64,000 nt of DNA from Acidobacteriota bacterium (GTDB lineage Bacteria; Aquificota; Aquificia; Aquificales; Aquificaceae). Where the stretch lies: assembly GCA_003696155.1 (NCBI GenBank), contig RFFP01000013.1, forward strand, positions 1-64,000, read 5' to 3'. Both the position numbers and the translations under genes were made by a program. Positions within the stretch are counted from its first letter, which is position 1. Each line of letters starts with the position of its first letter. Below are positions 1-64,000 of the stretch, piece by piece. Under the pieces are notes generated by a model. That model ran no database searches and was not told where the DNA came from. It saw only the letters and a list, made by a program, of their open reading frames with translations.

Positions 1-1
1 A

Positions 2-310
2 AAGGGTCTTATAGACCCTCAGAGGGCATACGCCGCTCTTAAACCCCTTCATACTACCTTCAAAGAGCAGTTCTTCACCGAACGGCTTTACCATAGGGTG
101 CTGGCAGGGGGGTATATGCTCTATTCAAGGGTTCTTTATACGGTTGCAGAAAGGCAGTTTATAGACGGTGTGGTGAACGCAACCTACCCTGCGGTAAGGA
201 ACCTCGGTGAGGTCTTTAAGCTTGTCCAGCCCGGCAGGATAAACCTTTATGCCCTCTTTCTGTCCGTTGGTCTTTTTATTCTCTTAATACTGACCCTGCT
301 ATGGAGGTGA
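2..310 (+). CDS. nuoL: NADH-quinone oxidoreductase subunit L, C-terminal fragment
   Basis: This is the 3' end of a gene that enters the window from the left; the reading frame is open from base 2, so the ATG at 98 in the ORF track is internal. The visible ~102 residues end in a hydrophobic helix (LYALFLSVGLFILLILTLLWR), as in the last membrane helix of NuoL/ND5. NuoL is an antiporter-like, proton-pumping subunit of respiratory complex I in the cytoplasmic membrane. The assignment rests mainly on position: nuoM follows after 3 bases and nuoN after that, the usual nuoL-M-N order. The catalytic part lies outside the window, so subunit identity is inferred from context. Confidence 0.8.
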   Translation, partial: KGLIDPQRAYAALKPLHTTFKEQFFTERLYHRVLAGGYMLYSRVLYTVAERQFIDGVVNATYPAVRNLGEVFKLVQPGRINLYALFLSVGLFILLILTLLWR

Positions 311-313
311 AAG

Positions 314-1789
314 ATGGAACTCCTACTTAACTTAGCCATATTCCTACCTCTTTTTTCTGCGGTGACGGTTGCACTGCTTAGGAAGGAAAAGTTTTCAAAG
401 GCCCTCTCTGTCTTTACCTCTTTTGTAGTTTTTCTTCTAGTTCTATACCTATTTTTAAACTTCCAGTGGGGCGGTGCGGAGTTTCAGTACACCACAAAGA
501 TTAACTGGATACCTCAGCTTGGCATATCTTACAGCGTGGGTTTGGACGGTATGGCCGTATCCCTTCTTCTTATGACCTCCCTTGTCTTTTTGGTAGCCTT
601 TCTCTGGTCCCTTAAGGTGGAGGACAGGCCTAACCTCTACTTTACCCTCTTCCTCCTTCTGGAGACCGCCTGTCTTGGTGTCTTCTCCGCCCTTGACTTC
701 TTCCTCTTCTACCTCTTCTGGGAGGGTATGCTCATACCCATGTACTACATCATAGGTCTGTGGGGGCATGATAGGAAGGTCTACGCTGCAAACAAGTTTT
801 TTGTTTATACCTTCTTTGGAAGCCTTTTCCTACTTCTTGGTCTTGCATCCATAATCGTATACGGCTACGTGGTTTCAGGACAGCTCTCCTTTGACTACAT
901 GTTTCATAAAAACCTCTCCTATCCCATATGGCTACAGAGCTTAGCCTTCTTACTCTTTGGTCTTGGCTTTGCTGTAAAGATTCCCATGTGGCCCGTGCAT
1001 ACGTGGCTTCCCGATGCCCACGTGGAGGCACCCACTGCAGGCTCGGTTATACTGGCTGCTGTTCTTCTAAAGATGGGCACCTATGGCTTTGTTCGCTACT
1101 CCTTGCCACTATTTCCAGAGGCAAGCCAGCAGTTTATCCCTCTTATATTCTTCCTCAGCCTTGTGGCCATAATATACACTGCCATGATGGCCATAGCCCA
1201 GACGCATATAAAGAGGCTCATAGCCTACTCCTCCATAAGCCACATGGGCATGGTAACCCTTGGTACCTTTGCCATGGATACAAACGCCCTCAACGGTGCC
1301 ATATACATGATGATAGCCCACGGACTATCTTCGGCGGCCCTTTTTATGTCCGCAGGCTTTATATACGACCGAATTCATTCCTATCATATGGATGACCTTG
1401 GAGGTCTGGCACGCTACATACCCAAGCTCTCCGTCTTCTTTATGTTAAGCGGTCTTGCTGGCATAGGTTTTCCTGGACTTGCCGGCTTTATCGGAGAGTT
1501 TCTCATACTCCTGGGCACCTACAAAAAGTTTCCCATCTGGGCTTTTATAGCTGGTGTGGGTGTGGTGCTTTCCGCAGCTTACTTCCTGTACATGTACAAG
1601 AGGGTCATATTTGAGGAGGAGAGCCTATCAGACTATAGGCTTGAAAAATGGAGGCATCTGAAGGACTTGGAATGGCATCATACCCTCTCCTTTGTTCTCA
1701 TAATAGCCTTTGCCTTCCTGATGGGTCTTTATCCATACCCCTTTGTGAAGTTGGTAGAGCAAACATCCAAATACGTGCTTGGAGGCTAA
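314..1789 (+). CDS. nuoM: NADH-quinone oxidoreductase subunit M (complex I)
   Basis: Antiporter-like membrane subunit of complex I that takes part in proton translocation. The 491-residue protein is almost wholly hydrophobic, with about 14 predicted helices, the normal NuoM size. The conserved membrane glutamate sits in FWEGMLIPMYYIIGLWG (E137). The first conserved lysine is in AVKIPMWPVHTWLPDAHVEAPTAGS (K222) and a second follows in LLKMGTYGF (K253). The IKRLIAYSSISHMG motif of the proton-antiporter family is also present. The start is ATG 3 bases after nuoL with GGAGGTGAAAG just upstream. It is cotranscribed with nuoL and nuoN. Confidence 0.97.
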   Translation: MELLLNLAIFLPLFSAVTVALLRKEKFSKALSVFTSFVVFLLVLYLFLNFQWGGAEFQYTTKINWIPQLGISYSVGLDGMAVSLLLMTSLVFLVAFLWSLKVEDRPNLYFTLFLLLETACLGVFSALDFFLFYLFWEGMLIPMYYIIGLWGHDRKVYAANKFFVYTFFGSLFLLLGLASIIVYGYVVSGQLSFDYMFHKNLSYPIWLQSLAFLLFGLGFAVKIPMWPVHTWLPDAHVEAPTAGSVILAAVLLKMGTYGFVRYSLPLFPEASQQFIPLIFFLSLVAIIYTAMMAIAQTHIKRLIAYSSISHMGMVTLGTFAMDTNALNGAIYMMIAHGLSSAALFMSAGFIYDRIHSYHMDDLGGLARYIPKLSVFFMLSGLAGIGFPGLAGFIGEFLILLGTYKKFPIWAFIAGVGVVLSAAYFLYMYKRVIFEEESLSDYRLEKWRHLKDLEWHHTLSFVLIIAFAFLMGLYPYPFVKLVEQTSKYVLGG

Positions 1790-1792
1790 AAG

Positions 1793-3175
1793 GTGAACTG
1801 GAACGCCCTTCTACCTGAGATAATCCTATCCTTGGGCATTCTCGTGCTTTTTGTTTTGGAGCTCTTCTCAGAAAGGAAACACTTCAGAGTCCTTTTGCTT
1901 CTGGCTGCACTCCTTCCCATAGTGGCCCTTTTCAGCCTCTTTTTCGTCAACTTCCCAGCTAGGACCCTCTTTGACGTCTTTGAAGTGAACAGGTTAAACC
2001 TTGTGGGTAAGGGCTTTATATACTTACTAACAAGCCTATTCCTTTTCTCTCTGCAGGATTACTATGAGAAAAAGGACTCTTCCTATAACGAGCTTTCCTA
2101 CTTACCCTTACTCTCGACCCTTGGACTTTCAACCCTCCTTTCTTCTGTTAACCTCGGTCTTCTTTTCCTTTCCTTAGAGCTTTCCTCTATAACCATCTAT
2201 ATTATGATTGCCCTCCTGAGAAGAGACTATCTATCAAAAGAGGGCTCCTTTAAGTACCTTGTTATCGGTGCGGTGGGCACAGCCATGCTTGCCCTTGGTA
2301 GTGCCTTCTACTATGCGAGCACAGGCAGTATGTTTGTGGTTGGATACAGCAAGGAAAACAGCCTCTTCCTCCTTTCCCTTTTCTTCATAATGTCCGCTTT
2401 GGCTTTAAAGATATCCGCAGTCCCCTACCATTTCTGGACTCCGGACGCTTACGAAGGGGCTCCAACACCTATAACCGCATACCTTTCCACCGTTCCCAAG
2501 CTTTCCCTGTACTTTCTCCTTGTAAATTTGTTGGCGTACTTTTCACACCTAAAGCAGTGGCTCATCCTCCTTGCAGTTCTCTCCCTCCTTTCCATGTTTT
2601 ACGCAAACCTCGTGGCTTACGTACAAAGGTCCGTCAAGAGACTTCTTGCATACTCCTCCATAGCCCATGCGGGCTACTTTCTGCTTGGACTTTCTCTTTC
2701 AGACCCACAACTTCAAAGTGCCTTGCTCTTTTATGTATCCGTTTACACCCTTGCCACCCTTGGAAGCTTTACCGTGCTGACCATACTTGAAAAAAGGGAG
2801 GGTTTTAGCCACCATCTTTTGGACTACAGAGGGTTATACTCCCAACATCCCGTGCTATCCTCTCTTTTTGCCCTCTTTCTCTTTTCCACAGTAGGCATAC
2901 CACCCATGGCCCTTTTTGTGGGAAAGTTGGGTATCTTCCTAGGTTTGGTCAACTCTGGGCTCTTCCCCCTTGCCCTTGCCTTTGTAGTAGGAAGCCTCCT
3001 GTCTGTAGGTTATTATCTAAGGGTTGTAGTTGCCATGTTCCTTGAGGAGGGACAGAGGAAATTTGAGCCCGCTAAAACGTCAAGTGGTGAGGCTGTTACC
3101 CTTCTTCTTTGCTCACTCGGTGTTATCCTCTTTGGACTCTTTCCACAGCTCATATACAACCTGCTTAGCCTCTGA
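1793..3175 (+). CDS. nuoN: NADH-quinone oxidoreductase subunit N (complex I)
   Basis: Third antiporter-like subunit of complex I, 460 residues, hydrophobic throughout. Family motifs are visible: ALKISAVPYHFWTPDAYEGAPTPITAYLSTVPK in the middle, with the conserved lysine in ALKIS, and VKRLLAYSSIAHAGY further on. The start is GTG, 3 bases after the nuoM stop, with GGAGG upstream inside the end of nuoM. It ends where the next gene begins (TGATG overlap), so it is translationally coupled to the MBL-fold hydrolase. This closes the complex I operon visible here. Confidence 0.96.
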   Translation: MNWNALLPEIILSLGILVLFVLELFSERKHFRVLLLLAALLPIVALFSLFFVNFPARTLFDVFEVNRLNLVGKGFIYLLTSLFLFSLQDYYEKKDSSYNELSYLPLLSTLGLSTLLSSVNLGLLFLSLELSSITIYIMIALLRRDYLSKEGSFKYLVIGAVGTAMLALGSAFYYASTGSMFVVGYSKENSLFLLSLFFIMSALALKISAVPYHFWTPDAYEGAPTPITAYLSTVPKLSLYFLLVNLLAYFSHLKQWLILLAVLSLLSMFYANLVAYVQRSVKRLLAYSSIAHAGYFLLGLSLSDPQLQSALLFYVSVYTLATLGSFTVLTILEKREGFSHHLLDYRGLYSQHPVLSSLFALFLFSTVGIPPMALFVGKLGIFLGLVNSGLFPLALAFVVGSLLSVGYYLRVVVAMFLEEGQRKFEPAKTSSGEAVTLLLCSLGVILFGLFPQLIYNLLSL

Positions 3176-3804
3176 TGCTTCTTAAGGTTCTCCCTGTGGG
3201 ACTGCTGTCGGTGAACTGCTCTCTCTTGGTGGACGAAAAGACTGGACATGCCCTTATCGTAGACCCTGGGGCTCAAGGGGATAAGATAATAGAGGAGCTG
3301 GATGGGTACAAGCCGGTGGGTATAGTGGCAACCCACGGGCACATAGACCACGTGGGACAGGTAAGAACCCTAAAGGAGAGGTTTTCAATACCCTTCTACA
3401 TGCACAGGGCTGACCTCTTCCTTCTTGACAACACTCTATGGCCGGGCTTTGAAAGGCAGATAGGGGCAAACCTGCCCTGTCCAGAGCCCGACATGTACCT
3501 CGAAGATGGCATGACGCTTTCTTTGGGAGAGCTGTCCATAGTGGTAATTCACACACCGGGACACACCCCAGGCCTTTGCTGTCTTTATGTGGAGGAGGCG
3601 AAGGTGCTTATAGCGGGAGACCTTCTCTTTAAAGGTAGCGTGGGAAGATGGGACCTACCCGGTGGAGATCTGTCCGCTCTGAAGAGTTCTCTAAATAGGA
3701 TATTTTCCGAGCTTGAGGATGATGTGCTTGTGGTATGCGGACACTACGAGGAAACAACCATAGGCCAGGAAAGGCGATGGAACCCCTACCTCAGAAGCCT
3801 ATAG
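3175..3804 (+). CDS. MBL-fold metallo-hydrolase (glyoxalase II-like)
   Basis: Cytoplasmic metallo-beta-lactamase-fold hydrolase of the small (209-residue) glyoxalase-II-like class found in many thermophiles. The dinuclear metal site is complete: THGHIDH (H54, H56, D58, H59), HTPGHTPG (H130), AGD (D149) and CGH (H190). These proteins hydrolyse thioesters or related substrates; the actual substrate cannot be read from sequence. The ATG overlaps the nuoN stop, so it is in the nuo transcript, but a functional link to complex I is not implied. There is no signal peptide. Confidence 0.85.
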   Translation: MLLKVLPVGLLSVNCSLLVDEKTGHALIVDPGAQGDKIIEELDGYKPVGIVATHGHIDHVGQVRTLKERFSIPFYMHRADLFLLDNTLWPGFERQIGANLPCPEPDMYLEDGMTLSLGELSIVVIHTPGHTPGLCCLYVEEAKVLIAGDLLFKGSVGRWDLPGGDLSALKSSLNRIFSELEDDVLVVCGHYEETTIGQERRWNPYLRSL

Positions 3805-3805
3805 T

Positions 3806-4057
3806 TTACTTTCCCTCCGCTATCCACCTGCTTACCAGCTCTATCTCCATGTCCGAGAGGTTCTTTCCCCAAGGGCAGACCTTTGCAAGCTCCATTATAC
3901 CCTGAGGGTTGCTCCTGTATTTTTGCCTTAAGTAAGATAGGGGCTTCTTTGAACCCTCAGCGTGGCATCTTTCACAGCTGTTTTGGAATATAACCTCTCC
4001 TGGCGGTTTTGCAAAGGTAAAGGTGGACATAAGAAGCAAAGCCATAAGGTACCTCAT
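3806..4057 (-). CDS. Small monohaem cytochrome c, exported
   Basis: An 83-residue protein with a clear signal peptide (MRYLMALLLMSTFTFA) followed by one haem-binding site CERCH (C28, C31, H32). The distal part contains NLSDMEIELVSRWI, a typical class I cytochrome c C-terminal helix, with a methionine available as the sixth ligand. It should act as a periplasmic electron carrier. A good Shine-Dalgarno (GGAGGT, 7 nt before ATG) is present. It is divergent from coaE, with the two promoters sharing the AT-rich stretch around 4075-4085, and convergent with the MBL gene (1-base gap). The specific redox partner is unknown. Confidence 0.85.
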   Translation of the reverse strand: MRYLMALLLMSTFTFAKPPGEVIFQNSCERCHAEGSKKPLSYLRQKYRSNPQGIMELAKVCPWGKNLSDMEIELVSRWIAEGK

Positions 4058-4075
4058 GCTTTTACCTCCAACTCA

Positions 4076-4081
4076 TATAAT
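4076..4081 (+). promoter_or_regulatory. -10 box of coaE, leaderless type
   Basis: TATAAT lies 7 nt before the coaE ATG at 4089, and no Shine-Dalgarno is present. Transcription would start at or next to the start codon. Confidence 0.6.
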
Positions 4082-4088
4082 ATCCTCT

Positions 4089-4697
4089 ATGCTGAAGGTT
4101 GCACTGACGGGAAACATGTGTTCGGGCAAATCAACGGTGGGGAGGATGCTAAGGGAGCTGGGCGTTTACCTATTTGATGCGGACAGCATAATAAGGGGCT
4201 TCTACGAAGAGAGGGGGGATGTTTACAGAGCTGTGGTTGAAGCCTTTGGAATTGGGATTTTAGACCCTTCGGGTGGGATTGATAGGAAGAGGCTAGCGGA
4301 TATGGTCTTTAGCAACCCAGGAAAGCTTGCCGTACTTGAAAGCATAACCCACCAAGCCCTATACAAAAGATTAGAGGGGGAGTTTAAAGGACTGCTAGAG
4401 GGTTCGGTGGCTGTGGTTGAGGCTAGCCTCCTCATAGAGAAGGGAACCTATAGAAACTACCACGTGATCCTTCTGGTTTACGCACCCTATGAAGTATGCA
4501 AGAAAAGGGCCCTTCTTTCTGGATACAGTGAGGAGGACTTTGAAAGGAGGTGGAGACTCCAAATGCCCCCAGAAGAAAAGCTAAGGTACGCCCACTTTAT
4601 AATAGATAACACAGGAACGGTGGAGAGATTAAGGGAGAGGGTCTTTGAGGTTTACAGAGTTCTGAAGAATTGGAGTGAGCATGGAAGAAACCATTGA
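4089..4697 (+). CDS. coaE: Dephospho-CoA kinase
   Basis: Catalyses the last step of coenzyme A synthesis, phosphorylation of the ribose 3'-OH of dephospho-CoA. The P-loop is at the very N terminus (LTGNMCSGKST), followed by the DAD motif (LFDADSIIRG), and EASLLIEKGTY in the middle. At 202 residues it has the usual family length. The ORF track starts it at 4023, which would add 22 residues before the P-loop and overlap the divergent cytochrome gene. ATG 4089 gives the standard N terminus MLKVALTGN and is preceded by TATAAT with 7 nt spacing. Confidence 0.93.
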   Translation: MLKVALTGNMCSGKSTVGRMLRELGVYLFDADSIIRGFYEERGDVYRAVVEAFGIGILDPSGGIDRKRLADMVFSNPGKLAVLESITHQALYKRLEGEFKGLLEGSVAVVEASLLIEKGTYRNYHVILLVYAPYEVCKKRALLSGYSEEDFERRWRLQMPPEEKLRYAHFIIDNTGTVERLRERVFEVYRVLKNWSEHGRNH

Positions 4698-6543
4698 AAG
4701 GCTCAAAAGGAAGCTTGTTGAGGCTAAAGAAACCATAAGGATAGCCTCCCCATGGGTAGATGCTTGGGTACTTGAGGAGCTCCTCAAGCTTGTAGATAAG
4801 GAGGTCAAGGTAGAGGTTATACTCAGAGCAGGGGAAAGAAAGGACCTTGATATAAGCGGTGAGGACTCCTTTAGAGTTCTAAGAAAGTACGGAGCGGAGC
4901 TCTACCTTAACCCCAGGCTGCATGCCAAGATGGTCATAGTAGATGCGGACTTTGCCCTTGTGGGTTCTGCAAACCTAACGAGGCGTGGTATGATGGAAGA
5001 TGGAAACCTAGAGTCAGTCCTATTTATTGAGGATAGGGAGAGGATAAGGGAGCTCATAGAACTCTTTGAAAGCTATAAGGAGGTTTCTTACAGGATATCC
5101 AAGGATGCTGTGGCTGTGGTGATAGCCCTCAGCTCTTCCCTTGAGGTGGAGGTGCTACTTCTTGAGGACATAAAGGAGCAATCCTTTTTAAAGGCTGAGT
5201 TGGGGGACAGTATTCTTCTATGTAAACTTCTGAGGGTTTACACAGGTGAGTTTGAAAGAGAGCTATTAAGGGACATGGAGGAAGAGCCTTACTGGCTCTT
5301 ATCATACCTGATAACTGTAAGAAAGTCCACAAATAGGTTCGGAAAACTGAAGCTTCTTCTCCAGTACGGGAGGCCAAGCGGTGAAAAGGAGGGCTATTTT
5401 AGCACACCCCTTAAAAATCTCCATGTTGGGCAGTTGCTCTTTCAGGTAGGGGAGGACGATGTGGAACTTGAAAAGATAATGAAAACTAACCTCTCGGGTT
5501 ACGCCATGGATGTGCCTGTGAGGGTGGGAAACCTACTTGGTAAACCCGTAAAGGTTTACGTGGACCTTATGAAGATAGCAAACATGCATATGGCAGTCTT
5601 GGGAACAACTGGCTCGGGAAAGACTACCTTCGTCAGAAGGCTTCTGGAAAACATGCCTTCGGGGCTCTCCAAGGTCTTTATCTTTGACCTCTTCGGTGAA
5701 TACAAGAAAAAGCTCAAGATAGACGAGGAAAGACTACACCATGTAGAGGTTCCCCATACGCTCCTTCCCCTGAGTTCGGAGGACGTCAGGGAGCTTTTCA
5801 GAGATTATGGCCTTTCTCTCCACGAAAGGGGCGAGCAGGAAAGGGAATTTTTGGCAAGTATAAGGAGGCATCTAAAGCCAGACCTCAGGCTCTGTTCTTA
5901 CAAGGAGAGGGGCTTGGAAGATATACTGAAGGGGTCTGCAAAAGGAGAGCTCAGGGAAGAGGTGGAAGACCTGCTCCTTATGCTTTCTAGGGATTATGGT
6001 GAGGACTCACTTAAAAATCAGCCGGAGGTCTTTCGGCTCCTTCAAGAGGCCTTGGTCTCCCATAGAGACCTGGTCATACTTGACCTTAGGGAGCTTCTAA
6101 ACCCTATAACCCGTCTCAACCTTGTGGGGCTTCTTCTCAAGGAAATTCTTTACCTATCTAGAGAAGGTCAGGAAAGAAGGTTTGTAGTGCTTGAAGAAGC
6201 TCAAAACTTTGTGCCCGAGAGGGGGGTCTTAGACGTGCCAGCTGGCAGGGAAAACCTCGCGGCGGTCATGACCAAGAGGATAGTTTTAGAGGGGAGAAAG
6301 CTCGGTCTTGGTCTTGTGGCAGTTTCCCAAAGGCCAGCAAACATAAGCAAGTACGTGCTATCTCAGTTAAACACTCAGGCTGTCTTCAGGTTAATAACCC
6401 AGAATGACATAGATGCGGTCTCTCAGTTCTTTGAATACCCTTATGAAGACCAGATAAGGCTACTACCCTCTCTAAAGCCAGGAAATCTCTTCCTTAGTGG
6501 GATAGGAGTGCCCTTTAGCATGCTCCTTGAAATAGAGCTCTAA
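4681..6543 (+). CDS. PLD-domain nuclease fused to HerA-type ATPase
   Basis: A fusion of about 620 residues. The N-terminal ~130 residues form a phospholipase D-like domain with a single HKD motif ([25 protein letters not shown]83, K85, D90 numbered from the upstream GTG). The rest is a HerA/DUF87 hexameric translocase: a beta-barrel-like linker ([19 protein letters not shown]), Walker [11 protein letters not shown] (about 310-318), [12 protein letters not shown], Walker [13 protein letters not shown] and SQRPANISK. Archaeal HerA works with the NurA nuclease in DNA end processing; here the PLD domain could take the nuclease role (inference). ATG 4681 has GGAG 5 nt upstream; GTG 4675 is an alternative. 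It overlaps the coaE end. Confidence 0.85.
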
Positions 6544-6983
6544 AGCTCCCTGCTGTCCAAGACTATGGTAACAGGCCCCCAGTTTACTATATGCACCTCC
6601 ATCATGGCACCAAATACACCGCATTGGGTGGGTACTAGCTCGGAAAGTCTATCAATGAAAAGATAGTAAAGCTCTTTAGCTCTCTCTGGTCTTTCTGCTT
6701 CCTCAAAGCTCGGCCTCCTTCCCTTCTTGAGGTTTGCGTAAAGGGTAAACTGAGAAACCACCAAGGCTGAACCCTTTACATCCATAAGGGAGAGGTTGAA
6801 CTTGCCTGAGCTGTCTTCAAATATACGCAGGTTCACTATCTTATCCAAAAGCTTCTCCACATCCTTTAAAGTGTCTCCCACTCCGACCCCCAGAAGTACG
6901 TTTAAACCCATACCTATACTTGCCACAACCTCACCCTCAACCAGGACCTTTGATTCTTTCACCCTTTGCACAACCGCACGCAT
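6540..6983 (-). CDS. dtd: D-aminoacyl-tRNA deacylase
   Basis: Cytoplasmic proofreading enzyme that removes D-amino acids (and glycine) mischarged on tRNA. At 147 residues it has the family length. Both signature motifs are intact: SQFTLYA in the middle and [10 protein letters not shown] at the C terminus. The ORF track start (7085) adds 34 unrelated residues. ATG 6983 gives [13 protein letters not shown], the standard N terminus. A TAAAAT box ends 8 nt before this ATG and there is no Shine-Dalgarno, so it is a leaderless candidate. Its 3' end overlaps that of the PLD-HerA gene by 4 bases; it is divergent from the OmpA-like gene. Confidence 0.95.
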
Positions 6984-6991
6984 GGAGTAAA

Positions 6992-6997
6992 ATTTTA
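6992..6997 (-). promoter_or_regulatory. -10 box of dtd, leaderless type
   Basis: On the minus strand TAAAAT is followed by 8 nt and then the dtd ATG at 6983. No Shine-Dalgarno is visible. Confidence 0.45.
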
Positions 6998-7003
6998 AAG
7001 CAG

Positions 7004-7009
7004 TATAAT
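7004..7009 (+). promoter_or_regulatory. -10 box of the OmpA-like gene
   Basis: TATAAT lies 20 nt before the ATG at 7030. A short leader containing the Shine-Dalgarno GGAGGG follows, so this is a conventional leadered start close to the divergent dtd promoter. Confidence 0.55.
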
Positions 7010-7029
7010 ATCCAAGGAAGGAGGGTAAA

Positions 7030-8124
7030 ATGAAAAGAGGAGTCCTTCTTATACTCTTATCCGGGCTTGCCTTCTCACAAAACACCGTAGAACTCAGGCT
7101 ATTGGATGGTATGAACGAGGCTCAAAGGTTAATAGAATCTGCACACAAGAAGGAAGCGGACAAGAGAAGCCCCTATCACTTTGAAAAGGCCAGGGCATAC
7201 AGGGATATAGCCTATAACCTTGCCTCAGACCTTGATGAGGTTGGCTCGAGGGTTTTTCTGTTAAAGAGCTTTGGCTCTTCGTCAAAGGCCTCTGCTGGAC
7301 ACAAGGAACTGGACTCAATTGACCTTATATCCTTGGAAAAACCCAAAAGGGCTCAGCCATACAGAGATGAGCTTTACGGTGAGTTTTATTACGCGGAAGA
7401 GGAAGAGAAACCAAGATTTAACGAAGATTATCTAAGGAGCTTCGGCGTTGATATAAAAAGCCTAAATTCTCTTGTTACATATCTGAGGGAAGATAAGGGA
7501 CTGAGCTGTGCACCCTTAGAGCTTGCAAAAGTGGAGGCATATTACGATGGTATGGCCTATGAGGTTTCCAAACAAACCCCTAAAGCGAACACCTTGGTCT
7601 CTTTCTACAACAGAGCTTACGCAGAGGGTATAAGGGCCAAGGAGAAGATAAAGGTGGCTAAGGAGGTAGGTCTGGAATGTTACACTGGAAAACCCTTTGT
7701 ACCAGAGTTAGAGCTTGCGAGGGTAGAGGAACCTAAACCTCCTAAGATAGAAGCTCCGAAGGCTCAAGAAGAACCTTTGACAGTAACTGCTAGGGTACAC
7801 TTTGACTTTGATAAGTACAACATAAAGAGGGAGTATCTGCCACTGCTCAATGAGGTGTTAAGGGTGCTCAAGGAAAACCCCAATGTGAGGGTAAGAATAG
7901 AGGGCTATACCGATAACATAGGGACAAAAGTCTACAATGACAAGCTTGCCCTTAGGAGGGCTCAAGAGGTAAAGAGCTACCTCGTTAAGGCTGGAGTTCC
8001 AGAGGATAGGATAGACGTAGTCGGCTTTGGGAAGGAAAGATACATAGCGGACAACACCACACCTATAGGCAGGTTTACCAACAGAAGGGCGGAGTTCATA
8101 GTTATAAAGGTGCCGGTTCAATAA
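7030..8124 (+). CDS. OmpA-family peptidoglycan-binding outer membrane protein
   Basis: A 364-residue exported protein. The signal peptide [16 protein letters not shown] is clear. The middle ~220 residues are charged and helix-rich with no family I recognise. The C-terminal ~105 residues are an OmpA/MotB domain: [43 protein letters not shown], and the end [15 protein letters not shown]. This domain binds peptidoglycan non-covalently and ties the outer membrane to the wall. No beta-barrel or lipobox cysteine is evident, so it may be periplasmic rather than integral. The start has SD GGAGGG. Its end overlaps the opposing GT39 gene by 7 bases. Confidence 0.85.
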
Positions 8125-9599
8125 AGACAGACTCCAAAGGTGGAAAAGTCCCTTCCTCTTTTTGCATTGAGCAGAAACTTAAAGAGTCTAGACTCGGAGC
8201 CTGTGTACAGTTTAAAGGTCTTGATGGCATTGCAATCTTGGAAGGACCCTTCTTTGAACACCACAAGAGAGTTCCTCTCTGGATTCTTATTCCTTATAAT
8301 CTTCCTATCGGCGTAGAAGGGTAGGCTATGGTGAAAATGCCCTACCTGGTATGTGGGTATTTCTCCCTTTGGGTCCAGTTCTTTTAAGAAGGTCCCAAGC
8401 TCTGCCACACCCCTGTGTCCTTCAAGATATCCCAAAACTCCCAGCTTTATAAAAAGAACAAGGGAAAGACCACCGACCGCTGGCGAAAGCCTATAATCCT
8501 TGATATAGTAGAGGAATGGCAAAAGGGCAAGAAGGGCTAGGTAAGGCGGCAGCTCAAAGAAGAAGGTACCAAGGAGTATGGTAATACCTACAAGAAAGGA
8601 TAGGGCAAAGCTTATGTACTTCTTTAACCTATCCCAATCCTGCGAAAGAACAAAGGAGGAGATTATAATTGCTAGGGCTGGAAAGGCAGGAAGAACATAA
8701 AGGGATATTTTCTGACTTATAAGGCTAAAAAGGAGGAAGATAAAAGAGAACCACACTAGAAAGAAGGAATGCTCTCTCCTTAGCTTTATCATCACCCAAA
8801 GGATGGCCGGAAGAAAGAAGAGGGAGTAAGGCAAAAAGCTCACGTTCAGGTCAAGAAGGTAGAAATAAAAGGGCTCATCTCCCGCATAAATCCTTTTTAT
8901 ATTCTCCCTGTAGAAAACCTCAAGGAAAAGCTCCCTGTTGTTTATAAGCTGGTAAGCGTGCCACCACATACCAAGAAGGAGTGCAAGAATGCTAAGAATA
9001 TAGTACCTAAGTCTCAGCAGCTCCCTTGGGTCAGTCAAAAGCAGATAAAAAAACACTACACCGGCAGGTATGACAAAGCCAGCTGGGCCTTTTACCAATA
9101 TAGCAAGGGAGGAGCTCAGGAAAGCAAAGATAAGAAAAATAATCTTCCTCCTTCCATGGTAAAGTATCCACAGATACAAGCTTAGGGTTATGAAAAAGGT
9201 AAAGGGTACCTCTGGAGAAGCATAGTTAGAATTGGCAAAGAACTGAAGTGAAAGGGTAAGAACCAAAAAGCTGAGGAGGGCTACTCTCTTATCGCCCAAA
9301 ACCTCCTTAGCCATCAGGTAAGCTATAAGGCCCGTGCCCAGCCCAAGAAGTGCATGCATAAACCTTAGGCCCCACTCGTTCACACCAAAAAGGTGATATC
9401 CAAAGGCCACAAGCCAGTAGGTCATGGGCGGTTTATTAAGCCTTATCTCACCGTTGTAATAAGGTGTTATGTAGTTGCCCGTCCTTATCATGGTGCTTGC
9501 TGCTTCTGCGTAGAAAGCCTCGTTTGGAGCCCAAACCTTTGGAACTCCGAGCTCAAGAAAGTATAGAAGAGGCACAAGCATTGCTATGAGGTAGAGCAT
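8118..9599 (-). CDS. GT39/ArnT-like membrane glycosyltransferase
   Basis: Integral membrane protein of 493 residues with about 11-12 helices. The first periplasmic loop matches the ArnT/PMT family: PNEAFYAEAASTMIRTGNYITPYYNGEIRLNKPPMTYWL, where the usual DE catalytic pair reads NE. Family members move a sugar from a polyprenyl-phosphate carrier to lipid A or protein outside the cytoplasmic membrane; acceptor and sugar are unknown here. The first ATG follows TATAAT by 6 nt on the minus strand with no Shine-Dalgarno, a leaderless candidate. It is divergent from secF with only 14 bases between the start codons. Confidence 0.8.
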   Translation of the reverse strand: MLYLIAMLVPLLYFLELGVPKVWAPNEAFYAEAASTMIRTGNYITPYYNGEIRLNKPPMTYWLVAFGYHLFGVNEWGLRFMHALLGLGTGLIAYLMAKEVLGDKRVALLSFLVLTLSLQFFANSNYASPEVPFTFFITLSLYLWILYHGRRKIIFLIFAFLSSSLAILVKGPAGFVIPAGVVFFYLLLTDPRELLRLRYYILSILALLLGMWWHAYQLINNRELFLEVFYRENIKRIYAGDEPFYFYLLDLNVSFLPYSLFFLPAILWVMIKLRREHSFFLVWFSFIFLLFSLISQKISLYVLPAFPALAIIISSFVLSQDWDRLKKYISFALSFLVGITILLGTFFFELPPYLALLALLPFLYYIKDYRLSPAVGGLSLVLFIKLGVLGYLEGHRGVAELGTFLKELDPKGEIPTYQVGHFHHSLPFYADRKIIRNKNPERNSLVVFKEGSFQDCNAIKTFKLYTGSESRLFKFLLNAKRGRDFSTFGVCLY

Positions 9600-9601
9600 G
9601 C

Positions 9602-9611
9602 TAAAATTATA
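9602..9611. promoter_or_regulatory. Overlapping divergent -10 boxes, GT39 gene and secF
   Basis: TAAAAT (9602-9607, plus strand) ends 6 nt before the secF ATG. TATAAT on the minus strand (9611-9606) ends 6 nt before the GT39 ATG. The boxes overlap by 2 bases, and neither gene has a Shine-Dalgarno at a usable distance. Confidence 0.55.
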
Positions 9612-9613
9612 AA

Positions 9614-10483
9614 ATGCCCAAAAACATATCCTTCATGAGTTTCAGATATTATGCCTACGGATTATCTTTTCTTTTCCTGCTACTTAGCTTAATCTCTCTG
9701 GGTTATAGGGGTCTAAACCTTGGATTGGACTTTACGGGGGGTAGCGTCCTTGAGCTTAAGTTTAAAAAAGGGGTTGGCACAGGAGATGTAAGGAAAGCTC
9801 TTGAAAAGGCTGGTTACTCCCACTTTCAAGTTCAGGATACTGCCCAGGGCACCGTCATCATAAAGCTGAGGGTTGACCAGCCAAAGGAAAGAGCCCTCTC
9901 TGAACTCCAAAGCCTCTCCCCCTATGAGCTTATAAGGTCGGAAACCATAGGCGGTATAATAACCTCAGAGCTACGCCAGAAAGCCATCTGGGCTATGCTC
10001 GTTGCCATAGGTGGTATCCTCCTGTACCTTGGCTACAGGTTCGAACCCGTATGGGCTTTAGGTGCCATATTGGCACTTACCCATGACGTGCTTATAGTGG
10101 TGGGTGCCTACTCTGTAACCCAGAGGGAGGTGAATTTGGATGTGGTGGCTGCCCTCCTTATAGTGGCCGGTTATTCTGTATCCGACACCGTTGTGGTCTT
10201 TGACAGGATAAGGGAAAACCTTCGCATAAGAAAGGGGACCTCCTTAATAGAGCTCATAGACCTTTCCATAAACCAGACCCTTGCAAGAACCCTCATGACG
10301 TCCCTTACCACTTTTGTCGTGTCCCTTGCCCTCTTTATATTTGGTGGTCCCGCTCTATCCAACATAATGTTTGCCTTCGTCGTAGGCGTTGTGGTGGGAA
10401 CACTCTCCTCCATATTCGTAGCCAGCGCCCTCATGTACGATATAAAGAGCAGGATGGGTCCCCAAATGAGCGGTAGTGTATAA
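9614..10483 (+). CDS. secF: Protein translocase subunit SecF
   Basis: Membrane component of the SecDF complex, which uses the proton gradient to help pull exported proteins out of SecYEG. The 289-residue protein has the N-terminal helix, the [13 protein letters not shown] motif at the start of the periplasmic P1 domain, and five further helices with [19 protein letters not shown] and [12 protein letters not shown]. SecD is not adjacent; the upstream gene is on the opposite strand. The ATG is preceded by TAAAAT with 6 nt spacing and no Shine-Dalgarno. An alternative ATG is at residue 8. Confidence 0.95.
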
Positions 10484-10484
10484 T
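10479..10484 (+). promoter_or_regulatory. -10 box overlapping the secF stop
   Basis: TATAAT overlaps the secF TAA stop codon and ends 8 nt before the ATG at 10493. It would allow separate leaderless transcription of the TPR gene. The AGAGG directly abutting that ATG is too close to serve as a normal Shine-Dalgarno. Confidence 0.4.
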
Positions 10485-10492
10485 CTTAGAGG

Positions 10493-11059
10493 ATGGTAGA
10501 GGTCTTTTTAAGGGTGGGCGTTCTTTTACTGGGCATTCTCCTTTTGGCGGGCGCCTTTATAGGTTTTGAACATTACAGGGAAAAAAGACTTCAAGAGCAA
10601 TCTTACAGGGAATACGAAATAAGGAAGCTCCTTCAGGCTGGCAACTATGAAAAGGTCTTAGAGCTCACAAGAAACTTCCCCTCTGGCTCCTTTAAGCCCC
10701 TCGCCCTTTCCTACGAGCTGATGCTTGCCCAGGAGAGTATGGGTAAGGTGGACGAGGGTAAGGTTCTTAAAGAGATTATAGACGGTCTTAAAGATGATAG
10801 TCTGAAGAGTCTTTACTTGGAGAGATACGCCTACCATTTACTGTCTCAGGGTAAAACGCGGGAGGCTCTCAAGGTTTTGGAGGGCATAAAAAAGGAGGAT
10901 TTTAACTACGCCAGCGCTCTCCTTTTGAAAGGACAGATACTTCAGAAGGAAGGGAAAGTTCAGGAGGCGAGGGCTCTATACTTGGAAGTGCAGAAGCTAC
11001 AAGAGGATAGGTACATGGCAAACCTTGCGGAAGCTCTTGCTTTAGGAATTGGCAGATGA
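10493..11059 (+). CDS. TPR-like single-pass membrane protein
   Basis: A 188-residue protein with one N-terminal membrane helix (VLLLGILLLAGAFIGF, about residues 8-23) followed by helical repeats that look like tetratricopeptide repeats (YEKVLELTRNF, TREALKVLEGI, YASALLLKGQILQKEGKVQEARALYLEVQKL). The layout resembles YfgM, an SecYEG-associated membrane TPR protein in proteobacteria. With secF directly upstream, a role near the translocon is a reasonable guess but not shown. It overlaps glyS by 4 bases (ATGA). Confidence 0.6.
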   Translation: MVEVFLRVGVLLLGILLLAGAFIGFEHYREKRLQEQSYREYEIRKLLQAGNYEKVLELTRNFPSGSFKPLALSYELMLAQESMGKVDEGKVLKEIIDGLKDDSLKSLYLERYAYHLLSQGKTREALKVLEGIKKEDFNYASALLLKGQILQKEGKVQEARALYLEVQKLQEDRYMANLAEALALGIGR

Positions 11060-13029
11060 GGGACCTTCTTATAGAGATAGGGACTGAAGAGCTACCAGCT
11101 GGGGTTATAAACTTGGCTCTTAACTACCTTAAGGGGGAGCTTTCCAAGGTTCTCAAGAGGGATGATATAAAGGTCTATGGAACGCCCAGAAGGCTTGCCC
11201 TCTTTGTAAAGAACTTTGAAAACAGGGCAGAGGAGAGGGAGGAGATCCTGGTTGGACCCCCGGTAAATGTGGCTTATCAAGAGGGTAAGCCAAGCAGAGC
11301 TTTACTGGGCTTTCTTCAGAAGATAGGTGCAGGGGTTGAGGATATATTTGAACTTCAAAAGGGTGAGGGTGTGTACGTGGCGGTAAGGAGAAAGGTCAGG
11401 GAGGATGCTCCCCTAGAAAGGCTAAAAAAAAGCTTTGAGAGTATTTTGCTCACCATACCCTTCCCCAAGAACATGAGATGGGACTCCTCAAATCTTAGGT
11501 TTTCAAGACCCATAAGGTGGATACTTGCCCTCTATGGTGATGAGGTTTTGCCCTTAGGCTTTGGTTCACTAAAAGCTGGGAGGATAACCTACGGGCACAG
11601 GATAATAGCTCCAAAACCCATAGAGATTAAAGAAGCGGGAGATTATGAAGGGCTTCTAAAAGACAACTACGTGGTTCCAGATTACAGGGAAAGGCTGGGC
11701 ATGGTCCTTGCCTTCATTAGTGATGAGGCTTGCTCGCTGGGTGGTAAGCCCAAGTATCCCGAGGGTTTACCTGAAGAGGTGGCAAACCTTGTAGAGTTTC
11801 CCTTTGCCTTGGTCGGTAGGTTTGATGAAAAGTACCTAGACCTACCCGAAAGGGTCATAGTGACCGTGCTTGCTCATCATCAGAGGTTTTTCTGCGTTGA
11901 GAAAGATGGAAGGCTCCTTCCCTACTTTATAGCCATAAGCAACAACTTTCCAAGGGATGGGGTCATTGTAAAAGGCTATGAGAAGGTTATAAGAGCAAGG
12001 CTAGAGGACGCTCTTTTCTTCTACAAGGAGGACCTTAAAAGACCGCTTGAAGACCTTGTCTCTGAGCTTTCGGGTATACTCTTTCACCCTAAGGCTGGTA
12101 GCATGCTGGACAAGGTGCAAAGGGTTATGTCTCTTGCAGAGAGGATAGCCAGCAGCCTTCGCGTGGATGAAAAGACCAAGGAAAAGATAAAAAGAGCCTC
12201 TTACCTGTGTAAGGCTGACCTACTTACCCATATGGTCAGAGAACTTGATGAGCTCCAGGGTTATATGGGCTACGTATACGCCAAGGAGCAGGGGGAAGAG
12301 GATGAGGTGGCCTTAGCTCTTTACGAGCACTACCTTCCAAGAAATCCGTCAGACCCCATCCCTTCAAGCCACACATCCGCCATATTGGCTTTGGCGGACA
12401 AGCTAGATAGTCTTAAAACACTCATGGACGTGGGAGAGGAACCCACGGGTAGCTCAGACCCCTACAGCATGAAAAGGTTAGCCTACGGCATCTTCTCCAT
12501 AGTTGAAGCTTTCGGCTGGAATCTGGACCTTAAGGAGCTCTTTGGTGAGCTATCAAAACCTTTCGAGAATTTCTTAAGGTCAAGGCTTGAGGCTTACCTT
12601 GAACCTTATCCCTACGACCTTGTGAGGTCAGTGCTCGAGGTTAAAGATGTTTCCACACCTTACGAGGTAATAGATGGGGTTAAAAGCCTTGTCAACATGA
12701 AAGAAAGGGAAGAATTTAAAGAAATGGTGGAGGTCTATAGGAGGGTGGTGAGGATACTACCTGCGGACTGGGGGGATACACATGTGGATGAGGATCTGCT
12801 AGTTCAAAAGGAGGAGAGGGAGCTTTGGGAAGCCTACAAGGGATTAAAGGATACCTTAAACCCTCTTAACCTCGCCAAGCTCAAGCCCTACGTAGACTCT
12901 TTCTTTGATAGCGTCCTTGTCATGGCTCCCGAAGAAAATCTAAGGAGAAACAGGCTGTCCATGCTTTTGAACATTAAAAGACTTTTCAACAGGTTTGCTG
13001 ACTTTAGTAAGGTTGGAGGTGTGCTATGA
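11056..13029 (+). CDS. glyS: Glycyl-tRNA synthetase beta subunit
   Basis: Beta chain of the bacterial heterotetrameric (alpha2-beta2) glycyl-tRNA synthetase; it binds tRNA-Gly while the alpha chain activates glycine. The start MRDLLIEIGTEELPAG is the family signature, and FPKNMRWDSSNLRFSRPIRWI follows in the first domain. The 657-residue length is slightly shorter than the ~690 of E. coli. The alpha subunit gene is not in this window, so the two subunits are encoded separately, as in Aquifex. ATGA overlaps join it to the TPR gene upstream and ppsA downstream. Confidence 0.95.
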   Translation: MRDLLIEIGTEELPAGVINLALNYLKGELSKVLKRDDIKVYGTPRRLALFVKNFENRAEEREEILVGPPVNVAYQEGKPSRALLGFLQKIGAGVEDIFELQKGEGVYVAVRRKVREDAPLERLKKSFESILLTIPFPKNMRWDSSNLRFSRPIRWILALYGDEVLPLGFGSLKAGRITYGHRIIAPKPIEIKEAGDYEGLLKDNYVVPDYRERLGMVLAFISDEACSLGGKPKYPEGLPEEVANLVEFPFALVGRFDEKYLDLPERVIVTVLAHHQRFFCVEKDGRLLPYFIAISNNFPRDGVIVKGYEKVIRARLEDALFFYKEDLKRPLEDLVSELSGILFHPKAGSMLDKVQRVMSLAERIASSLRVDEKTKEKIKRASYLCKADLLTHMVRELDELQGYMGYVYAKEQGEEDEVALALYEHYLPRNPSDPIPSSHTSAILALADKLDSLKTLMDVGEEPTGSSDPYSMKRLAYGIFSIVEAFGWNLDLKELFGELSKPFENFLRSRLEAYLEPYPYDLVRSVLEVKDVSTPYEVIDGVKSLVNMKEREEFKEMVEVYRRVVRILPADWGDTHVDEDLLVQKEERELWEAYKGLKDTLNPLNLAKLKPYVDSFFDSVLVMAPEENLRRNRLSMLLNIKRLFNRFADFSKVGGVL

Positions 13030-15584
13030 GGAAGTTTCTTGTATGGCTTGATGAGGTAAGTATGGAGGACATACTTCTTGTAGGGGGTAAAAATGCTTCC
13101 CTTGGCGAGATGATAAAAAACCTAGCACCTCTTGGCGTAAACATACCCTACGGATTTGTGGTTACTTCCGAGGCTTACTATGAGTTTATCCGATACAACG
13201 ACCTTGATAGGGAAATTAGAAGAGTGCTAAGCGGGCTTAAACCGGACGACGTAGAGGACCTGGCTAGGAGGGGACATCAGGTTAGAGAGCTTATAAAGGG
13301 TGGTGAGTTTCCAAAGGAGATAGAGGAAGGCATAAAGCAGTACTATCAAAAACTCTCTGAAAAATACGGCTCCTTTGCGGTAGATGTGGCTGTGCGCTCC
13401 TCTGCCACCGCCGAGGACCTTCCCCATGCCTCCTTTGCAGGACAGCAGGAGACATACCTGAACGTGGTCGGTGCTGAAAACGTGCTTACCGCAGTTAAAA
13501 ATGGCTTTGCCTCACTCTTTACCGACAGAGCCATATCCTACAGGGAGTCCTTTGGCTTTGACCACTTCAAGGTTGGCATTGCCATGGGAGTGCAGAAGAT
13601 GGTGCGTTCCGATATGGGAGCCTCGGGCGTTATGTTCACCCTAGACACCGAATCGGGCTTTAAGGATGTGGTGGTGATAAATGCAAGCTACGGTCTTGGA
13701 GAGCTCCTTGTACAGGGTATGGTCACACCTGACGAGTACATGGTCTTTAAGCCAACCCTTCAAGCGGGCTATTCAGCCATTATAGAAAAGAAGCTAGGAA
13801 GAAAGGACAGAAAGATGGTTTACGGTGTAGGCTCTGAGAGAACAAAAACGGTAAACGTTCCCCTCTCAGAGCAGAAACAGTTTGCCCTATGCGACGATGA
13901 GATAATAAAACTCGCCAAGTGGGCCATCCTCATAGAGGACCATTATTCCAAGAAAAACGGCAGATGGATGCCCATGGACATAGAATGGGCAAAGGATGGC
14001 GTCCTGAAGGAGCTTTTCGTAGTTCAGGCAAGACCTGAGACGGTACACTCAAGAAAGGAAGAGAGGGTTCTAAAGGTATACAAGCTTACCCAGCCTATAG
14101 AGGAGAGGGTAAAAAAGAGGATAGTCTACGGCATAGCGGTGGGTGACAAGATAGCCCATGGAAGGGTTAGGGTAATATACGATCTGAAGGATGCAAGCCA
14201 GTTTAGGGAAGGGGAAGTGCTGGTCACGGACATAACGGACCCAGACTGGGAGCCCATAATGAAAAAGGCATCGGGCATAATAACCAACAGAGGAGGAAGG
14301 ACAGCTCATGCGGCCATAGTGGCAAGGGAGCTGGGCATTCCAGCCATAGTGGGTACCCATAAGGCTACGGAGATTTTAAAAACGGGCATGGAGATAACCC
14401 TGTCCTGTGCTGAGGGTGAGGTAGGCTACGTTTACGAGGGGTATGTGCCCTATGAGGTGGAAGAGATAAACTTAGAAGAGCTCCCAAGACCGAGAACCAA
14501 GATAATGATGAACGTAGGAAACCCCGAGTCTGCCTTCAAGTACTCCTTTATACCTAACGACGGAGTAGGTCTTGCTAGGGAAGAGTTTATAATAGCCAAC
14601 TACATAAAGGTCCATCCCTTAGCCTTGTTGCATTATCAAGACCTAAAGGAGCTCTACACAAACCTAAAGGGTCAGGGGCTTATCGATGATAAAGGTTTTT
14701 GCACCATGGGAGCAATCTACAAAAACGCAAAGCTTCCACTTTCAGAGAGGTTGGCAAAGGGTAGGGATAAAAAGGCGGTAAACCTTGAAAGGATATTAGA
14801 AGATATAGAAAACCTTACCTTCGGATACGAGGACAAGGCTCAGTACTTTGTAAAAAAGCTGTCCTACGGTATTGCTAAGATATCCTCCGCCTTCTATCCA
14901 AACCCGGTTATAGTGAGGTTTTCAGACTTCAAGTCCAACGAGTACAGGGGGCTCATAGGTGGTGAGCTTTTTGAGCCGGAAGAAGAGAACCCCATGCTAG
15001 GGTGGAGAGGGGCGTCCAGATACTATTCGGAGATGTACAAAGAAGCCTTCGGCCTAGAGTGTCAAGCCATACTCAGGGTAAGGAACAAGATGGGATTAAC
15101 AAATACAAAGGTTATGGTACCATTTTGTAGGACACCCGAGGAGGGAGAGAGGGTGTTGAGGGTGATGGAGGAATACAGCCTCAAGAGGGGGGAGAACGGG
15201 CTGGAAGTGTATGTGATGGCAGAGCTTCCAAGCAACATAGTGCTTGCAGACCGTTTTGCAGAAATATTTGATGGCTTTTCCATTGGTTCCAATGACTTAA
15301 CTCAGCTGACCCTTGGCCTTGATAGGGATTCGGGACTTGTAGCCCATCTTTACGATGAAAGGAACGAGGCGGTTAAAAGGCTTATAGCTCACATAATACA
15401 GGTGGCAAAGGAAAGAGGTAGGAAAGTAGGCATATGCGGGCAAGGACCATCGGATTTTCCAGAGTTTGCGGTGTTTTTGGTGGAGCATGGAATAGATAGC
15501 ATATCTCTAAACCCTGACTCTGTGCTAAAGACCATGCTTGTTGTGGTAGATGCAGAGAGAAAGATGAAGGAGATGGTATCGTGA
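13026..15584 (+). CDS. ppsA: Phosphoenolpyruvate synthase (pyruvate, water dikinase)
   Basis: Converts pyruvate + ATP to PEP + AMP + Pi, the entry to gluconeogenesis and a central reaction in an autotroph that makes pyruvate from acetyl-CoA. The 852 residues hold the N-terminal ATP-grasp domain (GGKNASLGEMIKNL, RSSATAEDLPHASFAGQQETYLNV), the central phosphohistidine domain (GGRTAHAAIVARELGIPAIVG), and the C-terminal PEP/pyruvate barrel with SIGSNDLTQLTLGLDRD and VGICGQGPSD (catalytic Cys). The length is slightly greater than the ~790 of E. coli. It overlaps glyS and pilM by 4 bases each. Confidence 0.96.
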   Translation: MRKFLVWLDEVSMEDILLVGGKNASLGEMIKNLAPLGVNIPYGFVVTSEAYYEFIRYNDLDREIRRVLSGLKPDDVEDLARRGHQVRELIKGGEFPKEIEEGIKQYYQKLSEKYGSFAVDVAVRSSATAEDLPHASFAGQQETYLNVVGAENVLTAVKNGFASLFTDRAISYRESFGFDHFKVGIAMGVQKMVRSDMGASGVMFTLDTESGFKDVVVINASYGLGELLVQGMVTPDEYMVFKPTLQAGYSAIIEKKLGRKDRKMVYGVGSERTKTVNVPLSEQKQFALCDDEIIKLAKWAILIEDHYSKKNGRWMPMDIEWAKDGVLKELFVVQARPETVHSRKEERVLKVYKLTQPIEERVKKRIVYGIAVGDKIAHGRVRVIYDLKDASQFREGEVLVTDITDPDWEPIMKKASGIITNRGGRTAHAAIVARELGIPAIVGTHKATEILKTGMEITLSCAEGEVGYVYEGYVPYEVEEINLEELPRPRTKIMMNVGNPESAFKYSFIPNDGVGLAREEFIIANYIKVHPLALLHYQDLKELYTNLKGQGLIDDKGFCTMGAIYKNAKLPLSERLAKGRDKKAVNLERILEDIENLTFGYEDKAQYFVKKLSYGIAKISSAFYPNPVIVRFSDFKSNEYRGLIGGELFEPEEENPMLGWRGASRYYSEMYKEAFGLECQAILRVRNKMGLTNTKVMVPFCRTPEEGERVLRVMEEYSLKRGENGLEVYVMAELPSNIVLADRFAEIFDGFSIGSNDLTQLTLGLDRDSGLVAHLYDERNEAVKRLIAHIIQVAKERGRKVGICGQGPSDFPEFAVFLVEHGIDSISLNPDSVLKTMLVVVDAERKMKEMVS

Positions 15585-16420
15585 GGATAGGCAAAGAAAG
15601 GGTGTCTCTTGCAGTCCAGGTTACGAATAGGGTTTTGAGGGTTCTAGAGCTTGGTAAGGACAGAAGACCAACCTTTGAGCCAGTGGAGGTTAGCCTCGAT
15701 GGTGCTGATAAGCTGGAGACCTTTAGGCGTATAGTAAACGAGCGTGGGCTTTCGGGCAAGAGTGCCATAACCTGCCTATCGGTCGACGATGCCCTTATGA
15801 AGTTTTACAAGTACCCGGCAAGTATGAGCTCAAAAGACCTTCAGAATGCCATAGATTGGTCCATAAAGAGGGAGCTCTCCGCCATAAGGGAAGAGACACT
15901 TCACGATTACTACATACTTGAAAAAAGACCAGAAGACAAGCATGTGGGAGTTGTCCTTGTCCTTTCTAGGAAGGAAACCGTAGACAATCTGAAAAGGATG
16001 TTCGAATCCGTCGGGATTAAGCTTGCCATAATTGACTTTGAGATAGTTGCGACGGTAAACTACGGGTTATACTTCCGGCTTCCTGTGCCTTTTTCCATAC
16101 TTTACATGGACTATAACTACTCCACCCTGACCACCTATTCACCTATGAACGTAAGCTATTCGGTGTTTCATTGGGGCTATGGGGACTTTCTGAAAAGTCA
16201 GGATGAGGAGTCAATAGAGGGCTTTTTTGCAGAGGTAAGAAACATAATAGTCTTAAACGACCTTTCAAGCATGTACATAGCTGGACCCATACTTGGGGAA
16301 GAGGATCTCCTTACAAGGGTAATGGAAAACCTTCCGGTTTTGGGACTTCTTGACGTAGAGGGAATTAAGCCCAACTTTTTCCTTCCGTATATATTAAGTA
16401 TAAGGGGGATGGAAGAATGA
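15581..16420 (+). CDS. pilM: Type IV pilus assembly protein PilM-like
   Basis: Cytoplasmic actin-like protein that binds the PilN N terminus and links the inner-membrane platform of the pilus machine to the cytoplasm. The 279-residue protein begins VSLAVQVTNRVLRVLEL, matching the PilM beta-strand start, and contains SSKDLQNAIDWSIKRELS; it is shorter than the usual ~350. The assignment depends strongly on the pilN-O-Q genes that follow. The GTG start overlaps the ppsA stop (GTGA), so the pilus genes lie in the same transcript as ppsA unless an internal promoter exists. Confidence 0.82.
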   Translation: MRIGKERVSLAVQVTNRVLRVLELGKDRRPTFEPVEVSLDGADKLETFRRIVNERGLSGKSAITCLSVDDALMKFYKYPASMSSKDLQNAIDWSIKRELSAIREETLHDYYILEKRPEDKHVGVVLVLSRKETVDNLKRMFESVGIKLAIIDFEIVATVNYGLYFRLPVPFSILYMDYNYSTLTTYSPMNVSYSVFHWGYGDFLKSQDEESIEGFFAEVRNIIVLNDLSSMYIAGPILGEEDLLTRVMENLPVLGLLDVEGIKPNFFLPYILSIRGMEE

Positions 16421-17061
16421 TAAAGATAAACCTTCTCAAGCCTGAGAGGAAGGGAAGGGCAGTAGATTTTGCCGCTCTAAGAGAAATAAAGCTTCAAGAG
16501 GTTCTCAAGGCTGGACCTGAATACTACCTTGGGTTTATACTTTGGCTTTTTCTTCTTCTTCTTATAGCATACAATTACAAGCTAAACCAAGATAGGGTAA
16601 GCCTAAGGAAAGAGCTTGAAAGGCTTAACGTAGAGAAAGCACAGCTCCAAGCAAGGGCAGCTAGGTTTATTGAGGAAAGAAAAGAAATAGAAAAGAGAAT
16701 AGCAGGGGTAAGGAAGGATATAGAAAGCTTGGATAAAAACAAGGACGTTATACTGGGGCTAAAGTCTTACTACGAGCCCTTCAATTCAAGCTTTTTAACT
16801 TACACCGCTAGGATCCCAAAGATATCTTGGATAGGTAAGTATGGCCAAAGTTTGGATATGGAAAAGCAGAGGCTCTCTGTAAACTTTGAATTTCACTCAC
16901 CTGATTACAGGGGTATTACAGCGTACAGCGAGTCCGTTGGGGGATTATCCAAAGAAGCGGGAAGCTTGAGCTTAGAAAGGAGATTAAACCACCATGGTGT
17001 GTGGTATTACACAGCAAAATTGTCAGTGGAAAAACCCTTATCCAAAGGGAGGGTTGAATGA
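16417..17061 (+). CDS. pilN: Type IV pilus assembly protein PilN-like
   Basis: Inner-membrane protein of the pilus alignment complex. The first residues MIKINLLKPER match the conserved PilN N terminus (INLLP motif) that sits in the PilM groove. One membrane helix follows (YYLGFILWLFLLLLIAYNY), then a long coiled coil (residues about 65-110) and a ferredoxin-like C-terminal part. The 214-residue length fits. It overlaps pilM and pilO by 4 bases each. Confidence 0.88.
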   Translation: MIKINLLKPERKGRAVDFAALREIKLQEVLKAGPEYYLGFILWLFLLLLIAYNYKLNQDRVSLRKELERLNVEKAQLQARAARFIEERKEIEKRIAGVRKDIESLDKNKDVILGLKSYYEPFNSSFLTYTARIPKISWIGKYGQSLDMEKQRLSVNFEFHSPDYRGITAYSESVGGLSKEAGSLSLERRLNHHGVWYYTAKLSVEKPLSKGRVE

Positions 17062-17963
17062 GAAGGGCAATAGAAAGGTTAAGGGAACTTCCACCTTACC
17101 AGAGGTTTATAATACTTCTTCTTATTCCCTTAATCTTGATTATATACGTTTACTTTATGCTGTTTTCTCCAGTCCTCAGCGAAGTTAGAAATTTAAGGAG
17201 TAATATAGAAAGGACAAGGTCTGATATTGAAAACATAAAGGCAAGTCTTGATCCAGCCGTTTTAGAAAACCTCAAAAAGCAGGAGAAGGAGCTAAGAGAG
17301 GAATACCTGAGAAAGGAAGAGGAGCTAATAACCACAGTAGGTCTAATACCCACCGAAAGGGACGTGGGTTTAGTTGTTAGGAACATCGGCAGGCTCGCTA
17401 CAAAGAGTGAGCTTATGGTCCTTTCTATGCATCTAACAGAGGCACAGAAGGCTAGGTACTTTATAGTACAAAAGGATGAAGGAAAGAGTATAGTTATAGA
17501 AAAGCCAATGCAAGAGCCACAACAACAGAACCAACAGCCCCAACAGACTCAAAAGGTGCAGGCTGAGAAGGAAGAGGAAGGTGTGACCCTAACCAAGCGT
17601 GACCTATTGCTCCTAGTCTACAGTAGGAACGAAGCAGGTATAAAGAAATTTCTTGAGAGCCTTAGAAAAGAGGGGATAGTCTCCTATCCCCTTTCTTTGG
17701 ATATAGTTTCTATGCCTATAGCTATAGGAACGGAACAGAGTAGAGAAGCGCTCGTAGGAAAACAAGAAGATGGACTGAGAAAGTTTATGGAAGAAAGATT
17801 AACAGAAAAAGAAAAGGAGGCTTTCAGGAGGGGAGATGTGGATGTACAGAACATAGCAAAAAAAGTAGTTAATCTATATTTGCTAGAACGCGGTAACACA
17901 TTTGGTATTGTAAAACTTAGCATAATAACAAGAGAGGAACATACAGAGGAGGGTGTAAAATGA
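17058..17963 (+). CDS. pilO: Type IV pilus assembly protein PilO-like
   Basis: Partner of PilN in the periplasmic alignment complex. It has one membrane helix (FIILLLIPLILIIYVYFMLF), a coiled coil (VRNLRSNIERTRSDIENIKASL), and a periplasmic domain. The 301 residues exceed the usual ~200. The extra length includes a glutamine-rich linker (about residues 153-170) and a C-terminal extension of about 60 charged residues. PilP is not present as a separate gene, so the extension may cover part of its role (inference). It overlaps pilQ by 4 bases. Confidence 0.78.
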   Translation: MRRAIERLRELPPYQRFIILLLIPLILIIYVYFMLFSPVLSEVRNLRSNIERTRSDIENIKASLDPAVLENLKKQEKELREEYLRKEEELITTVGLIPTERDVGLVVRNIGRLATKSELMVLSMHLTEAQKARYFIVQKDEGKSIVIEKPMQEPQQQNQQPQQTQKVQAEKEEEGVTLTKRDLLLLVYSRNEAGIKKFLESLRKEGIVSYPLSLDIVSMPIAIGTEQSREALVGKQEDGLRKFMEERLTEKEKEAFRRGDVDVQNIAKKVVNLYLLERGNTFGIVKLSIITREEHTEEGVK

Positions 17964-20110
17964 AGAGCCTTTTACTGATAGCGTTGTTTAATATCTTTTT
18001 AGCACTATTGGCGTACTCTCAAGAATCTGCCTTTCGTAGCTTGGAGGGGGGTGTGGGACATATAGTTGTAGAAAAGGAAAATAGGACAAAAAAGTACATA
18101 ATAACGGAAGACCCGCTTACTCGCACAGTAAAGGCCGTCAAGGTAGATGAGAGAGGCCTTACCGCACTAAGTGAAAAGGGACAAATTAGAGCAGCCAGAC
18201 AGGATAGGATTGTGGAGATGAAGTTTGAAAACGTGAAGCTGGAAACCGTTCTTAGGGGGCTTTCTGAAGTTTCTGGAATGAACGTAATGTTTGACTCAAT
18301 TATTTCTACAGACCTTCAAAAGCCTGTTAATATTTCCATATACAAACCGGTCCCCCTGGGCGAAGCATTTAACATAGTAATAAAGTCTTACGGTTTGATA
18401 GCGGTACCTGTAGATACTAAGGTTTACAAAATAACAAAGGCGGGTGAAACCGTCTTCAATATAGGCGGTTATACGGAAGAAGAAGTCCAAAAGTTAATAG
18501 AGTTACTCAAGGCAAGGGTAAGCCCTTCTGCAGAGATAGTTATAGACAAGACCCTTAGGAAGGTTTATGTTAGGGACGAAGCTTCAAATATTGAAAGAAT
18601 TAGACAACTTTCGAAAGATATAGGTATAGCTGTGGTGGCAGAAAAGGAAGCGCTCTTAACGAAGGTCTTCTACATAAGAAGGGATATATCATACAACCAC
18701 ATAGCAAAAGCTATAAGGGAGCTAGGTATAGAGGGTCTGACTCTCACAGAATCCCCCGAGTTTAACGCCCTTATAGTCTCCGCAAAGGAAAGGGACCTTC
18801 AAAGAATAGAAAAGGCTATAGAAAAGTACTTAAGTAAAGCTGCTGGAGAAAAACCAATCCTTACAAAGGTCCTTTATGTAAGGTATGTTCCCGCAGATGA
18901 GTTCAAAAAGCTGATACAGCCTATGCTGTCTGAGGTTGGAGAGGTATACGTTCTGGGTGCAGGAATAACAACCACAGCAACAGAAGAGAGGGAGCTAAGG
19001 GATATACAGCAAAGGCTTCAAGAGCTTGTAGGAAGGCTAAGGGAAGCAGCACCGGAGGAGAGGTCAGCGATACAGCAACAGGTTCAAGCTCTGCAACAAA
19101 GACAGCAAGAGCTACAGAGGATAATTCAAGCTCCAGCGGCTCAGAGGGGTGATAGCGTAAGCGTTTCACGTTTCCCTCAGGTTCGTGAGGGCATCCTAGG
19201 TCCAGAGTTCCAGAAGGAAAAATCGGCAAGAGTGGTTTTCCAAAACGCTCTTATAGTTAGGGATTATGCAGATAATGTATACAGGATATTAGAAAGGTAT
19301 AAAGACCTTGTTTCCGAACAGCCCATTCAGATAAAGATAGAGGCGAGGGTTGTTGAAGTCTCAAGTAGTGCCATCAGAGAGCTTGGGATAAACTGGAATG
19401 CCCTTCTTTCTCAGGCAAGGGTTCCCCAGTTTTGGAGCGGTGGGGGTGGTTCAAACCTTGGGTTGGGCACTCCTCCAGCACCGGGCACTCTCTTTGGAGT
19501 TCCATCCTATCTTGCACCAGGATTATCGCCAACACCCGGTGGCATACTTGCCCTTACCTTCCAGAGGGGTATTCTTAACGCCTTAAACCTTAGGCTTTCG
19601 GCTTACGAGCAGGTGGGTAAGGCAAAAAGCCTTGCCAAACCTGTGGTGGTAACTCTGAACGGAGAGCCTGCTACCATTCAGAGCGTGCTTGAGTTCCCAA
19701 TAAGAAGGGTTACCGTAGTGCCGGGCGGAACGACAACAATAACCGTTGACTTCAAGCTAATCCCCATTAACCTTACAGTTACGCCCATACTTCTGCCAGA
19801 GGGCAACATGATGCTGGATATAACCCTATCCAAATCGGAGATTACAAGACTTGAGAGGTTTATCGCTGAAACTGCGGAGTTTGATATACCCACAGTCCAA
19901 AGCCAGAGGGCTGATACAAAGCTCATAGTGAAGGACGGTGACCTTGTGGTCCTCGGTGGGCTTATAAAGTCTACGGAAAGGAATGATGAGAGGGGTATTC
20001 CCGGCCTTATGAGGGTTCCCTTCTTTAGATGGCTTTTCATGGAGCAAAGGACAGAGAAGGAGGATTCAGAGCTCCTCATATTCATAATGCCTACCTTGGT
20101 AACCCAGTAA
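17960..20110 (+). CDS. pilQ: Type IV pilus secretin PilQ
   Basis: Outer-membrane secretin pore through which the pilus passes. The order is: signal peptide (MKSLLLIALFNIFLALLAYS), N0 domain (VEMKFENVKLETVLRGLSEVSGMNVMFD), N1-type domains (AEIVIDKTLRKVYVRDE; LTLTESPEFNALIVSAKERDL), then the secretin core ending VQSQRADTKLIVKDGDLVVLGGLIKS...IPGLMRVPFFRWLF...ELLIFIMPTLV. Between the N domains and the core is a Q-rich coiled-coil insert (about residues 345-395: IQQRLQELVGRL, IQQQVQALQQRQQELQ). The 716-residue length is normal. It ends the rightward pilMNOQ operon. Confidence 0.93.
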   Translation: MKSLLLIALFNIFLALLAYSQESAFRSLEGGVGHIVVEKENRTKKYIITEDPLTRTVKAVKVDERGLTALSEKGQIRAARQDRIVEMKFENVKLETVLRGLSEVSGMNVMFDSIISTDLQKPVNISIYKPVPLGEAFNIVIKSYGLIAVPVDTKVYKITKAGETVFNIGGYTEEEVQKLIELLKARVSPSAEIVIDKTLRKVYVRDEASNIERIRQLSKDIGIAVVAEKEALLTKVFYIRRDISYNHIAKAIRELGIEGLTLTESPEFNALIVSAKERDLQRIEKAIEKYLSKAAGEKPILTKVLYVRYVPADEFKKLIQPMLSEVGEVYVLGAGITTTATEERELRDIQQRLQELVGRLREAAPEERSAIQQQVQALQQRQQELQRIIQAPAAQRGDSVSVSRFPQVREGILGPEFQKEKSARVVFQNALIVRDYADNVYRILERYKDLVSEQPIQIKIEARVVEVSSSAIRELGINWNALLSQARVPQFWSGGGGSNLGLGTPPAPGTLFGVPSYLAPGLSPTPGGILALTFQRGILNALNLRLSAYEQVGKAKSLAKPVVVTLNGEPATIQSVLEFPIRRVTVVPGGTTTITVDFKLIPINLTVTPILLPEGNMMLDITLSKSEITRLERFIAETAEFDIPTVQSQRADTKLIVKDGDLVVLGGLIKSTERNDERGIPGLMRVPFFRWLFMEQRTEKEDSELLIFIMPTLVTQ

Positions 20111-20156
20111 GGTTAAGAGCTTCACCATAAGCTCAGGGAGATAAGACAGCTTTTTT

Positions 20157-20174
20157 CGTGAAGTTTGCGTGAAG
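20157..20174 (+). repeat. GTGAA direct repeat upstream of pilA (copy 1)
   Basis: CGTGAAGTTTGCGTGAAG contains two GTGAAG units 11 bp apart, 92 bp upstream of the pilA ATG. Similar 11-bp-spaced pairs lie upstream of the two leftward minor-pilin starts. One helical turn between direct repeats is typical of OmpR/PhoB-family activator sites; that function is inferred. Confidence 0.4.
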
Positions 20175-20265
20175 GAGCTTGACCTTTTTAAAGAAAGATA
20201 TAACATTAAAGCATCCTCCCAATGCCCGGGCAGAGGGGGAAATAAATTTAAAGGAGGGTTTACAC

Positions 20266-20676
20266 ATGACAGGACTTTACAAAGACACCTCAAGGTCGGC
20301 AAGAACCAGCAGGGGTTTTACCCTTATTGAGCTCCTTGTGGTCGTAGCAATCATAGCCATACTGGCAGCCATAGCACTGCCCCAGTTTGCCAAGTACAGG
20401 AAGAGGTCAGCAGCCTCACAGGTAATGGCCGATGCAAGGAACTGTGTGACAGAAGTGGTTGCCGAAATAACAAGAGCACAGATGGCAGGGGGAGGAACCC
20501 CCACGTTTAGTTATACCAACCTATCGGGGAACACTGCAAGTTGTACCCCACAGGCGAGCCCACCTTACGACACAGTAAGCTGCACATGTACTGGTCAAAA
20601 TGCAGCAGCGAATGTGACCTGCACCGTAACTCAGACAAGCACCGGAACAACTGCGTCCTGCACAGGCGTAGATTGA
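20266..20676 (+). CDS. pilA: Type IV major pilin
   Basis: Structural pilin, 136 residues before processing. The prepilin peptidase site is SRG|FTLIELLVVVAIIAILAAIALPQF, with Gly at -1, Phe at +1 and Glu at +5, and a 17-residue leader. The mature C-terminal part is small and rich in Thr, Ala and Cys (five or more Cys), so disulfides are likely. ATG 20266 is chosen over the track start at 20179 because AAAGGAGGG lies 8 nt upstream. It is followed by a strong terminator, giving a monocistronic, presumably abundant, transcript. Major-pilin status is inferred from its position next to pilQ and its own terminator. Confidence 0.88.
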   Translation: MTGLYKDTSRSARTSRGFTLIELLVVVAIIAILAAIALPQFAKYRKRSAASQVMADARNCVTEVVAEITRAQMAGGGTPTFSYTNLSGNTASCTPQASPPYDTVSCTCTGQNAAANVTCTVTQTSTGTTASCTGVD

Positions 20677-20686
20677 TACTGTCTTA

Positions 20687-20708
20687 GGGGGCTTATGCCC
20701 CCTTTTTT
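20687..20708 (+). terminator. Rho-independent terminator of pilA
   Basis: GGGGGC-TTAT-GCCCCC followed by six T residues, starting 10 bases after the pilA stop. Confidence 0.9.
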
Positions 20709-20726
20709 ATACCTTTGGGGGAGACT

Positions 20727-21089
20727 ATGTATAATGGGTGGTATAGCAGGGCTTTCACCATAGTTGAGCTCATAGTTGTGATTTTTTTGCTTGTTATCCT
20801 TGCTTCTACAGCTGTAGTTTATTATAGTAAGTACAGGAAACAGGCTATAAGGACAGTGCTTATATCTGACCTCAGAAACTGTATAACCTATATAGCGGCA
20901 AGTCAGCAAAGCACACAGGAGGGAGATATTTCGGGGGTTGTTGCGAGGTGTCCAAGGTCTGGGGACACCCAATCCATTGAACTGGTAAGCGAAAACCCTG
21001 TAGTTCTTAGGGCTTCTTCGGTGGATGAAAACCTTTCCTGCATTTACCATAACAATGGAAGGGTGGAATGCCATTCACCTTTTGATTGA
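20727..21089 (+). CDS. Second type IV pilin-like protein
   Basis: A 120-residue pilin-like protein. Its N-terminal segment is SRA|FTIVELIVVIFLLVILASTAVVYYSKYRKQA, and the region after the helix (KYRKQAIRTVLISDLRNCITYI) resembles the same part of PilA (KYRKRSAASQVMADARNCVTEV), so the two are paralogues. The residue at -1 of the cleavage site is Ala, not the usual Gly. ATG 20727 has GGGGGAGA just upstream; the track uses TTG 20715. It sits just after the pilA terminator, so it may be read by leak-through. It is convergent with the minor-pilin operon. Confidence 0.78.
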   Translation: MYNGWYSRAFTIVELIVVIFLLVILASTAVVYYSKYRKQAIRTVLISDLRNCITYIAASQQSTQEGDISGVVARCPRSGDTQSIELVSENPVVLRASSVDENLSCIYHNNGRVECHSPFD

Positions 21090-21125
21090 AGGACAGTGAG
21101 TGAAGTTGTTTATATCACCATGATG

Positions 21126-23009
21126 TCATCCTTGTAATGGCTGCCATGTAGGCGGGTGTTGGATTTCCCTTACGCAGTCCACCCTTCTTACAAACCAAAA
21201 GCCTGGGAATCCCTGCCTGCTTTGGTCATACCTTATGTTGTTTATGGCGTCAAGCCTGAACCTGAAATCAATAGCAGAGTCAAAGCCTATGGATAGAGAG
21301 AGGTTCGCCGGAAAGTTTCTTATTAAAAAGCCTCTCACTACGTTAGGTTGTCCACTGGTACGAAGTATATAGTTAACATCCTGACCGAAGTATATACCAC
21401 CGAAGAAGTTTTGCCTTCCTGCCACAACGGAGTTGTTGTTTATCAGAAGGGAGACAAGGGGCCTGCCTGTGGCATCCTGTATGTTTCTATTTGCGTCTGT
21501 GCCAAAAAAGGCGTCGTTCTGCATGCTAGGTCTTGTACCCGTGCCACCAGCCCATCCACACCTACGGATATCATTTTGACAGGCGTTTACAGAGCCTAAG
21601 TTTGAATCCCTTGAGCAGTTGGGGCACGCATGGGCATAAACAAAGAATAGGTCCCTATGAGCGTTAAGAATTCCGAACCTTACCTGCCTTGTTATAAGCT
21701 TGGAGTCGGTTATGTTAAGGGTTCCTGTGCCATTTCCAACAATCATATTCTGAGGTGAGGCAGGGTTGTTATTCTGAGTGTCATTTTCTAAAACCTGAAA
21801 GATGGACGCCTCGCTTAGGGTGAGCCCAGTTGTTACGTTTATGGTTCCTGTGGTGAGCAATCTAAACCTTAAAGAGTTGGCGGTTACGTTCACATTACCA
21901 CCTGAATAGATAACCAGCCTGTATATAAACTCTCCAAAGCTTGTAGTAGGTTGGACTGTTGGGCTACCTATCACACCGGCCAAGGTTAGGGTTCTACTCT
22001 GACCTGCGGGGTTTCTCAAATAGACGACCGTTGGGATGGGCGGTGTGCCAGCTATTGTGGTGCTCTGGTCAAGATAGAGCTCCACCCTCTGACAGCTTGC
22101 CCCACCGGGTATGAGGTTATCAAGTAGGGTCAAAAGGTTGCTTAGGTTTATGTTTGCATTGGCTGGGGTTGTCGGTACCTGCAGTCTGCAGTTGGGTGGA
22201 CCCTGAGGAGTTATAGAAGCGGTGCTTCTGATGTCGCTAAGGAGGGCCTGATTTATCACGGGCTCACCATGTTGGGAAAAGGTAAAGTCGGGCCTGCCAT
22301 CCCTATACTGAAGGGCATAGGTGTCCACAAGGGCATCGGTGAGACCATATCTACATCTTTCACCCGCTCTGTAGTAATTGGAGGCAAAGCATTCAACATT
22401 GAAAAAGAGGGGCACAAGGTCTCTAAACTGGGCATTGGTAAAGGTTGGTGGTGTTCCCCATACACCTGTATTTGGGTTTGTTTGATTAGTCGGACAGCTC
22501 TGCGGGTTTGCGCTACCAAGGCTTATAGTACCAGACGATGCTATAAAGGCTGGGACAAAGCAGTTTCCACTCTGTTCATAATAGCAGCCTGTCAAGAGGC
22601 CACCGGTGTAGCTAGCGTCCACGCCACCACGGACTGTGTAGAGGCCTACGCCAAAAAAGGACTGTATCATAGAAGTTGTATAGACTTCGGAGTTACCGAA
22701 TCGTCCTACCGACCTTAAGAAGCATATACGGCCGCTCTGCCTAAACTCAACCTCACAGGTACCACCTGTTAGCTGTATACCGAGCTGCTGATTGTTTAAC
22801 CTTCTATCTCCACAGAAACCTGTAGCTTGAACCTCGTCTGTTGCACGCATAATGCAGGCGTTGGATGCCTCCTTTGCAAGCTGAAAATTAACAGTAGACA
22901 GAGTAGTTCTCTGTGCTATGTTTGTTACGGTATAGCCTGCTGTTATTATTAGGGCTATTATACCAGATAGGGCTATAACCGTAGGAAGAGCAAAACCTCT
23001 CTTTCTCAT
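21126..23009 (-). CDS. Large minor pilin-like protein (PilX/GspK-like N terminus)
   Basis: A 627-residue protein that starts like a minor pilin: KRG|FALPTVIALSGIIALIITAGYTV, with a short leader and a single hydrophobic helix, but Thr instead of Glu at +5, as in GspK-type tip subunits. The remaining ~590 residues are unusual for PilX (~200): Asn/Thr-rich, probably beta-rich, with many cysteines in pairs (ACPNCSRDS, CQNDIRRCGW). It is the last gene of the leftward operon after FimT-, PilV- and PilW-like genes, which is where PilX or PilY1-type tip proteins are found. A role as a large pilus-tip adhesin is inference. Confidence 0.72.
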   Translation of the reverse strand: MRKRGFALPTVIALSGIIALIITAGYTVTNIAQRTTLSTVNFQLAKEASNACIMRATDEVQATGFCGDRRLNNQQLGIQLTGGTCEVEFRQSGRICFLRSVGRFGNSEVYTTSMIQSFFGVGLYTVRGGVDASYTGGLLTGCYYEQSGNCFVPAFIASSGTISLGSANPQSCPTNQTNPNTGVWGTPPTFTNAQFRDLVPLFFNVECFASNYYRAGERCRYGLTDALVDTYALQYRDGRPDFTFSQHGEPVINQALLSDIRSTASITPQGPPNCRLQVPTTPANANINLSNLLTLLDNLIPGGASCQRVELYLDQSTTIAGTPPIPTVVYLRNPAGQSRTLTLAGVIGSPTVQPTTSFGEFIYRLVIYSGGNVNVTANSLRFRLLTTGTINVTTGLTLSEASIFQVLENDTQNNNPASPQNMIVGNGTGTLNITDSKLITRQVRFGILNAHRDLFFVYAHACPNCSRDSNLGSVNACQNDIRRCGWAGGTGTRPSMQNDAFFGTDANRNIQDATGRPLVSLLINNNSVVAGRQNFFGGIYFGQDVNYILRTSGQPNVVRGFLIRNFPANLSLSIGFDSAIDFRFRLDAINNIRYDQSRQGFPGFWFVRRVDCVREIQHPPTWQPLQG

Positions 23010-23012
23010 GAT

Positions 23013-23930
23013 TTACCTCCCAAAGAAACGCTGTATGGTGATTGCTCTGCCTTCTTGGTTTACCTGCATATTCACAAGCACACCGGCGTTTGGAACTTGT
23101 TCAATTTGGAAACTGTTAACCCTAACAATTGGTATGGGTGGCTCATTCCAATTGCAGTTGTTAGCCATGTCTGTTGTTTCCACGTATAGCCATAGGTTGT
23201 TATTGTCCTGCGGATTGTTCTGGCAGAAGAACCTTATCCTGTGGGGCACTCTTACAAGCATGTCTCCACCCTCCAGGGTCAGCTGGTCTGTAAGTATTCT
23301 TGTGTTTCCCTGAAAGGTTTCCAGCTGTCCGTTTTGAGCCCTGAGTATAAGGTTCATGGTAGCATTATTTCTGTTTGTCTCCCTACTGCAATCGAGGTTA
23401 TCCTGACTAAGACCACCCACACTAAAAATGAGAGGTATGGTGGGGTTGTTTGCATCTCTGAATACCCTTGCACCTCTCCACACATGGTAACAATTTTGCT
23501 GAACCGTTTGATTTAGCCTGCAGCTCATGACCGCAACTTGGTTTATACCTTGAAGCCTGTCAACAAAAGCCATCCCACCGATGCTTCCAAAGAAGACAAC
23601 TTCATCGCAAGGTTCACCTTCGTTTCTAAGCATGTATAGGGCACTGGCTGGTGGATAGGGCACGTTTATAGGTCTGTTAGAGTCAAACTGGGGGCGACCG
23701 CAGGCGTTGGGGTCAACCTGGTTAAAACAGGCTACACCCACACCCCACCTTTCAAAAAACCATTCAAGGCCGTATATACCCTCTTTGGTACTTTCTTTTA
23801 CAAAAGAAAGCTCCCTGTTTATAGCAAAAACCCTGTTTGCTACCACATAAACCCCAACCGTGGCGATAACTATCAAAAGAGAGATGGCCACAGCTGTCAG
23901 GAGCTCCACGATAGTAAAACCTTTTTTCAT
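23013..23930 (-). CDS. Minor pilin PilW-like
   Basis: A 305-residue minor pilin with MKKG|FTIVELLTAVAISLLIVIATVGVYVV (four-residue leader, Glu at +5) and a large C-terminal domain with paired cysteines. Length and position between PilV- and PilX-like genes match PilW. Minor pilins of this type prime pilus assembly from the tip. GGAGG lies just before the ATG (GGAGGTTGAGATG on the minus strand). It is separated by 3 bases from the next gene. Confidence 0.8.
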   Translation of the reverse strand: MKKGFTIVELLTAVAISLLIVIATVGVYVVANRVFAINRELSFVKESTKEGIYGLEWFFERWGVGVACFNQVDPNACGRPQFDSNRPINVPYPPASALYMLRNEGEPCDEVVFFGSIGGMAFVDRLQGINQVAVMSCRLNQTVQQNCYHVWRGARVFRDANNPTIPLIFSVGGLSQDNLDCSRETNRNNATMNLILRAQNGQLETFQGNTRILTDQLTLEGGDMLVRVPHRIRFFCQNNPQDNNNLWLYVETTDMANNCNWNEPPIPIVRVNSFQIEQVPNAGVLVNMQVNQEGRAITIQRFFGR

Positions 23931-23939
23931 CTCAACCTC

Positions 23940-24329
23940 CTAAAACCTACAAACAGGGGAGTTTATCCTTGCAATTCTGCCTGAAGCTTGCGATGTAACC
24001 TGAACCACAGCACAGGCTCTTTGATTTGAGCCTGGTGGGGGTGGGTTGGGTGGCAGTGTGCCAGAAACTATAGTAGAAGTCGAATCAATCCGTATTCCGC
24101 CACAACCATAGGTAAAGCTTTGACCTATCATATTCGGGTCAGCCTTAACTCTCTCTAGGGTAGAAATCGTGTATTCCCAAAGGCAGTGGTTTATAAAATC
24201 CTGTCTGGTCGCATTAATAAATTGGGCTACAAATGCCATAGTAAACATAACCAAAAGGGAGAGGATGCCCAGAGCAATTAGCGCCTCAGTTAGGGAGTAC
24301 CCTTTATCTAACTGCATGAACTTGGACAT
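23940..24329 (-). CDS. Minor pilin PilV-like
   Basis: A 129-residue minor pilin with leader MSKFMQLDKG and helix YSLTEALIALGILSLLVMFTMAFVAQF; the EALIAL motif with Glu at +5 is typical of PilV/GspI. The remaining domain is small with four cysteines. It overlaps the upstream FimT-like gene by 22 bases. A 24-residue fragment very similar to its N terminus lies at 25116-25190 and appears to be a decayed duplicate. Confidence 0.8.
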   Translation of the reverse strand: MSKFMQLDKGYSLTEALIALGILSLLVMFTMAFVAQFINATRQDFINHCLWEYTISTLERVKADPNMIGQSFTYGCGGIRIDSTSTIVSGTLPPNPPPPGSNQRACAVVQVTSQASGRIARINSPVCRF

Positions 24330-24796
24330 GTTCCTCCTCCTCTTTGAGTTCTTATACCACCAAACCTGCTAACACAGACAAGAAGATAATTGCTTCTACC
24401 TTCATAGGTGTTCTGTATGCATGCATTACCACTCCATATGGCAAAGCCCCTCGGATCAAAGGCAAAACCGGAACCAGTAAAGTTCATATAGAGAATATCT
24501 GTACCTTCAATCCTTAATGTCTTTAAAGTATTACCGTTGCATATGTTTGCACCCCTAGCAGTGCCTATATCTAAAATTACCACAGTATGGCTGTCCCTTA
24601 TACATACACCCACGTTTGTAGTCCTTTCCATGGCGAGTAGCTTAGCCTGTCTTATAGACATCTCAAGAGAAGAAGCGTACTGTTGATAAACATAGATGTT
24701 CCTGTATTTGTACAGTTGGGGCACAGCTGTACTGGCTAACAGTGCTATAACAGCAATAACAACCAAAAGTTCCACAAGACTATAGCCCCTTCTCAT
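24308..24796 (-). CDS. Minor pilin FimT/GspH-like
   Basis: A 162-residue minor pilin: MRRG|YSLVELLVVIAVIALLASTAVPQLYKYRN, then the GspH/FimT core (SSLEMSIRQAKLLAMERTTNVGVCI ... GFAFDPRGFAIWSG). It is first in the operon FimT-PilV-PilW-PilX. No Shine-Dalgarno is seen; TATTAA ends 6 nt before the ATG on the minus strand, a leaderless candidate. Upstream lies an 11-bp-spaced TTTCAC repeat. The broken gene at 25187-25671 is a paralogue with the same core motifs. Confidence 0.82.
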   Translation of the reverse strand: MRRGYSLVELLVVIAVIALLASTAVPQLYKYRNIYVYQQYASSLEMSIRQAKLLAMERTTNVGVCIRDSHTVVILDIGTARGANICNGNTLKTLRIEGTDILYMNFTGSGFAFDPRGFAIWSGNACIQNTYEGRSNYLLVCVSRFGGIRTQRGGGTCPSSCS

Positions 24797-25115
24797 GGTT
24801 TATTAATATTTGTCATATTCAAACCACCTTGCGTGAAACTTCTGTGAAACATCTTAATGATTTAATTGATTAAGAGGTCTAAGCCTGCCTGTGCATTGGG
24901 GAGGACGCATGAGATTTGGATAAATCTGGGAAAGTCTATTAAGAATGCTCTGTCCAAGAATTCTATTAGGGTCTCCCTAACCTGAGTATCCCCTGTCCTC
25001 ATCAACTCCACCACACTCACCTCCTACACAACCCCAGCTATGATAAGCGGTGGTGCTATTACCAACTCCTCGTTATACTGACTCCACTCCCTACTCATGG
25101 GTAGGCATTTTATCT
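24797..25115. other. Non-coding spacer with possible degraded coding sequence
   Basis: This stretch carries the promoter side of the FimT-like gene and no convincing gene. On the minus strand one frame reads as protein-like sequence interrupted by a TAG. The latter part (24862-25014, about 50 residues, GTG start with GGAGGTG upstream) is open but matches nothing I recognise. It most likely holds decayed sequence left between the broken and intact minor-pilin copies. Confidence 0.4.
24832..24849 (-). repeat. TTTCAC direct repeat upstream of the FimT-like gene (copy 2)
   Basis: On the minus strand TTTCACAGAAGTTTCACG has two TTTCAC units 11 bp apart, its near edge 36 bases from the start codon. 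TGATTTAA lies 26 bases further along the plus strand, at the same offset as in copy 3. The placement next to a weak promoter fits an OmpR/PhoB-type activator site (inference). Confidence 0.45.
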
Positions 25116-25190
25116 CTAAAACCCTTTTTGGACAAGGCAGAAGGTAATAAGAATAGCAATTAACCCTTCCACTAAACTAAACCCTTTCAT
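25116..25190 (-). pseudogene. Truncated PilV-like remnant
   Basis: A 24-codon remnant, MKGFSLVEGLIAILITFCLVQKGF then TAG. The first 18 residues are a prepilin N terminus (KG|FSLVEGLIAIL with Glu at +5) closest in style to the intact PilV-like gene (KG|YSLTEALIALGIL). It breaks off in the middle of the membrane helix, so it cannot make a pilin. Its ATG overlaps the stop of the broken FimT-like gene (ATGA), reproducing the FimT-PilV gene order of the intact operon. Confidence 0.65.
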
Positions 25191-25671
25191 TGACATGCCT
25201 CCCTTCTTATAAGCCCTCTTAAGGCTTGAATTGTATACCTTTGACATGTTTCAGGGTCGTCTGTTCTTCTTATATAAATGCTTGTGCTTACTATAGCTAA
25301 GCCCCTAGGGTCAAACCCCGTGCTTCCTACAGAGGTAAGAGAGATAAAACCCTCATCTACAGCTAACCTTTTAAGCAAGGCGCTCGAGCAGGCATCCAAA
25401 ATATTCCTTGAGGTGCCCATGTTGGTCACTAGTAATTCCCTCCCCTGAACACAAATACCGACGTTCGCGCTCCTTTCCATCGCTGTAAGCCTTGCCCACT
25501 TTAATGTACTTTCCACTTGAAGCAAATACTCATTATTTATATATCCTTGTAGTAGCGCATCACATAGGGAACCGCAACAGCAGCAAGTATAACCAATATA
25601 ATACTCACTATTATGACTTCTACTAATGTAAATCCCTTTTCAGATCTGGGGGTGAGTTCAACAGTCTTCAT
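25187..25671 (-). pseudogene. Frameshifted FimT/GspH-like minor pilin
   Basis: Two frames together encode a FimT-like pilin. The first (25671-25537, 44 residues) is MKTVELTPRSEKG|FTLVEVIIVSIILVILAAVAVPYVMRYYKDI and stops at TAA. The second carries the core (INNEYLLQVESTLKWARLTAMERSANVGICV ... GFDPRGLAIVS) and runs to 25187. Compared with the paralogue (YRNIYVYQQYASSLE), adding one TA unit to the repeat at 25538-25544 would restore KDIYINNEYLLQVE. So the gene has lost 2 bases in a TA run. The ORF track shows only the second frame, from a TTG. Phase variation or a sequence error cannot be excluded. Confidence 0.75.
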
Positions 25672-25705
25672 ATTTTATAAGTATGTTGAATTCCATGGTC
25701 CTTTA

Positions 25706-25723
25706 TGTGAAATCTATGCGAAG
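25706..25723 (-). repeat. TTCAC direct repeat upstream of the broken FimT-like gene (copy 3)
   Basis: The plus strand reads TGTGAAATCTATGCGAAG: two GYGAA units 11 bp apart, its near edge 35 bases from the broken gene's start, almost identical in placement to copy 2. TGATTTAA again lies 26 bases further on. This indicates that the upstream region was duplicated with the genes. It also lies 80-97 bases before the divergent tpx start. Confidence 0.45.
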
Positions 25724-25802
25724 CCCCTTCATGATTTAACTCATCAATATGTTTTATAAACAACCTTTAAAATAGTGGATAAAACCATAAGGAGGTTATG
25801 CC

Positions 25803-26312
25803 ATGGCTCAGACTGTAAATCTGAAGGGAAACCCGGTAGCTCTCTGCGGTCCTACGCTGAAGGTGGGGGACCCTGCACCAGTTGCCTACGTGGTAACAAA
25901 GGACCTTCAGGAGATAGCAATAGGTGGTCCAAGCGATAAGGTGCAGGTGATAGTGACTGTGCCTTCTTTGGACACGCCCGTATGTGAAACGGAGACAAAG
26001 AAGTTCAACGAGCTTATGGCTGGTATGGACGGTGTGGCTGTCTGCGTTATTTCCATGGACCTGCCCTTTGCCCAGAAGAGGTTTTGCGAAAGCTTTAACA
26101 TAGGTAACGTGGTGGTCGCCTCCGACTTCAGATACGGTGATATGGAAAAGTACGGCGTGCTCATATCTGAGGGAGCCCTAAAGGGTATCCTTGCAAGGGC
26201 TGTTTTTGTGGTGGACAAGACGGGCAAGATAGCCTATATACAGCTTGTGCCGGAAATAACCACCGAGCCCAACTACGACGAAGTCATAGCAAAGGTAAAA
26301 GAGCTTCTCTAA
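25803..26312 (+). CDS. tpx: Thiol peroxidase (Tpx-type peroxiredoxin)
   Basis: Atypical 2-Cys peroxiredoxin that reduces hydrogen peroxide and alkyl hydroperoxides in the cytoplasm using thioredoxin. The peroxidatic site is PSLDTPVCETET (C61) and the resolving cysteine is in KRFCESF (C95), at the distance expected of Tpx. At 169 residues it has the family length. AAGGAGGTTATGCC supplies a strong Shine-Dalgarno. It is monocistronic or followed weakly by the DUF3276 gene. The upstream 130 bases are shared with the broken pilin gene. Confidence 0.96.
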   Translation: MAQTVNLKGNPVALCGPTLKVGDPAPVAYVVTKDLQEIAIGGPSDKVQVIVTVPSLDTPVCETETKKFNELMAGMDGVAVCVISMDLPFAQKRFCESFNIGNVVVASDFRYGDMEKYGVLISEGALKGILARAVFVVDKTGKIAYIQLVPEITTEPNYDEVIAKVKELL

Positions 26313-26319
26313 AAGACCG

Positions 26320-26335
26320 TGCCCCATCTGGGGCA
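26320..26335 (+). terminator. Hairpin after tpx
   Basis: TGCCCC-ATCT-GGGGCA forms a 6-bp stem 7 bases after the tpx stop. It lacks a T-run, being followed directly by TATAAT (26338-26343), so it may be a weak terminator or may overlap the promoter of the next gene. Confidence 0.45.
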
Positions 26336-26337
26336 TG

Positions 26338-26343
26338 TATAAT
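26338..26343 (+). promoter_or_regulatory. -10 box of the DUF3276 gene
   Basis: TATAAT lies 20 nt before the GTG at 26364, with GGAGG in the short leader between. The tpx hairpin occupies the -35 side. Confidence 0.45.
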
Positions 26344-26363
26344 ATAAGGGAAGGAGGTAAGTC

Positions 26364-26576
26364 GTGGAAAGGGAAAGGATATTTTCTAAAAAGCTCAACG
26401 CTGGCAAAAGGACCTACTTCTTTGATGTGAAAAGGGGAAGGGACGGCTCGGTTTACCTGGTGATAACGGAGCAGACAGAGGATAAGAAAAGAAACAGCCT
26501 TATGGTATTTGAGGACAAGGTAGAGGGCTTTATGTCCGCTTTGGAAGAGGCTATAAGTAAGATGAAGGAGGGTTGA
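26364..26576 (+). CDS. DUF3276 / PUR-alpha-like small nucleic-acid-binding protein
   Basis: A 70-residue protein: a single PUR-like repeat, IFSKKLNAGKRTYFFDVKRGRDGSVYLVITEQTE followed by a C-terminal helix (FEDKVEGFMSALEEAISKM). Bacterial members (DUF3276) resemble the PUR domain that binds single-stranded nucleic acid as a dimer; the biological role is poorly known. The GTG start has AAGGAGGT 6-7 nt upstream. Confidence 0.7.
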   Translation: MERERIFSKKLNAGKRTYFFDVKRGRDGSVYLVITEQTEDKKRNSLMVFEDKVEGFMSALEEAISKMKEG

Positions 26577-26597
26577 TACGAACGGGGAGGTGTAAAG

Positions 26598-26840
26598 ATG
26601 AAGGCTTTAGCTTTGCTTTTAACATGTGGTGGTTTGGTTTCTGCTTTAGAGTGTAGCCCATTCATCAGCTTGGAGCAGGCAATAAGCTCCGCAAGGCAGT
26701 ACGTGGGCACTGTTCAGTCCGCACAGCTTTCAAAGAGCAGATCAAGCGGAGAATGCTACTACAGAGTAAGGGGTACGGAGGGTACTGCCATGATAGATGC
26801 AAAAGACGGCAAACTACTTAGGTTCTACAGGAAAAGGTAG
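26598..26840 (+). CDS. Small exported PepSY-like protein
   Basis: An 80-residue protein with a signal peptide (MKALALLLTCGGLVSA) and one PepSY-like unit: ISLEQAISSARQYVGTVQSAQLSK...ECYYRVRGTEGTAMIDAKDGKLLRF. PepSY domains are small periplasmic modules often proposed to inhibit proteases or bind metals. Two cysteines remain after cleavage. GGGGAGGTG precedes the ATG. It is 21 bases after the DUF3276 gene and may be cotranscribed with it. Confidence 0.6.
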   Translation: MKALALLLTCGGLVSALECSPFISLEQAISSARQYVGTVQSAQLSKSRSSGECYYRVRGTEGTAMIDAKDGKLLRFYRKR

Positions 26841-26867
26841 AAGCTTTAACTTTTTTTCTTTTGCTCC

Positions 26868-26906
26868 TATAATTTAACCCACGCCTTTACTTCTGCCTGC
26901 AGAAGT
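26868..26906 (+). promoter_or_regulatory. -10 box followed by an 8-bp inverted repeat
   Basis: TATAAT (26868-26873) is followed by ACTTCTGC-CT-GCAGAAGT (26889-26906), which would begin about 9 bases into a transcript. It could be an operator or a 5' RNA hairpin for the coiled-coil gene that follows. Only the sequence symmetry is seen; no function is shown. Confidence 0.4.
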
Positions 26907-26962
26907 GGTTATGAAGCTAGAGGAGAAACAAGGCTATAGATGAGGCTGTCAAAGAGCTGAGC

Positions 26963-27196
26963 ATGCTCAGAAAGCTTGAGCTTAAGGATGAGCTTGCCAC
27001 CAAGGCGGATATAAGAGAAGTAAGAGTGGAAATAGCACAGGTAAAGGCAGAGCTTAAAGCGGAAATTTACAATGTGAGGGCGGAGCTTAGAAAACTGGAG
27101 GGCTATGTGAAAATTATGATAGTCCTCCTTCTTATAGCCATAGCTCTTTACAGCCCAGTATTTGTGGAGCTGGTAAAGGGAGTTTTAAAGCCTTAG
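26963..27196 (+). CDS. Coiled-coil protein with C-terminal membrane anchor (DUF1640-like)
   Basis: A 77-residue protein: an acidic/basic coiled coil (LKDELATKADIREVRVEIAQVKAELKAEIYNVRAELRKLEG) followed by a membrane helix (IMIVLLLIAIALYSPVFVELV). The ELATKADI motif is typical of the DUF1640/CCDC90 family. Upstream codons in this frame (NKAIDEAVKELS) extend the family's N-terminal helix but end at a TAG. A short start MKLEEK sits in another frame at 26911, so the gene may have lost its proper N terminus by a frameshift. Function unknown. Confidence 0.55.
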   Translation: MLRKLELKDELATKADIREVRVEIAQVKAELKAEIYNVRAELRKLEGYVKIMIVLLLIAIALYSPVFVELVKGVLKP

Positions 27197-27723
27197 GTTG
27201 GCGGTCTGAAGGCTCTTACCTTTCTCTCGTCAGTTGTTATGTAAGGTCCACCTATGAGGTCTATGCAGTAAGGAACTGCCGGAAAGACCGCATCTAAACA
27301 AACCTTTATAGACTGAGGTTTTCCCGGAAGGTTTATTATAAGGGTCTTGTTCCTTATGCCTGCGGTTTGACGGGATAGTATGGCTGTAGGTACCTGTTTT
27401 AGAGAGACAGCCCTCATAAGTTCACCAAAACCTGGAAGCATCTTATGGCATACTGCCTCCGTAGCCTCGGGCGTCACATCCCTAGGGGCAGGACCGGTCC
27501 CACCTGTGGTGAGTATGAGACAGCATCCCTCGTGGTCTGCCATGTGTATAAGGGCCCCTTCTACGAGCTCTCTCTCGTCGGGCACCACGCGGTAAACCAC
27601 ATCAAAGGGAGAGGTGACCACATCCTTGAGATACTCAAGGATATACTTACCGCTTATGTCCTCGTATTCTCCCCTACTTGCCCTATCTGATACGGTGAGA
27701 ACGCCAATCTTAGCTCCTTCCAT
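27193..27723 (-). CDS. mogA: Molybdopterin adenylyltransferase (MogA/MoaB family)
   Basis: Adenylates molybdopterin before molybdenum (or tungsten) insertion. The 176-residue protein has the family start KIGVLTVSDRASRGEYEDISG, the nucleotide-binding TTGGTGPAPRDVTPEAT, and LINLPGKPQSIKVCLDAVFPAVPYCIDLIGG near the end. MogA and MoaB cannot be firmly separated by eye. The ATG follows TATAAT by 8 nt with no Shine-Dalgarno. It overlaps the coiled-coil gene by 4 bases at the 3' end and is divergent from the znu remnants. Confidence 0.88.
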   Translation of the reverse strand: MEGAKIGVLTVSDRASRGEYEDISGKYILEYLKDVVTSPFDVVYRVVPDERELVEGALIHMADHEGCCLILTTGGTGPAPRDVTPEATEAVCHKMLPGFGELMRAVSLKQVPTAILSRQTAGIRNKTLIINLPGKPQSIKVCLDAVFPAVPYCIDLIGGPYITTDERKVRAFRPPT

Positions 27724-27731
27724 ATTTTTAC

Positions 27732-27737
27732 ATTATA
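27732..27737 (-). promoter_or_regulatory. -10 box of mogA, leaderless type
   Basis: On the minus strand TATAAT is followed by 8 nt and the mogA ATG at 27723. No Shine-Dalgarno is present. Confidence 0.55.
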
Positions 27738-27741
27738 AGAC

Positions 27742-27770
27742 TTGACAGGACTTTAATAGTTTGTTAAAAT
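27742..27770 (+). promoter_or_regulatory. Consensus-like sigma-70 promoter of the znu remnants
   Basis: TTGACA, 17 bp, TAAAAT. The predicted start of transcription is near 27777, just before the broken signal-peptide reading frame. It is a strong promoter left in front of what now looks like decayed coding sequence. Confidence 0.6.
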
Positions 27771-27781
27771 TAACGCACAGT

Positions 27782-28109
27782 ACGAAACTTTTATTAGCCC
27801 TTCTTGGCTCTTTTATCCTCTTTGCAGACTTATAACTACATCTTTAACCGCTACGGTATAGAGACAGTTGGTGCCTTAGAAACTTTGCCCCGTATACCAC
27901 CGACCGCAAAGCGGATAGAGGAGCTTACCAAGAGGGTAAGGGGTGCTAAGTTTGTTACGATTGAGGTCTTCAGAGAAAGGAGTATGCCTCAAAGGGTTGC
28001 AAGGGAGCTAAGCGCAGAGCTTCTAGTACTTCCCCACGACGTGGGTGTAGAGGGTGTCAGAGATCTCTTTGAATTATACGAGGTTATATTTACAAGGCTT
28101 TCCCGATGA
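27782..28109 (+). pseudogene. Remnant of a metal ABC transporter binding protein (ZnuA-like)
   Basis: The first frame (27782) reads TKLLLALLGSFILFADL then TAA, a signal peptide whose first codon is ACG where ATG would be expected. A second frame (ORF 27804) gives YNYIFNRYGIETVGALETLPRIPPTAKRIEELTKRV...FRERSMPQRVARELSAELLVLPHDVG, which matches the C-terminal lobe of zinc/manganese-binding proteins (IPPS...LAEL, AARVLVLP-type motifs). About two thirds of the normal ~290 residues are missing. I read it as a gene shrunk by an internal deletion with a frameshift. Translation of the C-terminal piece from TTG 27804 would give an incomplete protein. Confidence 0.6.
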
Positions 28110-28206
28110 TAGACCTTTTCCTTTCAAGCCTTCTTAGGTGTCCTTTTGTCCTTCCACCTTGCGGGCGTGGCCCTCTTTGTCTACACAAGCCTTTTCAAAA
28201 AAGGCT
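28106..28206 (+). pseudogene. Possible remnant of a metal ABC transporter permease (ZnuB-like)
   Basis: ATG 28106 overlaps the stop of the ZnuA-like remnant (ATGA), as in a coupled operon. It starts MIDLFLSSLL. A shift of one base then gives GVLLSFHLAGVALFVYTSLFKKG and TAG, a hydrophobic segment ending in a basic tail, loosely like the C terminus of ZnuB-type permeases. The unshifted frame gives non-membrane sequence (RCPFVLPPCGRG). I infer an N-terminal stub joined to a C-terminal stub. Identity is weak and rests mainly on the neighbour. Confidence 0.35.
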
Positions 28207-28227
28207 AGTTGTATTATCATAAGAACT

Positions 28228-28743
28228 ATGCCGTACAAAATGGAAACCATAGAGGACCTTTTAAGTATACTAAAGGAAGATGTTGAAGTCCTCAAGAAGG
28301 ACGTAGGGCTTCTAAAAAAGAATGTAGCAAGCCTCAAGGGTAGCGATTTTGAAAGAAGGGTTAGAGAAAATACTACAGCCTATTTTGTTAAGCTCTTTAG
28401 AAGATTAAGACCAATTGATAAATACGCCTTATCTAAACTTTTGGACGATACCTTAGAGGAGAGCCTTATAGATGAAGAGGAAAGGAACGACGCCCTTCAA
28501 TTGGATTTTACAGCGAAAGGTAAGCTAAAGGATGAGGATAAAGAGGTGTACATAGCGGTTGAATCTTCTGTGACTGTGGACAGGGAAGGTCTAGAAAGAG
28601 CCTTCAAAAGGGCCATGGTTCTAAACAGGGCGACCAGGACAGAAACCATACCGGTGGTGGCCTTTAACAAGATAACCGAAGGTGCCAAGAATCTCTTAGA
28701 AGAGCTCCCCGTTCTGCCGGCAGAACTCAATCAGAGCTATTAA
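28228..28743 (+). CDS. Coiled-coil protein with possible PD-(D/E)XK-like domain
   Basis: The likely product is about 171 residues from ATG 28228; the track's 28138 start runs through the znuB remnant. The N terminus is a heptad coiled coil (MEDVEVLKKDVGLLKKNVASLKG-like). The rest (DALQLDFTAKGKLKDEDKEVYIAVESSVTVDREGLERAFKRAMVL) has the D...ExS layout and following helix of DUF3782-type restriction-endonuclease folds, but the catalytic Lys of ExK appears to be Ser. TATCAT lies 7 nt before the ATG. No function can be assigned. A similar start is possible at METIEDLL (28240). Confidence 0.55.
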   Translation: MPYKMETIEDLLSILKEDVEVLKKDVGLLKKNVASLKGSDFERRVRENTTAYFVKLFRRLRPIDKYALSKLLDDTLEESLIDEEERNDALQLDFTAKGKLKDEDKEVYIAVESSVTVDREGLERAFKRAMVLNRATRTETIPVVAFNKITEGAKNLLEELPVLPAELNQSY

Positions 28744-28745
28744 CC

Positions 28746-29834
28746 TTGAAACTGCTTATACTAACTTCTTCCTTCGGCGGAGGTCATACGAGCGTAGCGA
28801 AAGCCCTAAAGAGGTCCCTTGAGGAAAACTTTTCCATGATTTCTGAGATAGTAGACCCTTATGACCTTCTTAATCCCAAAATAAACCGGTGGAACTCCAA
28901 GTTCTACGTTTACATGATGAAGTACTTTCCCAAGGTCTATGGGCTCTTTTACGAGAGCACCTACGACCTTGATAAGGACAATCCCGTCATAGACCTTCTC
29001 TCTCTACCGGCCATAGGTGTGGTAGAGAGGCTTCTCAAAGAGGAGAACTGGGACGGTGTTGTGTCCGTTTACCCCACTTACGCGGGTATGATAAGGATTT
29101 TAAAAGGTAGGGGAATAAAGGTACCTAAGAGCTTCGTTGTAATAACGGATTTTGTTGCCCACGCACAGTGGCTTCATGACCATATGGATTCCTACTTTGT
29201 GCCTTCTTACGAGGTAAAGTACGACCTTTATAGGAAGGGGGTTAACTGTCCAAGGGTAGAGGTTACGGGTATACCTATAAACCCAGAGTTTGATAAATTC
29301 AGAGAAGACAGGAGGTCATCTGTAGTCATAAGCGCTGGCCTCTTTGGAATGACCCCTGCGGTAAAAGAGATATGCAGTGTAGCAGAAAGGGTGGTTCCAC
29401 CGGGCATTGACATATTCCTTCTTTGTGGCAAGGACAGCAAGCTCTGCAATGCGCTAAGGGGGAATGTAAGGAGAATAGAGCTGATAGACAGAGTGCTGAG
29501 CCATCGGGAGATGGCAGAGTTTTTAGGAAGAGCCATAGTGCTCATATCAAAGGCTGGGGGCATAATAACCTCCGAAGCCCTGGCTTCCGAGACACCTATG
29601 ATAGTCTATAAGCCCCTTCCGGGGCAGGAGTATTACAACACACTCTATCTTTTAAAGAACGAGGCAGGGCTTATGGCTAAAAATACCAAGGAGCTGGAAA
29701 GGGTTTTAGGGCTCTTCTTTAAGGAAAGGGATTTAAGGGATAGATTGGTTCAAAACATAAGGAGGATAAGAAAACCTAACTCTTCCTACGAGGTAGCCAA
29801 AGGTATATATGATGTCCTGCGGAGAGGAGATTGA
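28746..29834 (+). CDS. MGDG synthase-like glycolipid glycosyltransferase
   Basis: Glycosyltransferase family 28 protein, 362 residues, of the monogalactosyl/glucosyl-diacylglycerol synthase type. N-terminal acceptor-binding signature: LTSSFGGGHTSVAKAL. C-terminal nucleotide-sugar motif: SKAGGIITSEALASETPMIVYKPLPGQEYYNT. It would transfer a sugar from UDP-sugar to diacylglycerol at the cytoplasmic membrane surface; which sugar is unknown. The start is TTG, 2 bases after the upstream stop. Its 3' end overlaps the opposing pgsA-like gene by 59 bases, also a lipid-headgroup enzyme. Confidence 0.8.
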   Translation: MKLLILTSSFGGGHTSVAKALKRSLEENFSMISEIVDPYDLLNPKINRWNSKFYVYMMKYFPKVYGLFYESTYDLDKDNPVIDLLSLPAIGVVERLLKEENWDGVVSVYPTYAGMIRILKGRGIKVPKSFVVITDFVAHAQWLHDHMDSYFVPSYEVKYDLYRKGVNCPRVEVTGIPINPEFDKFREDRRSSVVISAGLFGMTPAVKEICSVAERVVPPGIDIFLLCGKDSKLCNALRGNVRRIELIDRVLSHREMAEFLGRAIVLISKAGGIITSEALASETPMIVYKPLPGQEYYNTLYLLKNEAGLMAKNTKELERVLGLFFKERDLRDRLVQNIRRIRKPNSSYEVAKGIYDVLRRGD

Positions 29835-30324
29835 GGAGTATGAGTATAAGCTCCATGTAATGCAGGCTAACGGATACCTTAAGTAAGTTAAGCATGACAG
29901 TAGAGGTTAGAAAAAGGTACTGGTACAGGGTGGCTATCTTCCCAAGGTAGGAGATGGTAGCTTGACCTTTTACAAAGGCTTTGTAAAAGCCCATGGGTGC
30001 AAGAATAAGGTCTTGGAATACTGTAAGGAAGACCGCAAGGGTGCTAACATCAACATCAAGTTTTATGTAATAGAGAGAAAGAAAGCATATGACTATGAAG
30101 AACCTGTCCCCGACAGGGTCAAGAATCTTACCCCAGAAGGATTTTTCCACATTAAGTAGCCTTGCAAGAAAGCCATCAAGCTTATCGCTAATGCCACCAA
30201 CCAGCAAGACAAGTAAACAAGCAAAGAGCTCACCCTTGCTAAGGAAGTAGAGAAAGGAAAAGGATAGAGGTATGCGGGAGAGGCTTATAAGGTCTACAAG
30301 GAGCTCTTTAGACCAATCTGGCAA
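29776..30324 (-). CDS. CDP-alcohol phosphatidyltransferase (PgsA-like)
   Basis: Membrane enzyme of 182 residues with the family signature DKLDGFLARLLNVEKSFWGKILDPVGDR, matching D-x2-DG-x2-AR-x8-G-x3-D-x3-D. About five or six helices are present. It most likely makes phosphatidylglycerol-phosphate from CDP-diacylglycerol and glycerol-3-phosphate; phosphatidylserine or cardiolipin-type activity cannot be excluded. The start is TTG, overlapping the end of purA by 17 bases. It supplies the phospholipid branch downstream of CdsA, which is encoded elsewhere in this window. Confidence 0.8.
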   Translation of the reverse strand: MPDWSKELLVDLISLSRIPLSFSFLYFLSKGELFACLLVLLVGGISDKLDGFLARLLNVEKSFWGKILDPVGDRFFIVICFLSLYYIKLDVDVSTLAVFLTVFQDLILAPMGFYKAFVKGQATISYLGKIATLYQYLFLTSTVMLNLLKVSVSLHYMELILILLNLLSAGHHIYLWLPRRKS

Positions 30325-31606
30325 TCTCTACTCCGCCCCTAAGCCAAAGGTACTCATCCCTTTCAGGACCTGTAGAGAGCATGACCACAGGTATACCAAG
30401 GTAAGACTGGATAAATTCAATGTACTCTATAGCTTTGGGGGGCAGTTCCTCTAGGCTTTTAGCTCCCCTCGTGTCCTTAAGCCAACCCTTAAAGGTTTTG
30501 TATACAGGCTTTGCCTCGTAGAGCTCTCCTAAACTTGCCGGAAAATGGTCAATGACCCTACCACCAACCTCGTAGGCAATACCTATCTTTATCTCTTCAA
30601 AGGTGTCCAGCACATCCAACTTGGTAAGCACAAGACCGTCGAGTCCGTTAACCTCTACCGCATGCTTTAAGGCTACAAGGTCAAGCCATCCGCATCTGCG
30701 GGGTCTTCCAGTGGTTGAGCCGTATTCTCTACCCCTATCCCTAAGCTCCTGACCTACCTCGTCCTTTAGCTCTGTTGGGAAGGGACCTTCTCCAACCCTC
30801 GTGGTGTATGCTTTGAAGACCCCAAGGAAGTAAGCCTCTGAGAAGTACTTGGGTGGAAGCCCTGTTCCGTTGGAAAGTCCAAGGGCTGAGGCGTTAGAGG
30901 AGGTAACGTAGGGGTAAGTGCCCATGTCTATATCCAGGAGGGTGCCCTGAGCCCCCTCGAAGAGTACCCTGCCATCGTATCTTAGAAGAAGGAGGGTAGC
31001 ATCTATCATCCTTTCCCTTATCTTCTCATAGTTTTCAAGGGTATTGTAGTATATCTGCTCAAGGTCCAGGTTGTGGTCTTCACAGTAAACCTTTTCACAT
31101 AGATCTCTAACAAACTCTATGTTCTCTTTCATGAGGTTGTATAACCTGTCCCTGTCCCTTAGGTCACAGACTCTAATACCCTTCCTCCCGTATTTGAACA
31201 TGTAGGAAGGTCCTATGCCCCTAAGGGTTGTGCCTATCTTTCCCTTTCTCTCAAAGAGGGCGTCCATGATCTTGTGATAGGGTAATACGAGGTGTGCCCT
31301 GTCACTTATGTAAAGCCTATCGTATACCCTCAGACCCCTACTTTCCAGCTCCTCTATCTCCTTCACCAGAAGCTCAAGGTCTATCACCATACCTTGAGCC
31401 ACCACACCTACCGTATGCTCATGTAGCAGTCCCGTTGGAAGTAGGTGGAGCACAAACTTCTGCCCCTTTACAAACACCGTATGACCCGCATTGCTACCAC
31501 CTTGGTATCGCACCACCGCATCAAAGTCCGAAGACAAAAGGTCCACAATCTTACCCTTACCCTCATCGCCCCACTGGGCACCCAGTACAACAAGATGGTT
31601 CTTCAT
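30308..31606 (-). CDS. purA: Adenylosuccinate synthetase
   Basis: Catalyses the GTP-dependent joining of IMP and aspartate, first step from IMP to AMP. The N terminus KNHLVVLGAQWGDEGKGKIVDLLS is the signature; GSNAGHTV, the IMP-binding GTTLRGIGPSY and the C-terminal STGPERDE are also present. The 432-residue length is normal. The track start at 31672 adds 22 residues inside hflX; ATG 31606 has GAGGTAGG upstream. It follows hflX and hfq on the same strand. Confidence 0.96.
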   Translation of the reverse strand: MKNHLVVLGAQWGDEGKGKIVDLLSSDFDAVVRYQGGSNAGHTVFVKGQKFVLHLLPTGLLHEHTVGVVAQGMVIDLELLVKEIEELESRGLRVYDRLYISDRAHLVLPYHKIMDALFERKGKIGTTLRGIGPSYMFKYGRKGIRVCDLRDRDRLYNLMKENIEFVRDLCEKVYCEDHNLDLEQIYYNTLENYEKIRERMIDATLLLLRYDGRVLFEGAQGTLLDIDMGTYPYVTSSNASALGLSNGTGLPPKYFSEAYFLGVFKAYTTRVGEGPFPTELKDEVGQELRDRGREYGSTTGRPRRCGWLDLVALKHAVEVNGLDGLVLTKLDVLDTFEEIKIGIAYEVGGRVIDHFPASLGELYEAKPVYKTFKGWLKDTRGAKSLEELPPKAIEYIEFIQSYLGIPVVMLSTGPERDEYLWLRGGVEIARLV

Positions 31607-32709
31607 AAGCCTACCTCTTGAAGTTCTTCTACCACATCCCTTATGGCAAGAAAGAGCTCTTTTATGCCCCAACCCTTCTGGGCAGAAACAACCACAGACC
31701 TACCTTCCATAAAGGCGGGTTCGGTCATGTATTTTATGTCCTCCTCCTTTTCCACCACCTTGTCCGCCTTGTTAAAGACGTATATAACGGGCTTTTCATT
31801 TGCGGACAGGTCTTTGAGAATCTCCTGAACCACCTTGACCTTTTCAAGCCACTTCTTGTCCGATATATCTATAACGTGGAGGATTATGTCCGCCTCCTGG
31901 ACCTCTTCTAAGGTTGCCTTAAAGGACTCTATGAGCTCTGGTGGTAGCCTTCTTATGAAACCTACCGTATCAGTTATGAGTACCTTTATGTCCGGAAAGA
32001 GAAACTTGGCGGAGGTCTTTGTGTCCAATGTGGCAAAGGGCATATCAGCCACAAAGGTGTCCCTTCCAGTGAGAACCCTTAAGAGGCTTGACTTTCCCAC
32101 GTTAGTATAGCCTACGAGGGCTAGCTTGACTACTTTTAAGTCCGAGGAGCTTTCCCTTCTCTTCCTCTGCTCCCTCCTTTGCCTCTTTATGTCCTCAAGC
32201 TCCTCCTTTATCTGTTGTATCCTTCTCTTTATCCACCTTCTTCTTACCTCAGCCTCCTGCTCACCAGGACCCCTTGTTCCCACGCCACCACCAAGCCTTG
32301 AGAGCTCCTTTCCCCTTCCGTAAAGCCTTGGAAGCTCGTGGGTAAGCTTGGCAAGCTCGACCTGGAGCTTTGCGGTTTTTGAGCGGACCCTCTGGGAGAA
32401 TATCTCAAGCACCAGGTCCGCCCTGTCCATAACCTTCTTACCTATTGACCTCTCTAAGTTGGAAAGCTGGGATGGGCTTAAAAAGGCATCAAATATAACT
32501 GTATCCACACCTGTGCCCTCCGCTACCTGCCTTATCTCCTCTACCTTGCCTGCACCCACAAAGTACTTAGGGTCTGGATGGGTTTTTCTTTGAAGTATGT
32601 AGCCCACGTATTTACCACCTAAGGCTTTTACAAGCTCTTTTAACTCCTCAAGAGACTCCCTGTATTCCTCTCTGCTTCCCTCTATAAGACCTACTAAGAT
32701 GCTTTTCAT
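31603..32709 (-). CDS. hflX: Ribosome-associated GTPase HflX
   Basis: GTPase that splits stalled or heat-damaged 70S ribosomes in other bacteria. The 368-residue protein has the N-terminal HflX domain with the signature LSRLGGGVGTRGPGE, a basic coiled coil (IKRRIQQIKEELEDIKRQRREQRKRR), then the G domain: GYTNVGKSSLL (G1), ITDTVGFIRRLP (G3) and VFNKADKV (G4). ATG 32709 overlaps the hfq stop (TGATG); the track's TTG 32712 is less likely. The hfq-hflX order is the same as in many proteobacteria. Confidence 0.95.
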   Translation of the reverse strand: MKSILVGLIEGSREEYRESLEELKELVKALGGKYVGYILQRKTHPDPKYFVGAGKVEEIRQVAEGTGVDTVIFDAFLSPSQLSNLERSIGKKVMDRADLVLEIFSQRVRSKTAKLQVELAKLTHELPRLYGRGKELSRLGGGVGTRGPGEQEAEVRRRWIKRRIQQIKEELEDIKRQRREQRKRRESSSDLKVVKLALVGYTNVGKSSLLRVLTGRDTFVADMPFATLDTKTSAKFLFPDIKVLITDTVGFIRRLPPELIESFKATLEEVQEADIILHVIDISDKKWLEKVKVVQEILKDLSANEKPVIYVFNKADKVVEKEEDIKYMTEPAFMEGRSVVVSAQKGWGIKELFLAIRDVVEELQEVGL

Positions 32710-32918
32710 CAACCCCCTTGAACTATAGTACTTATGGCGTGCTTGTATATGAGGTTCGGCTCGCCCTCCACATCTAAAAGTATGGTATATTTATCGTGAT
32801 CCAAAACCTTACCTGTTATCCTGTTTCCCCTGGTAAGAAACAGGGTTATGGTCGCACCCTTCCTTTTAAGCTCCTCTATGTACTCATCCTGAACGCTCGT
32901 GTTCTTCTCCATAAACAT
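32709..32918 (-). CDS. hfq: RNA chaperone Hfq
   Basis: Hexameric Sm-like protein that helps small RNAs pair with mRNAs. The 69-residue protein has Sm1 (GATITLFLTRGNRITGKVLDHDKYTILLD) and the Sm2 motif YKHAIST, with almost no C-terminal tail. A conventional promoter and leader are present: TATAAT at 32944-32939 (minus strand) and GGAGGT 6 nt before the ATG. Its presence implies that small-RNA regulation exists in this organism. Confidence 0.96.
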   Translation of the reverse strand: MFMEKNTSVQDEYIEELKRKGATITLFLTRGNRITGKVLDHDKYTILLDVEGEPNLIYKHAISTIVQGG

Positions 32919-32970
32919 TCTTAAACCTCCAGATTTAAATTATAACCTACAGACTGAAAGTCAAGAGCTG

Positions 32971-32976
32971 TAAAAT
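32971..32976 (+). promoter_or_regulatory. -10 box of nadE, leaderless type
   Basis: TAAAAT ends 8 nt before the nadE ATG at 32985. No Shine-Dalgarno is seen between. Confidence 0.45.
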
Positions 32977-32984
32977 ATTAATCT

Positions 32985-34667
32985 ATGCATCTCAACCTCG
33001 CCATCGCTCAGATAAACCCTATAGTAGGAGACATACAGAACAACCTCAGGAAAATAAAGGAGTCCTGGAAAAGCACAGCTAAGGCGTCTCACCTCGTGGT
33101 TTTCCCAGAACTCTCTCTATGCGGATACCCGCCTGAGGACCTTTTGCTCAGGCTTGACTTTCTAAAGGAATGCGAAAAGGGTATAGAGGAACTAAAGACC
33201 TTCTCCCTTGAGGTTGCCCCATCTATGGCTGTGGTGGGAGCCACCTGCTATCAAGGAGACCTCTACAACTCCCTTTTTTTAATAGGCTTTGGTAAGGTCT
33301 TGGGTGTCTATCATAAAACCTTCTTGCCCAACTACTCCGTCTTTGATGAAAAGAGATACTTTAGAAAAGGTGAAAAACCCCTGATCTTAGACCTTGGATT
33401 TGCAAAGGTGGGTTTTTCTGTATGCGAGGACATATGGCATCCCGATGGATGGGAGAGGTTTTACGCTCTTGCAGGTTGTGAGGTCCTCATAAACATAAAC
33501 GCCTCTCCCTACTACGAAGGAAAGTATGCCTTTAAAGAGAGCTTCTTAAAGGCTCGTGCAGAGGATAATCTAAGCTACGTAGTATATGCGAACCTTGTGG
33601 GTGCTCAGGATGAGCTCGTGTTCGATGGCAGGAGTTTGGTGATAGACCCAGAGGGTAAAGTCCTCGCAAGGGCTAAGGCTTTTGAAGAAGACCTTTTAAC
33701 CTTAAGCCTTGATGTGAAGAGGGTCAGGAGGAAGAGGCTACTTGACATAAGACTTAGAGAGAGGGAAAGTCCGAGGGCTGAGGTGGTCACGGTAAGTCCC
33801 TGGGAGCTCCAGAGGCTTGAGGGAAGGATAGAGGAAAGCCCAGAAGGTGAGGAAGAGCTCTACAGGGCACTTACCCTTGCCATCAGGGATTACACGGAGA
33901 AAAACTTTTTCAAGAGGGCAGTCCTTGGGCTTTCTGGTGGCATAGACTCTTCCCTCGTTGCTTGTCTTGCGGTGGACGCTTTGGGTAAGGAGAGGGTTGT
34001 TGGAGTTTTCATGCCCTCGGAGTTCACCTCAAGGGAGAGCTACGAGGATGTTGTAGAGCTCTCTAAAAACCTCGGCATAGAGCTCCTTGAATACCCTATA
34101 AGGGACTTATACCATACTTACCTTGAAACACTTAGCTCAAAAGATCTCACAGTTGCCGAGGAAAACCTCCAAGCTCGCATAAGGGCAAACCTGCTTTTTT
34201 ACCTGTCTAACAAACATAACTGGCTTGTGCTCGCCACATCCAACAAAAGCGAAGTAAGCGTCGGCTACACAACCATTTATGGCGACATGGCCGGTGGCTT
34301 TGCACCCATTAAGGATATATACAAGACAAGGGTGTACAGGCTTGCAAGCTACAGGAACTCCATAAAGCCAGACATACCCAAGAGGGTTTTTGAGCGCCCG
34401 CCCACCGCAGAGCTCCGGCCAGGGCAGACAGACCAGGATACTCTACCTCCTTATAAACTTCTGGACCGTATGCTGGAGCTACACATAGAAGAGGGTTATG
34501 GGCATGAGGAACTTCTAATGGAGGGCTTTGATGAGAAGATGGTAAAAAGGGTATTGAAGATGGTAAAAAATGCAGAGTATAAAAGGAGACAGGCACCCGT
34601 GGGACCAAAGGTAACAAGAAGAGCCTTTGGTAGAGACTGGCGTATGCCTATAACGGGTAGGTGGTAA
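32985..34667 (+). CDS. nadE: Glutamine-dependent NAD+ synthetase
   Basis: Final step of NAD synthesis: amidation of nicotinate adenine dinucleotide. The 560 residues hold an N-terminal nitrilase-type glutaminase with catalytic Glu (VFPELSLCGYPPEDLL), Lys (VYHKTFLPNYSVFDEKRYF) and Cys (GFSVCEDIWH). The C-terminal synthetase carries LGLSGGIDSSLVACL. Length and order fit the bacterial glutamine-dependent enzyme. The start lacks a Shine-Dalgarno. It overlaps the TAA end with the region just before argD. Confidence 0.96.
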   Translation: MHLNLAIAQINPIVGDIQNNLRKIKESWKSTAKASHLVVFPELSLCGYPPEDLLLRLDFLKECEKGIEELKTFSLEVAPSMAVVGATCYQGDLYNSLFLIGFGKVLGVYHKTFLPNYSVFDEKRYFRKGEKPLILDLGFAKVGFSVCEDIWHPDGWERFYALAGCEVLININASPYYEGKYAFKESFLKARAEDNLSYVVYANLVGAQDELVFDGRSLVIDPEGKVLARAKAFEEDLLTLSLDVKRVRRKRLLDIRLRERESPRAEVVTVSPWELQRLEGRIEESPEGEEELYRALTLAIRDYTEKNFFKRAVLGLSGGIDSSLVACLAVDALGKERVVGVFMPSEFTSRESYEDVVELSKNLGIELLEYPIRDLYHTYLETLSSKDLTVAEENLQARIRANLLFYLSNKHNWLVLATSNKSEVSVGYTTIYGDMAGGFAPIKDIYKTRVYRLASYRNSIKPDIPKRVFERPPTAELRPGQTDQDTLPPYKLLDRMLELHIEEGYGHEELLMEGFDEKMVKRVLKMVKNAEYKRRQAPVGPKVTRRAFGRDWRMPITGRW

Positions 34668-34669
34668 AG

Positions 34670-35803
34670 ATGTTTACCATGGACACATACAGAAGGCTTC
34701 CCGTGAGATTTGTAAAGGGTGAAGGGGCATACCTATACGATGATAAGGGCAGGCGGTATCTTGACTTCCTATCAGGTATAGCGGTAAACTCCCTTGGATA
34801 TGGCGATCCAGAGTTTACAGAAGCCCTATGCCAACAGGCAAGGGAGCTCTTGCACGTTTCCAACCTCTTTGAAAACCCGTGGCAGGAGGAACTGGCGGGT
34901 ATGCTTCTTAAACACTTCTGGACAAGGGGGAAAGCCTTCTTCTGCAACAGCGGTGCGGAGGCAAACGAAGCAGCCATAAAACTCCTAAGAAGATATTTCT
35001 ACGAGAGGGGAGAGAAGAGATACAGGATAATAACCTTTTACAACTCCTTCCACGGAAGGACTTTTGGATCCATGTCTGCCACCGCACAGGAGAAGATACA
35101 TGTAGGCTTTGAACCACTGCTTGAAGGCTTTGACTACGCAGAGCTAAACAGTATGGAGAGTGTGATGAAGGCTCTAAAGTCGGAGACGGGGGGTATAATG
35201 CTTGAAGTTCTGCAGGGAGAGGGAGGCATAAGAGAGGCGGACGGGGAGTTCCTCTCAAAGCTCCAGGACCTTTGCAGAAGGGAAGGGCTATTGCTAATAG
35301 TGGATGAGGTTCAGACGGGCATAGGTAGGACGGGCAGGTTTTACGCTTACGAGCACTATGGACTACAGCCGGATATTCTAACCTTAGCAAAGGGGCTGGG
35401 TGGGGGCGTGCCTATAGGTGCTCTTTTGGCAAGGGAAGAAGTTGCCAAAGCCTTCAAACCAGGCTCGCATGGCTCCACCTTTGGGGGAAATCCCTTGGTG
35501 TGTGCCTGTGCCAAGGTGGTGGTCAGAAGGGTAGAGGAGCTCCTGCCTCGGGTGGAGAAGGTGGGCAATTACTTCAAACAGAGACTCTTGGAACTCCAAG
35601 CGGGCAAGGTGAGGGGAAAGGGTCTTATGCTTGGGCTTGAACTCCATAAAGAGTGCGCTCCCATCGTCCTGAAGGCTTTGGAGCTTGGGCTTGTCATAAA
35701 TTGCACTTCAGAGAAGGTCTTAAGGTTTTTACCACCTCTAATCGTAGAGGAGTCCCACGTGGACGAGGCGGTGGATATACTCAAGGAAGCGCTTAAGCCT
35801 TGA
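34670..35803 (+). CDS. argD: Acetylornithine aminotransferase family
   Basis: PLP-dependent class III aminotransferase for arginine (and possibly lysine) synthesis. The 377 residues include the PLP-binding LVDEVQTGIGRTGRFYAYEHYG and the Schiff-base lysine region ILTLAKGLGGGVPIGALL. SHGSTFGGNPLVCA completes the family signature. ATG 34670 (AGGTGG 5 nt upstream) is preferred over GTG 34661, which lies inside the nadE end. Specificity between acetylornithine and other omega-amino substrates is by similarity only. Confidence 0.88.
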   Translation: MFTMDTYRRLPVRFVKGEGAYLYDDKGRRYLDFLSGIAVNSLGYGDPEFTEALCQQARELLHVSNLFENPWQEELAGMLLKHFWTRGKAFFCNSGAEANEAAIKLLRRYFYERGEKRYRIITFYNSFHGRTFGSMSATAQEKIHVGFEPLLEGFDYAELNSMESVMKALKSETGGIMLEVLQGEGGIREADGEFLSKLQDLCRREGLLLIVDEVQTGIGRTGRFYAYEHYGLQPDILTLAKGLGGGVPIGALLAREEVAKAFKPGSHGSTFGGNPLVCACAKVVVRRVEELLPRVEKVGNYFKQRLLELQAGKVRGKGLMLGLELHKECAPIVLKALELGLVINCTSEKVLRFLPPLIVEESHVDEAVDILKEALKP

Positions 35804-35838
35804 CAGCCCCAAACTTTGGACCCATAGTAAAGCATAGA

Positions 35839-36342
35839 ATGAGTGCAATAAGCAAAGAAGAGCTAAAGGAGCTATATGACAAGGACTTTCCCCTTTGGGC
35901 TGAGATAAACTTGGAGCTTCTCAAAGAAAAGGCTTATGAGCTTGTGGATTGGGAGAACCTTCTTGAGGAGATAGAGGACATATCAAGGTCTGACCTCAAA
36001 GCTTGTATAGGCTACTTGGCGGTTATTCTGGAGCACCTTTACAAGTGGGATAACTTTAGGTCTTTGACTACAGGAGGAGAGGAAAAGGGGGGGAGAAGCT
36101 GGATAATAAGTGTTGTGAACGCAAAGGGTGAGCTGGAAATACTCCTTGAGGAATATCCAAGCTTAAGGCTAAAAGTGCCAGAGGAGATGCAAAAGGCGTG
36201 GAAGCGCGCCAGAGTAAAGCTTAGAAGCTGGCTTGTTGAAAATGGCTACAGTCCTAAGAGCTTCTCCATCCCTGAGGAATGCCCCTATACCTACGAAGAG
36301 GCGATGACAAGGGAACTAGATAAAGAGCTTGGAGCTCCTTAA
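35839..36342 (+). CDS. DUF29 family protein
   Basis: A 167-residue protein with the DUF29 pattern: [63 protein letters not shown]29 proteins are all-helical and of unknown function, common in cyanobacteria and thermophiles. ATG 35839 gives the usual N terminus; the track's TTG 35800 sits within argD. The gap from argD is short (35 bases) and it may be read from the same transcript. A hairpin follows the stop. Confidence 0.75.
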
Positions 36343-36348
36343 AGAAGG

Positions 36349-36373
36349 AACCTAAGGGGCAATCCCTAGGTTT
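36349..36373 (+). terminator. Hairpin between the DUF29 gene and cimA
   Basis: AACCTAAGGG-GCAAT-CCCTAGGTT pairs with one bulged A, followed by TTTATATT. It is a plausible weak terminator that lies directly before the cimA -10 box. Confidence 0.5.
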
Positions 36374-36374
36374 A

Positions 36375-36380
36375 TATTAT
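36375..36380 (+). promoter_or_regulatory. -10 box of cimA, leaderless type
   Basis: TATTAT ends 6 nt before the cimA ATG at 36387. No Shine-Dalgarno is present. Confidence 0.5.
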
Positions 36381-36386
36381 TATCCC

Positions 36387-37970
36387 ATGGAAAAGGTTTT
36401 CATTTACGACACAACCCTAAGGGATGGTTCCCAGGCGGAAGGCATAAACTTCTCCATAGAAGACAAGCTTAGAATTTTTCAAAAGCTTGACGAGTTTGGT
36501 ATAGACTACGTGGAGTGTGGATGGCCCGGAGCAAATCCAAAGGATACCCTGTTTTTTGAGAAGCTGAAGAAGGTAAAGCCCAAACATTCAAAGGTTGTTG
36601 CCTTCGGCTCAACAAGAAGACCGGGAAAAAAGGCACAGGAGGATCCCCAGCTTGAGAACCTTATAAGGTCTGAGGCTCAGATTATTACCATCTTTGGCAA
36701 AAGCTGGGATTTTCATGTTTTAGAGGCTCTCAAGACAAGCCTTGAGGAGAACCTACAGATGGTCTTTGATTCGGTGAGCTTTCTGAAGCAACACGTCCAA
36801 GAGGTCATATTTGATGCTGAGCACTTCTTTGATGGCTACAAGAGAAACCCAGAGTACGCTTTGGAAGTGCTCAGGGCTGTTCTTGAGAGTGGCGCGGATT
36901 GGATAGTGCTGTGCGACACCAACGGGGGAAGCCTCCCCCACGAGGTGTACGAGATAACCAAAAGGGTGTGTCAAACTTTCCCGGGGGCAAAGGTAGGAAT
37001 ACATACTCATAACGATTCGGAGACGGCGGTGGCAAATTCACTGATGGCCGTGCTGGCGGGCGCCAGACAGGTGCACGGCACCATAAACGGTATAGGGGAA
37101 AGGACAGGAAACGCCAATCTGTGCTCCATAATACCCAACTTACAGCTCAAGATGGGCTTTATGGCTGTACCAGAGGAGAGCCTAAGAAAGCTCACAGAAC
37201 TTAGCAACTTCTTATCTGAGATATCCAATATGCCCCTACCTAAGAACATGCCCTATGTGGGCGAGAGCGCCTTTGCCCACAAGGCGGGTGTACATGCCTC
37301 TGCGGTTATGAAAAGTTCCCAAACCTACGAACACATAGACCCAGCAATGGTAGGCAACAGGAGAAAGATTGTAGTCTCAGACCTCTCAGGTAGAAGCAAC
37401 GTGGTTTATAAACTAAGGGAAATGGGCATAGAGCTGGATGAGAAATCTCCAGATGTGATAAGGCTTGTGGAGAAGATAAAGGAGCTTGAAAAGGAAGGCT
37501 ACCACTTTGAAGCTGCCGAAGCATCTTTTGAACTGCTCTGCAAAAGGCATTTTGGATTGGTCAGAGACTACTTTGACCTTGACGCCTACAGAGTGCTCAT
37601 AGCCAAAAGAAGCGGTGATCTTTTGCCCGTTTCAGAGGCAACGGTGAGGCTATCCGTAGAGGATATAAAACAGCATACCGCTGCCCTAGGAAACGGTCCG
37701 GTGAGTGCCTTAGACAACGCCTTGAGAAAGGCCTTAGAGGAGTTCTACCCAAACCTAAAGGAGGTCCAGCTCATAGACTACAAGGTGCGCATAGTCAACG
37801 AGTCTGAAGGCACACAGGCAAAGGTTAGGGTTCTTATAGAGTCCACCGACGGCAGAAGAAAATGGGGCACGGTGGGAGTTTCGGAGAACATAATAGAGGC
37901 CTCTTGGATAGCCCTAACAGACAGCCTTATATACAAGCTTCACAAGGACGAGGAGGAAGGTATAATTTAG
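36387..37970 (+). CDS. cimA: (R)-citramalate synthase
   Basis: Condenses acetyl-CoA and pyruvate to citramalate, the threonine-independent entry to isoleucine synthesis. The N-terminal HMGL-like barrel has [36 protein letters not shown] and the metal-binding [14 protein letters not shown]; the C-terminal regulatory domain ([25 protein letters not shown]) is the LeuA dimer type. The 527-residue length and the AEHFFDGYK motif point to CimA rather than 2-isopropylmalate synthase. The start follows TATTAT by 6 nt. Confidence 0.92.
37961..37966 (+). promoter_or_regulatory. -10 box inside the cimA end
   Basis: TATAAT is formed by the last cimA codons and ends 7 nt before the ATG at 37974. It would give the exported-protein/ctpA/tsaD operon its own leaderless transcript. 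Confidence 0.5.
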
Positions 37971-37973
37971 TTC

Positions 37974-38356
37974 ATGAGGAGATTCTTGTTTCTAAGCTTT
38001 CCCTTCTTGCTCTCCATGGCAGAACCGATAAAGGATACAAGACTACGTATAGAGCTTGAGGACAGAGAAGGAGTAAGGCATAGCCTCAGGGGTCTTTTCT
38101 GTAACGGTAAGGACTACCTAAAGGTAAGGGAAGGTAGCGTAGACTATTCCATAACCTTTGGCAGTATAAGCAGTATAGAGGTGCTCGGGCAAGACCCAAG
38201 CGGGTTGAGGATAAGGGTAAACTCAAGAGAAGGCACTACAAAAGAGTACTTCCTTTCTCCAAACACCTACTGCAGAGCCAGTTCCAAACTGGGAGAGGCT
38301 GGATTCTACTTAAAAGATGTGAAAACTATATTTATTAAGGTGGAGGAAAAGGCAAG

Positions 38357-38360
<4 letters not shown>
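37974..38360 (+). CDS. Exported protein of unknown function upstream of ctpA
   Basis: A 128-residue protein I do not recognise. It has a signal peptide (MRRFLFLSFPFLLSMA) and a mature domain of alternating short strands (LRIELEDREGVRHSLRGLFC, YSITFGSISSIEVLGQ, LRIRVNSREGTTKEYFLS), probably beta-rich, with two cysteines. It overlaps ctpA by 4 bases, so the two are translationally coupled. A role as substrate, adaptor or regulator of the CtpA protease is a guess from the arrangement. Confidence 0.7.
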
Positions 38361-41463
<3,103 letters not shown>

Positions 41464-41473
<10 letters not shown>

Positions 41474-42543
41474 CGCACGTACTCCAACGCCACATCCCTC
41501 CCTATCCTGATAAAATCCCTAAGGGCAAACCTGGGAGCCTCGTACAGAAAGTTTACCCCCAAGTCCCCAAGCCTCACCCCATCACCAATGAGTACGGGAC
41601 CGAGGAAGAGAAAAAACCTATCAAAGAGCCCCTCCTTTACAAACTGCCCCACCGTAAAGGCACCCCCCTCTACCAGAATGTGCATCACCTCCCTCCTGTA
41701 AAGCTCTTCCATGAGAGCCTTGAGGTCTATAAACCCATTCTCCAATGGAGCTTTGATTAGCTCCACCCCCTCTTCCTCCAGGGCTTTGAGCTTCTCTTCT
41801 TTAACTTCTGCATACACTATTATGGTTTTGGAGCTCTTGTCCCTTATAACCTTGCTCTCAATGGGTGTTTCCAACTTTGGGTCCAAGACTATCCTGTAGG
41901 GTTGTCTTTCCCATGGAAAGGCTCTAACCGTTAGGAGAGGGTCATCTTTTAAAATGGTGTTCACGCCAACCAGCACAGCGGTAGATTCTGCCCTTAGTTT
42001 ATGGGCTAGACTTCTTGCCTCCCTTGAAGTTATCCATTTGCTGTCCCCTCTTTTGGTGGCAATACAGCCATCCAAACTCTGGGCAAGCTTTAGTGTTATG
42101 TACGGTCTCTTCTGGGTTACATAGGTAAAAAAGTCCTCGTTTAGTCTTCTTGCCTTCTCCTCCATTACCCCAACCTTCACGTCTATACCAGCCCTTCTTA
42201 ACCTTTCCGCCCCCATCCCACTCACCAAAGGGTTTGAGTCAAGAACTGCTATAACTACCCTCTTAACACCTGCGGATACTATGGCGTCGGTACAGGGTGG
42301 TGTCCTCCCGTAGTGGGTGCACGGTTCTAAGGTCACATAGAGGGTAGAGCCTCTCGCCTTATCCCCAGCCCTTTGGAGTGCTACCACCTCTGCGTGAGGC
42401 ATGCCGGCCCTCTCGTGATACCCTTGACCTACCACAAGACCATCCTTGACCACCACACAGCCCACTGTAGGGTTAGGGTGAGTAAGACCCTTGCGAAGAC
42501 TGGCAAGCTCCAGAGCAAGGTCCATAAAGTAAGAGTCTTTCAT
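41464..42543 (-). CDS. ribD: Riboflavin biosynthesis deaminase/reductase RibD
   Basis: Bifunctional enzyme for steps two and three of riboflavin synthesis. The N-terminal deaminase has the zinc site PHAEVVAL and [16 protein letters not shown]. The C-terminal reductase starts [18 protein letters not shown] and includes [12 protein letters not shown]. The 359-residue length is normal. It directly follows the zinc-ribbon gene (stop and start adjacent) and overlaps fmt. Confidence 0.95.
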
Positions 42544-42816
42544 TCAGTCGAATATGTCAAAAAGCTCCCCAAATATGGATTTTCTTTTTTTCTTGTACTT
42601 GTACTCCTCGTACTTTCTGTAAAGGTCTGGGTGTTCTCTGGTTATGACCCTTAGCTCCTCATCTAAGCTACTCTCTGCACGCTTTACCGCCTCTATTATC
42701 TTTGAGAGCTCTCCCTTGTCCAGCCATATACCCCCGCAGGAGGGGCAAACATCCACTAGCACACCGTACCTTTGGACCTCGCTGAGCTCCACATCCACAC
42801 ATCTAGGACATCTCAT
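42544..42816 (-). CDS. Small zinc-ribbon (zf-TFIIB type) protein
   Basis: A 90-residue protein with two CxxC knuckles: MRCPRCVDVEL and VCPSCGGIWLDKGEL, the zf-TFIIB domain pattern. A charged helical tail follows (LYRKYEEYKYKKKRKSIFGELFDIFD). Bacterial members are uncharacterised. The start overlaps the end of the DUF302 gene by 4 bases. Confidence 0.75.
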   Translation of the reverse strand: MRCPRCVDVELSEVQRYGVLVDVCPSCGGIWLDKGELSKIIEAVKRAESSLDEELRVITREHPDLYRKYEEYKYKKKRKSIFGELFDIFD

Positions 42817-43193
42817 AAGGATTCCTCCATTATCTCCCTTATTAGCCTTTCCACCTCTTCAGCCACGAACCTTAGCTCGGGCCTGTCGAAGGACTCAAGC
42901 ATGGCGGTAGGAGCTATGGTGCTGACAACCGTTTTGCCATCCTTCTCAAAGATGGCTATCCTACAGGGCATGGCGGTGGATATATATGGGTCCTTAGATA
43001 GAACTGTACTCGCATGCTTAGGTGAGCAGACCTCAACTATAAGGCATCTGTAGTCTATGGGCACTCCCTTGCTCTGAAGTATGTTATGCACTTCATGGAC
43101 GGCCATAATACCAAAGCCCTTAGCCTTAGCCTTCTCCTCTATGGACTTTCTTACCTCTTCCGGCGGTTTTGTGGTCTCAAGGTTTATCAACAT
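42813..43193 (-). CDS. DUF302 family protein
   Basis: A 126-residue cytoplasmic protein: EVRKSIEEKAKAKGFGIMAVHEVHNILQSKG...IVEVCSPKHASTVLSKDPYISTAMPCRIAIFEKDGKTVVSTI, the DUF302 pattern of a small alpha/beta fold with the conserved CSP and MPCR segments. Members are widespread in sulphur- and hydrogen-oxidising bacteria and of unknown function. The start overlaps the LptE-like gene by 17 bases. Confidence 0.8.
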   Translation of the reverse strand: MLINLETTKPPEEVRKSIEEKAKAKGFGIMAVHEVHNILQSKGVPIDYRCLIVEVCSPKHASTVLSKDPYISTAMPCRIAIFEKDGKTVVSTIAPTAMLESFDRPELRFVAEEVERLIREIMEESL

Positions 43194-43623
43194 CTTTTGA
43201 CCTCCTTTTTATGTGTTGAAGCATGTCAAGATAGATTATACCAAAGGCCTCCTCTATAGCCTTCCTTCTCGGTATATCACCAAGACCGCCCGTAGGCTGA
43301 GAGTAAGGCACTGTGGCTAAAAACTCCCTCTCCTCTGCGTTCCAGAGTAGGGAGAGCTTGAGCTCAAGGGTGTAGGCACTAACCCTTTGCTGAGGGGTAT
43401 AGGCTATGGGTGTTTCTTTAAATAGCTTTACCCTTGGGAGGATGACCTGTGAACCCTCAGAGCATCGGAGCCTTCCTCCGCTCTCAAGAACGGCCCTCTC
43501 TAAGTTTTTCCTAAAGGCATAACTGAGATATGGCTCCCCATAAGGATTTTCTACGGGTCTTATACACAGGTCATGGGCCTGGGCCCAACTCAGGAGAATA
43601 AAAAGCGTGATGAATATCACCAC
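43177..43623 (-). CDS. LptE-like exported protein
   Basis: A 148-residue protein with an N-terminal signal (VIFITLFILLSWAQA). The mature part matches the LptE pattern loosely: CIRPVENPYGEPYLSYAFRKNLERAVLESGGRLR...VILPRVKLFKET...VSAYTLELKLSLLWNAEEREFLATV. LptE plugs the LptD barrel that delivers LPS to the outer membrane. A lipobox Cys is not placed normally, so lipidation is doubtful. The start is GTG, preceded by TATAAT with 8 nt. It is divergent from eno through a shared palindromic promoter. Confidence 0.5.
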   Translation of the reverse strand: MVIFITLFILLSWAQAHDLCIRPVENPYGEPYLSYAFRKNLERAVLESGGRLRCSEGSQVILPRVKLFKETPIAYTPQQRVSAYTLELKLSLLWNAEEREFLATVPYSQPTGGLGDIPRRKAIEEAFGIIYLDMLQHIKRRSKDVDKP

Positions 43624-43631
43624 GAAGGTTA

Positions 43632-43645
43632 ATTATACGTATAAT
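43632..43645. promoter_or_regulatory. Palindromic bidirectional -10 element (eno / LptE-like gene)
   Basis: ATTATACGTATAAT is a perfect 14-bp palindrome. Read rightward, TATAAT ends 8 nt before the eno ATG; read leftward, TATAAT ends 8 nt before the GTG of the LptE-like gene. Only 30 bases separate the start codons and neither has a Shine-Dalgarno. Confidence 0.65.
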
Positions 43646-43647
43646 AG

Positions 43648-44937
<1,290 letters not shown>

Positions 44938-44938
44938 T

Positions 44939-45208
44939 GTGCTTCCTAAGTCCTTTTTCCTCTTCGTGCTTTTTTACACCTTTTACAACCTATTTTTCAG
45001 TCAGTACAACCTGCTGAAGCTCTTCCAGTTAAAAGAATCATCTCAAAAGATAGAAAAAAGCATTGATGAATACACTCTAAAAAACAGGAAGTCAGAACAG
45101 CTCCTAGAACTCATAGAGGAACATCCCGAGGTTTACAGAGAAAAGTTTGCCAGAGAGTACATGCAGCTTCAAAGACCCGATGAGTTTATACTCCTCCTTA
45201 AGGAGTGA
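44939..45208 (+). CDS. FtsB/DivIC-like septum protein
   Basis: The likely product starts at GTG 44939, 1 base after the eno stop; the track start lies inside eno. It is 89 residues: one membrane helix (SFFLFVLFYTFYNLFF), then a coiled coil (LLKLFQLKESSQKIEKSIDEYTLKNRKSEQLLELIEEHPEVYREKFAREYM). This is the FtsB/DivIC layout, including a position next to eno that is seen for ftsB in E. coli and others. Such proteins form the FtsQ-L-B division complex. Confidence 0.72.
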   Translation: MLPKSFFLFVLFYTFYNLFFSQYNLLKLFQLKESSQKIEKSIDEYTLKNRKSEQLLELIEEHPEVYREKFAREYMQLQRPDEFILLLKE

Positions 45209-45211
45209 TGC

Positions 45212-45217
45212 TATAAT
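45212..45217 (+). promoter_or_regulatory. -10 box of the CpoB-like gene, leaderless type
   Basis: TATAAT ends 7 nt before the ATG at 45225, just after the FtsB-like stop. No Shine-Dalgarno lies at a usable distance. Confidence 0.55.
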
Positions 45218-45224
45218 TAAAGCC

Positions 45225-45941
45225 ATGAAGGGAGCCAAGACCTCCATAATTCTATCGTTAACCTTAGTCCTTTCCTGCGGAGGTGTCACAAAGGAGGAGC
45301 TTGAGAAGAGGCTTGGGGGTATTGAAAGTAGACTAACCCAGCTGGAGGAAAGGCAGAAGGTCCTCGAGGAAAGGAGTGTTAGGACTGAATCTAGGATAGA
45401 CGGCCTATCCGAGGGACTTACAAACGTCAGGCTGGAGGTTGAAAAGCTCAAACTCTCAAGGGATAGAACACCTACACTACAACAAGCCATGAGGATTCCG
45501 GAACCAAGGAAAGAAGAGGAAGTAAGAACGGAAGCTGCCAAGAACCCACAGGAGGTTGAGGAATACAGGAAGGATTACGACGAAGCCCTCAAATTGGTAA
45601 ACCTTAAGCAGCTAAATCAGGCAAAGGACAGGCTTATAGACTATATTAAAAGGTATCCAAAAACGGACCTAACAGACAACGCCTACCTTTGGCTTGGCGT
45701 CGTATACAGAGACTTGGGGGAGACAAACAAAGCCGAGGCTGTATGGCTTACCCTTGTAGAAAGGTGTCAAAAGAAGGAAATGGTTGATTGCAATAAAGCC
45801 CCCTCTGCGCTACTCCAGCTGGCAAGGCTCAGCGAGCAAAAAGGAGACAACCAAAGGGCGAAAGAGTATTACGAAGCCATACTTAGGGATTACCCTCTCT
45901 CTGAGGAGGCACAGACTGCAAAGACAAGGCTTGGAAGGTAG
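45225..45941 (+). CDS. CpoB/YbgF-like TPR lipoprotein
   Basis: A 238-residue protein. It has a lipoprotein signal (SIILSLTLVLSC, lipobox LVLSC, C18), a coiled coil (residues about 25-75, LEKRLGGIESRLTQLEERQKVLEERS) and C-terminal TPRs (YDEALKLVNLKQLNQAKDRLIDYIKRYPKTDLTDNAYLWLGVVY; AKEYYEAILRDYPLSEEAQTAKTRL). This is the CpoB (YbgF) layout of the Tol-Pal envelope system, except that CpoB is usually soluble rather than lipidated. Other tol genes are not nearby. The track start at 45147 lies inside the previous gene. Confidence 0.72.
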   Translation: MKGAKTSIILSLTLVLSCGGVTKEELEKRLGGIESRLTQLEERQKVLEERSVRTESRIDGLSEGLTNVRLEVEKLKLSRDRTPTLQQAMRIPEPRKEEEVRTEAAKNPQEVEEYRKDYDEALKLVNLKQLNQAKDRLIDYIKRYPKTDLTDNAYLWLGVVYRDLGETNKAEAVWLTLVERCQKKEMVDCNKAPSALLQLARLSEQKGDNQRAKEYYEAILRDYPLSEEAQTAKTRLGR

Positions 45942-45942
45942 C

Positions 45943-46626
45943 ATGAAGATTCCTAGGCACCTTGCCATAATAATGGATGGGAACGGCAGATGGGCTAAAG
46001 AAAGGGGACTTCCGAGGATAGCTGGCCACTACGAGGGGGTAAAGAGAGCGGAGGAGCTCGTAGAGGCCTGTATAGAGCTCGGTATAAGGTTTCTTACCCT
46101 TTTTGTCTTTTCCACGGAGAACTGGAAAAGGCCTAAGGAGGAAGTGTGGTCCCTTTTTAGCCTTTTAGAGGGATACCTTAGGGAGAACTCAAAAAAACTT
46201 CTAAAAAAGGGCATAAGACTCTCCTTTATAGGGAGGAGGGAAAGACTGCCCGAAAGCCTCCTTAAAGAGATGGAAAGGGCGGAAAAGCTCGTACCCCAAG
46301 TGGAGAAACTTAGGGTAATCCTTGCGGTGGATTACGGGGGCAGGGATGAGATTTTAAGGGTGGTCAACAGGGCTTTAAGAGAGGGTGTAAAGGCCGTAGA
46401 TGAGGGTCTTTTTAGCTTTATGACAGATTTGGCTGATGTACCCGAGCCAGACCTCCTTATAAGGACGGCGGGAGAGAGGAGGCTGTCCAACTTTCTCCTA
46501 TGGCACCTTGCATACACAGAGCTGTACTTTTGCGATGTCTACTGGCCAGATTATACAAAGGAGGAACTGCTAAGGGCGTTGGATGACTATTCTAGAAGGG
46601 AGAGAAGGTTTGGAGCTGTCCTTTAA
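45943..46626 (+). CDS. uppS: Undecaprenyl diphosphate synthase
   Basis: Makes the C55 lipid carrier for peptidoglycan and surface glycans. ATG 45943 gives MKIPRHLAIIMDGNGRWAKERGLPRIAGHYEGVKRAEEL, with the catalytic Asp in IMDGNGRW; FSTENWKRP and the C-terminal LLIRTAGERRLSNFLLWHLAYTELYF are also canonical. The 227-residue length fits. The start lies 1 base after the CpoB-like stop. It precedes cdsA, the usual order. Confidence 0.96.
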   Translation: MKIPRHLAIIMDGNGRWAKERGLPRIAGHYEGVKRAEELVEACIELGIRFLTLFVFSTENWKRPKEEVWSLFSLLEGYLRENSKKLLKKGIRLSFIGRRERLPESLLKEMERAEKLVPQVEKLRVILAVDYGGRDEILRVVNRALREGVKAVDEGLFSFMTDLADVPEPDLLIRTAGERRLSNFLLWHLAYTELYFCDVYWPDYTKEELLRALDDYSRRERRFGAVL

Positions 46627-47329
46627 AAGTAGAGAAAAGGCAGGTCTTCTTATAGGTATATTTACCATAGTCATAAGCCTATCTCCCTATCCATTCTTCT
46701 TGCTTGGTTTGGTGTTCCTCTCCTTCGTGATAGGTTATGAACTCTCAAGAGCTTTAGACTTTACCTACTTTTACTTTGCTCCCTTAACCCTTTTTGCAAG
46801 CCTTGTATCAACAGAGCTCGGGCTACTGCTTGCCTTCCTACTTTCCCTTTACTCAGGCTGGCGTTTCTGGTCTCTCCAATCCATGCTCAAATCCCTTCTC
46901 CTATCCTCCTATGGTGGCCTTCTTCCCTCTTTCTTATCTAACCTCAAGTCTATGGATAGCTATGCGGTTATCAAGCTTCTTATCTTCGTCTGGGCTGTGG
47001 ACATATTCTCCTACTACGTGGGCAAAAGTTTTGGCAAGACACCGCTAGCTCCTAGGCTCTCTCCAAAGAAGACCTGGGAGGGTCTTTTAGGTGGAGCGAT
47101 TGCCGGCACTTTAGCCCTCTTAATTCTTCATGGTTTTCTTAAGGGTTTGCTTTGGTCTCCCCTCTTAATAACTGCTGCTCTCTTTGGGGACCTGTTTAAG
47201 AGCTTTATAAAGAGGCAGGTTGGTATAAAGGACTTTTCCCACGTTCTTGGCGAGCACGGTGGGTTTACCGATAGGTTCGATTCCCTACTATTCACCGCAC
47301 CCGTATATATCTTTCTTTTAAAATTTTGA
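46583..47329 (+). CDS. cdsA: Phosphatidate cytidylyltransferase
   Basis: Makes CDP-diacylglycerol from phosphatidate and CTP in the membrane. The protein is hydrophobic with about 7-8 helices and ends with the family signature SFIKRQVGIKDFSHVLGEHGGFTDRFDSLLF. SPKKTWEGLLGGAIAG precedes it. ATG 46583 overlaps uppS by 44 bases; TTG 46610 (GGGAGAGAAGG upstream) would give a shorter overlap and is also plausible. The product feeds the PgsA-like enzyme. Confidence 0.93.
   Translation: MTILEGREGLELSFKSREKAGLLIGIFTIVISLSPYPFFLLGLVFLSFVIGYELSRALDFTYFYFAPLTLFASLVSTELGLLLAFLLSLYSGWRFWSLQSMLKSLLLSSYGGLLPSFLSNLKSMDSYAVIKLLIFVWAVDIFSYYVGKSFGKTPLAPRLSPKKTWEGLLGGAIAGTLALLILHGFLKGLLWSPLLITAALFGDLFKSFIKRQVGIKDFSHVLGEHGGFTDRFDSLLFTAPVYIFLLKF
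47319..47324 (+). promoter_or_regulatory. -10 box in the cdsA end
   Basis: TAAAAT ends 7 nt before the ATG at 47332, overlapping the end of cdsA. It could give the TldE/PmbA gene its own leaderless transcript, but read-through from cdsA is equally possible. Confidence 0.35.
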
Positions 47330-47331
47330 AT

Positions 47332-48654
47332 ATGGAGAGGATAAGAAACTGGATATCTACTACCATAGGGGGAGGTTATGAATACGAGTTGTATCTTGAG
47401 CGTAGAAAAAGGCTAATCCTGGAAAGCGCGGAGGAGAAGATAGAAACCCTTCTCAAATCAGAGGAGAGTGGATTGGGTGTAAGGGTCTTTAAAAAGGATC
47501 GTATGGGTTTCTCCTACACCACAGAACTTACAGAAGACTCCGTCAGGGATTGTGTAAGACAGTCTATGCAGATATGCGACCTTACACCGGAGGATGAGGG
47601 GCTAAGGCTCGGTGCCTGCACAAATTACGGAAGCCTACAAACCGAATATGACAGAGAGGGCCTTGAAACGTCTATAGAGGATAAAATAGAGCTTCTAATA
47701 GGTCTTGAGAGGCAGGCAAAGGCTCTAGATAGTAGGATAAGGGGCGTTCGGAAGGTAAGCTTGAAAGAGTTAGAGGCTGAGGTAGTATGTTTCAACTCCT
47801 GTGGACTTGAGTATACTTACAGGGGGACCTGGTACACAGCCCTCATGGCAGCGGTTGCAGAGCATATGGGCGACTCCTCTATAGCTTACGAATGGGTAGG
47901 CTCCAGGGCTCTAAGGAACTTGCCCCTCCAGAGTATGATTGAAGACGTGGTGTTTAAAGCTACTGCTACACTAAAACCAGAACCCTATGAGACTAGAGTA
48001 ATGCCAGTAATCCTCTACAGGGACGCCTCAGCTATGCTGTTGGAGGCCTTTAGCCCCATATTTTTAGGTGACAACCTGGTGAAGGGTAAAACCTTTTTGA
48101 AAGGTAGGGAAGGGGAAAGGGTGTTTTCCGAGCTGCTAAACATAACGGACGATGGCAGGATGCAGGGTGGTTTCTTGAGCTTGCCAGTGGATGCAGAAGG
48201 ATACAAAACTAGGGAGAATAGGGTTGTAGAAAATGGTATATTTAGGGGTTTTCTTCACAGCACTTACTCCGCCATAAAGTCTAATGCTGAGCCCACTGGC
48301 AACTCTGTAAGGGAGAGCTATAGAAACATACCATCCTCCGGTATAACCAACCTCTACATACATAGGGGAGAGTGGGGTCTTGAGGAGCTCATAAACATGG
48401 AAGAGGAGGTGTTTCTTATAACCGACCTCATGGGGCTCCACACCGTCGAGCCCATATCTGGAGACTTTTCTCTGGGTGCGGGTGGTATAATATACAGAGG
48501 TGGTTCTAAGGACAGGAGCGTAAGGGGAGTAATTATAGGAGGGAATGTAAAGGACCTGTGGAACTCTATCCTCGCCATCGGCAAGGATATGAAATTTTAC
48601 ACAGGGGTTGGCTCTCCTTCCATCCTGGTCAGAGACGTAACAGTGGGAGGATGA
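47332..48654 (+). CDS. TldE/PmbA-family metallopeptidase subunit
   Basis: A 440-residue member of the TldD/PmbA (U62) family, whose paired subunits form a protease acting on unfolded peptides and some modified peptides. The pattern RLILESAEEKIETLLKSEESGLGVRVFKKDRMGFSYTTELTEDSV and the C-terminal FSLGAGGIIYRGGSKDRSVRGVIIGGNVKDLWNSILAIGKD fit PmbA/TldE. The HExxxH zinc motif of TldD is absent, so this should be the non-catalytic partner. No TldD gene is in the window. ATG 47332 is preferred to TTG 47326. Confidence 0.82.
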   Translation: MERIRNWISTTIGGGYEYELYLERRKRLILESAEEKIETLLKSEESGLGVRVFKKDRMGFSYTTELTEDSVRDCVRQSMQICDLTPEDEGLRLGACTNYGSLQTEYDREGLETSIEDKIELLIGLERQAKALDSRIRGVRKVSLKELEAEVVCFNSCGLEYTYRGTWYTALMAAVAEHMGDSSIAYEWVGSRALRNLPLQSMIEDVVFKATATLKPEPYETRVMPVILYRDASAMLLEAFSPIFLGDNLVKGKTFLKGREGERVFSELLNITDDGRMQGGFLSLPVDAEGYKTRENRVVENGIFRGFLHSTYSAIKSNAEPTGNSVRESYRNIPSSGITNLYIHRGEWGLEELINMEEEVFLITDLMGLHTVEPISGDFSLGAGGIIYRGGSKDRSVRGVIIGGNVKDLWNSILAIGKDMKFYTGVGSPSILVRDVTVGG

Positions 48655-48655
48655 T

Positions 48656-49249
48656 ATGAAGAAGTATATTAGGGAGACTTTGATACTTATAGGAGTAATA
48701 CTTATGCTGGCAGGTCAGTGGATTTCCTTCGATATATACGCCAACACAAAGATTAAGAATATAGGAGCAAACATATCAACTTTCATATATGGATTACACT
48801 CTGGAGAAACACTTATTAAACTCCCCCACGCCGAGGAAAACCTCATAGTTTTCAAGGACTTAAGCGGTAAAACTATTACAACTGACAACGCCCTAAGACC
48901 TATTAACCCCCAAAAATACCTATCAAGTTACAGCAAAAGTCCAGAGGGTAAAGAGGTGCACATCTACACCAAAAGACAGAGTTTTAGCCAATATTTGGAC
49001 CTTCTTATAAGCAATCCCTTTGCAATAGGCATATTCCTATCTGGCCTTATCCTAGTTCTCATGGGAATATTCATACCCTATAAGGAGACAGTAAAGGGTG
49101 AAGAGATTAGCAGGAAGGAGGAGCTTATGAAGAAGCTTAAGGCTCTTAGGCTTACCCTTGCGGTGGGTGGTATAATACCCAATAGAAGTGTTCAGGAGGC
49201 AAAGGATATACTTGACAGTATACTTAAAGAATGGGAGGAGAAGAAATGA
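48656..49249 (+). CDS. Unrecognised two-helix membrane protein
   Basis: A 197-residue protein. The N-terminal helix (ETLILIGVILMLAGQWISF) is followed by a ~90-residue exported region (HSGETLIKLPHAEENLIVFKDLSGKTITTDNALRPINP), a second helix (NPFAIGIFLSGLILVLMGIFI), and a cytoplasmic helical tail. The layout resembles small sensor-like proteins with an extracytoplasmic domain but I recognise no family. The stop overlaps the start of the twin-receiver gene (ATGA), so the two are made together. Confidence 0.7.
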   Translation: MKKYIRETLILIGVILMLAGQWISFDIYANTKIKNIGANISTFIYGLHSGETLIKLPHAEENLIVFKDLSGKTITTDNALRPINPQKYLSSYSKSPEGKEVHIYTKRQSFSQYLDLLISNPFAIGIFLSGLILVLMGIFIPYKETVKGEEISRKEELMKKLKALRLTLAVGGIIPNRSVQEAKDILDSILKEWEEKK

Positions 49250-50484
49250 AGGTTTTGGTTGTCTCTTTTGACAGGGGTTTTGTAAATAGGATAAAAGAGG
49301 TCCTTAGGGACTTTGAAGTTATCGATGTGAAGAACGGTGAGGAAGCTGTTAAAACCATCGCTCCCAACGTAGATGTTGTGGTTTACGATGCTGCCTCGGG
49401 TGCCATCTCAGAAGAGGACATAAACTATATGTACAGAGAAAAATTTAAAGATGCAAGGTACATAATCATAGTTCATGATCTTTTCCCCGTGGACATGAAC
49501 AACATAATACCACCCAACAAGGTAAAGCTCATGAGAGAGGAAGCTATAGAAAAGATAAGGGAGGTAATAGTGGGGGCGGTAGAAGAGCCCACCTTGGAGA
49601 CCTTCCTCTTCCCAATGGAAAACGAAAACGTTGAGGAGCTCATGAAGCTTCCTGAGGATATTTTCAGCCTGGAAAGTAGCATACCAAAGGGCAAGCTCCT
49701 CGTCTTTTCCTTGGATAACTATCTCATAGACACCATAATAGAAAACCTTTCAGAGGATTTTGAGATAGAGTTGGTGAAAAACGTAAAGGAGGCGGTGGAG
49801 AAGGGAAGATATGCGGATGTAATCCTCTTTGATACCATATCTGGCATGCTTGCTCAAAGAATACTCACCGAGATGTCCAAGCACGAAGAATTGGTAAATA
49901 AGCCCTATGTGCTGCTTGTAGACGAGCTTTTGGCTATTGATACAGATAGCATATCCTTAACGGAAAAGTACGTGTACGCAAGGGAAACGGAGATAAGTAA
50001 GGCAGTGGAAAAGGTCAAAGAGCTTAGAAAAAAGGAGGCACCACCCGGCATAGAAAAGGTTGGTGAGGAAAAGCTAGATGTTACAAGCCTCCTCGAGGAG
50101 ATAATAAGCCAGCCCCAATGGAAAGAGGAGGTTCCAAACACCTTCGAGAGTATATACGAGGAACCAGCTACTATAGAAGGGAGCACCTTACCCCCATCTG
50201 TGGAGGATATGACCCTTGGTGAGGGTGCCTTGGAAAGCCTTAAAAGCACACTTGAAGAGGCGATAAGCTCAAGCCTTTCAGAGGAGAGGCTAGCATCCAT
50301 AATCTCCAAGGGTATAAGTCAGGAGAGGCTAGTTCAAGAAATCTCAAAGCATCTGCAGGCAGGATTGGAGGAAATGGTCAGGGAGGAGATTAGAAAGTTC
50401 TTAGCCCAGGTTAACCTTTCAGAAATCTTAAAAGAGGAAGCCCATAAGGCCCTTAAGGAGCGCCTGAGGGAAATAGTTACTTAA
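49246..50484 (+). CDS. Twin receiver-like domain protein
   Basis: A 412-residue protein with two tandem receiver-like domains. The first (about 1-110) has KVLVVSFDRGFVNRIKEVLRDFEV and VDVVVYDAASG (D48). The second (about 150-265) has KLLVFSLDNYLIDTIIENLSEDFEI and ADVILFDTISG (D196). Each keeps the phospho-acceptor Asp but has only one acidic residue in the first loop, and both share a DxxSG motif. The C-terminal ~140 residues are low-complexity, then amphipathic helices (SEERLASIISKGISQERLVQEISKHLQAGLEEM), with no DNA-binding domain. ATG 49246 has GGAGGAGAAG upstream. It is coupled to the membrane protein. Function unknown. Confidence 0.65.
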   Translation: MKVLVVSFDRGFVNRIKEVLRDFEVIDVKNGEEAVKTIAPNVDVVVYDAASGAISEEDINYMYREKFKDARYIIIVHDLFPVDMNNIIPPNKVKLMREEAIEKIREVIVGAVEEPTLETFLFPMENENVEELMKLPEDIFSLESSIPKGKLLVFSLDNYLIDTIIENLSEDFEIELVKNVKEAVEKGRYADVILFDTISGMLAQRILTEMSKHEELVNKPYVLLVDELLAIDTDSISLTEKYVYARETEISKAVEKVKELRKKEAPPGIEKVGEEKLDVTSLLEEIISQPQWKEEVPNTFESIYEEPATIEGSTLPPSVEDMTLGEGALESLKSTLEEAISSSLSEERLASIISKGISQERLVQEISKHLQAGLEEMVREEIRKFLAQVNLSEILKEEAHKALKERLREIVT

Positions 50485-52216
50485 GGTATAGTTGCTCCTC
50501 CTTATACCACCCCCAAACTGTGGGGAATAGGTTTTCAAATTTATCCCTTACTGCGGTCATGCTTTTGGGCGTAGCTAAAAATACAAGGGGCTGTTCCTCA
50601 GCTATGATTTTGTAAGCCTCTCTATAGAGCTCTATCCTACGTTCTTGACTGGTTTCCACTGCAGCCCTGTCAAAGAGCTCGTCAACCTTTCTCTCCCACT
50701 GGGTCTGTGCCCTTTCCTGCCTTGGGTTCCAAATGTGAAGACTACCTGAAGTGTGCCATACGTTTCTCCCAAAGTGGGGGTCCATAGAGCCTGTCAGTCC
50801 AATAATCACAGCCTCCCAATCGTAGGGTGGTGCGGTAAGCTTGCTAACCAAGGTGTTAAAGTCTATGGGTCTGAAGAGCACCTTTATACCAATCCTTTCA
50901 AGGTCCTCCTTTATCATATTCCCCATGGCTTCCCTTTCCTTGTTTCCCGAGTTGGTGAGTAGAACTATCTCCAACCTGTTACCATCTGGATCCTCTAGCC
51001 ATCCATCATTGTCCCTGTCTTTAAACCCTATGCTTTCTAGAAGGGTCTTTGCTTTCCTTGGATTGTATTCATAAACTGGGAATGTACCTTCCTCATAATA
51101 GGGTCTGTTGGCGGGTGTAATAGGACTGTACAGGGGCTTTGCAAGCCCGTTATACACAAGATAGCACATCCCTTCCCTGTCTATGGCATGGGATATGGCC
51201 CTTCTAAACTCTCTGTTCTGAAACCACCTTAGCTTGTAAGCTAGTATCTTGGCCTTGGGGTTTTGATTGAAGGCTATAAAGGTGGTTGATGGTGTGGGTC
51301 CAAGGTCAAAAAGGGATATGTTCTTAAGCCTTACCATGTGGAGAACATCCTGCGGTCTTACCCCGAGGTAGTCTACCTCTCCAAGAGAAAACTTAAGGAG
51401 GGCTGTGTCAGGGTCTTGGAGTATGAAACCGAACCTCTTTTTTATGTAAGGGAGTTTTCTTCCCATATCATCATGTTCATAGTAATAAGGGTTAGCCTTA
51501 TACTCCACAAGTACACCCTTTATGTACCTCTCGAGAACATAGGGCCCCGTACCTACTATATCCCTTGGGTCTGTATTCACATTCCAGACAGTCATAAAGC
51601 TGTTATCTCTTACAGACTTCTCCAGTTTGTGCTTTGGCAGTACGGGTGCAGAGAGGGCGCTAAGAAAAGGAGCAAAGGGTTGTGGAAGCCTAAACTCCAC
51701 CGTGTGCTCGTCTATCTTCCTAGCAAAGTTTTTCACATCCTCTGCACCCTTTAGTACACCCTTAAATATGTCCCCCGTTGAGTTGGGTATACTTGGGTTC
51801 AGGTATATATCCATGTAAGTAAAGACCACATCATCTGAGGTAAAGGGCTTTCCGTCGCTCCATCTTACGCCCTTCCGCAGATGAAAAATATAAACCTTAC
51901 CACCTTCCCTCTCCTCCCACGAGTGGGCAAGGTCTGGAACAACCTTCATAGTTTTGAGGTCCACCTTTGTAAGGCCCGTGAAGAGGTCTGAAAGGACTGC
52001 TGTAGATGATGTCTCCTGCGCTAAGGCTGGGTTTAAGGTCTTTGGGTCGGAGCTTAGCACAAACCTCAGCTCTCCACCCTCCTTACCTTGCTTTGGGTTA
52101 AAGCTCTCAGGGTCAACACGACGAAAACTCACCGACCCAGAGCTGGGAGAAGAGGAAAGATAGAAGGGCAGAAAGGAAAGGAGTATAAAAATAAGGGCAA
52201 ATAGAGTGCTTTTCAT
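50477..52216 (-). CDS. Oligopeptide/nickel-type ABC substrate-binding protein (family 5)
   Basis: Exported binding protein of 579 residues. Signal: [23 protein letters not shown]. Family 5 signatures: LRFVLSSDPKTLNPALAQETSS, LRKGVRWSDGKPFTSDDVVFTYM, DIVGTGPYVLERY, RRAISHAIDREGMCYLVYNG. It should bind a peptide or other small ligand outside the cytoplasmic membrane. No permease or ATPase gene lies nearby, so it is an orphan at the end of the leftward ispE-dxr operon. No lipobox is clear. Its 3' end overlaps the twin-receiver gene by 8 bases. Confidence 0.88.
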   Translation of the reverse strand: MKSTLFALIFILLSFLPFYLSSSPSSGSVSFRRVDPESFNPKQGKEGGELRFVLSSDPKTLNPALAQETSSTAVLSDLFTGLTKVDLKTMKVVPDLAHSWEEREGGKVYIFHLRKGVRWSDGKPFTSDDVVFTYMDIYLNPSIPNSTGDIFKGVLKGAEDVKNFARKIDEHTVEFRLPQPFAPFLSALSAPVLPKHKLEKSVRDNSFMTVWNVNTDPRDIVGTGPYVLERYIKGVLVEYKANPYYYEHDDMGRKLPYIKKRFGFILQDPDTALLKFSLGEVDYLGVRPQDVLHMVRLKNISLFDLGPTPSTTFIAFNQNPKAKILAYKLRWFQNREFRRAISHAIDREGMCYLVYNGLAKPLYSPITPANRPYYEEGTFPVYEYNPRKAKTLLESIGFKDRDNDGWLEDPDGNRLEIVLLTNSGNKEREAMGNMIKEDLERIGIKVLFRPIDFNTLVSKLTAPPYDWEAVIIGLTGSMDPHFGRNVWHTSGSLHIWNPRQERAQTQWERKVDELFDRAAVETSQERRIELYREAYKIIAEEQPLVFLATPKSMTAVRDKFENLFPTVWGWYKEEQLYLK

Positions 52217-53349
52217 AACTCATGCACCCCTGCTAGCTCTCTACCCTTTCTATAAGCCCATTCTATGGCTTGCAGGACCTCATCTATGTTTTTAGGGTCA
52301 GGTAAGTTAACGGAGCTTAAGACCTCTTCCACAAGCTCCACTATATCCAAAAAGCCTATCTTCCCATCCAAGAAGAGCTCTGTGGCTATCTGGTCCGCAC
52401 CAACTAAAACCGCAGGGTAAATACCACCCATAAGGGCAACCCACTTGCAAAGGGATACGCTCCTGAATTTTTCACTGTCAAGGGGTTCAAAGCTAAGGGG
52501 AGACAGATCCAAAAGGCTCTTTGTTTCAAAGGGAAAGGCCTTCCTTTCAGGATAGTACAGGCTGTGGAGTATGGGGATCCTCATGTCCGTCTGGGAGGCG
52601 TGGATCAAAAAGCTTCCATCCTTGAGCTCCACTATACCATGGACCACGCTCTGAGGGTGTACGACCACATCAACAGATTCTAAGGGTATGTCAAAGAGGT
52701 TGATCGCCTCTATTATCTCCATACCCTTGTTCATAAGGGTGGCAGAATCCACGGTTATCTTAGCACCCATCTTCCAGGTAGGATGCTTTAGTGCATCTTC
52801 TACCCTAACCTCTTTTAACTCCTCTATGGTTTTGTTCCTAAAAGGTCCTCCAGAGGCTGTTAGATAGATCTTTTTTACATGCTCCCTCTGAACAACAGAC
52901 AGGAGCTGAAAGAGGGCGTTATGCTCGCTATCCACAGGTACTATGAGCTCTCTCTTCTCCTGAACCAATTCACGCAGACATATGAGAGACTCCTTATTGG
53001 AAGCTAGTAGCTTCTTGCCCATTAAGAGGGTCAAGTAGGTGGGTAAAATGCCATCAGTACCCGATATGGCGTTCACCACAGTTTGGGAATTTTCTATAAC
53101 ACTAACGAGACCCTCCATACCCTTAAGGTAGGTTGTCTCTGGGGGCAAAAGGCTGAGCCACTCCTTTGAAGGTTCTTCAAAGGATACTACATACCTGGGT
53201 CTGAATTCCCTCGCTTGGTAGAGAAGCCTTTCGGAGGCCCTTCTTGCCACTATGCCCACCAGCTCAAAGTCCTCTCTGTATGCACCTATAACCTGCAAGG
53301 TTTGACTTCCCACCGAACCAGTAGAGCCTAGTACACCTATGGACTTCAT
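52213..53349 (-). CDS. dxr: 1-deoxy-D-xylulose 5-phosphate reductoisomerase
   Basis: Second step of the MEP pathway: DXP to MEP with NADPH. The 378 residues start [18 protein letters not shown] (NADPH-binding) and include [39 protein letters not shown], and [27 protein letters not shown]. With ispE upstream in the same operon, two MEP-pathway genes share a transcript. It overlaps kdsD and the binding-protein gene by 4 bases each. Confidence 0.96.
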
Positions 53350-54308
53350 ACTATACCAGCCTTTACTATGTCATGCATGTGTATTATACCTACGGGCTTT
53401 CTTGCCTCGTCCACAACGATGAGCACCGTTATCTTGTTGTCCTCCATCCTCCTTAATGCTTCCGCTGCAAGCTCATCCATAAGGGCCACCTTAGGATTTC
53501 TCGTCATCACATCCTTGGCAAGGCTTGTGTTAAAGTTCCCACCCCTGTTTACAAAGCGTCTGAGGTCTCCGTCGGTTATTATGCCTTCGAGCACACCTTC
53601 ATGGTTTACCACCGCAGTAGCTCCAAAGCCCTTGCTCGTCATCTCCAGTATGACCTCTTTCATGGGTGTGTGCTCGTAGACCACTGGAAGCTCTTCACCC
53701 TTATGACATAGGTCCCTTACAAGCCTCAACCTTCTTCCTAGACTTCCTGCGGGATGTCTCAGGGCAAAGTCCCTTTGTGTGAAGTTCCTAAGCTCCAGAA
53801 GTACCATGGCAAGGGCATCTCCAAGGACCAAGGATGCGGTAGATGAGCTAGTGGGGGCAAGTTGAAGGGGACAAGCTTCCTTCTCCACGTTTAGAAATAT
53901 ATGAACGTCCGCATGTTTTGCCAAGGTGGACTCTGGTTTGTTAGTTACAGCTATAAGGGGAATTCCAAAAAATTTTATGTAAGGTATTAGAGAGATTACC
54001 TCGGGAGAATCGCCGCTGTTTGAAAAGGCAAGCACCACATCCTTAGAGTCTAAAACGCCAAGGTCTCCATGAAGAGCCTCCGCAGGATGGAGAAAGTGAG
54101 CGGGTGTGCCCGTGCTTGAAAGAGTAGAGGCAACCTTCTGGGCTATATGCCCAGATTTACCAATGCCTGTGGTTACAACCTTACCCTCACAGCCAAAGAT
54201 AAGCTTAACAGCTTCCAAAAAGCTCTTATCTAAGGAATCCCTTAGCCTTACCAAGGTTTCTATCTCAAGGTCAAATACCCGCCTTGCCTTCTGAAGGATG
54301 TCCTCCAT
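53346..54308 (-). CDS. kdsD: Arabinose-5-phosphate isomerase (KdsD/KpsF type)
   Basis: Isomerises ribulose-5-P to arabinose-5-P, the precursor of KDO in lipopolysaccharide. The 320-residue protein has an N-terminal SIS domain ([61 protein letters not shown]) and two C-terminal CBS repeats. Together with the LptE-like gene this supports an LPS outer membrane. Its start lies 38 bases inside the ppa end. Confidence 0.92.
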
Positions 54309-54822
54309 AGTTCTTCATACCCCTGGTTATCTCCTCATGGGCAAAGTCCACACTCTTAAATCCTTCTACCTTTACCCACTTGCCAGGCTCGAGCTCCTTG
54401 TAATGCTCAAAGAAGTGCTTTATTCTCTCTAAAAGAGCCTTTGGCAGGTCTTCTATGGACCTTATCCCATCGTAGGTGGGGTCCAACTTAGAATGGGGTA
54501 CGGCTATAAGCTTGGTGTCTAAGCCCTCCTCGTCCCTCATCTCCAAGGCTCCAATGGGTCTGCATCTTAGAACGCTACCGGGAAGAACTGGATACCTTGA
54601 CACCACAAGAACGTCCACCGGATCGCCATCATCTGCCAAGGTCTGAGGTATAAAGCCATAGTTAAAGGGGTAGTGCATGGCGGTAAAGAGGAACCTGTCC
54701 ACAAAGAGCGCCCCACTCTCCTTTTCCAGCTCATACTTTATAGGGCTGTCTTGGGGTATCTCCACTATCACGTATACATCCTCTGGTGGGTTTTTCCCAG
54801 AAGGTATGTTTTTGAGCTCCAT
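54271..54822 (-). CDS. ppa: Inorganic pyrophosphatase
   Basis: Soluble family I pyrophosphatase that pulls biosynthetic reactions forward by hydrolysing PPi. The 183 residues contain the signature [10 protein letters not shown] and the substrate-contact residues in [18 protein letters not shown]. Length is normal. A Shine-Dalgarno (GGAGGTCAAAGATG on the minus strand) is present. It overlaps kdsD at the 3' end and follows pth by 18 bases. Confidence 0.96.
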
Positions 54823-54840
54823 CTTTGACCTCCTTCTATT

Positions 54841-55410
54841 TTAAACCTGGGCATTACAAAAGTTCATACTCTCATCCAAGCCAAACTCCAAGATTCTTAG
54901 GATACACAGGCTCGCCCTCTCAAGGACCCTAGCTAAAGTTTCCTCCTCCTCCTTTTCAAAGGGTGAGAGTACGTACTCCACCACCTTGTTTTTGTCCCTT
55001 GGCCTACCTATGCCCACCTTAAGCCTTGGGAACCTCTGTGTCCTAATCTCCTTTATTATAGATTCGATGCCATGGTGTCCCCCAGAACTTCCCTCTAGGC
55101 GCAACCTAAGCTTACTCAAGGGAAGGTCTAGGTCATCGTACACCACAAGCATCTCTTCAGGTTCTATTTTATACTCTTCCAAAAGGTTTAGGACGGCAAG
55201 ACCCGAGTTGTTCATATAGGTCTGGGGTTTGGAAAAGAGAACATCCCTCCCATAAAGGTTTACCTTATACAGGTGAGAGAGGCCCTCTTCCGTGTAAACT
55301 CTAACCTTCAACTTTTTTAATAGCTCGTCTACAACCATAAAGCCCACATTATGACGGGTCCTTTCGTACTTTTTACCAGGGTTGCCAAGCCCCACCACTA
55401 AGCGTATCAT
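54841..55410 (-). CDS. pth: Peptidyl-tRNA hydrolase
   Basis: Recycles peptidyl-tRNA dropped from ribosomes. The 189 residues start LVVGLGNPGKKYERTRHNVGFMVVDEL with the catalytic His of RHNVGF, and contain FSKPQTYMNNSG and VYDDLDLPLSKLRLRLEGSSGGHHGIESI. All are canonical. It overlaps rplY by 4 bases; the rplY-pth pair is common in bacteria. Confidence 0.96.
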   Translation of the reverse strand: MIRLVVGLGNPGKKYERTRHNVGFMVVDELLKKLKVRVYTEEGLSHLYKVNLYGRDVLFSKPQTYMNNSGLAVLNLLEEYKIEPEEMLVVYDDLDLPLSKLRLRLEGSSGGHHGIESIIKEIRTQRFPRLKVGIGRPRDKNKVVEYVLSPFEKEEEETLARVLERASLCILRILEFGLDESMNFCNAQV

Positions 55411-55976
55411 TCAGCGGCTGGAGCTTCCTCCACCTCAGGTTCAAGTACCACTGCTACCGTTTCCTCAGGAGAGTCCATTATCACACAACCTTCAGGCGGT
55501 GCTATATCCCTGACGTGTAGAACGTCCCCAAGTCCTAAGTTAGCTACGTTAACCACTATCTTATCTGGGAGCTTATCTATGGATGCCTTTATGGTAAGAC
55601 TGTGCATAACAGGCTCAAAGGTTCCGCCAAGACCCACACCGACCGGTGTGCCCACAAACTCTATGGGAACCTCCACCTCTATATCCTTAACGTGGGAAAC
55701 ATCCAGTAGGTCCACATGCATTGGGTTATCCCCAAGCCATCCCATCTGCACGTCCCTAAGAAGGCATAGCCTCTTTTCCCCGTTTATCTCCGCTTCTATG
55801 AGAAAGGTTTCACCGTAGGGCATGGACCTGAGGTCCTTAAGGCTTATGTACGCGTGAAGGTTCTCCACGTCTTTACCGTAAAGCTCTACGGGTATGTAAC
55901 CTTCCTTTCTTTTTGCCTTCAGCTCGCTCTTTCTCCCAATTCTTCTAGGCGTAAGCTTCACGCTGACCCTTTTCAT
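55407..55976 (-). CDS. rplY: Ribosomal protein bL25, long (Ctc) form
   Basis: 5S rRNA-binding protein of the large subunit. The 189-residue form has the N-terminal L25 barrel (GRKSELKAKRKEGYIPVELYGKDVENLHAYISLKDL) plus the C-terminal TL5/Ctc domain (GDNPMHVDLLDVSHVKDIEVEVPIEFVGTPVGVGLGGTFEPVMHSL) and an acidic tail (EPEVEEAPAAE). GGAGGTAAG precedes the ATG. It lies 33 bases downstream of prs. Confidence 0.95.
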   Translation of the reverse strand: MKRVSVKLTPRRIGRKSELKAKRKEGYIPVELYGKDVENLHAYISLKDLRSMPYGETFLIEAEINGEKRLCLLRDVQMGWLGDNPMHVDLLDVSHVKDIEVEVPIEFVGTPVGVGLGGTFEPVMHSLTIKASIDKLPDKIVVNVANLGLGDVLHVRDIAPPEGCVIMDSPEETVAVVLEPEVEEAPAAE

Positions 55977-56009
55977 AACTTACCTCCATCATAAAACTAA
56001 AGAATTATA

Positions 56010-56945
56010 CTACACAAAAAGGGAGCTTATGGATTCTCCTTCGTGAGCCCGCTTTATAGATTCGGCTATCAGTGGAGCTGTCGAGACGACCCTTAGCTTT
56101 TCAAAGGTTTTATCTTCCAAGTTTAGCGTGTTTGTAACTATGACCTCTTCCACGGGGGAACCCTTTAACCTCTCTATGGCAGGACCGGAAAAAACCCCGT
56201 GGGTTGCCGCAACAAACACACCACTGGCACCCTTTGAAAGGAGAAGGTTGGTAGCGGAAACAACAGTTCCCGCAGTATCTACTATATCATCCACAATGAT
56301 GGCCTTCTTATCCTTTACATCCCCAACTATGTCTAGGACCTCAGCTACGTTAGGCTCAGGTCTACGCTTGTATATTATGGCTATACCGCACCCAAGCCTG
56401 TTGGCAAGGAGCCTGGCCCTTTCCACACCACCCGCATCCGGAGATACTACAACCTTATCACCGTCAACTCTGCCCTTTATATATTCATACAGTACGTTAA
56501 GTGCGTAAAGGTTATCCACCGGTATGTTAAAGAAGCCCTGTATCTGTGGCGAGTGAAGGTCAACTACTATGAGCCTCTGAGCTCCCGCAACGGTTAAGAG
56601 GTCAGCGATAAGCCTGGCGCTTATGGGAACCCTAGGCTTATCCTTCCTGTCCTGCCTTGAGTATGCGTAGTAGGGTATGACCGCGGTTATTCTGCCTGCA
56701 GAGGCTCTTTTAAGGGCATCCAAAATAAGTAGCAGCTCCATTATGTTCTCGTTCACCGGAGGACCGAGGGACTGAAGGACAAAGACATCCTCCCCCCTCA
56801 TAGACTCGTTTATCTTAACCCTTACCTCTCCATCGCTAAAACGACCAACAAGGGCGTCAGAAAGTGGTATGCCAAGATATTCAGAAACCTCTTGCGCAAG
56901 CTTGGGATTGCTGTTCCCAGTAATAAGCTTTATGTTGCCAAGCAT
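56010..56945 (-). CDS. prs: Ribose-phosphate pyrophosphokinase
   Basis: Makes PRPP for nucleotide, histidine and tryptophan synthesis. The 311 residues show KLITGNSNPKLAQEVSEYLG, VDLHSPQIQGFFNIPVDNLYAL, VVSPDAGGVERARLLANRL, and the PRPP loop IVDDIVDTAGTV. Shine-Dalgarno: GAGGTGAG before the ATG. It follows tRNA-Gln by 27 bases in the same direction, so its mRNA 5' end is probably made by tRNA 3' processing or by read-through. Confidence 0.96.
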   Translation of the reverse strand: MLGNIKLITGNSNPKLAQEVSEYLGIPLSDALVGRFSDGEVRVKINESMRGEDVFVLQSLGPPVNENIMELLLILDALKRASAGRITAVIPYYAYSRQDRKDKPRVPISARLIADLLTVAGAQRLIVVDLHSPQIQGFFNIPVDNLYALNVLYEYIKGRVDGDKVVVSPDAGGVERARLLANRLGCGIAIIYKRRPEPNVAEVLDIVGDVKDKKAIIVDDIVDTAGTVVSATNLLLSKGASGVFVAATHGVFSGPAIERLKGSPVEEVIVTNTLNLEDKTFEKLRVVSTAPLIAESIKRAHEGESISSLFV

Positions 56946-56972
56946 GACTCACCTCTTCCTTTTAATGGAAAG

Positions 56973-57045
56973 CTGGGGTGCCTGGATTCGAACCAGGAGC
57001 CCCCGGATCCAAAGTCCGGTGCTCTGCCAGTTGAGCTACACCCCA
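56973..57045 (-). tRNA. tRNA-Gln (anticodon TTG)
   Basis: Minus strand: acceptor TGGGGTG pairs with CACCCCA, with discriminator G. The D arm is TAGCTCAACTGGCAGAGC. The anticodon loop CTTTGGA gives anticodon TTG, which reads CAA (and CAG). The T arm is CTGGTTCGAATCCAG. CCA is not encoded (CTT follows). It lies between ispE and prs; the ispE stop codon is inside it (bases 8-10). Processing must therefore separate it from mRNA on both sides. Confidence 0.95.
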
Positions 57046-57848
57046 TAGCTTTCCACACTGTAGAGCTTCCATCCTCTCAGCCTACATCCTAGCTCAACCT
57101 GGGAATTTGGCTCACCCACATAAAATACGCATGAGCCGCTCCCACTTACAAGGCTCCTAAAGCCTAAACCCTCTAAAAACCTAAGCACCTCACCCACTTC
57201 AGGGTAAAGCTCTGCCGCCAACAGCCCTAACCTATTCTCCAGCAGGCTCAGGTCTCCAATCCTTAAGCAATCTACTATTTTATCACTTGGAGGTACACCT
57301 GTCAACATATCCCTTTTTACCCTCCTGTAGACGTAAGATGTAGAAACCTTTACATCGGGACATATGACAACAAACCTCATCTTAGGAAGCTCTAATCTTT
57401 GCAACAGTTCCCCACGCCCTCTGCCTATAGCCCACCCGCAGTAAAGAAAGAAGGGTGCATCAGAGGATACATGGCCAGCTATACTATGGAGCTCTTCAAG
57501 GCTTAAGGGCTTACCCATAAGTTCGTTTATAGCTTTAAGGATCGTTGCCACGTTAGATGAGCCGCCACCAAGTCCACCACCTTCGGGTATGTTCTTCTGT
57601 ATGTATATGCGGTAGTTTATCTCCCTTCCCAACACCTCTTCCATCTTGCGCAGAGCCTTGTATACAAGGTTTTCCTCCATGGGTATGCCCGTGCTCGTCT
57701 CAATACTTAGGGGACCTTCTTCTATAAATACCTCATCAAAGAGGGATATGCTGTTGTAGACTGTGAAAACTTCATGGTAGCCGTCCGACCTCTTGCTAAG
57801 AAGCCAAAGCCCTAAGTTCAACTTCGCTGGCGAGAGAAACCTCCACAT
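57036..57848 (-). CDS. ispE: 4-diphosphocytidyl-2-C-methyl-D-erythritol kinase
   Basis: GHMP kinase of the MEP isoprenoid pathway. The 270-residue product starts MWRFLSPAKLNLGLWLLSKRSDGYHEV; the ATP loop is IPEGGGLGGGSSNVATIL. ATG 57848 is chosen over the track start because it gives the family N terminus and follows TAAAAT by 8 nt. The last codons (Gly, Val, stop) are encoded within the acceptor stem and bases 8-10 of tRNA-Gln. Confidence 0.95.
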   Translation of the reverse strand: MWRFLSPAKLNLGLWLLSKRSDGYHEVFTVYNSISLFDEVFIEEGPLSIETSTGIPMEENLVYKALRKMEEVLGREINYRIYIQKNIPEGGGLGGGSSNVATILKAINELMGKPLSLEELHSIAGHVSSDAPFFLYCGWAIGRGRGELLQRLELPKMRFVVICPDVKVSTSYVYRRVKRDMLTGVPPSDKIVDCLRIGDLSLLENRLGLLAAELYPEVGEVLRFLEGLGFRSLVSGSGSCVFYVGEPNSQVELGCRLRGWKLYSVESYGV

Positions 57849-57856
57849 AGGTTTAT

Positions 57857-57862
57857 ATTTTA
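57857..57862 (-). promoter_or_regulatory. -10 box of ispE, leaderless type
   Basis: On the minus strand TAAAAT is followed by 8 nt and the ispE ATG. No Shine-Dalgarno is present. It would drive the long leftward operon. Confidence 0.5.
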
Positions 57863-57938
57863 GCACTCCACCTAAAATTGATATTAAATAAGTTAATAAG
57901 CTTAAGTTTTATATGCTAAAATTTTTGTAGCTTACCTC

Positions 57939-57967
57939 TTGACAAGAGATAGGGATGTTAATATAAT
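57939..57967 (+). promoter_or_regulatory. Consensus sigma-70 promoter of groESL
   Basis: TTGACA, 17 bp, TATAAT: both hexamers perfect. Transcription would begin near 57974 and the leader holds AAGGAGGTGAAAC before groES. No CIRCE inverted repeat lies between promoter and gene. Confidence 0.85.
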
Positions 57968-58002
57968 ATTCCACCGTAAAAACACCAAGAAGGAGGTGAA
58001 AC

Positions 58003-58296
58003 ATGGCGAAACTGAGGCCTTTATATGACAAGGTTGTTGTAAGGAGGTTTGAGGAGCAGGAGCAGAAAACCGCCTCGGGTATAATCATACCCGATACAGC
58101 AAAGGAAAAACCCCAGATGGGGGAGGTTGTAGCGGTAGGAGAGGGAAAGCTCCTACAGAACGGTCAGCAGGTACCACCAAAGGTAAAGGTGGGGGACAGG
58201 GTAGTCTTCAACAAGTATGCCGGCACCGAGGTTGAGTTGAACGGCGAAAAGTACCTTATCATGTCAGAGGATGAAATTCTGGCTATAGTAGAATAA
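58003..58296 (+). CDS. groES: Co-chaperonin GroES
   Basis: Lid of the GroEL folding chamber. The 97-residue protein begins [43 protein letters not shown], including the mobile loop, and contains [14 protein letters not shown]. The Shine-Dalgarno AGGAGGTG is strong. It is followed 24 bases later by groEL and driven by the perfect sigma-70-like promoter upstream. Confidence 0.97.
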
Positions 58297-59958
<1,662 letters not shown>

Positions 59959-59965
59959 AAGACCG

Positions 59966-59989
59966 GCCCCCTTCTATGGGGGCTTTTTT
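59966..59989 (+). terminator. Rho-independent terminator of groESL
   Basis: GCCCCC-TTCTAT-GGGGGC followed by six T residues, 7 bases after the groEL stop. Confidence 0.92.
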
Positions 59990-60021
59990 AAGTTTTTGAA
60001 GTGAAGTTCTTACTCAAGCAT

Positions 60022-62091
60022 CTACTCACGCTTAGCGCCTAAGAGCTCTACTAATCCTTTAACTATCTTTTCCTTGTCCTCTCCCAGAAGCACAAAACCG
60101 TTTTTCATACAGCATCTGTCCTGTGTACAAAGCAAACCTATGGACTTGACCTCATCCCCTACCTTAACCGTCTTACTTGCAGGGAGATAGTAGTAAGTTC
60201 CATCTGTGTAAAAATCACCACCGCTTAACTCTATCTCCATGCCATTTATCTTCAGCATCATCTTGCTATAAGCCTTACCCACATAAACGTCCACCTGCTC
60301 AAGGGATGATAGACTCTCATAGAGCTCTTTTAAAGAAAGGGATGCCGGCTCAAACTTCACATAGTCTTTAACCGTATAGCATTCATCGAAGGTTGCATAA
60401 GGACATTCCCTTCTGCAGTAGTCATGGTCTATTTTTTGGAATAGCTCACCGACCGCATAACCCTTCGAAGGCAGTATGTTTTCCTTCCCAAGCTTTGAGA
60501 GAAATCCTGACCTTTCCATCGCTTCTTTAACTGGACTTTTGACATTCACAAAAACAAGATTAACCCTTCTTTTCCGTAGGTCATCCAAAAAGTTTTCTAG
60601 GGCTTCAAGAGCGGTACCATCCATGTAGTTTATGGACTCCCCATCAACTACGAGATACTTTAGCGCTGGTTTTTCACTTACTATATATTCAAAATCTTGC
60701 AGAACATTTTCCACGTTGGCGTAATAGAGAGATGCCTCGGGCCTTACCATCTCTATCTGTGGACACGTGGGTATGTTATGAGCTTCTGCGTTTACGAAGG
60801 TCTTGCTTACAGGGTCCCTAGCCATCCTAACTATGCGAGGGTGCAGGCTCCTCCACAGAAAGAGGGAAAGGGAAAGGAACATCCCTATAAAGAGGGCATA
60901 GTCGGGCTTCATCACAAAGGACATGCCAAAGGTGGCTATGGCGGATATACCGTCGTAACGGTTTGTTTTCCAGAGATGGATAAAGTACTTGGGCTTTATC
61001 AGGTTTATGACTGCAGTTATGACCACTGCGGAGAGCACTGCCCTAGGTAGGTAGTACAGAAGAGGAGCGAGGAAGAATATGGTGGCTATCACAAAGCTTG
61101 CGCTTACTATGTTTGACATGCCAGTCTTTGCACCAGACTGGAAGTTTACAGCAGAACGAGAGAAAGAACCGCTCACAGGAAAACTTTTAAAGAAAGAGCC
61201 CAAGAGGTTTGCCAACCCTTGACCTATGAGCTCCTGGTTTACATCCAATCTCTGCTTTGTCTGACTTGCTATGACTTTAGCTATGGCATAGGCTTCCATA
61301 AAGCCTACTAGGGCAATTACGATTGCTTTTCCTACAAGCGTGTCCAACAGGTCTAGGTCTATGGATGGTAAGGAAGGAAAGGGAAGGCCTTTTGGGATTT
61401 CACCCACAACCTTTATACCGTAGTTTTCAAAGGAGAAGGCAAAGGAGAGAGCGGTAAAGAGGACCACAGTCAGAAGAGCGGAGGGGAAATTTCTGTAAAC
61501 CTTTCTTAACCCTACAATTAAGACTATGGATACAGCACCCACCACTAGGGTATAGGGATTGGTGTTTGTGAGGTTTTTCAGAATTTCGTATACGTTCTGG
61601 AATATGAGCTCTTTCTGCTCCACCTTTATGCCAAGGAGGGCAGGTACCTGTGTGGTAGCTATTATTATGGCTGCTGCGTTGGTAAAGCCGACCACCACTG
61701 CTTGGGAGACGAAGTTTACAAGAAAACCAAGCCTAAAAACACCCAAAATGAGCTGTACCGCACCCACGAGAAAGGCCATAAGTATGGCAAGCTCTATAAA
61801 CTTTTCTTCCCCAGGTTTTGCAAAACCTGACAGAGATACGAAGGTAAGAAAGGCAACTATGGCAACAGGTCCAGTGGCAAGCTGAGCGGAGCTTCCAAAA
61901 AGGGCGGCTACTATAACGGGTATGGAAGCTGCGTAAAGACCGTACACTGGAGGAAGACCAGCTATGAGGGCATAAGCCATGGACTGGGGCACCAAAACCA
62001 CCGCAACGGTAAGACCAGCTATAAAGTCAGATGCGAAGGTTTGCCTGTTATAGACCTTTAGCCATTTTAGGAAAGGGAAAAACCTTTCCAT
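60022..62091 (-). CDS. SulP-family anion transporter with STAS domain and Cys-rich C-terminal region
   Basis: SLC26/SulP membrane transporter, 689 residues. It begins WLKVYNRQTFASDFIAGLTVAVVLVPQSMAYALIAGLPPVYGLYAA, the family start, with about 12-14 helices, and a cytoplasmic STAS domain (LKYLVVDGESINYMDGTALEALENFL). The substrate could be sulfate, bicarbonate or another anion. Beyond STAS are ~130 extra residues with clustered cysteines (YCRRECPYATFDECY; LLCTQDRCCMKNG), which I do not recognise. TAAAAT lies 9 nt before the ATG. It is divergent from the nitrilase gene. Confidence 0.88.
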   Translation of the reverse strand: MERFFPFLKWLKVYNRQTFASDFIAGLTVAVVLVPQSMAYALIAGLPPVYGLYAASIPVIVAALFGSSAQLATGPVAIVAFLTFVSLSGFAKPGEEKFIELAILMAFLVGAVQLILGVFRLGFLVNFVSQAVVVGFTNAAAIIIATTQVPALLGIKVEQKELIFQNVYEILKNLTNTNPYTLVVGAVSIVLIVGLRKVYRNFPSALLTVVLFTALSFAFSFENYGIKVVGEIPKGLPFPSLPSIDLDLLDTLVGKAIVIALVGFMEAYAIAKVIASQTKQRLDVNQELIGQGLANLLGSFFKSFPVSGSFSRSAVNFQSGAKTGMSNIVSASFVIATIFFLAPLLYYLPRAVLSAVVITAVINLIKPKYFIHLWKTNRYDGISAIATFGMSFVMKPDYALFIGMFLSLSLFLWRSLHPRIVRMARDPVSKTFVNAEAHNIPTCPQIEMVRPEASLYYANVENVLQDFEYIVSEKPALKYLVVDGESINYMDGTALEALENFLDDLRKRRVNLVFVNVKSPVKEAMERSGFLSKLGKENILPSKGYAVGELFQKIDHDYCRRECPYATFDECYTVKDYVKFEPASLSLKELYESLSSLEQVDVYVGKAYSKMMLKINGMEIELSGGDFYTDGTYYYLPASKTVKVGDEVKSIGLLCTQDRCCMKNGFVLLGEDKEKIVKGLVELLGAKRE

Positions 62092-62100
62092 AAGGTTTTT

Positions 62101-62106
62101 ATTTTA
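62101..62106 (-). promoter_or_regulatory. -10-like box of the SulP gene
   Basis: On the minus strand TAAAAT is followed by 9 nt and the SulP ATG at 62091. No Shine-Dalgarno is seen. The spacing is slightly long for a strictly leaderless start. Confidence 0.35.
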
Positions 62107-62118
62107 GCATGAGTGAAA

Positions 62119-62124
62119 TATAAT
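62119..62124 (+). promoter_or_regulatory. -10 box of the nitrilase gene, leaderless type
   Basis: TATAAT ends 6 nt before GTG 62131. The nearby ATG (62129) is out of frame and hits a stop within four codons. Confidence 0.5.
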
Positions 62125-62130
62125 AGCCAT

Positions 62131-64000
<1,870 letters not shown>

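Follow-up and report, generated by a model that had tools for sequence, protein, structure and literature searches.

Minor pilins form the tip of the pilus, and the displacement of a gene or operon in situ by a xenologous one is a known concept. In the type IVa systems of Pseudomonas, Legionella and Myxococcus, the minor pilins are encoded by an operon of the order fimU/fimT-pilV-pilW-pilX, as two accounts describe (PMC8897410, PMC13190605), and they are so variable that a broad survey omitted them from its trees (PMC6668835). The myxobacterial account also describes, for PilY1.3, the horizontal acquisition of pilus-tip components, with transfer inferred from trees (PMC13190605).

The minor-pilin locus examined here resembles the type IVa operon in its gene order, its N-methylation motifs, the GspH domain of FimT and its position adjoining pilA/pilE and pilMNOPQ, but differs in that the two operon types found at this locus, types I and II, are without pilY1. 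Judging from the gene sequences, we consider it quite probable that a native type II operon was replaced in situ by a non-orthologous type I set and that the old copy was half deleted. Such an event would be like known xenologous displacement in that a non-orthologous, probably equivalent operon lies at the native site and a relic of the displaced one is left. It would differ in that a four-gene set is concerned rather than one gene, in that both ends of the displaced operon are readable, and in that the newcomer appears to have a copy of the resident control block. With myxobacterial PilY1.3 it would share the exchange of pilus-tip genes of one operon class across lineages, whereas a relic of the displaced operon is described here and none in the available part of that account (PMC13190605). 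The event is ordinary in kind, an operon displacement in situ, and unusual in the amount of the intermediate that is preserved.

The outer relic and the inner operon

We analysed a window of 64,000 nucleotides inside a 77-kb contig of the draft genome of a heat-loving bacterium (1.47 Mb in 37 contigs, completeness 99.99%, contamination 0.27%). Here pilM-N-O-P-Q (to 20110) are followed by pilA, a second pilin gene, the inner operon PilX-PilW-PilV-FimT on the minus strand (21126-24796), the relic of an outer copy (24862-25671) and tpx (25803-26312, plus strand), which is 87-95% identical in same-genus genomes and serves as the flanking anchor; the minor-pilin operon is linked to pilA and pilMNOPQ. 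Type II is the lineage of the genus's own operon; type I occurs in other Aquificaceae genera too and is, in our sample, confined to the Aquificaceae. The C-terminal halves of types I and II are hardly alike.

A second, frameshifted fimT (25187-25671, minus strand) does adjoin the intact fimT-pilV-pilW-pilX operon, as the sequence-only reading had noted. Its N-terminal part (25543-25671, minus strand) carries the prepilin N-methylation motif (Pfam N_methyl, E 1.6e-8) in a first frame that terminates in YYKDI*, and its C-terminal part (25187-25567, minus strand) carries the GspH/FimT domain in the next frame (Pfam GspH, E 4.6e-6), both above the cut-off. In the inner FimT N_methyl is above and GspH below the cut-off (E 0.014), and in PilV and PilW N_methyl is weaker and below it. 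The C-terminal part of the outer FimT is 51-55% identical to fimT products of the same-genus genomes G010, G012 and G013 (E 1e-32 to 1e-34) and 35% identical to the inner FimT, and in the tree the outer FimT falls inside the type II clade (support 97/97). An assembly error could account for the frameshift by itself, but not for the deletion described below.

The 24-residue PilV-like stub (25116-25190, minus strand; 24 codons and a stop) follows the outer fimT through an ATGA overlap at 25187-25190, as claimed, and matches the type II PilV profile with an E value of 3.5e-7. It is 79, 67 and 53% identical to the PilV proteins of these three same-genus genomes over 19-21 residues (79% over 19 residues for G010), and gave no significant match to the inner PilV. 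The same overlap had also been claimed for the inner pair, where it is absent, because the inner fimT stops at a TAG (24308-24310) and overlaps the pilV start by 10 or 22 nt.

At 24887-24958 (minus strand) lies a relic of the outer operon's pilX C-terminus, LGQSILNRLSQIYPNLMRPPQCTG, which is the type II PilX C-terminal signature (compare FNSSIISRLNQMYPSLVKPPSCGG in G020). Among all six frames of the 64-kb window it scores best against the type II C-terminal profile of PilX (E 0.004); it also gave a tblastn E value of 5e-5 against the G020 PilX C-terminus, and is not matched by the type I PilX profile. When individual PilX C-termini served as tblastn queries on the window, none of the matches listed was convincing, and it took a profile to find this relic. 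The decayed second copy proposed earlier thus stands as regards its operon start, but not in its extent: because the type II PilX C-terminus survives too, the relic comprises both ends of an operon and not the start alone. Between about pilV residue 18 and the PilX motif lie 2520-2812 nt in G010, G013 and G012, compared with about 0.19 kb here, and together with the surviving C-terminus this shortened spacing implies a net loss of about 2.3-2.6 kb from the middle of the operon. Full-length type II profiles found no more pieces of pilV, pilW or pilX at 24960-25119, and the relic ends about 40 bp from the promoter element of the inner operon. On these matches, the outer relic is almost certainly the native type II operon after an internal deletion. 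A 52-codon open reading frame at 24862-25020 was considered as a gene and rejected, as it has no relatives; the PilX relic lies in the adjoining frame.

The inner genes, all on the minus strand, have other relatives. The intact inner fimT (24308-24796) is outside the type II clade; the intact pilV (23940-24329) is 40% identical to the type I PilV of G068; the intact type I pilW (23013-23930) is 41-44% identical to those of G067, G046 and G068, which represent two other genera, compared with 34-36% for the type II copies of the genus; and the type I pilX (21126-23009) is 32.5% identical over 658 aa to that of G067a and 21-24% to type II. In the trees the inner PilW belongs to the type I clade with 97/97 support (100/99 for the type II clade of the genus) and the inner PilX with G046 and G067a in type I (100/100). 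AU tests rejected a grouping with the genus type II for both PilW (p 2e-8) and PilX (p 4e-70). The FimT tree by itself does not place the inner FimT with type I; moderately supported, it stands there with Thermodesulfovibrio, its nearest relative (82/86), and an Acidobacteria genome, and a search of the genome contigs with it gave matches only in one genome of each. From these comparisons we have little doubt that the inner operon is of a different lineage from the outer genes, which are orthologues of the genus's own operon. The type I relatives, found in g4 and g11 genomes, are just 35-44% identical to the inner genes. The last 16 or so codons of the inner pilX are apparently in a frame other than that of its relatives, the frame 2 end reading NPTPAYMAAITRMTSW*, and this anomaly is either real or an assembly error. 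At 21126-21260 (minus strand) the frame adjoining the pilX end carries the expected type of C-terminus (TRMTSW* versus TELTAY*). Elsewhere in the genus, G012 has a PilW in which the peptide GDSDMADSC is repeated in tandem, and the repeat leads into masked sequence (L071 11396-11663).

Promoter element, control block and putative regulator

Both fimT starts are preceded by an 11-bp direct repeat, YTTCACN5TTTCAC in the gene sense. The exact copy GTGAARN5GTGAAR at 24833-24849 (plus strand; TTTCACN5TTTCAC towards the inner fimT) is 36 bp from the inner start, and a copy with one mismatch at 25707-25723 (plus strand) is 35 bp from the outer start; the near-equal distance and the occurrence of TGATTTAA at the same offset in both starts bear out what had been read from the sequence. 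A third copy (20158-20174, plus strand, sense orientation) lies just upstream of the TTGACC -35 box of pilA. Five exact sites occur in the 1.47-Mb genome and none for a reversed-pattern control. With two mismatches TTTCACN5TTTCAC is at chance level (141 sites versus 176 control sites), and the analysis was therefore confined to exact or near-exact sites in orthologous positions. A role as a dispersed repeat or DNA-uptake sequence was rejected, because the whole 1.47 Mb contain only 5 exact copies, of which the pil locus has 2.

Across Aquificaceae genomes the element is found 4-6 bp upstream of the TTGACA-like -35 box of pilA. It also occurs near the pil genes of Thermodesulfovibrio. Besides the window, the loci in which these sites were noted are L114, L115, L117, L119, L125, L135 and L139. 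The genus type II operons have it 35-50 bp upstream of fimT in the orientation opposite to that at pilA; in the relatives the distance is 38-50 bp, and the orientation agrees with that at the two starts of the window. Type I operons of G046, G067 and G068 are without the element, unlike the inner operon, which has it at the native place. We regard GTGAARN5GTGAAR as a candidate pilin regulon site. In G010 and G013 two intact fimT genes, fimT1 and fimT2, stand in tandem (L070 10234-11236; L072 9351-10365), with the element at fimT2 only and not at fimT1.

The two starts of the window, and these only, have in common a 41-bp block made up of the element and the TGATTTAA region (24833-24873 and 25707-25747, plus strand; 30/41 positions alike). 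The DNA similarity between the starts is weak, consisting of these 30/41 bp and of 20/24 bp inside fimT. Upstream of tpx, 11 of 11 aligned genomes have kept a TGAY.TA..TCAT-like motif, even those in which tpx lies far from pilus genes, and in the outer block it corresponds to TGATTTAACTCATC (25732-25745). Because this motif is kept in the 11 genomes, TGATTTAA belongs to the tpx promoter and not to the pilin promoter, and the inner start has tpx-side sequence without an adjoining tpx. The motif is likely a regulatory site of the peroxiredoxin gene; TTAAAATA lies further downstream of it in the tpx upstream regions L164-L175.

The likeness of the two blocks could also be convergent, with one regulator and selection keeping similar sites and no promoter DNA duplicated. 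Such an origin has in its favour that many genomes conserve the element at pilin promoters; we nevertheless think it doubtful, since the matches go on beyond the element (18 of 24 bp, compared with 3-8 of 24 for other pairs of genus fimT promoters that have it), 18 matches are reached by 6 of 200,000 random AT-rich pairs, and the TGATTTAA part belongs to a gene that the inner operon does not adjoin. It is fairly probable that the block was copied from the tpx-fimT region, although the likeness is moderate evidence because the comparison was made after the data had been seen. Of the duplication including the promoter that the sequence-only reading proposed, the shared ancestry of the control region is what holds up (30/41; 18/24), and the duplication of the operon falls away.

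Proteins of the OmpR/PhoB family bind direct repeats 11 bp centre to centre, as with ArcA (PMC3798270). Here too two direct repeats stand 11 bp apart upstream of the -35 box, though the half-site is GTGAAR and regulator binding is putative. Such repeats occur at promoters of genes that function together, namely pilA-type genes of several Aquificaceae and fimT operons. In Thermodesulfovibrio (L068) the stretch from pilQ to pilA includes genes for an OmpR-family regulator and a kinase, and the element occurs twice in their vicinity. A 41% identical relative of this regulator is encoded in the present genome (C37:6709-7344) next to a kinase-like gene, and its receiver and Trans_reg_C domains are confirmed. 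Most of the Aquificaceae genomes searched have a close orthologue (61-82%), and in the Aquifex- and Hydrogenobaculum-like G016 and G023 the matches are just about 40%. By analogy with these systems we lean slightly towards a response regulator acting through the repeat. The literature searched yielded no described pilus regulator for the Aquificota.

Replacement, coexistence and duplication

The replacement reading has to join five observations: the orthology of the outer relic, the different ancestry of the inner genes, the internal deletion, the common locus and the common control block. The resident orthologue is present both as a relic and at the same locus in G010, and the functional copy is of the other lineage by the PilW and PilX trees. 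According to the replacement reading, the native type II operon would have lost its interior from about pilV codon 20 to near the pilX end, the outer fimT would have lost its frame, and the type I set, whose likeliest source is some other Aquificaceae bacterium, would have come to occupy the same slot between tpx and pilE/pilA; the direction, the donor and the order of these events are our proposal. The inner operon would now supply the minor pilins for the pilus tip and for priming, and its transcription would be driven by a copied version of the resident tpx-fimT control region, whose 11-bp direct repeat probably binds a regulator of the OmpR/PhoB family. Since the inner operon appears to use this copy with its repeat, the newcomer would be plugged into the resident pilus regulon. 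The second pilin gene (pilE-like, 20715-21089, plus strand) is 46-47% identical to those of G109 and G110 and 42% to that of G046; same-genus genomes match its N-terminal half only, and because its full-length relatives lie outside the genus, the foreign block may include it.

Alternatively, an ancestor of the genus had types I and II side by side and every lineage retained one of them, with no recent transfer and the outer copy being lost now. This would fit the restriction of type I to the Aquificaceae in our sample, the native element at native spacing in both promoters, a base composition that is not foreign, and, through differential loss, the patchy distribution of PilW matches (17 of 136 Aquificota genomes). 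On the other hand, both types stand intact side by side in no sampled genome, type II occurs in 3 and type I in none of 13 same-genus genomes, and the type I relatives are at loci other than the tpx-pilA slot and without the element. We hold ancient coexistence to be rather unlikely, and acquisition of the inner operon by transfer, rather than its retention from an ancient pair, appears probable. The replacement reading has against it that the type I relatives are so distant, that the FimT tree does not place the inner FimT with type I, and that the inner operon has an ordinary GC content; base composition as a sign of transfer was uninformative.

The sequence-only reading took the locus for a native operon duplicated in tandem along with its promoter, with a decayed outer copy, as the same gene order and the 41-bp block at both starts might suggest; yet an AU test rejected the inner and outer FimT as a sister pair (p 3e-4), the outer copy is nearer to four other genomes than to the inner copy that it adjoins, and the inner PilW and PilX are placed with strong support in another clade. 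The copies are not each other's closest relatives, and the refuting observation that this reading had named, relatives with the outer genes as an unrelated, older cluster, is borne out in that the outer genes are orthologues of the genus's own operon; duplication of the operon is very improbable. Also very improbable is a draft assembly in which alleles of two strains were stitched together, for although the genome is in 37 contigs and shows two frame anomalies (the outer fimT and the inner pilX end), its completeness and contamination values are good, both operons lie in the one 77-kb contig with orthologous flanks, and a clean internal deletion that keeps both operon ends is not readily produced in this way.

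The tpx-pilA slot in the genus

The locus is a conserved tpx-minor pilins-pilA site. G010 has the same order of tpx, minor pilins, pilE-pilA and pilQ with type II in the slot. Its DNA resembles that of the window as far as the 5' part of pilA; beyond this point similarity returns in the outer fimT and tpx alone. In G007 a DUF3782 gene adjoining tpx matches its G013 counterpart at 91% DNA identity, and this likeness stops short of the operon, which is type II in G013 and a hardly similar PilY1-FimT-PilV-PilW-PilX operon in G007 (L077 1357-8128). Because the same DUF3782 gene precedes both, the slot has received new contents. Beside tpx, G013 and G010 have arrays of 4-5 Uma2-like genes (L072 4872-7576; L070 11280-14144), and the window is without them.

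Possibly, and we put this forward tentatively, the tpx-pilA slot of the genus is a standing site of exchange for whole minor-pilin operons (type I, type II and PilY1), with newcomers activated by capturing a copy of the tpx-fimT control region. The half-deleted old operon beside its probable replacement would show in which order such a swap proceeds and where its limits lie, and the conserved element offers a testable pilin regulon for the Aquificota. If the slot is indeed such an exchange site, pilus tips would be swapped as modules while their regulation stays constant.

Follow-up and report, generated by a model that had tools for sequence, protein, structure and literature searches.

The closest described precedent for the gene arrangement reported here is selC, the gene for tRNA-Sec, which is nested in or overlaps the 3′ end of selB in Alphaproteobacteria, Gammaproteobacteria and Nitrospirae (Mukai 2021, PMC8124441). 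The location of selC in selB was called the first bacterial case, and a non-stop mRNA was proposed as its outcome; that such an mRNA lowers protein expression is only a proposal for selB-selC, too (PMC8124441). Overlaps between tRNAs and mRNAs are also found in animal mitochondria, in the context of tRNA punctuation, as in cox1/tRNA-Lys of Armadillidium (cited in PMC8124441).

We examined a stretch of 64,000 nucleotides from a genome of the heat-loving Aquificaceae (the window), in which ispE runs into a tRNA-Gln gene. As in selB-selC, the 3′ end of a protein gene contains a tRNA of the same strand, in part or in full; the stop codon is located inside the tRNA in some lineages, while in others the frame reads through; and a non-stop mRNA is proposed. 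There are also differences. One is that a housekeeping tRNA, the single-copy tRNA-Gln, is involved, and that the protein is a metabolic enzyme without a role in tRNA biology. Another is that the stop codon is U8-A9-G10 of the tRNA and that a conserved promoter-like site occurs within the reading frame. The last is that a stop codon before the tRNA was regained in some selB lineages, but in none of those with adjacent ispE and tRNA-Gln. Thus, a different tRNA, gene and stop codon, together with the internal promoter-like site and a helix described below, are new here. The mitochondrial overlaps resemble this locus in that tRNA sequence is shared with a coding frame and one transcript is processed; however, mitochondrial stop codons can be completed by polyadenylation and promoters are few, whereas the present case lies on a bacterial chromosome and has an internal promoter-like site. 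A literature search gave nothing relevant on the ispE-prs-tRNA-Gln arrangement or on an internal tRNA promoter.

Overlap of ispE and tRNA-Gln in the window and its relatives

The features of the locus are listed in Table 1. IspE was identified with TIGR00154 (159.7 bits against a cut-off of 138.7) and by its match to IspE of A. aeolicus, whose structure is solved (2v2q). The listed reading frame starts at GTG 57866, homology starts at ATG 57848, and the stop codon is TAG at 57036–57038 (− strand). The tRNA was located by ARAGORN (anticodon TTG, 56972–57045, − strand) and by Rfam RF00005 (56973–57045, − strand, 70 bits); its 5′ end is 57045, and CCA is not encoded. One Gln tRNA gene per genome was found in all four genomes checked, including the window's assembly, which is without some tRNAs that complete relatives have. 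Beyond prs, the gene order continues with L25/ctc and then pth (the latter named from reading of the sequence), and the 27 nt on the 3′ side of tRNA-Gln likely hold the Shine-Dalgarno sequence for prs. Back to back with ispE, a perfect TTGACA-17-TATAAT promoter at 57939–57967 (+ strand) precedes the divergent groES-groEL.

Table 1 Features of the ispE/tRNA-Gln locus (positions in the window)
Feature	Position	Strand	Basis or remark
prs (ribose-phosphate diphosphokinase)	56010..56945	-	downstream, same cluster; ORF list, NCBIfam
Helix, trailer strand GCTTTCCAT	56965..56973	-	starts at G73
tRNA-Gln(UUG), base 1 to discriminator G73	56973..57045	-	ARAGORN, Rfam RF00005, isotype list
ispE/tRNA-Gln 10-base overlap	57036..57045	-	acceptor strand TGGGGTG and U8-A9-G10; sequence, kept in relatives
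Unpaired TA at the tRNA 5′ cleavage site	57046..57047	-	between acceptor stem and helix; alignment
Helix, leader strand GTGGAAAGC	57048..57056	-	ispE codons GTG GAA AGC; duplex energy, fold, pair counts
ispE (4-diphosphocytidyl-2-C-methyl-D-erythritol kinase)	57036..57866	-	ORF list, TIGR00154, 2v2q match
Candidate promoter for tRNA-Gln (and prs), inside ispE	57277..57305	-	TTGACA 57305-57300, 17-nt spacer, TAAAAT 57282-57277

On the − strand, the 3′ end of ispE reads GTG GAA AGC TAT GGG GTG TAG. The tRNA starts with the final T of the TAT codon (base 1); its bases 2–4 are GGG, bases 5–7 are GTG and bases 8–10 are TAG. A functional tRNA and a genuine coding frame of the same strand, at its 3′ end, therefore have 10 bases in common, as in an overlap of the selB-selC type. 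The preliminary description had placed the ispE stop codon at bases 8–10 of tRNA-Gln, with the frame running 10 bases into the tRNA, and this placement was confirmed. Its corollary, that cleavage at the 5′ end of the tRNA would remove the stop codon, follows from the location of TAG inside the tRNA, and a non-stop ispE product after such a cut is plausible.

The distribution of the arrangement was examined with an IspE search of 61 family genomes and 136 phylum genomes, in which 55 family loci were inspected. tRNA-Gln directly follows ispE in 44 of the 55 loci, and an overlap occurs in all 44; in none of them does an ispE stop codon lie ahead of the tRNA. The conservation of the overlap, a point that the preliminary description had raised, is thus complete among the adjacent loci. 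The stop codon is TAG at tRNA bases 8–10 in 36 loci, while in the other 8 (seven genomes of genus g10, which has records named Thermocrinis, and G043, a relative of the window genome) ispE reads through the whole tRNA, so that both partial and full nesting exist, as for selB-selC. In the read-through loci, a one-base difference just 5′ of the tRNA changes the frame, and the ispE stop codon is at position 87 or 90. The predicted IspE of these loci (L013, L014, L018, L020–L023 and L011) ends in a tail (LGCSSTGRAPDFGSGGSWFESRHPSF...) of about 25 residues that the tRNA encodes. In the tree, G043 is basal in the window's genus and adjoins g10, which fits two gains of the read-through state as well as a single gain followed by a reversion.

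The remaining contexts are of two kinds. In the genera g4 (Aquifex-like) and g11, tRNA-Gln is not next to ispE, which has its own stop codon, mostly TAA; IspE of g4 resembles 2v2q and has the C-terminus WKVVELEL. In the sister families, the ispE stop codon is located 0–17 nt ahead of tRNA-Gln in 43 of 44 loci: tRNA-Gln is adjacent in all 35 loci of family f2, with the stop codon preceding it in 34, and the stop codon precedes tRNA-Gln in all 6 loci of f3 (by 7–17 nt) and all 3 of f5. The exception is G104 (L110), an f2 species with RNase P RNA that acquired the overlap at TAG 8–10 independently. The adjacency with the stop codon before the tRNA in the sister families indicates that adjacency is older than the overlap, which arose by loss of a short spacer. 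Many of the genomes are draft assemblies, and a frameshift or assembly error could in principle hide a true ispE stop codon ahead of the tRNA; however, the arrangement recurs in independent genomes, including the single-contig G005, G009, G011, G019, G026 and G030, and no locus among the 44 has such a stop codon, so that we regard an artefact as hardly credible.

We also examined how unusual a tRNA-borne stop codon is. TAG occupies bases 8–10 in 16–20 of the 41–43 tRNAs per genome (three Aquificaceae genomes), and hence any reading frame entering such a tRNA in that frame ends there. Two further tRNAs of the window genome provide TAG 8–10 as the stop codon of a long upstream reading frame: tRNA-Lys(CTT) (contig C3, locus 1501, L034) for an LpxK-like frame, and tRNA-Thr(CGT) (contig C32, locus 1500, L041) for a PNPase-like frame, both labels being our own reading of the protein sequences. 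A TATAAT belonging to this tRNA-Lys lies within the LpxK-like frame, 12 nt ahead of the tRNA. In G009, the counterparts of the two tRNAs overlap upstream frames in different registers (L124, L138). A single overlap event in a compact genome is thus unremarkable, and it is the family-wide fixation that stands out, beyond chance.

A promoter-like site within ispE

Many other tRNAs of the window genome have a TATAAT 9–17 nt upstream. No close promoter was found before tRNA-Gln, where the best candidate is an 8/12 match at 76 nt, and a strong promoter for full-length ispE was also looked for and not found. Inside ispE, 260 nt upstream of tRNA-Gln, a sigma-70-type site was found with an 11/12 match and a TG-n ahead of the −10 hexamer; its expected transcript start is at about 57270. 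This site is present in 25 of 25 loci of the genera g1, g5, g7 and g10, at −259 to −263 relative to the tRNA, as well as in g2, and in a weaker version in g3 and g9. When synonymous codons were shuffled within each of the 25 genes, 0.45 sites were expected, as compared with the 25 observed, and in genus g1 the synonymous identity is 0.93 at the codons of the site, as compared with 0.51 gene-wide. The site thus combines −35 and −10 hexamers, a 17-nt spacing and conservation at synonymous positions, as is expected of an intragenic sigma-70 promoter. A terminator-like hairpin at 57210–57187 was considered and rejected: it lies in conserved codons and is at chance level (1 found, 1.0 expected).

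The site extends beyond the family: at the matching place, every one of the 35 f2 loci has TTGACA, and the −10 hexamer there is mostly a perfect TATAAT, while f3 has a similar site 47 nt ahead of the ispE stop codon. It is absent from g4 and g11, the genera with tRNA-Gln elsewhere, while it is kept in G001, in which a convergent dxs-like gene sits downstream in place of prs. These two observations tie the site to the tRNA. The simplest reading is that it is probably the promoter of tRNA-Gln, possibly together with prs, and that tRNA-Gln in this clade probably does not rely on full-length ispE transcripts. In genus g6, the overlap is present and no internal ispE promoter is recognisable; there, tRNA-Gln may depend on longer transcripts.

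With a probable promoter of its own for tRNA-Gln, the ispE and tRNA products appear less locked in conflict than at first sight. The preliminary description had held that tRNA maturation and ispE translation compete for the same transcript, and had counted a separate tRNA promoter among the two findings that together would speak against this. The promoter-like site weakens the proposed dependence on one transcript; the location of TAG still means that cleavage would take the stop codon away. A stronger version of the competition is that the overlap was selected as a regulatory switch, which couples IspE output to the demand for tRNA-Gln, comparable to the proposal for selB/selC (PMC8124441). 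Its attractions are that all of the 44 adjacent loci overlap and none was undone by a stop codon before the tRNA, that tmRNA is present (28 of 31 family genomes have a match exceeding the Rfam cut-off), and that g6 retains the overlap without a visible internal promoter. Nevertheless, in most genera the conserved internal promoter would supply the tRNA without ispE, and g4 and g11 lost the arrangement entirely. Furthermore, the lack of a stop codon ahead of the tRNA says little about selection: in the window's genus, TA-T is the last codon at which a stop would be tolerated, and its third base is tRNA base 1; gain of a stop codon is mutationally hard there, and the persistence of the overlap needs no regulatory selection. 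We therefore consider a selected switch unlikely.

Pairing between ispE codons and the tRNA trailer, and the type of RNase P

In the window's clade, the 3′ codons of ispE were found to pair with the trailer of tRNA-Gln. The 9 bp of this pairing extend the acceptor stem, and compensatory changes in them are seen among relatives. Among the 41 tRNAs of the genome, the leader-trailer duplex of tRNA-Gln ranks first (−15.3 kcal/mol against a median of −3.7), and it is predicted to persist at 75–80 °C. In 24 sequences of four genera, 8 of the 9 pairs vary and 4 have changed on both sides; the covariation score exceeds those of 500 out of 500 shuffles and of all slid controls, and true leader-trailer pairing averages −10.5 kcal/mol, as compared with −7.6 (sd 0.4) for mispaired leaders and trailers, all of these statistics being inflated by the relatedness of the sequences. 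Members of g7 have a weaker helix, and for the most part it is missing from g3 and g6, whose tRNA-Gln genes encode CCA. It is thus well supported in g1 and g10 from the sequence comparison, and uncertain elsewhere. The tRNA-Gln of g6 (L026–L030 and other loci) has, besides its encoded CCA, a leader TGGC complementary to GCCA; in the same genus, prs starts only about 10 nt past tRNA-Gln, so that processing would leave the prs mRNA with almost no leader.

The use of the protein-only RNase P (HARP) by the Aquificaceae, which had been stated beforehand, was borne out: HARP is found in 60 of 61 genomes, and the RNase P RNA (rnpB) in none. The window genome has HARP only (TIGR03875 above the cut-off, RF00010 without a match). 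In published work, two HARPs fail to cut a tRNA-His with a 9-bp acceptor stem in vitro (PMC9051087), HARP of H. thermophilus is about 10-fold slower on a substrate with the 3′ CCA (PMC10652100), and pairing of the leader with the 3′ RCCA inhibits the RNA-based RNase P of bacteria (PMC9433436). The helix resembles the paired leaders and the limiting stem of these reports (PMC9433436, PMC9051087) in extending the acceptor stem at the cleavage site. However, those results are from in vitro work with other tRNAs, whereas here the 9-bp pairing is natural, includes a bulge and has one coding strand. By analogy, the helix probably brakes the HARP cut at the 5′ end of tRNA-Gln, with the caveat that the published 9-bp stem of tRNA-His is contiguous, while a bulge of 1–5 nt is located at the cleavage site in tRNA-Gln of the window and its relatives.

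Two further roles of the helix can be considered. In one, the pairing would act as a folding lock: it would block HARP and keep the ispE stop codon intact until a 3′ nuclease trims the trailer or ribosomes cease passing. This is a tentative idea, which we would not favour at present. In the other, the helix would not brake HARP but would be bound by a nuclease specific for double strands, RNase III or another, which cuts the pre-tRNA out of the operon transcript. The compensatory changes would suit such a site, and the helix plus the acceptor stem is long enough as a double-strand substrate; the bulge at the cleavage site, and the weakness or absence of the helix in members of g3, g6 and g7, make this role improbable.

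The preliminary description had also pointed to HARP as being of special interest for this locus. In a strong form, the overlap would be due to the replacement of the RNA-based RNase P by HARP, and the distribution within the family (HARP in nearly every genome, rnpB in none, every adjacent locus overlapping) superficially agrees with this. The sister families do not. In f3, which has HARP and no RNase P RNA match, the stop codon precedes the tRNA in all six loci; HARP is missing from f2 and f5, which have RNase P RNA, and yet G104 of f2 has the overlap. The overlap is thus not confined to lineages in which HARP replaced the RNA-based enzyme, and f3 and G104 together indicate that HARP is not its cause. 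We rejected this explanation as very improbable, and the special link to HARP was not supported.

Proposed origin of the arrangement and its meaning

What the sequences themselves show is the overlap and how widely it is conserved, together with the conserved promoter motif inside ispE and the helix. The reading that we prefer, at a rough probability of 0.6, is that compaction made the overlap, which then became fixed in the family; that the tRNA comes chiefly from the promoter inside ispE; that non-stop remnants result; and that the helix slows HARP. In the ancestor, ispE, tRNA-Gln and prs would have formed a tight array. In the line to the Aquificaceae, the short spacer that separated ispE from the tRNA would have been lost along with the ispE stop codon, and the invariant U8-A9-G10 of the tRNA would have become the new one. 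The main source of tRNA-Gln would be the promoter embedded in the coding sequence; its transcripts would be without the first two thirds of ispE, and thus would make no competing ispE message. IspE would be made from longer transcripts containing the complete frame and the tRNA. Once HARP had cut one of these longer transcripts at the 5′ end of the tRNA, the ispE part would be left as a non-stop remnant, and ribosomes on it would have to be rescued by tmRNA; in the window's clade, the helix would lengthen the acceptor stem and probably slow this cut. Promoter activity, the proportions of the transcripts, the non-stop product and the slowing of HARP are the parts of this reading that we infer.

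The finding is meaningful in three respects. First, a housekeeping tRNA and a metabolic gene share a stop codon across the family, while the bacterial descriptions found were for tRNA-Sec and selB only. Second, a promoter-like site in a coding sequence is conserved between two families, which suggests that codons of the enzyme are constrained by tRNA expression. Last, with the helix, nature offers a substrate on which to study how extended acceptor stems are handled by a protein-only RNase P that measures stem length with a fixed ruler. If the folding lock were true, the only tRNA-Gln of the cell would have its promoter, as well as the brake on its maturation, encoded by ispE codons.
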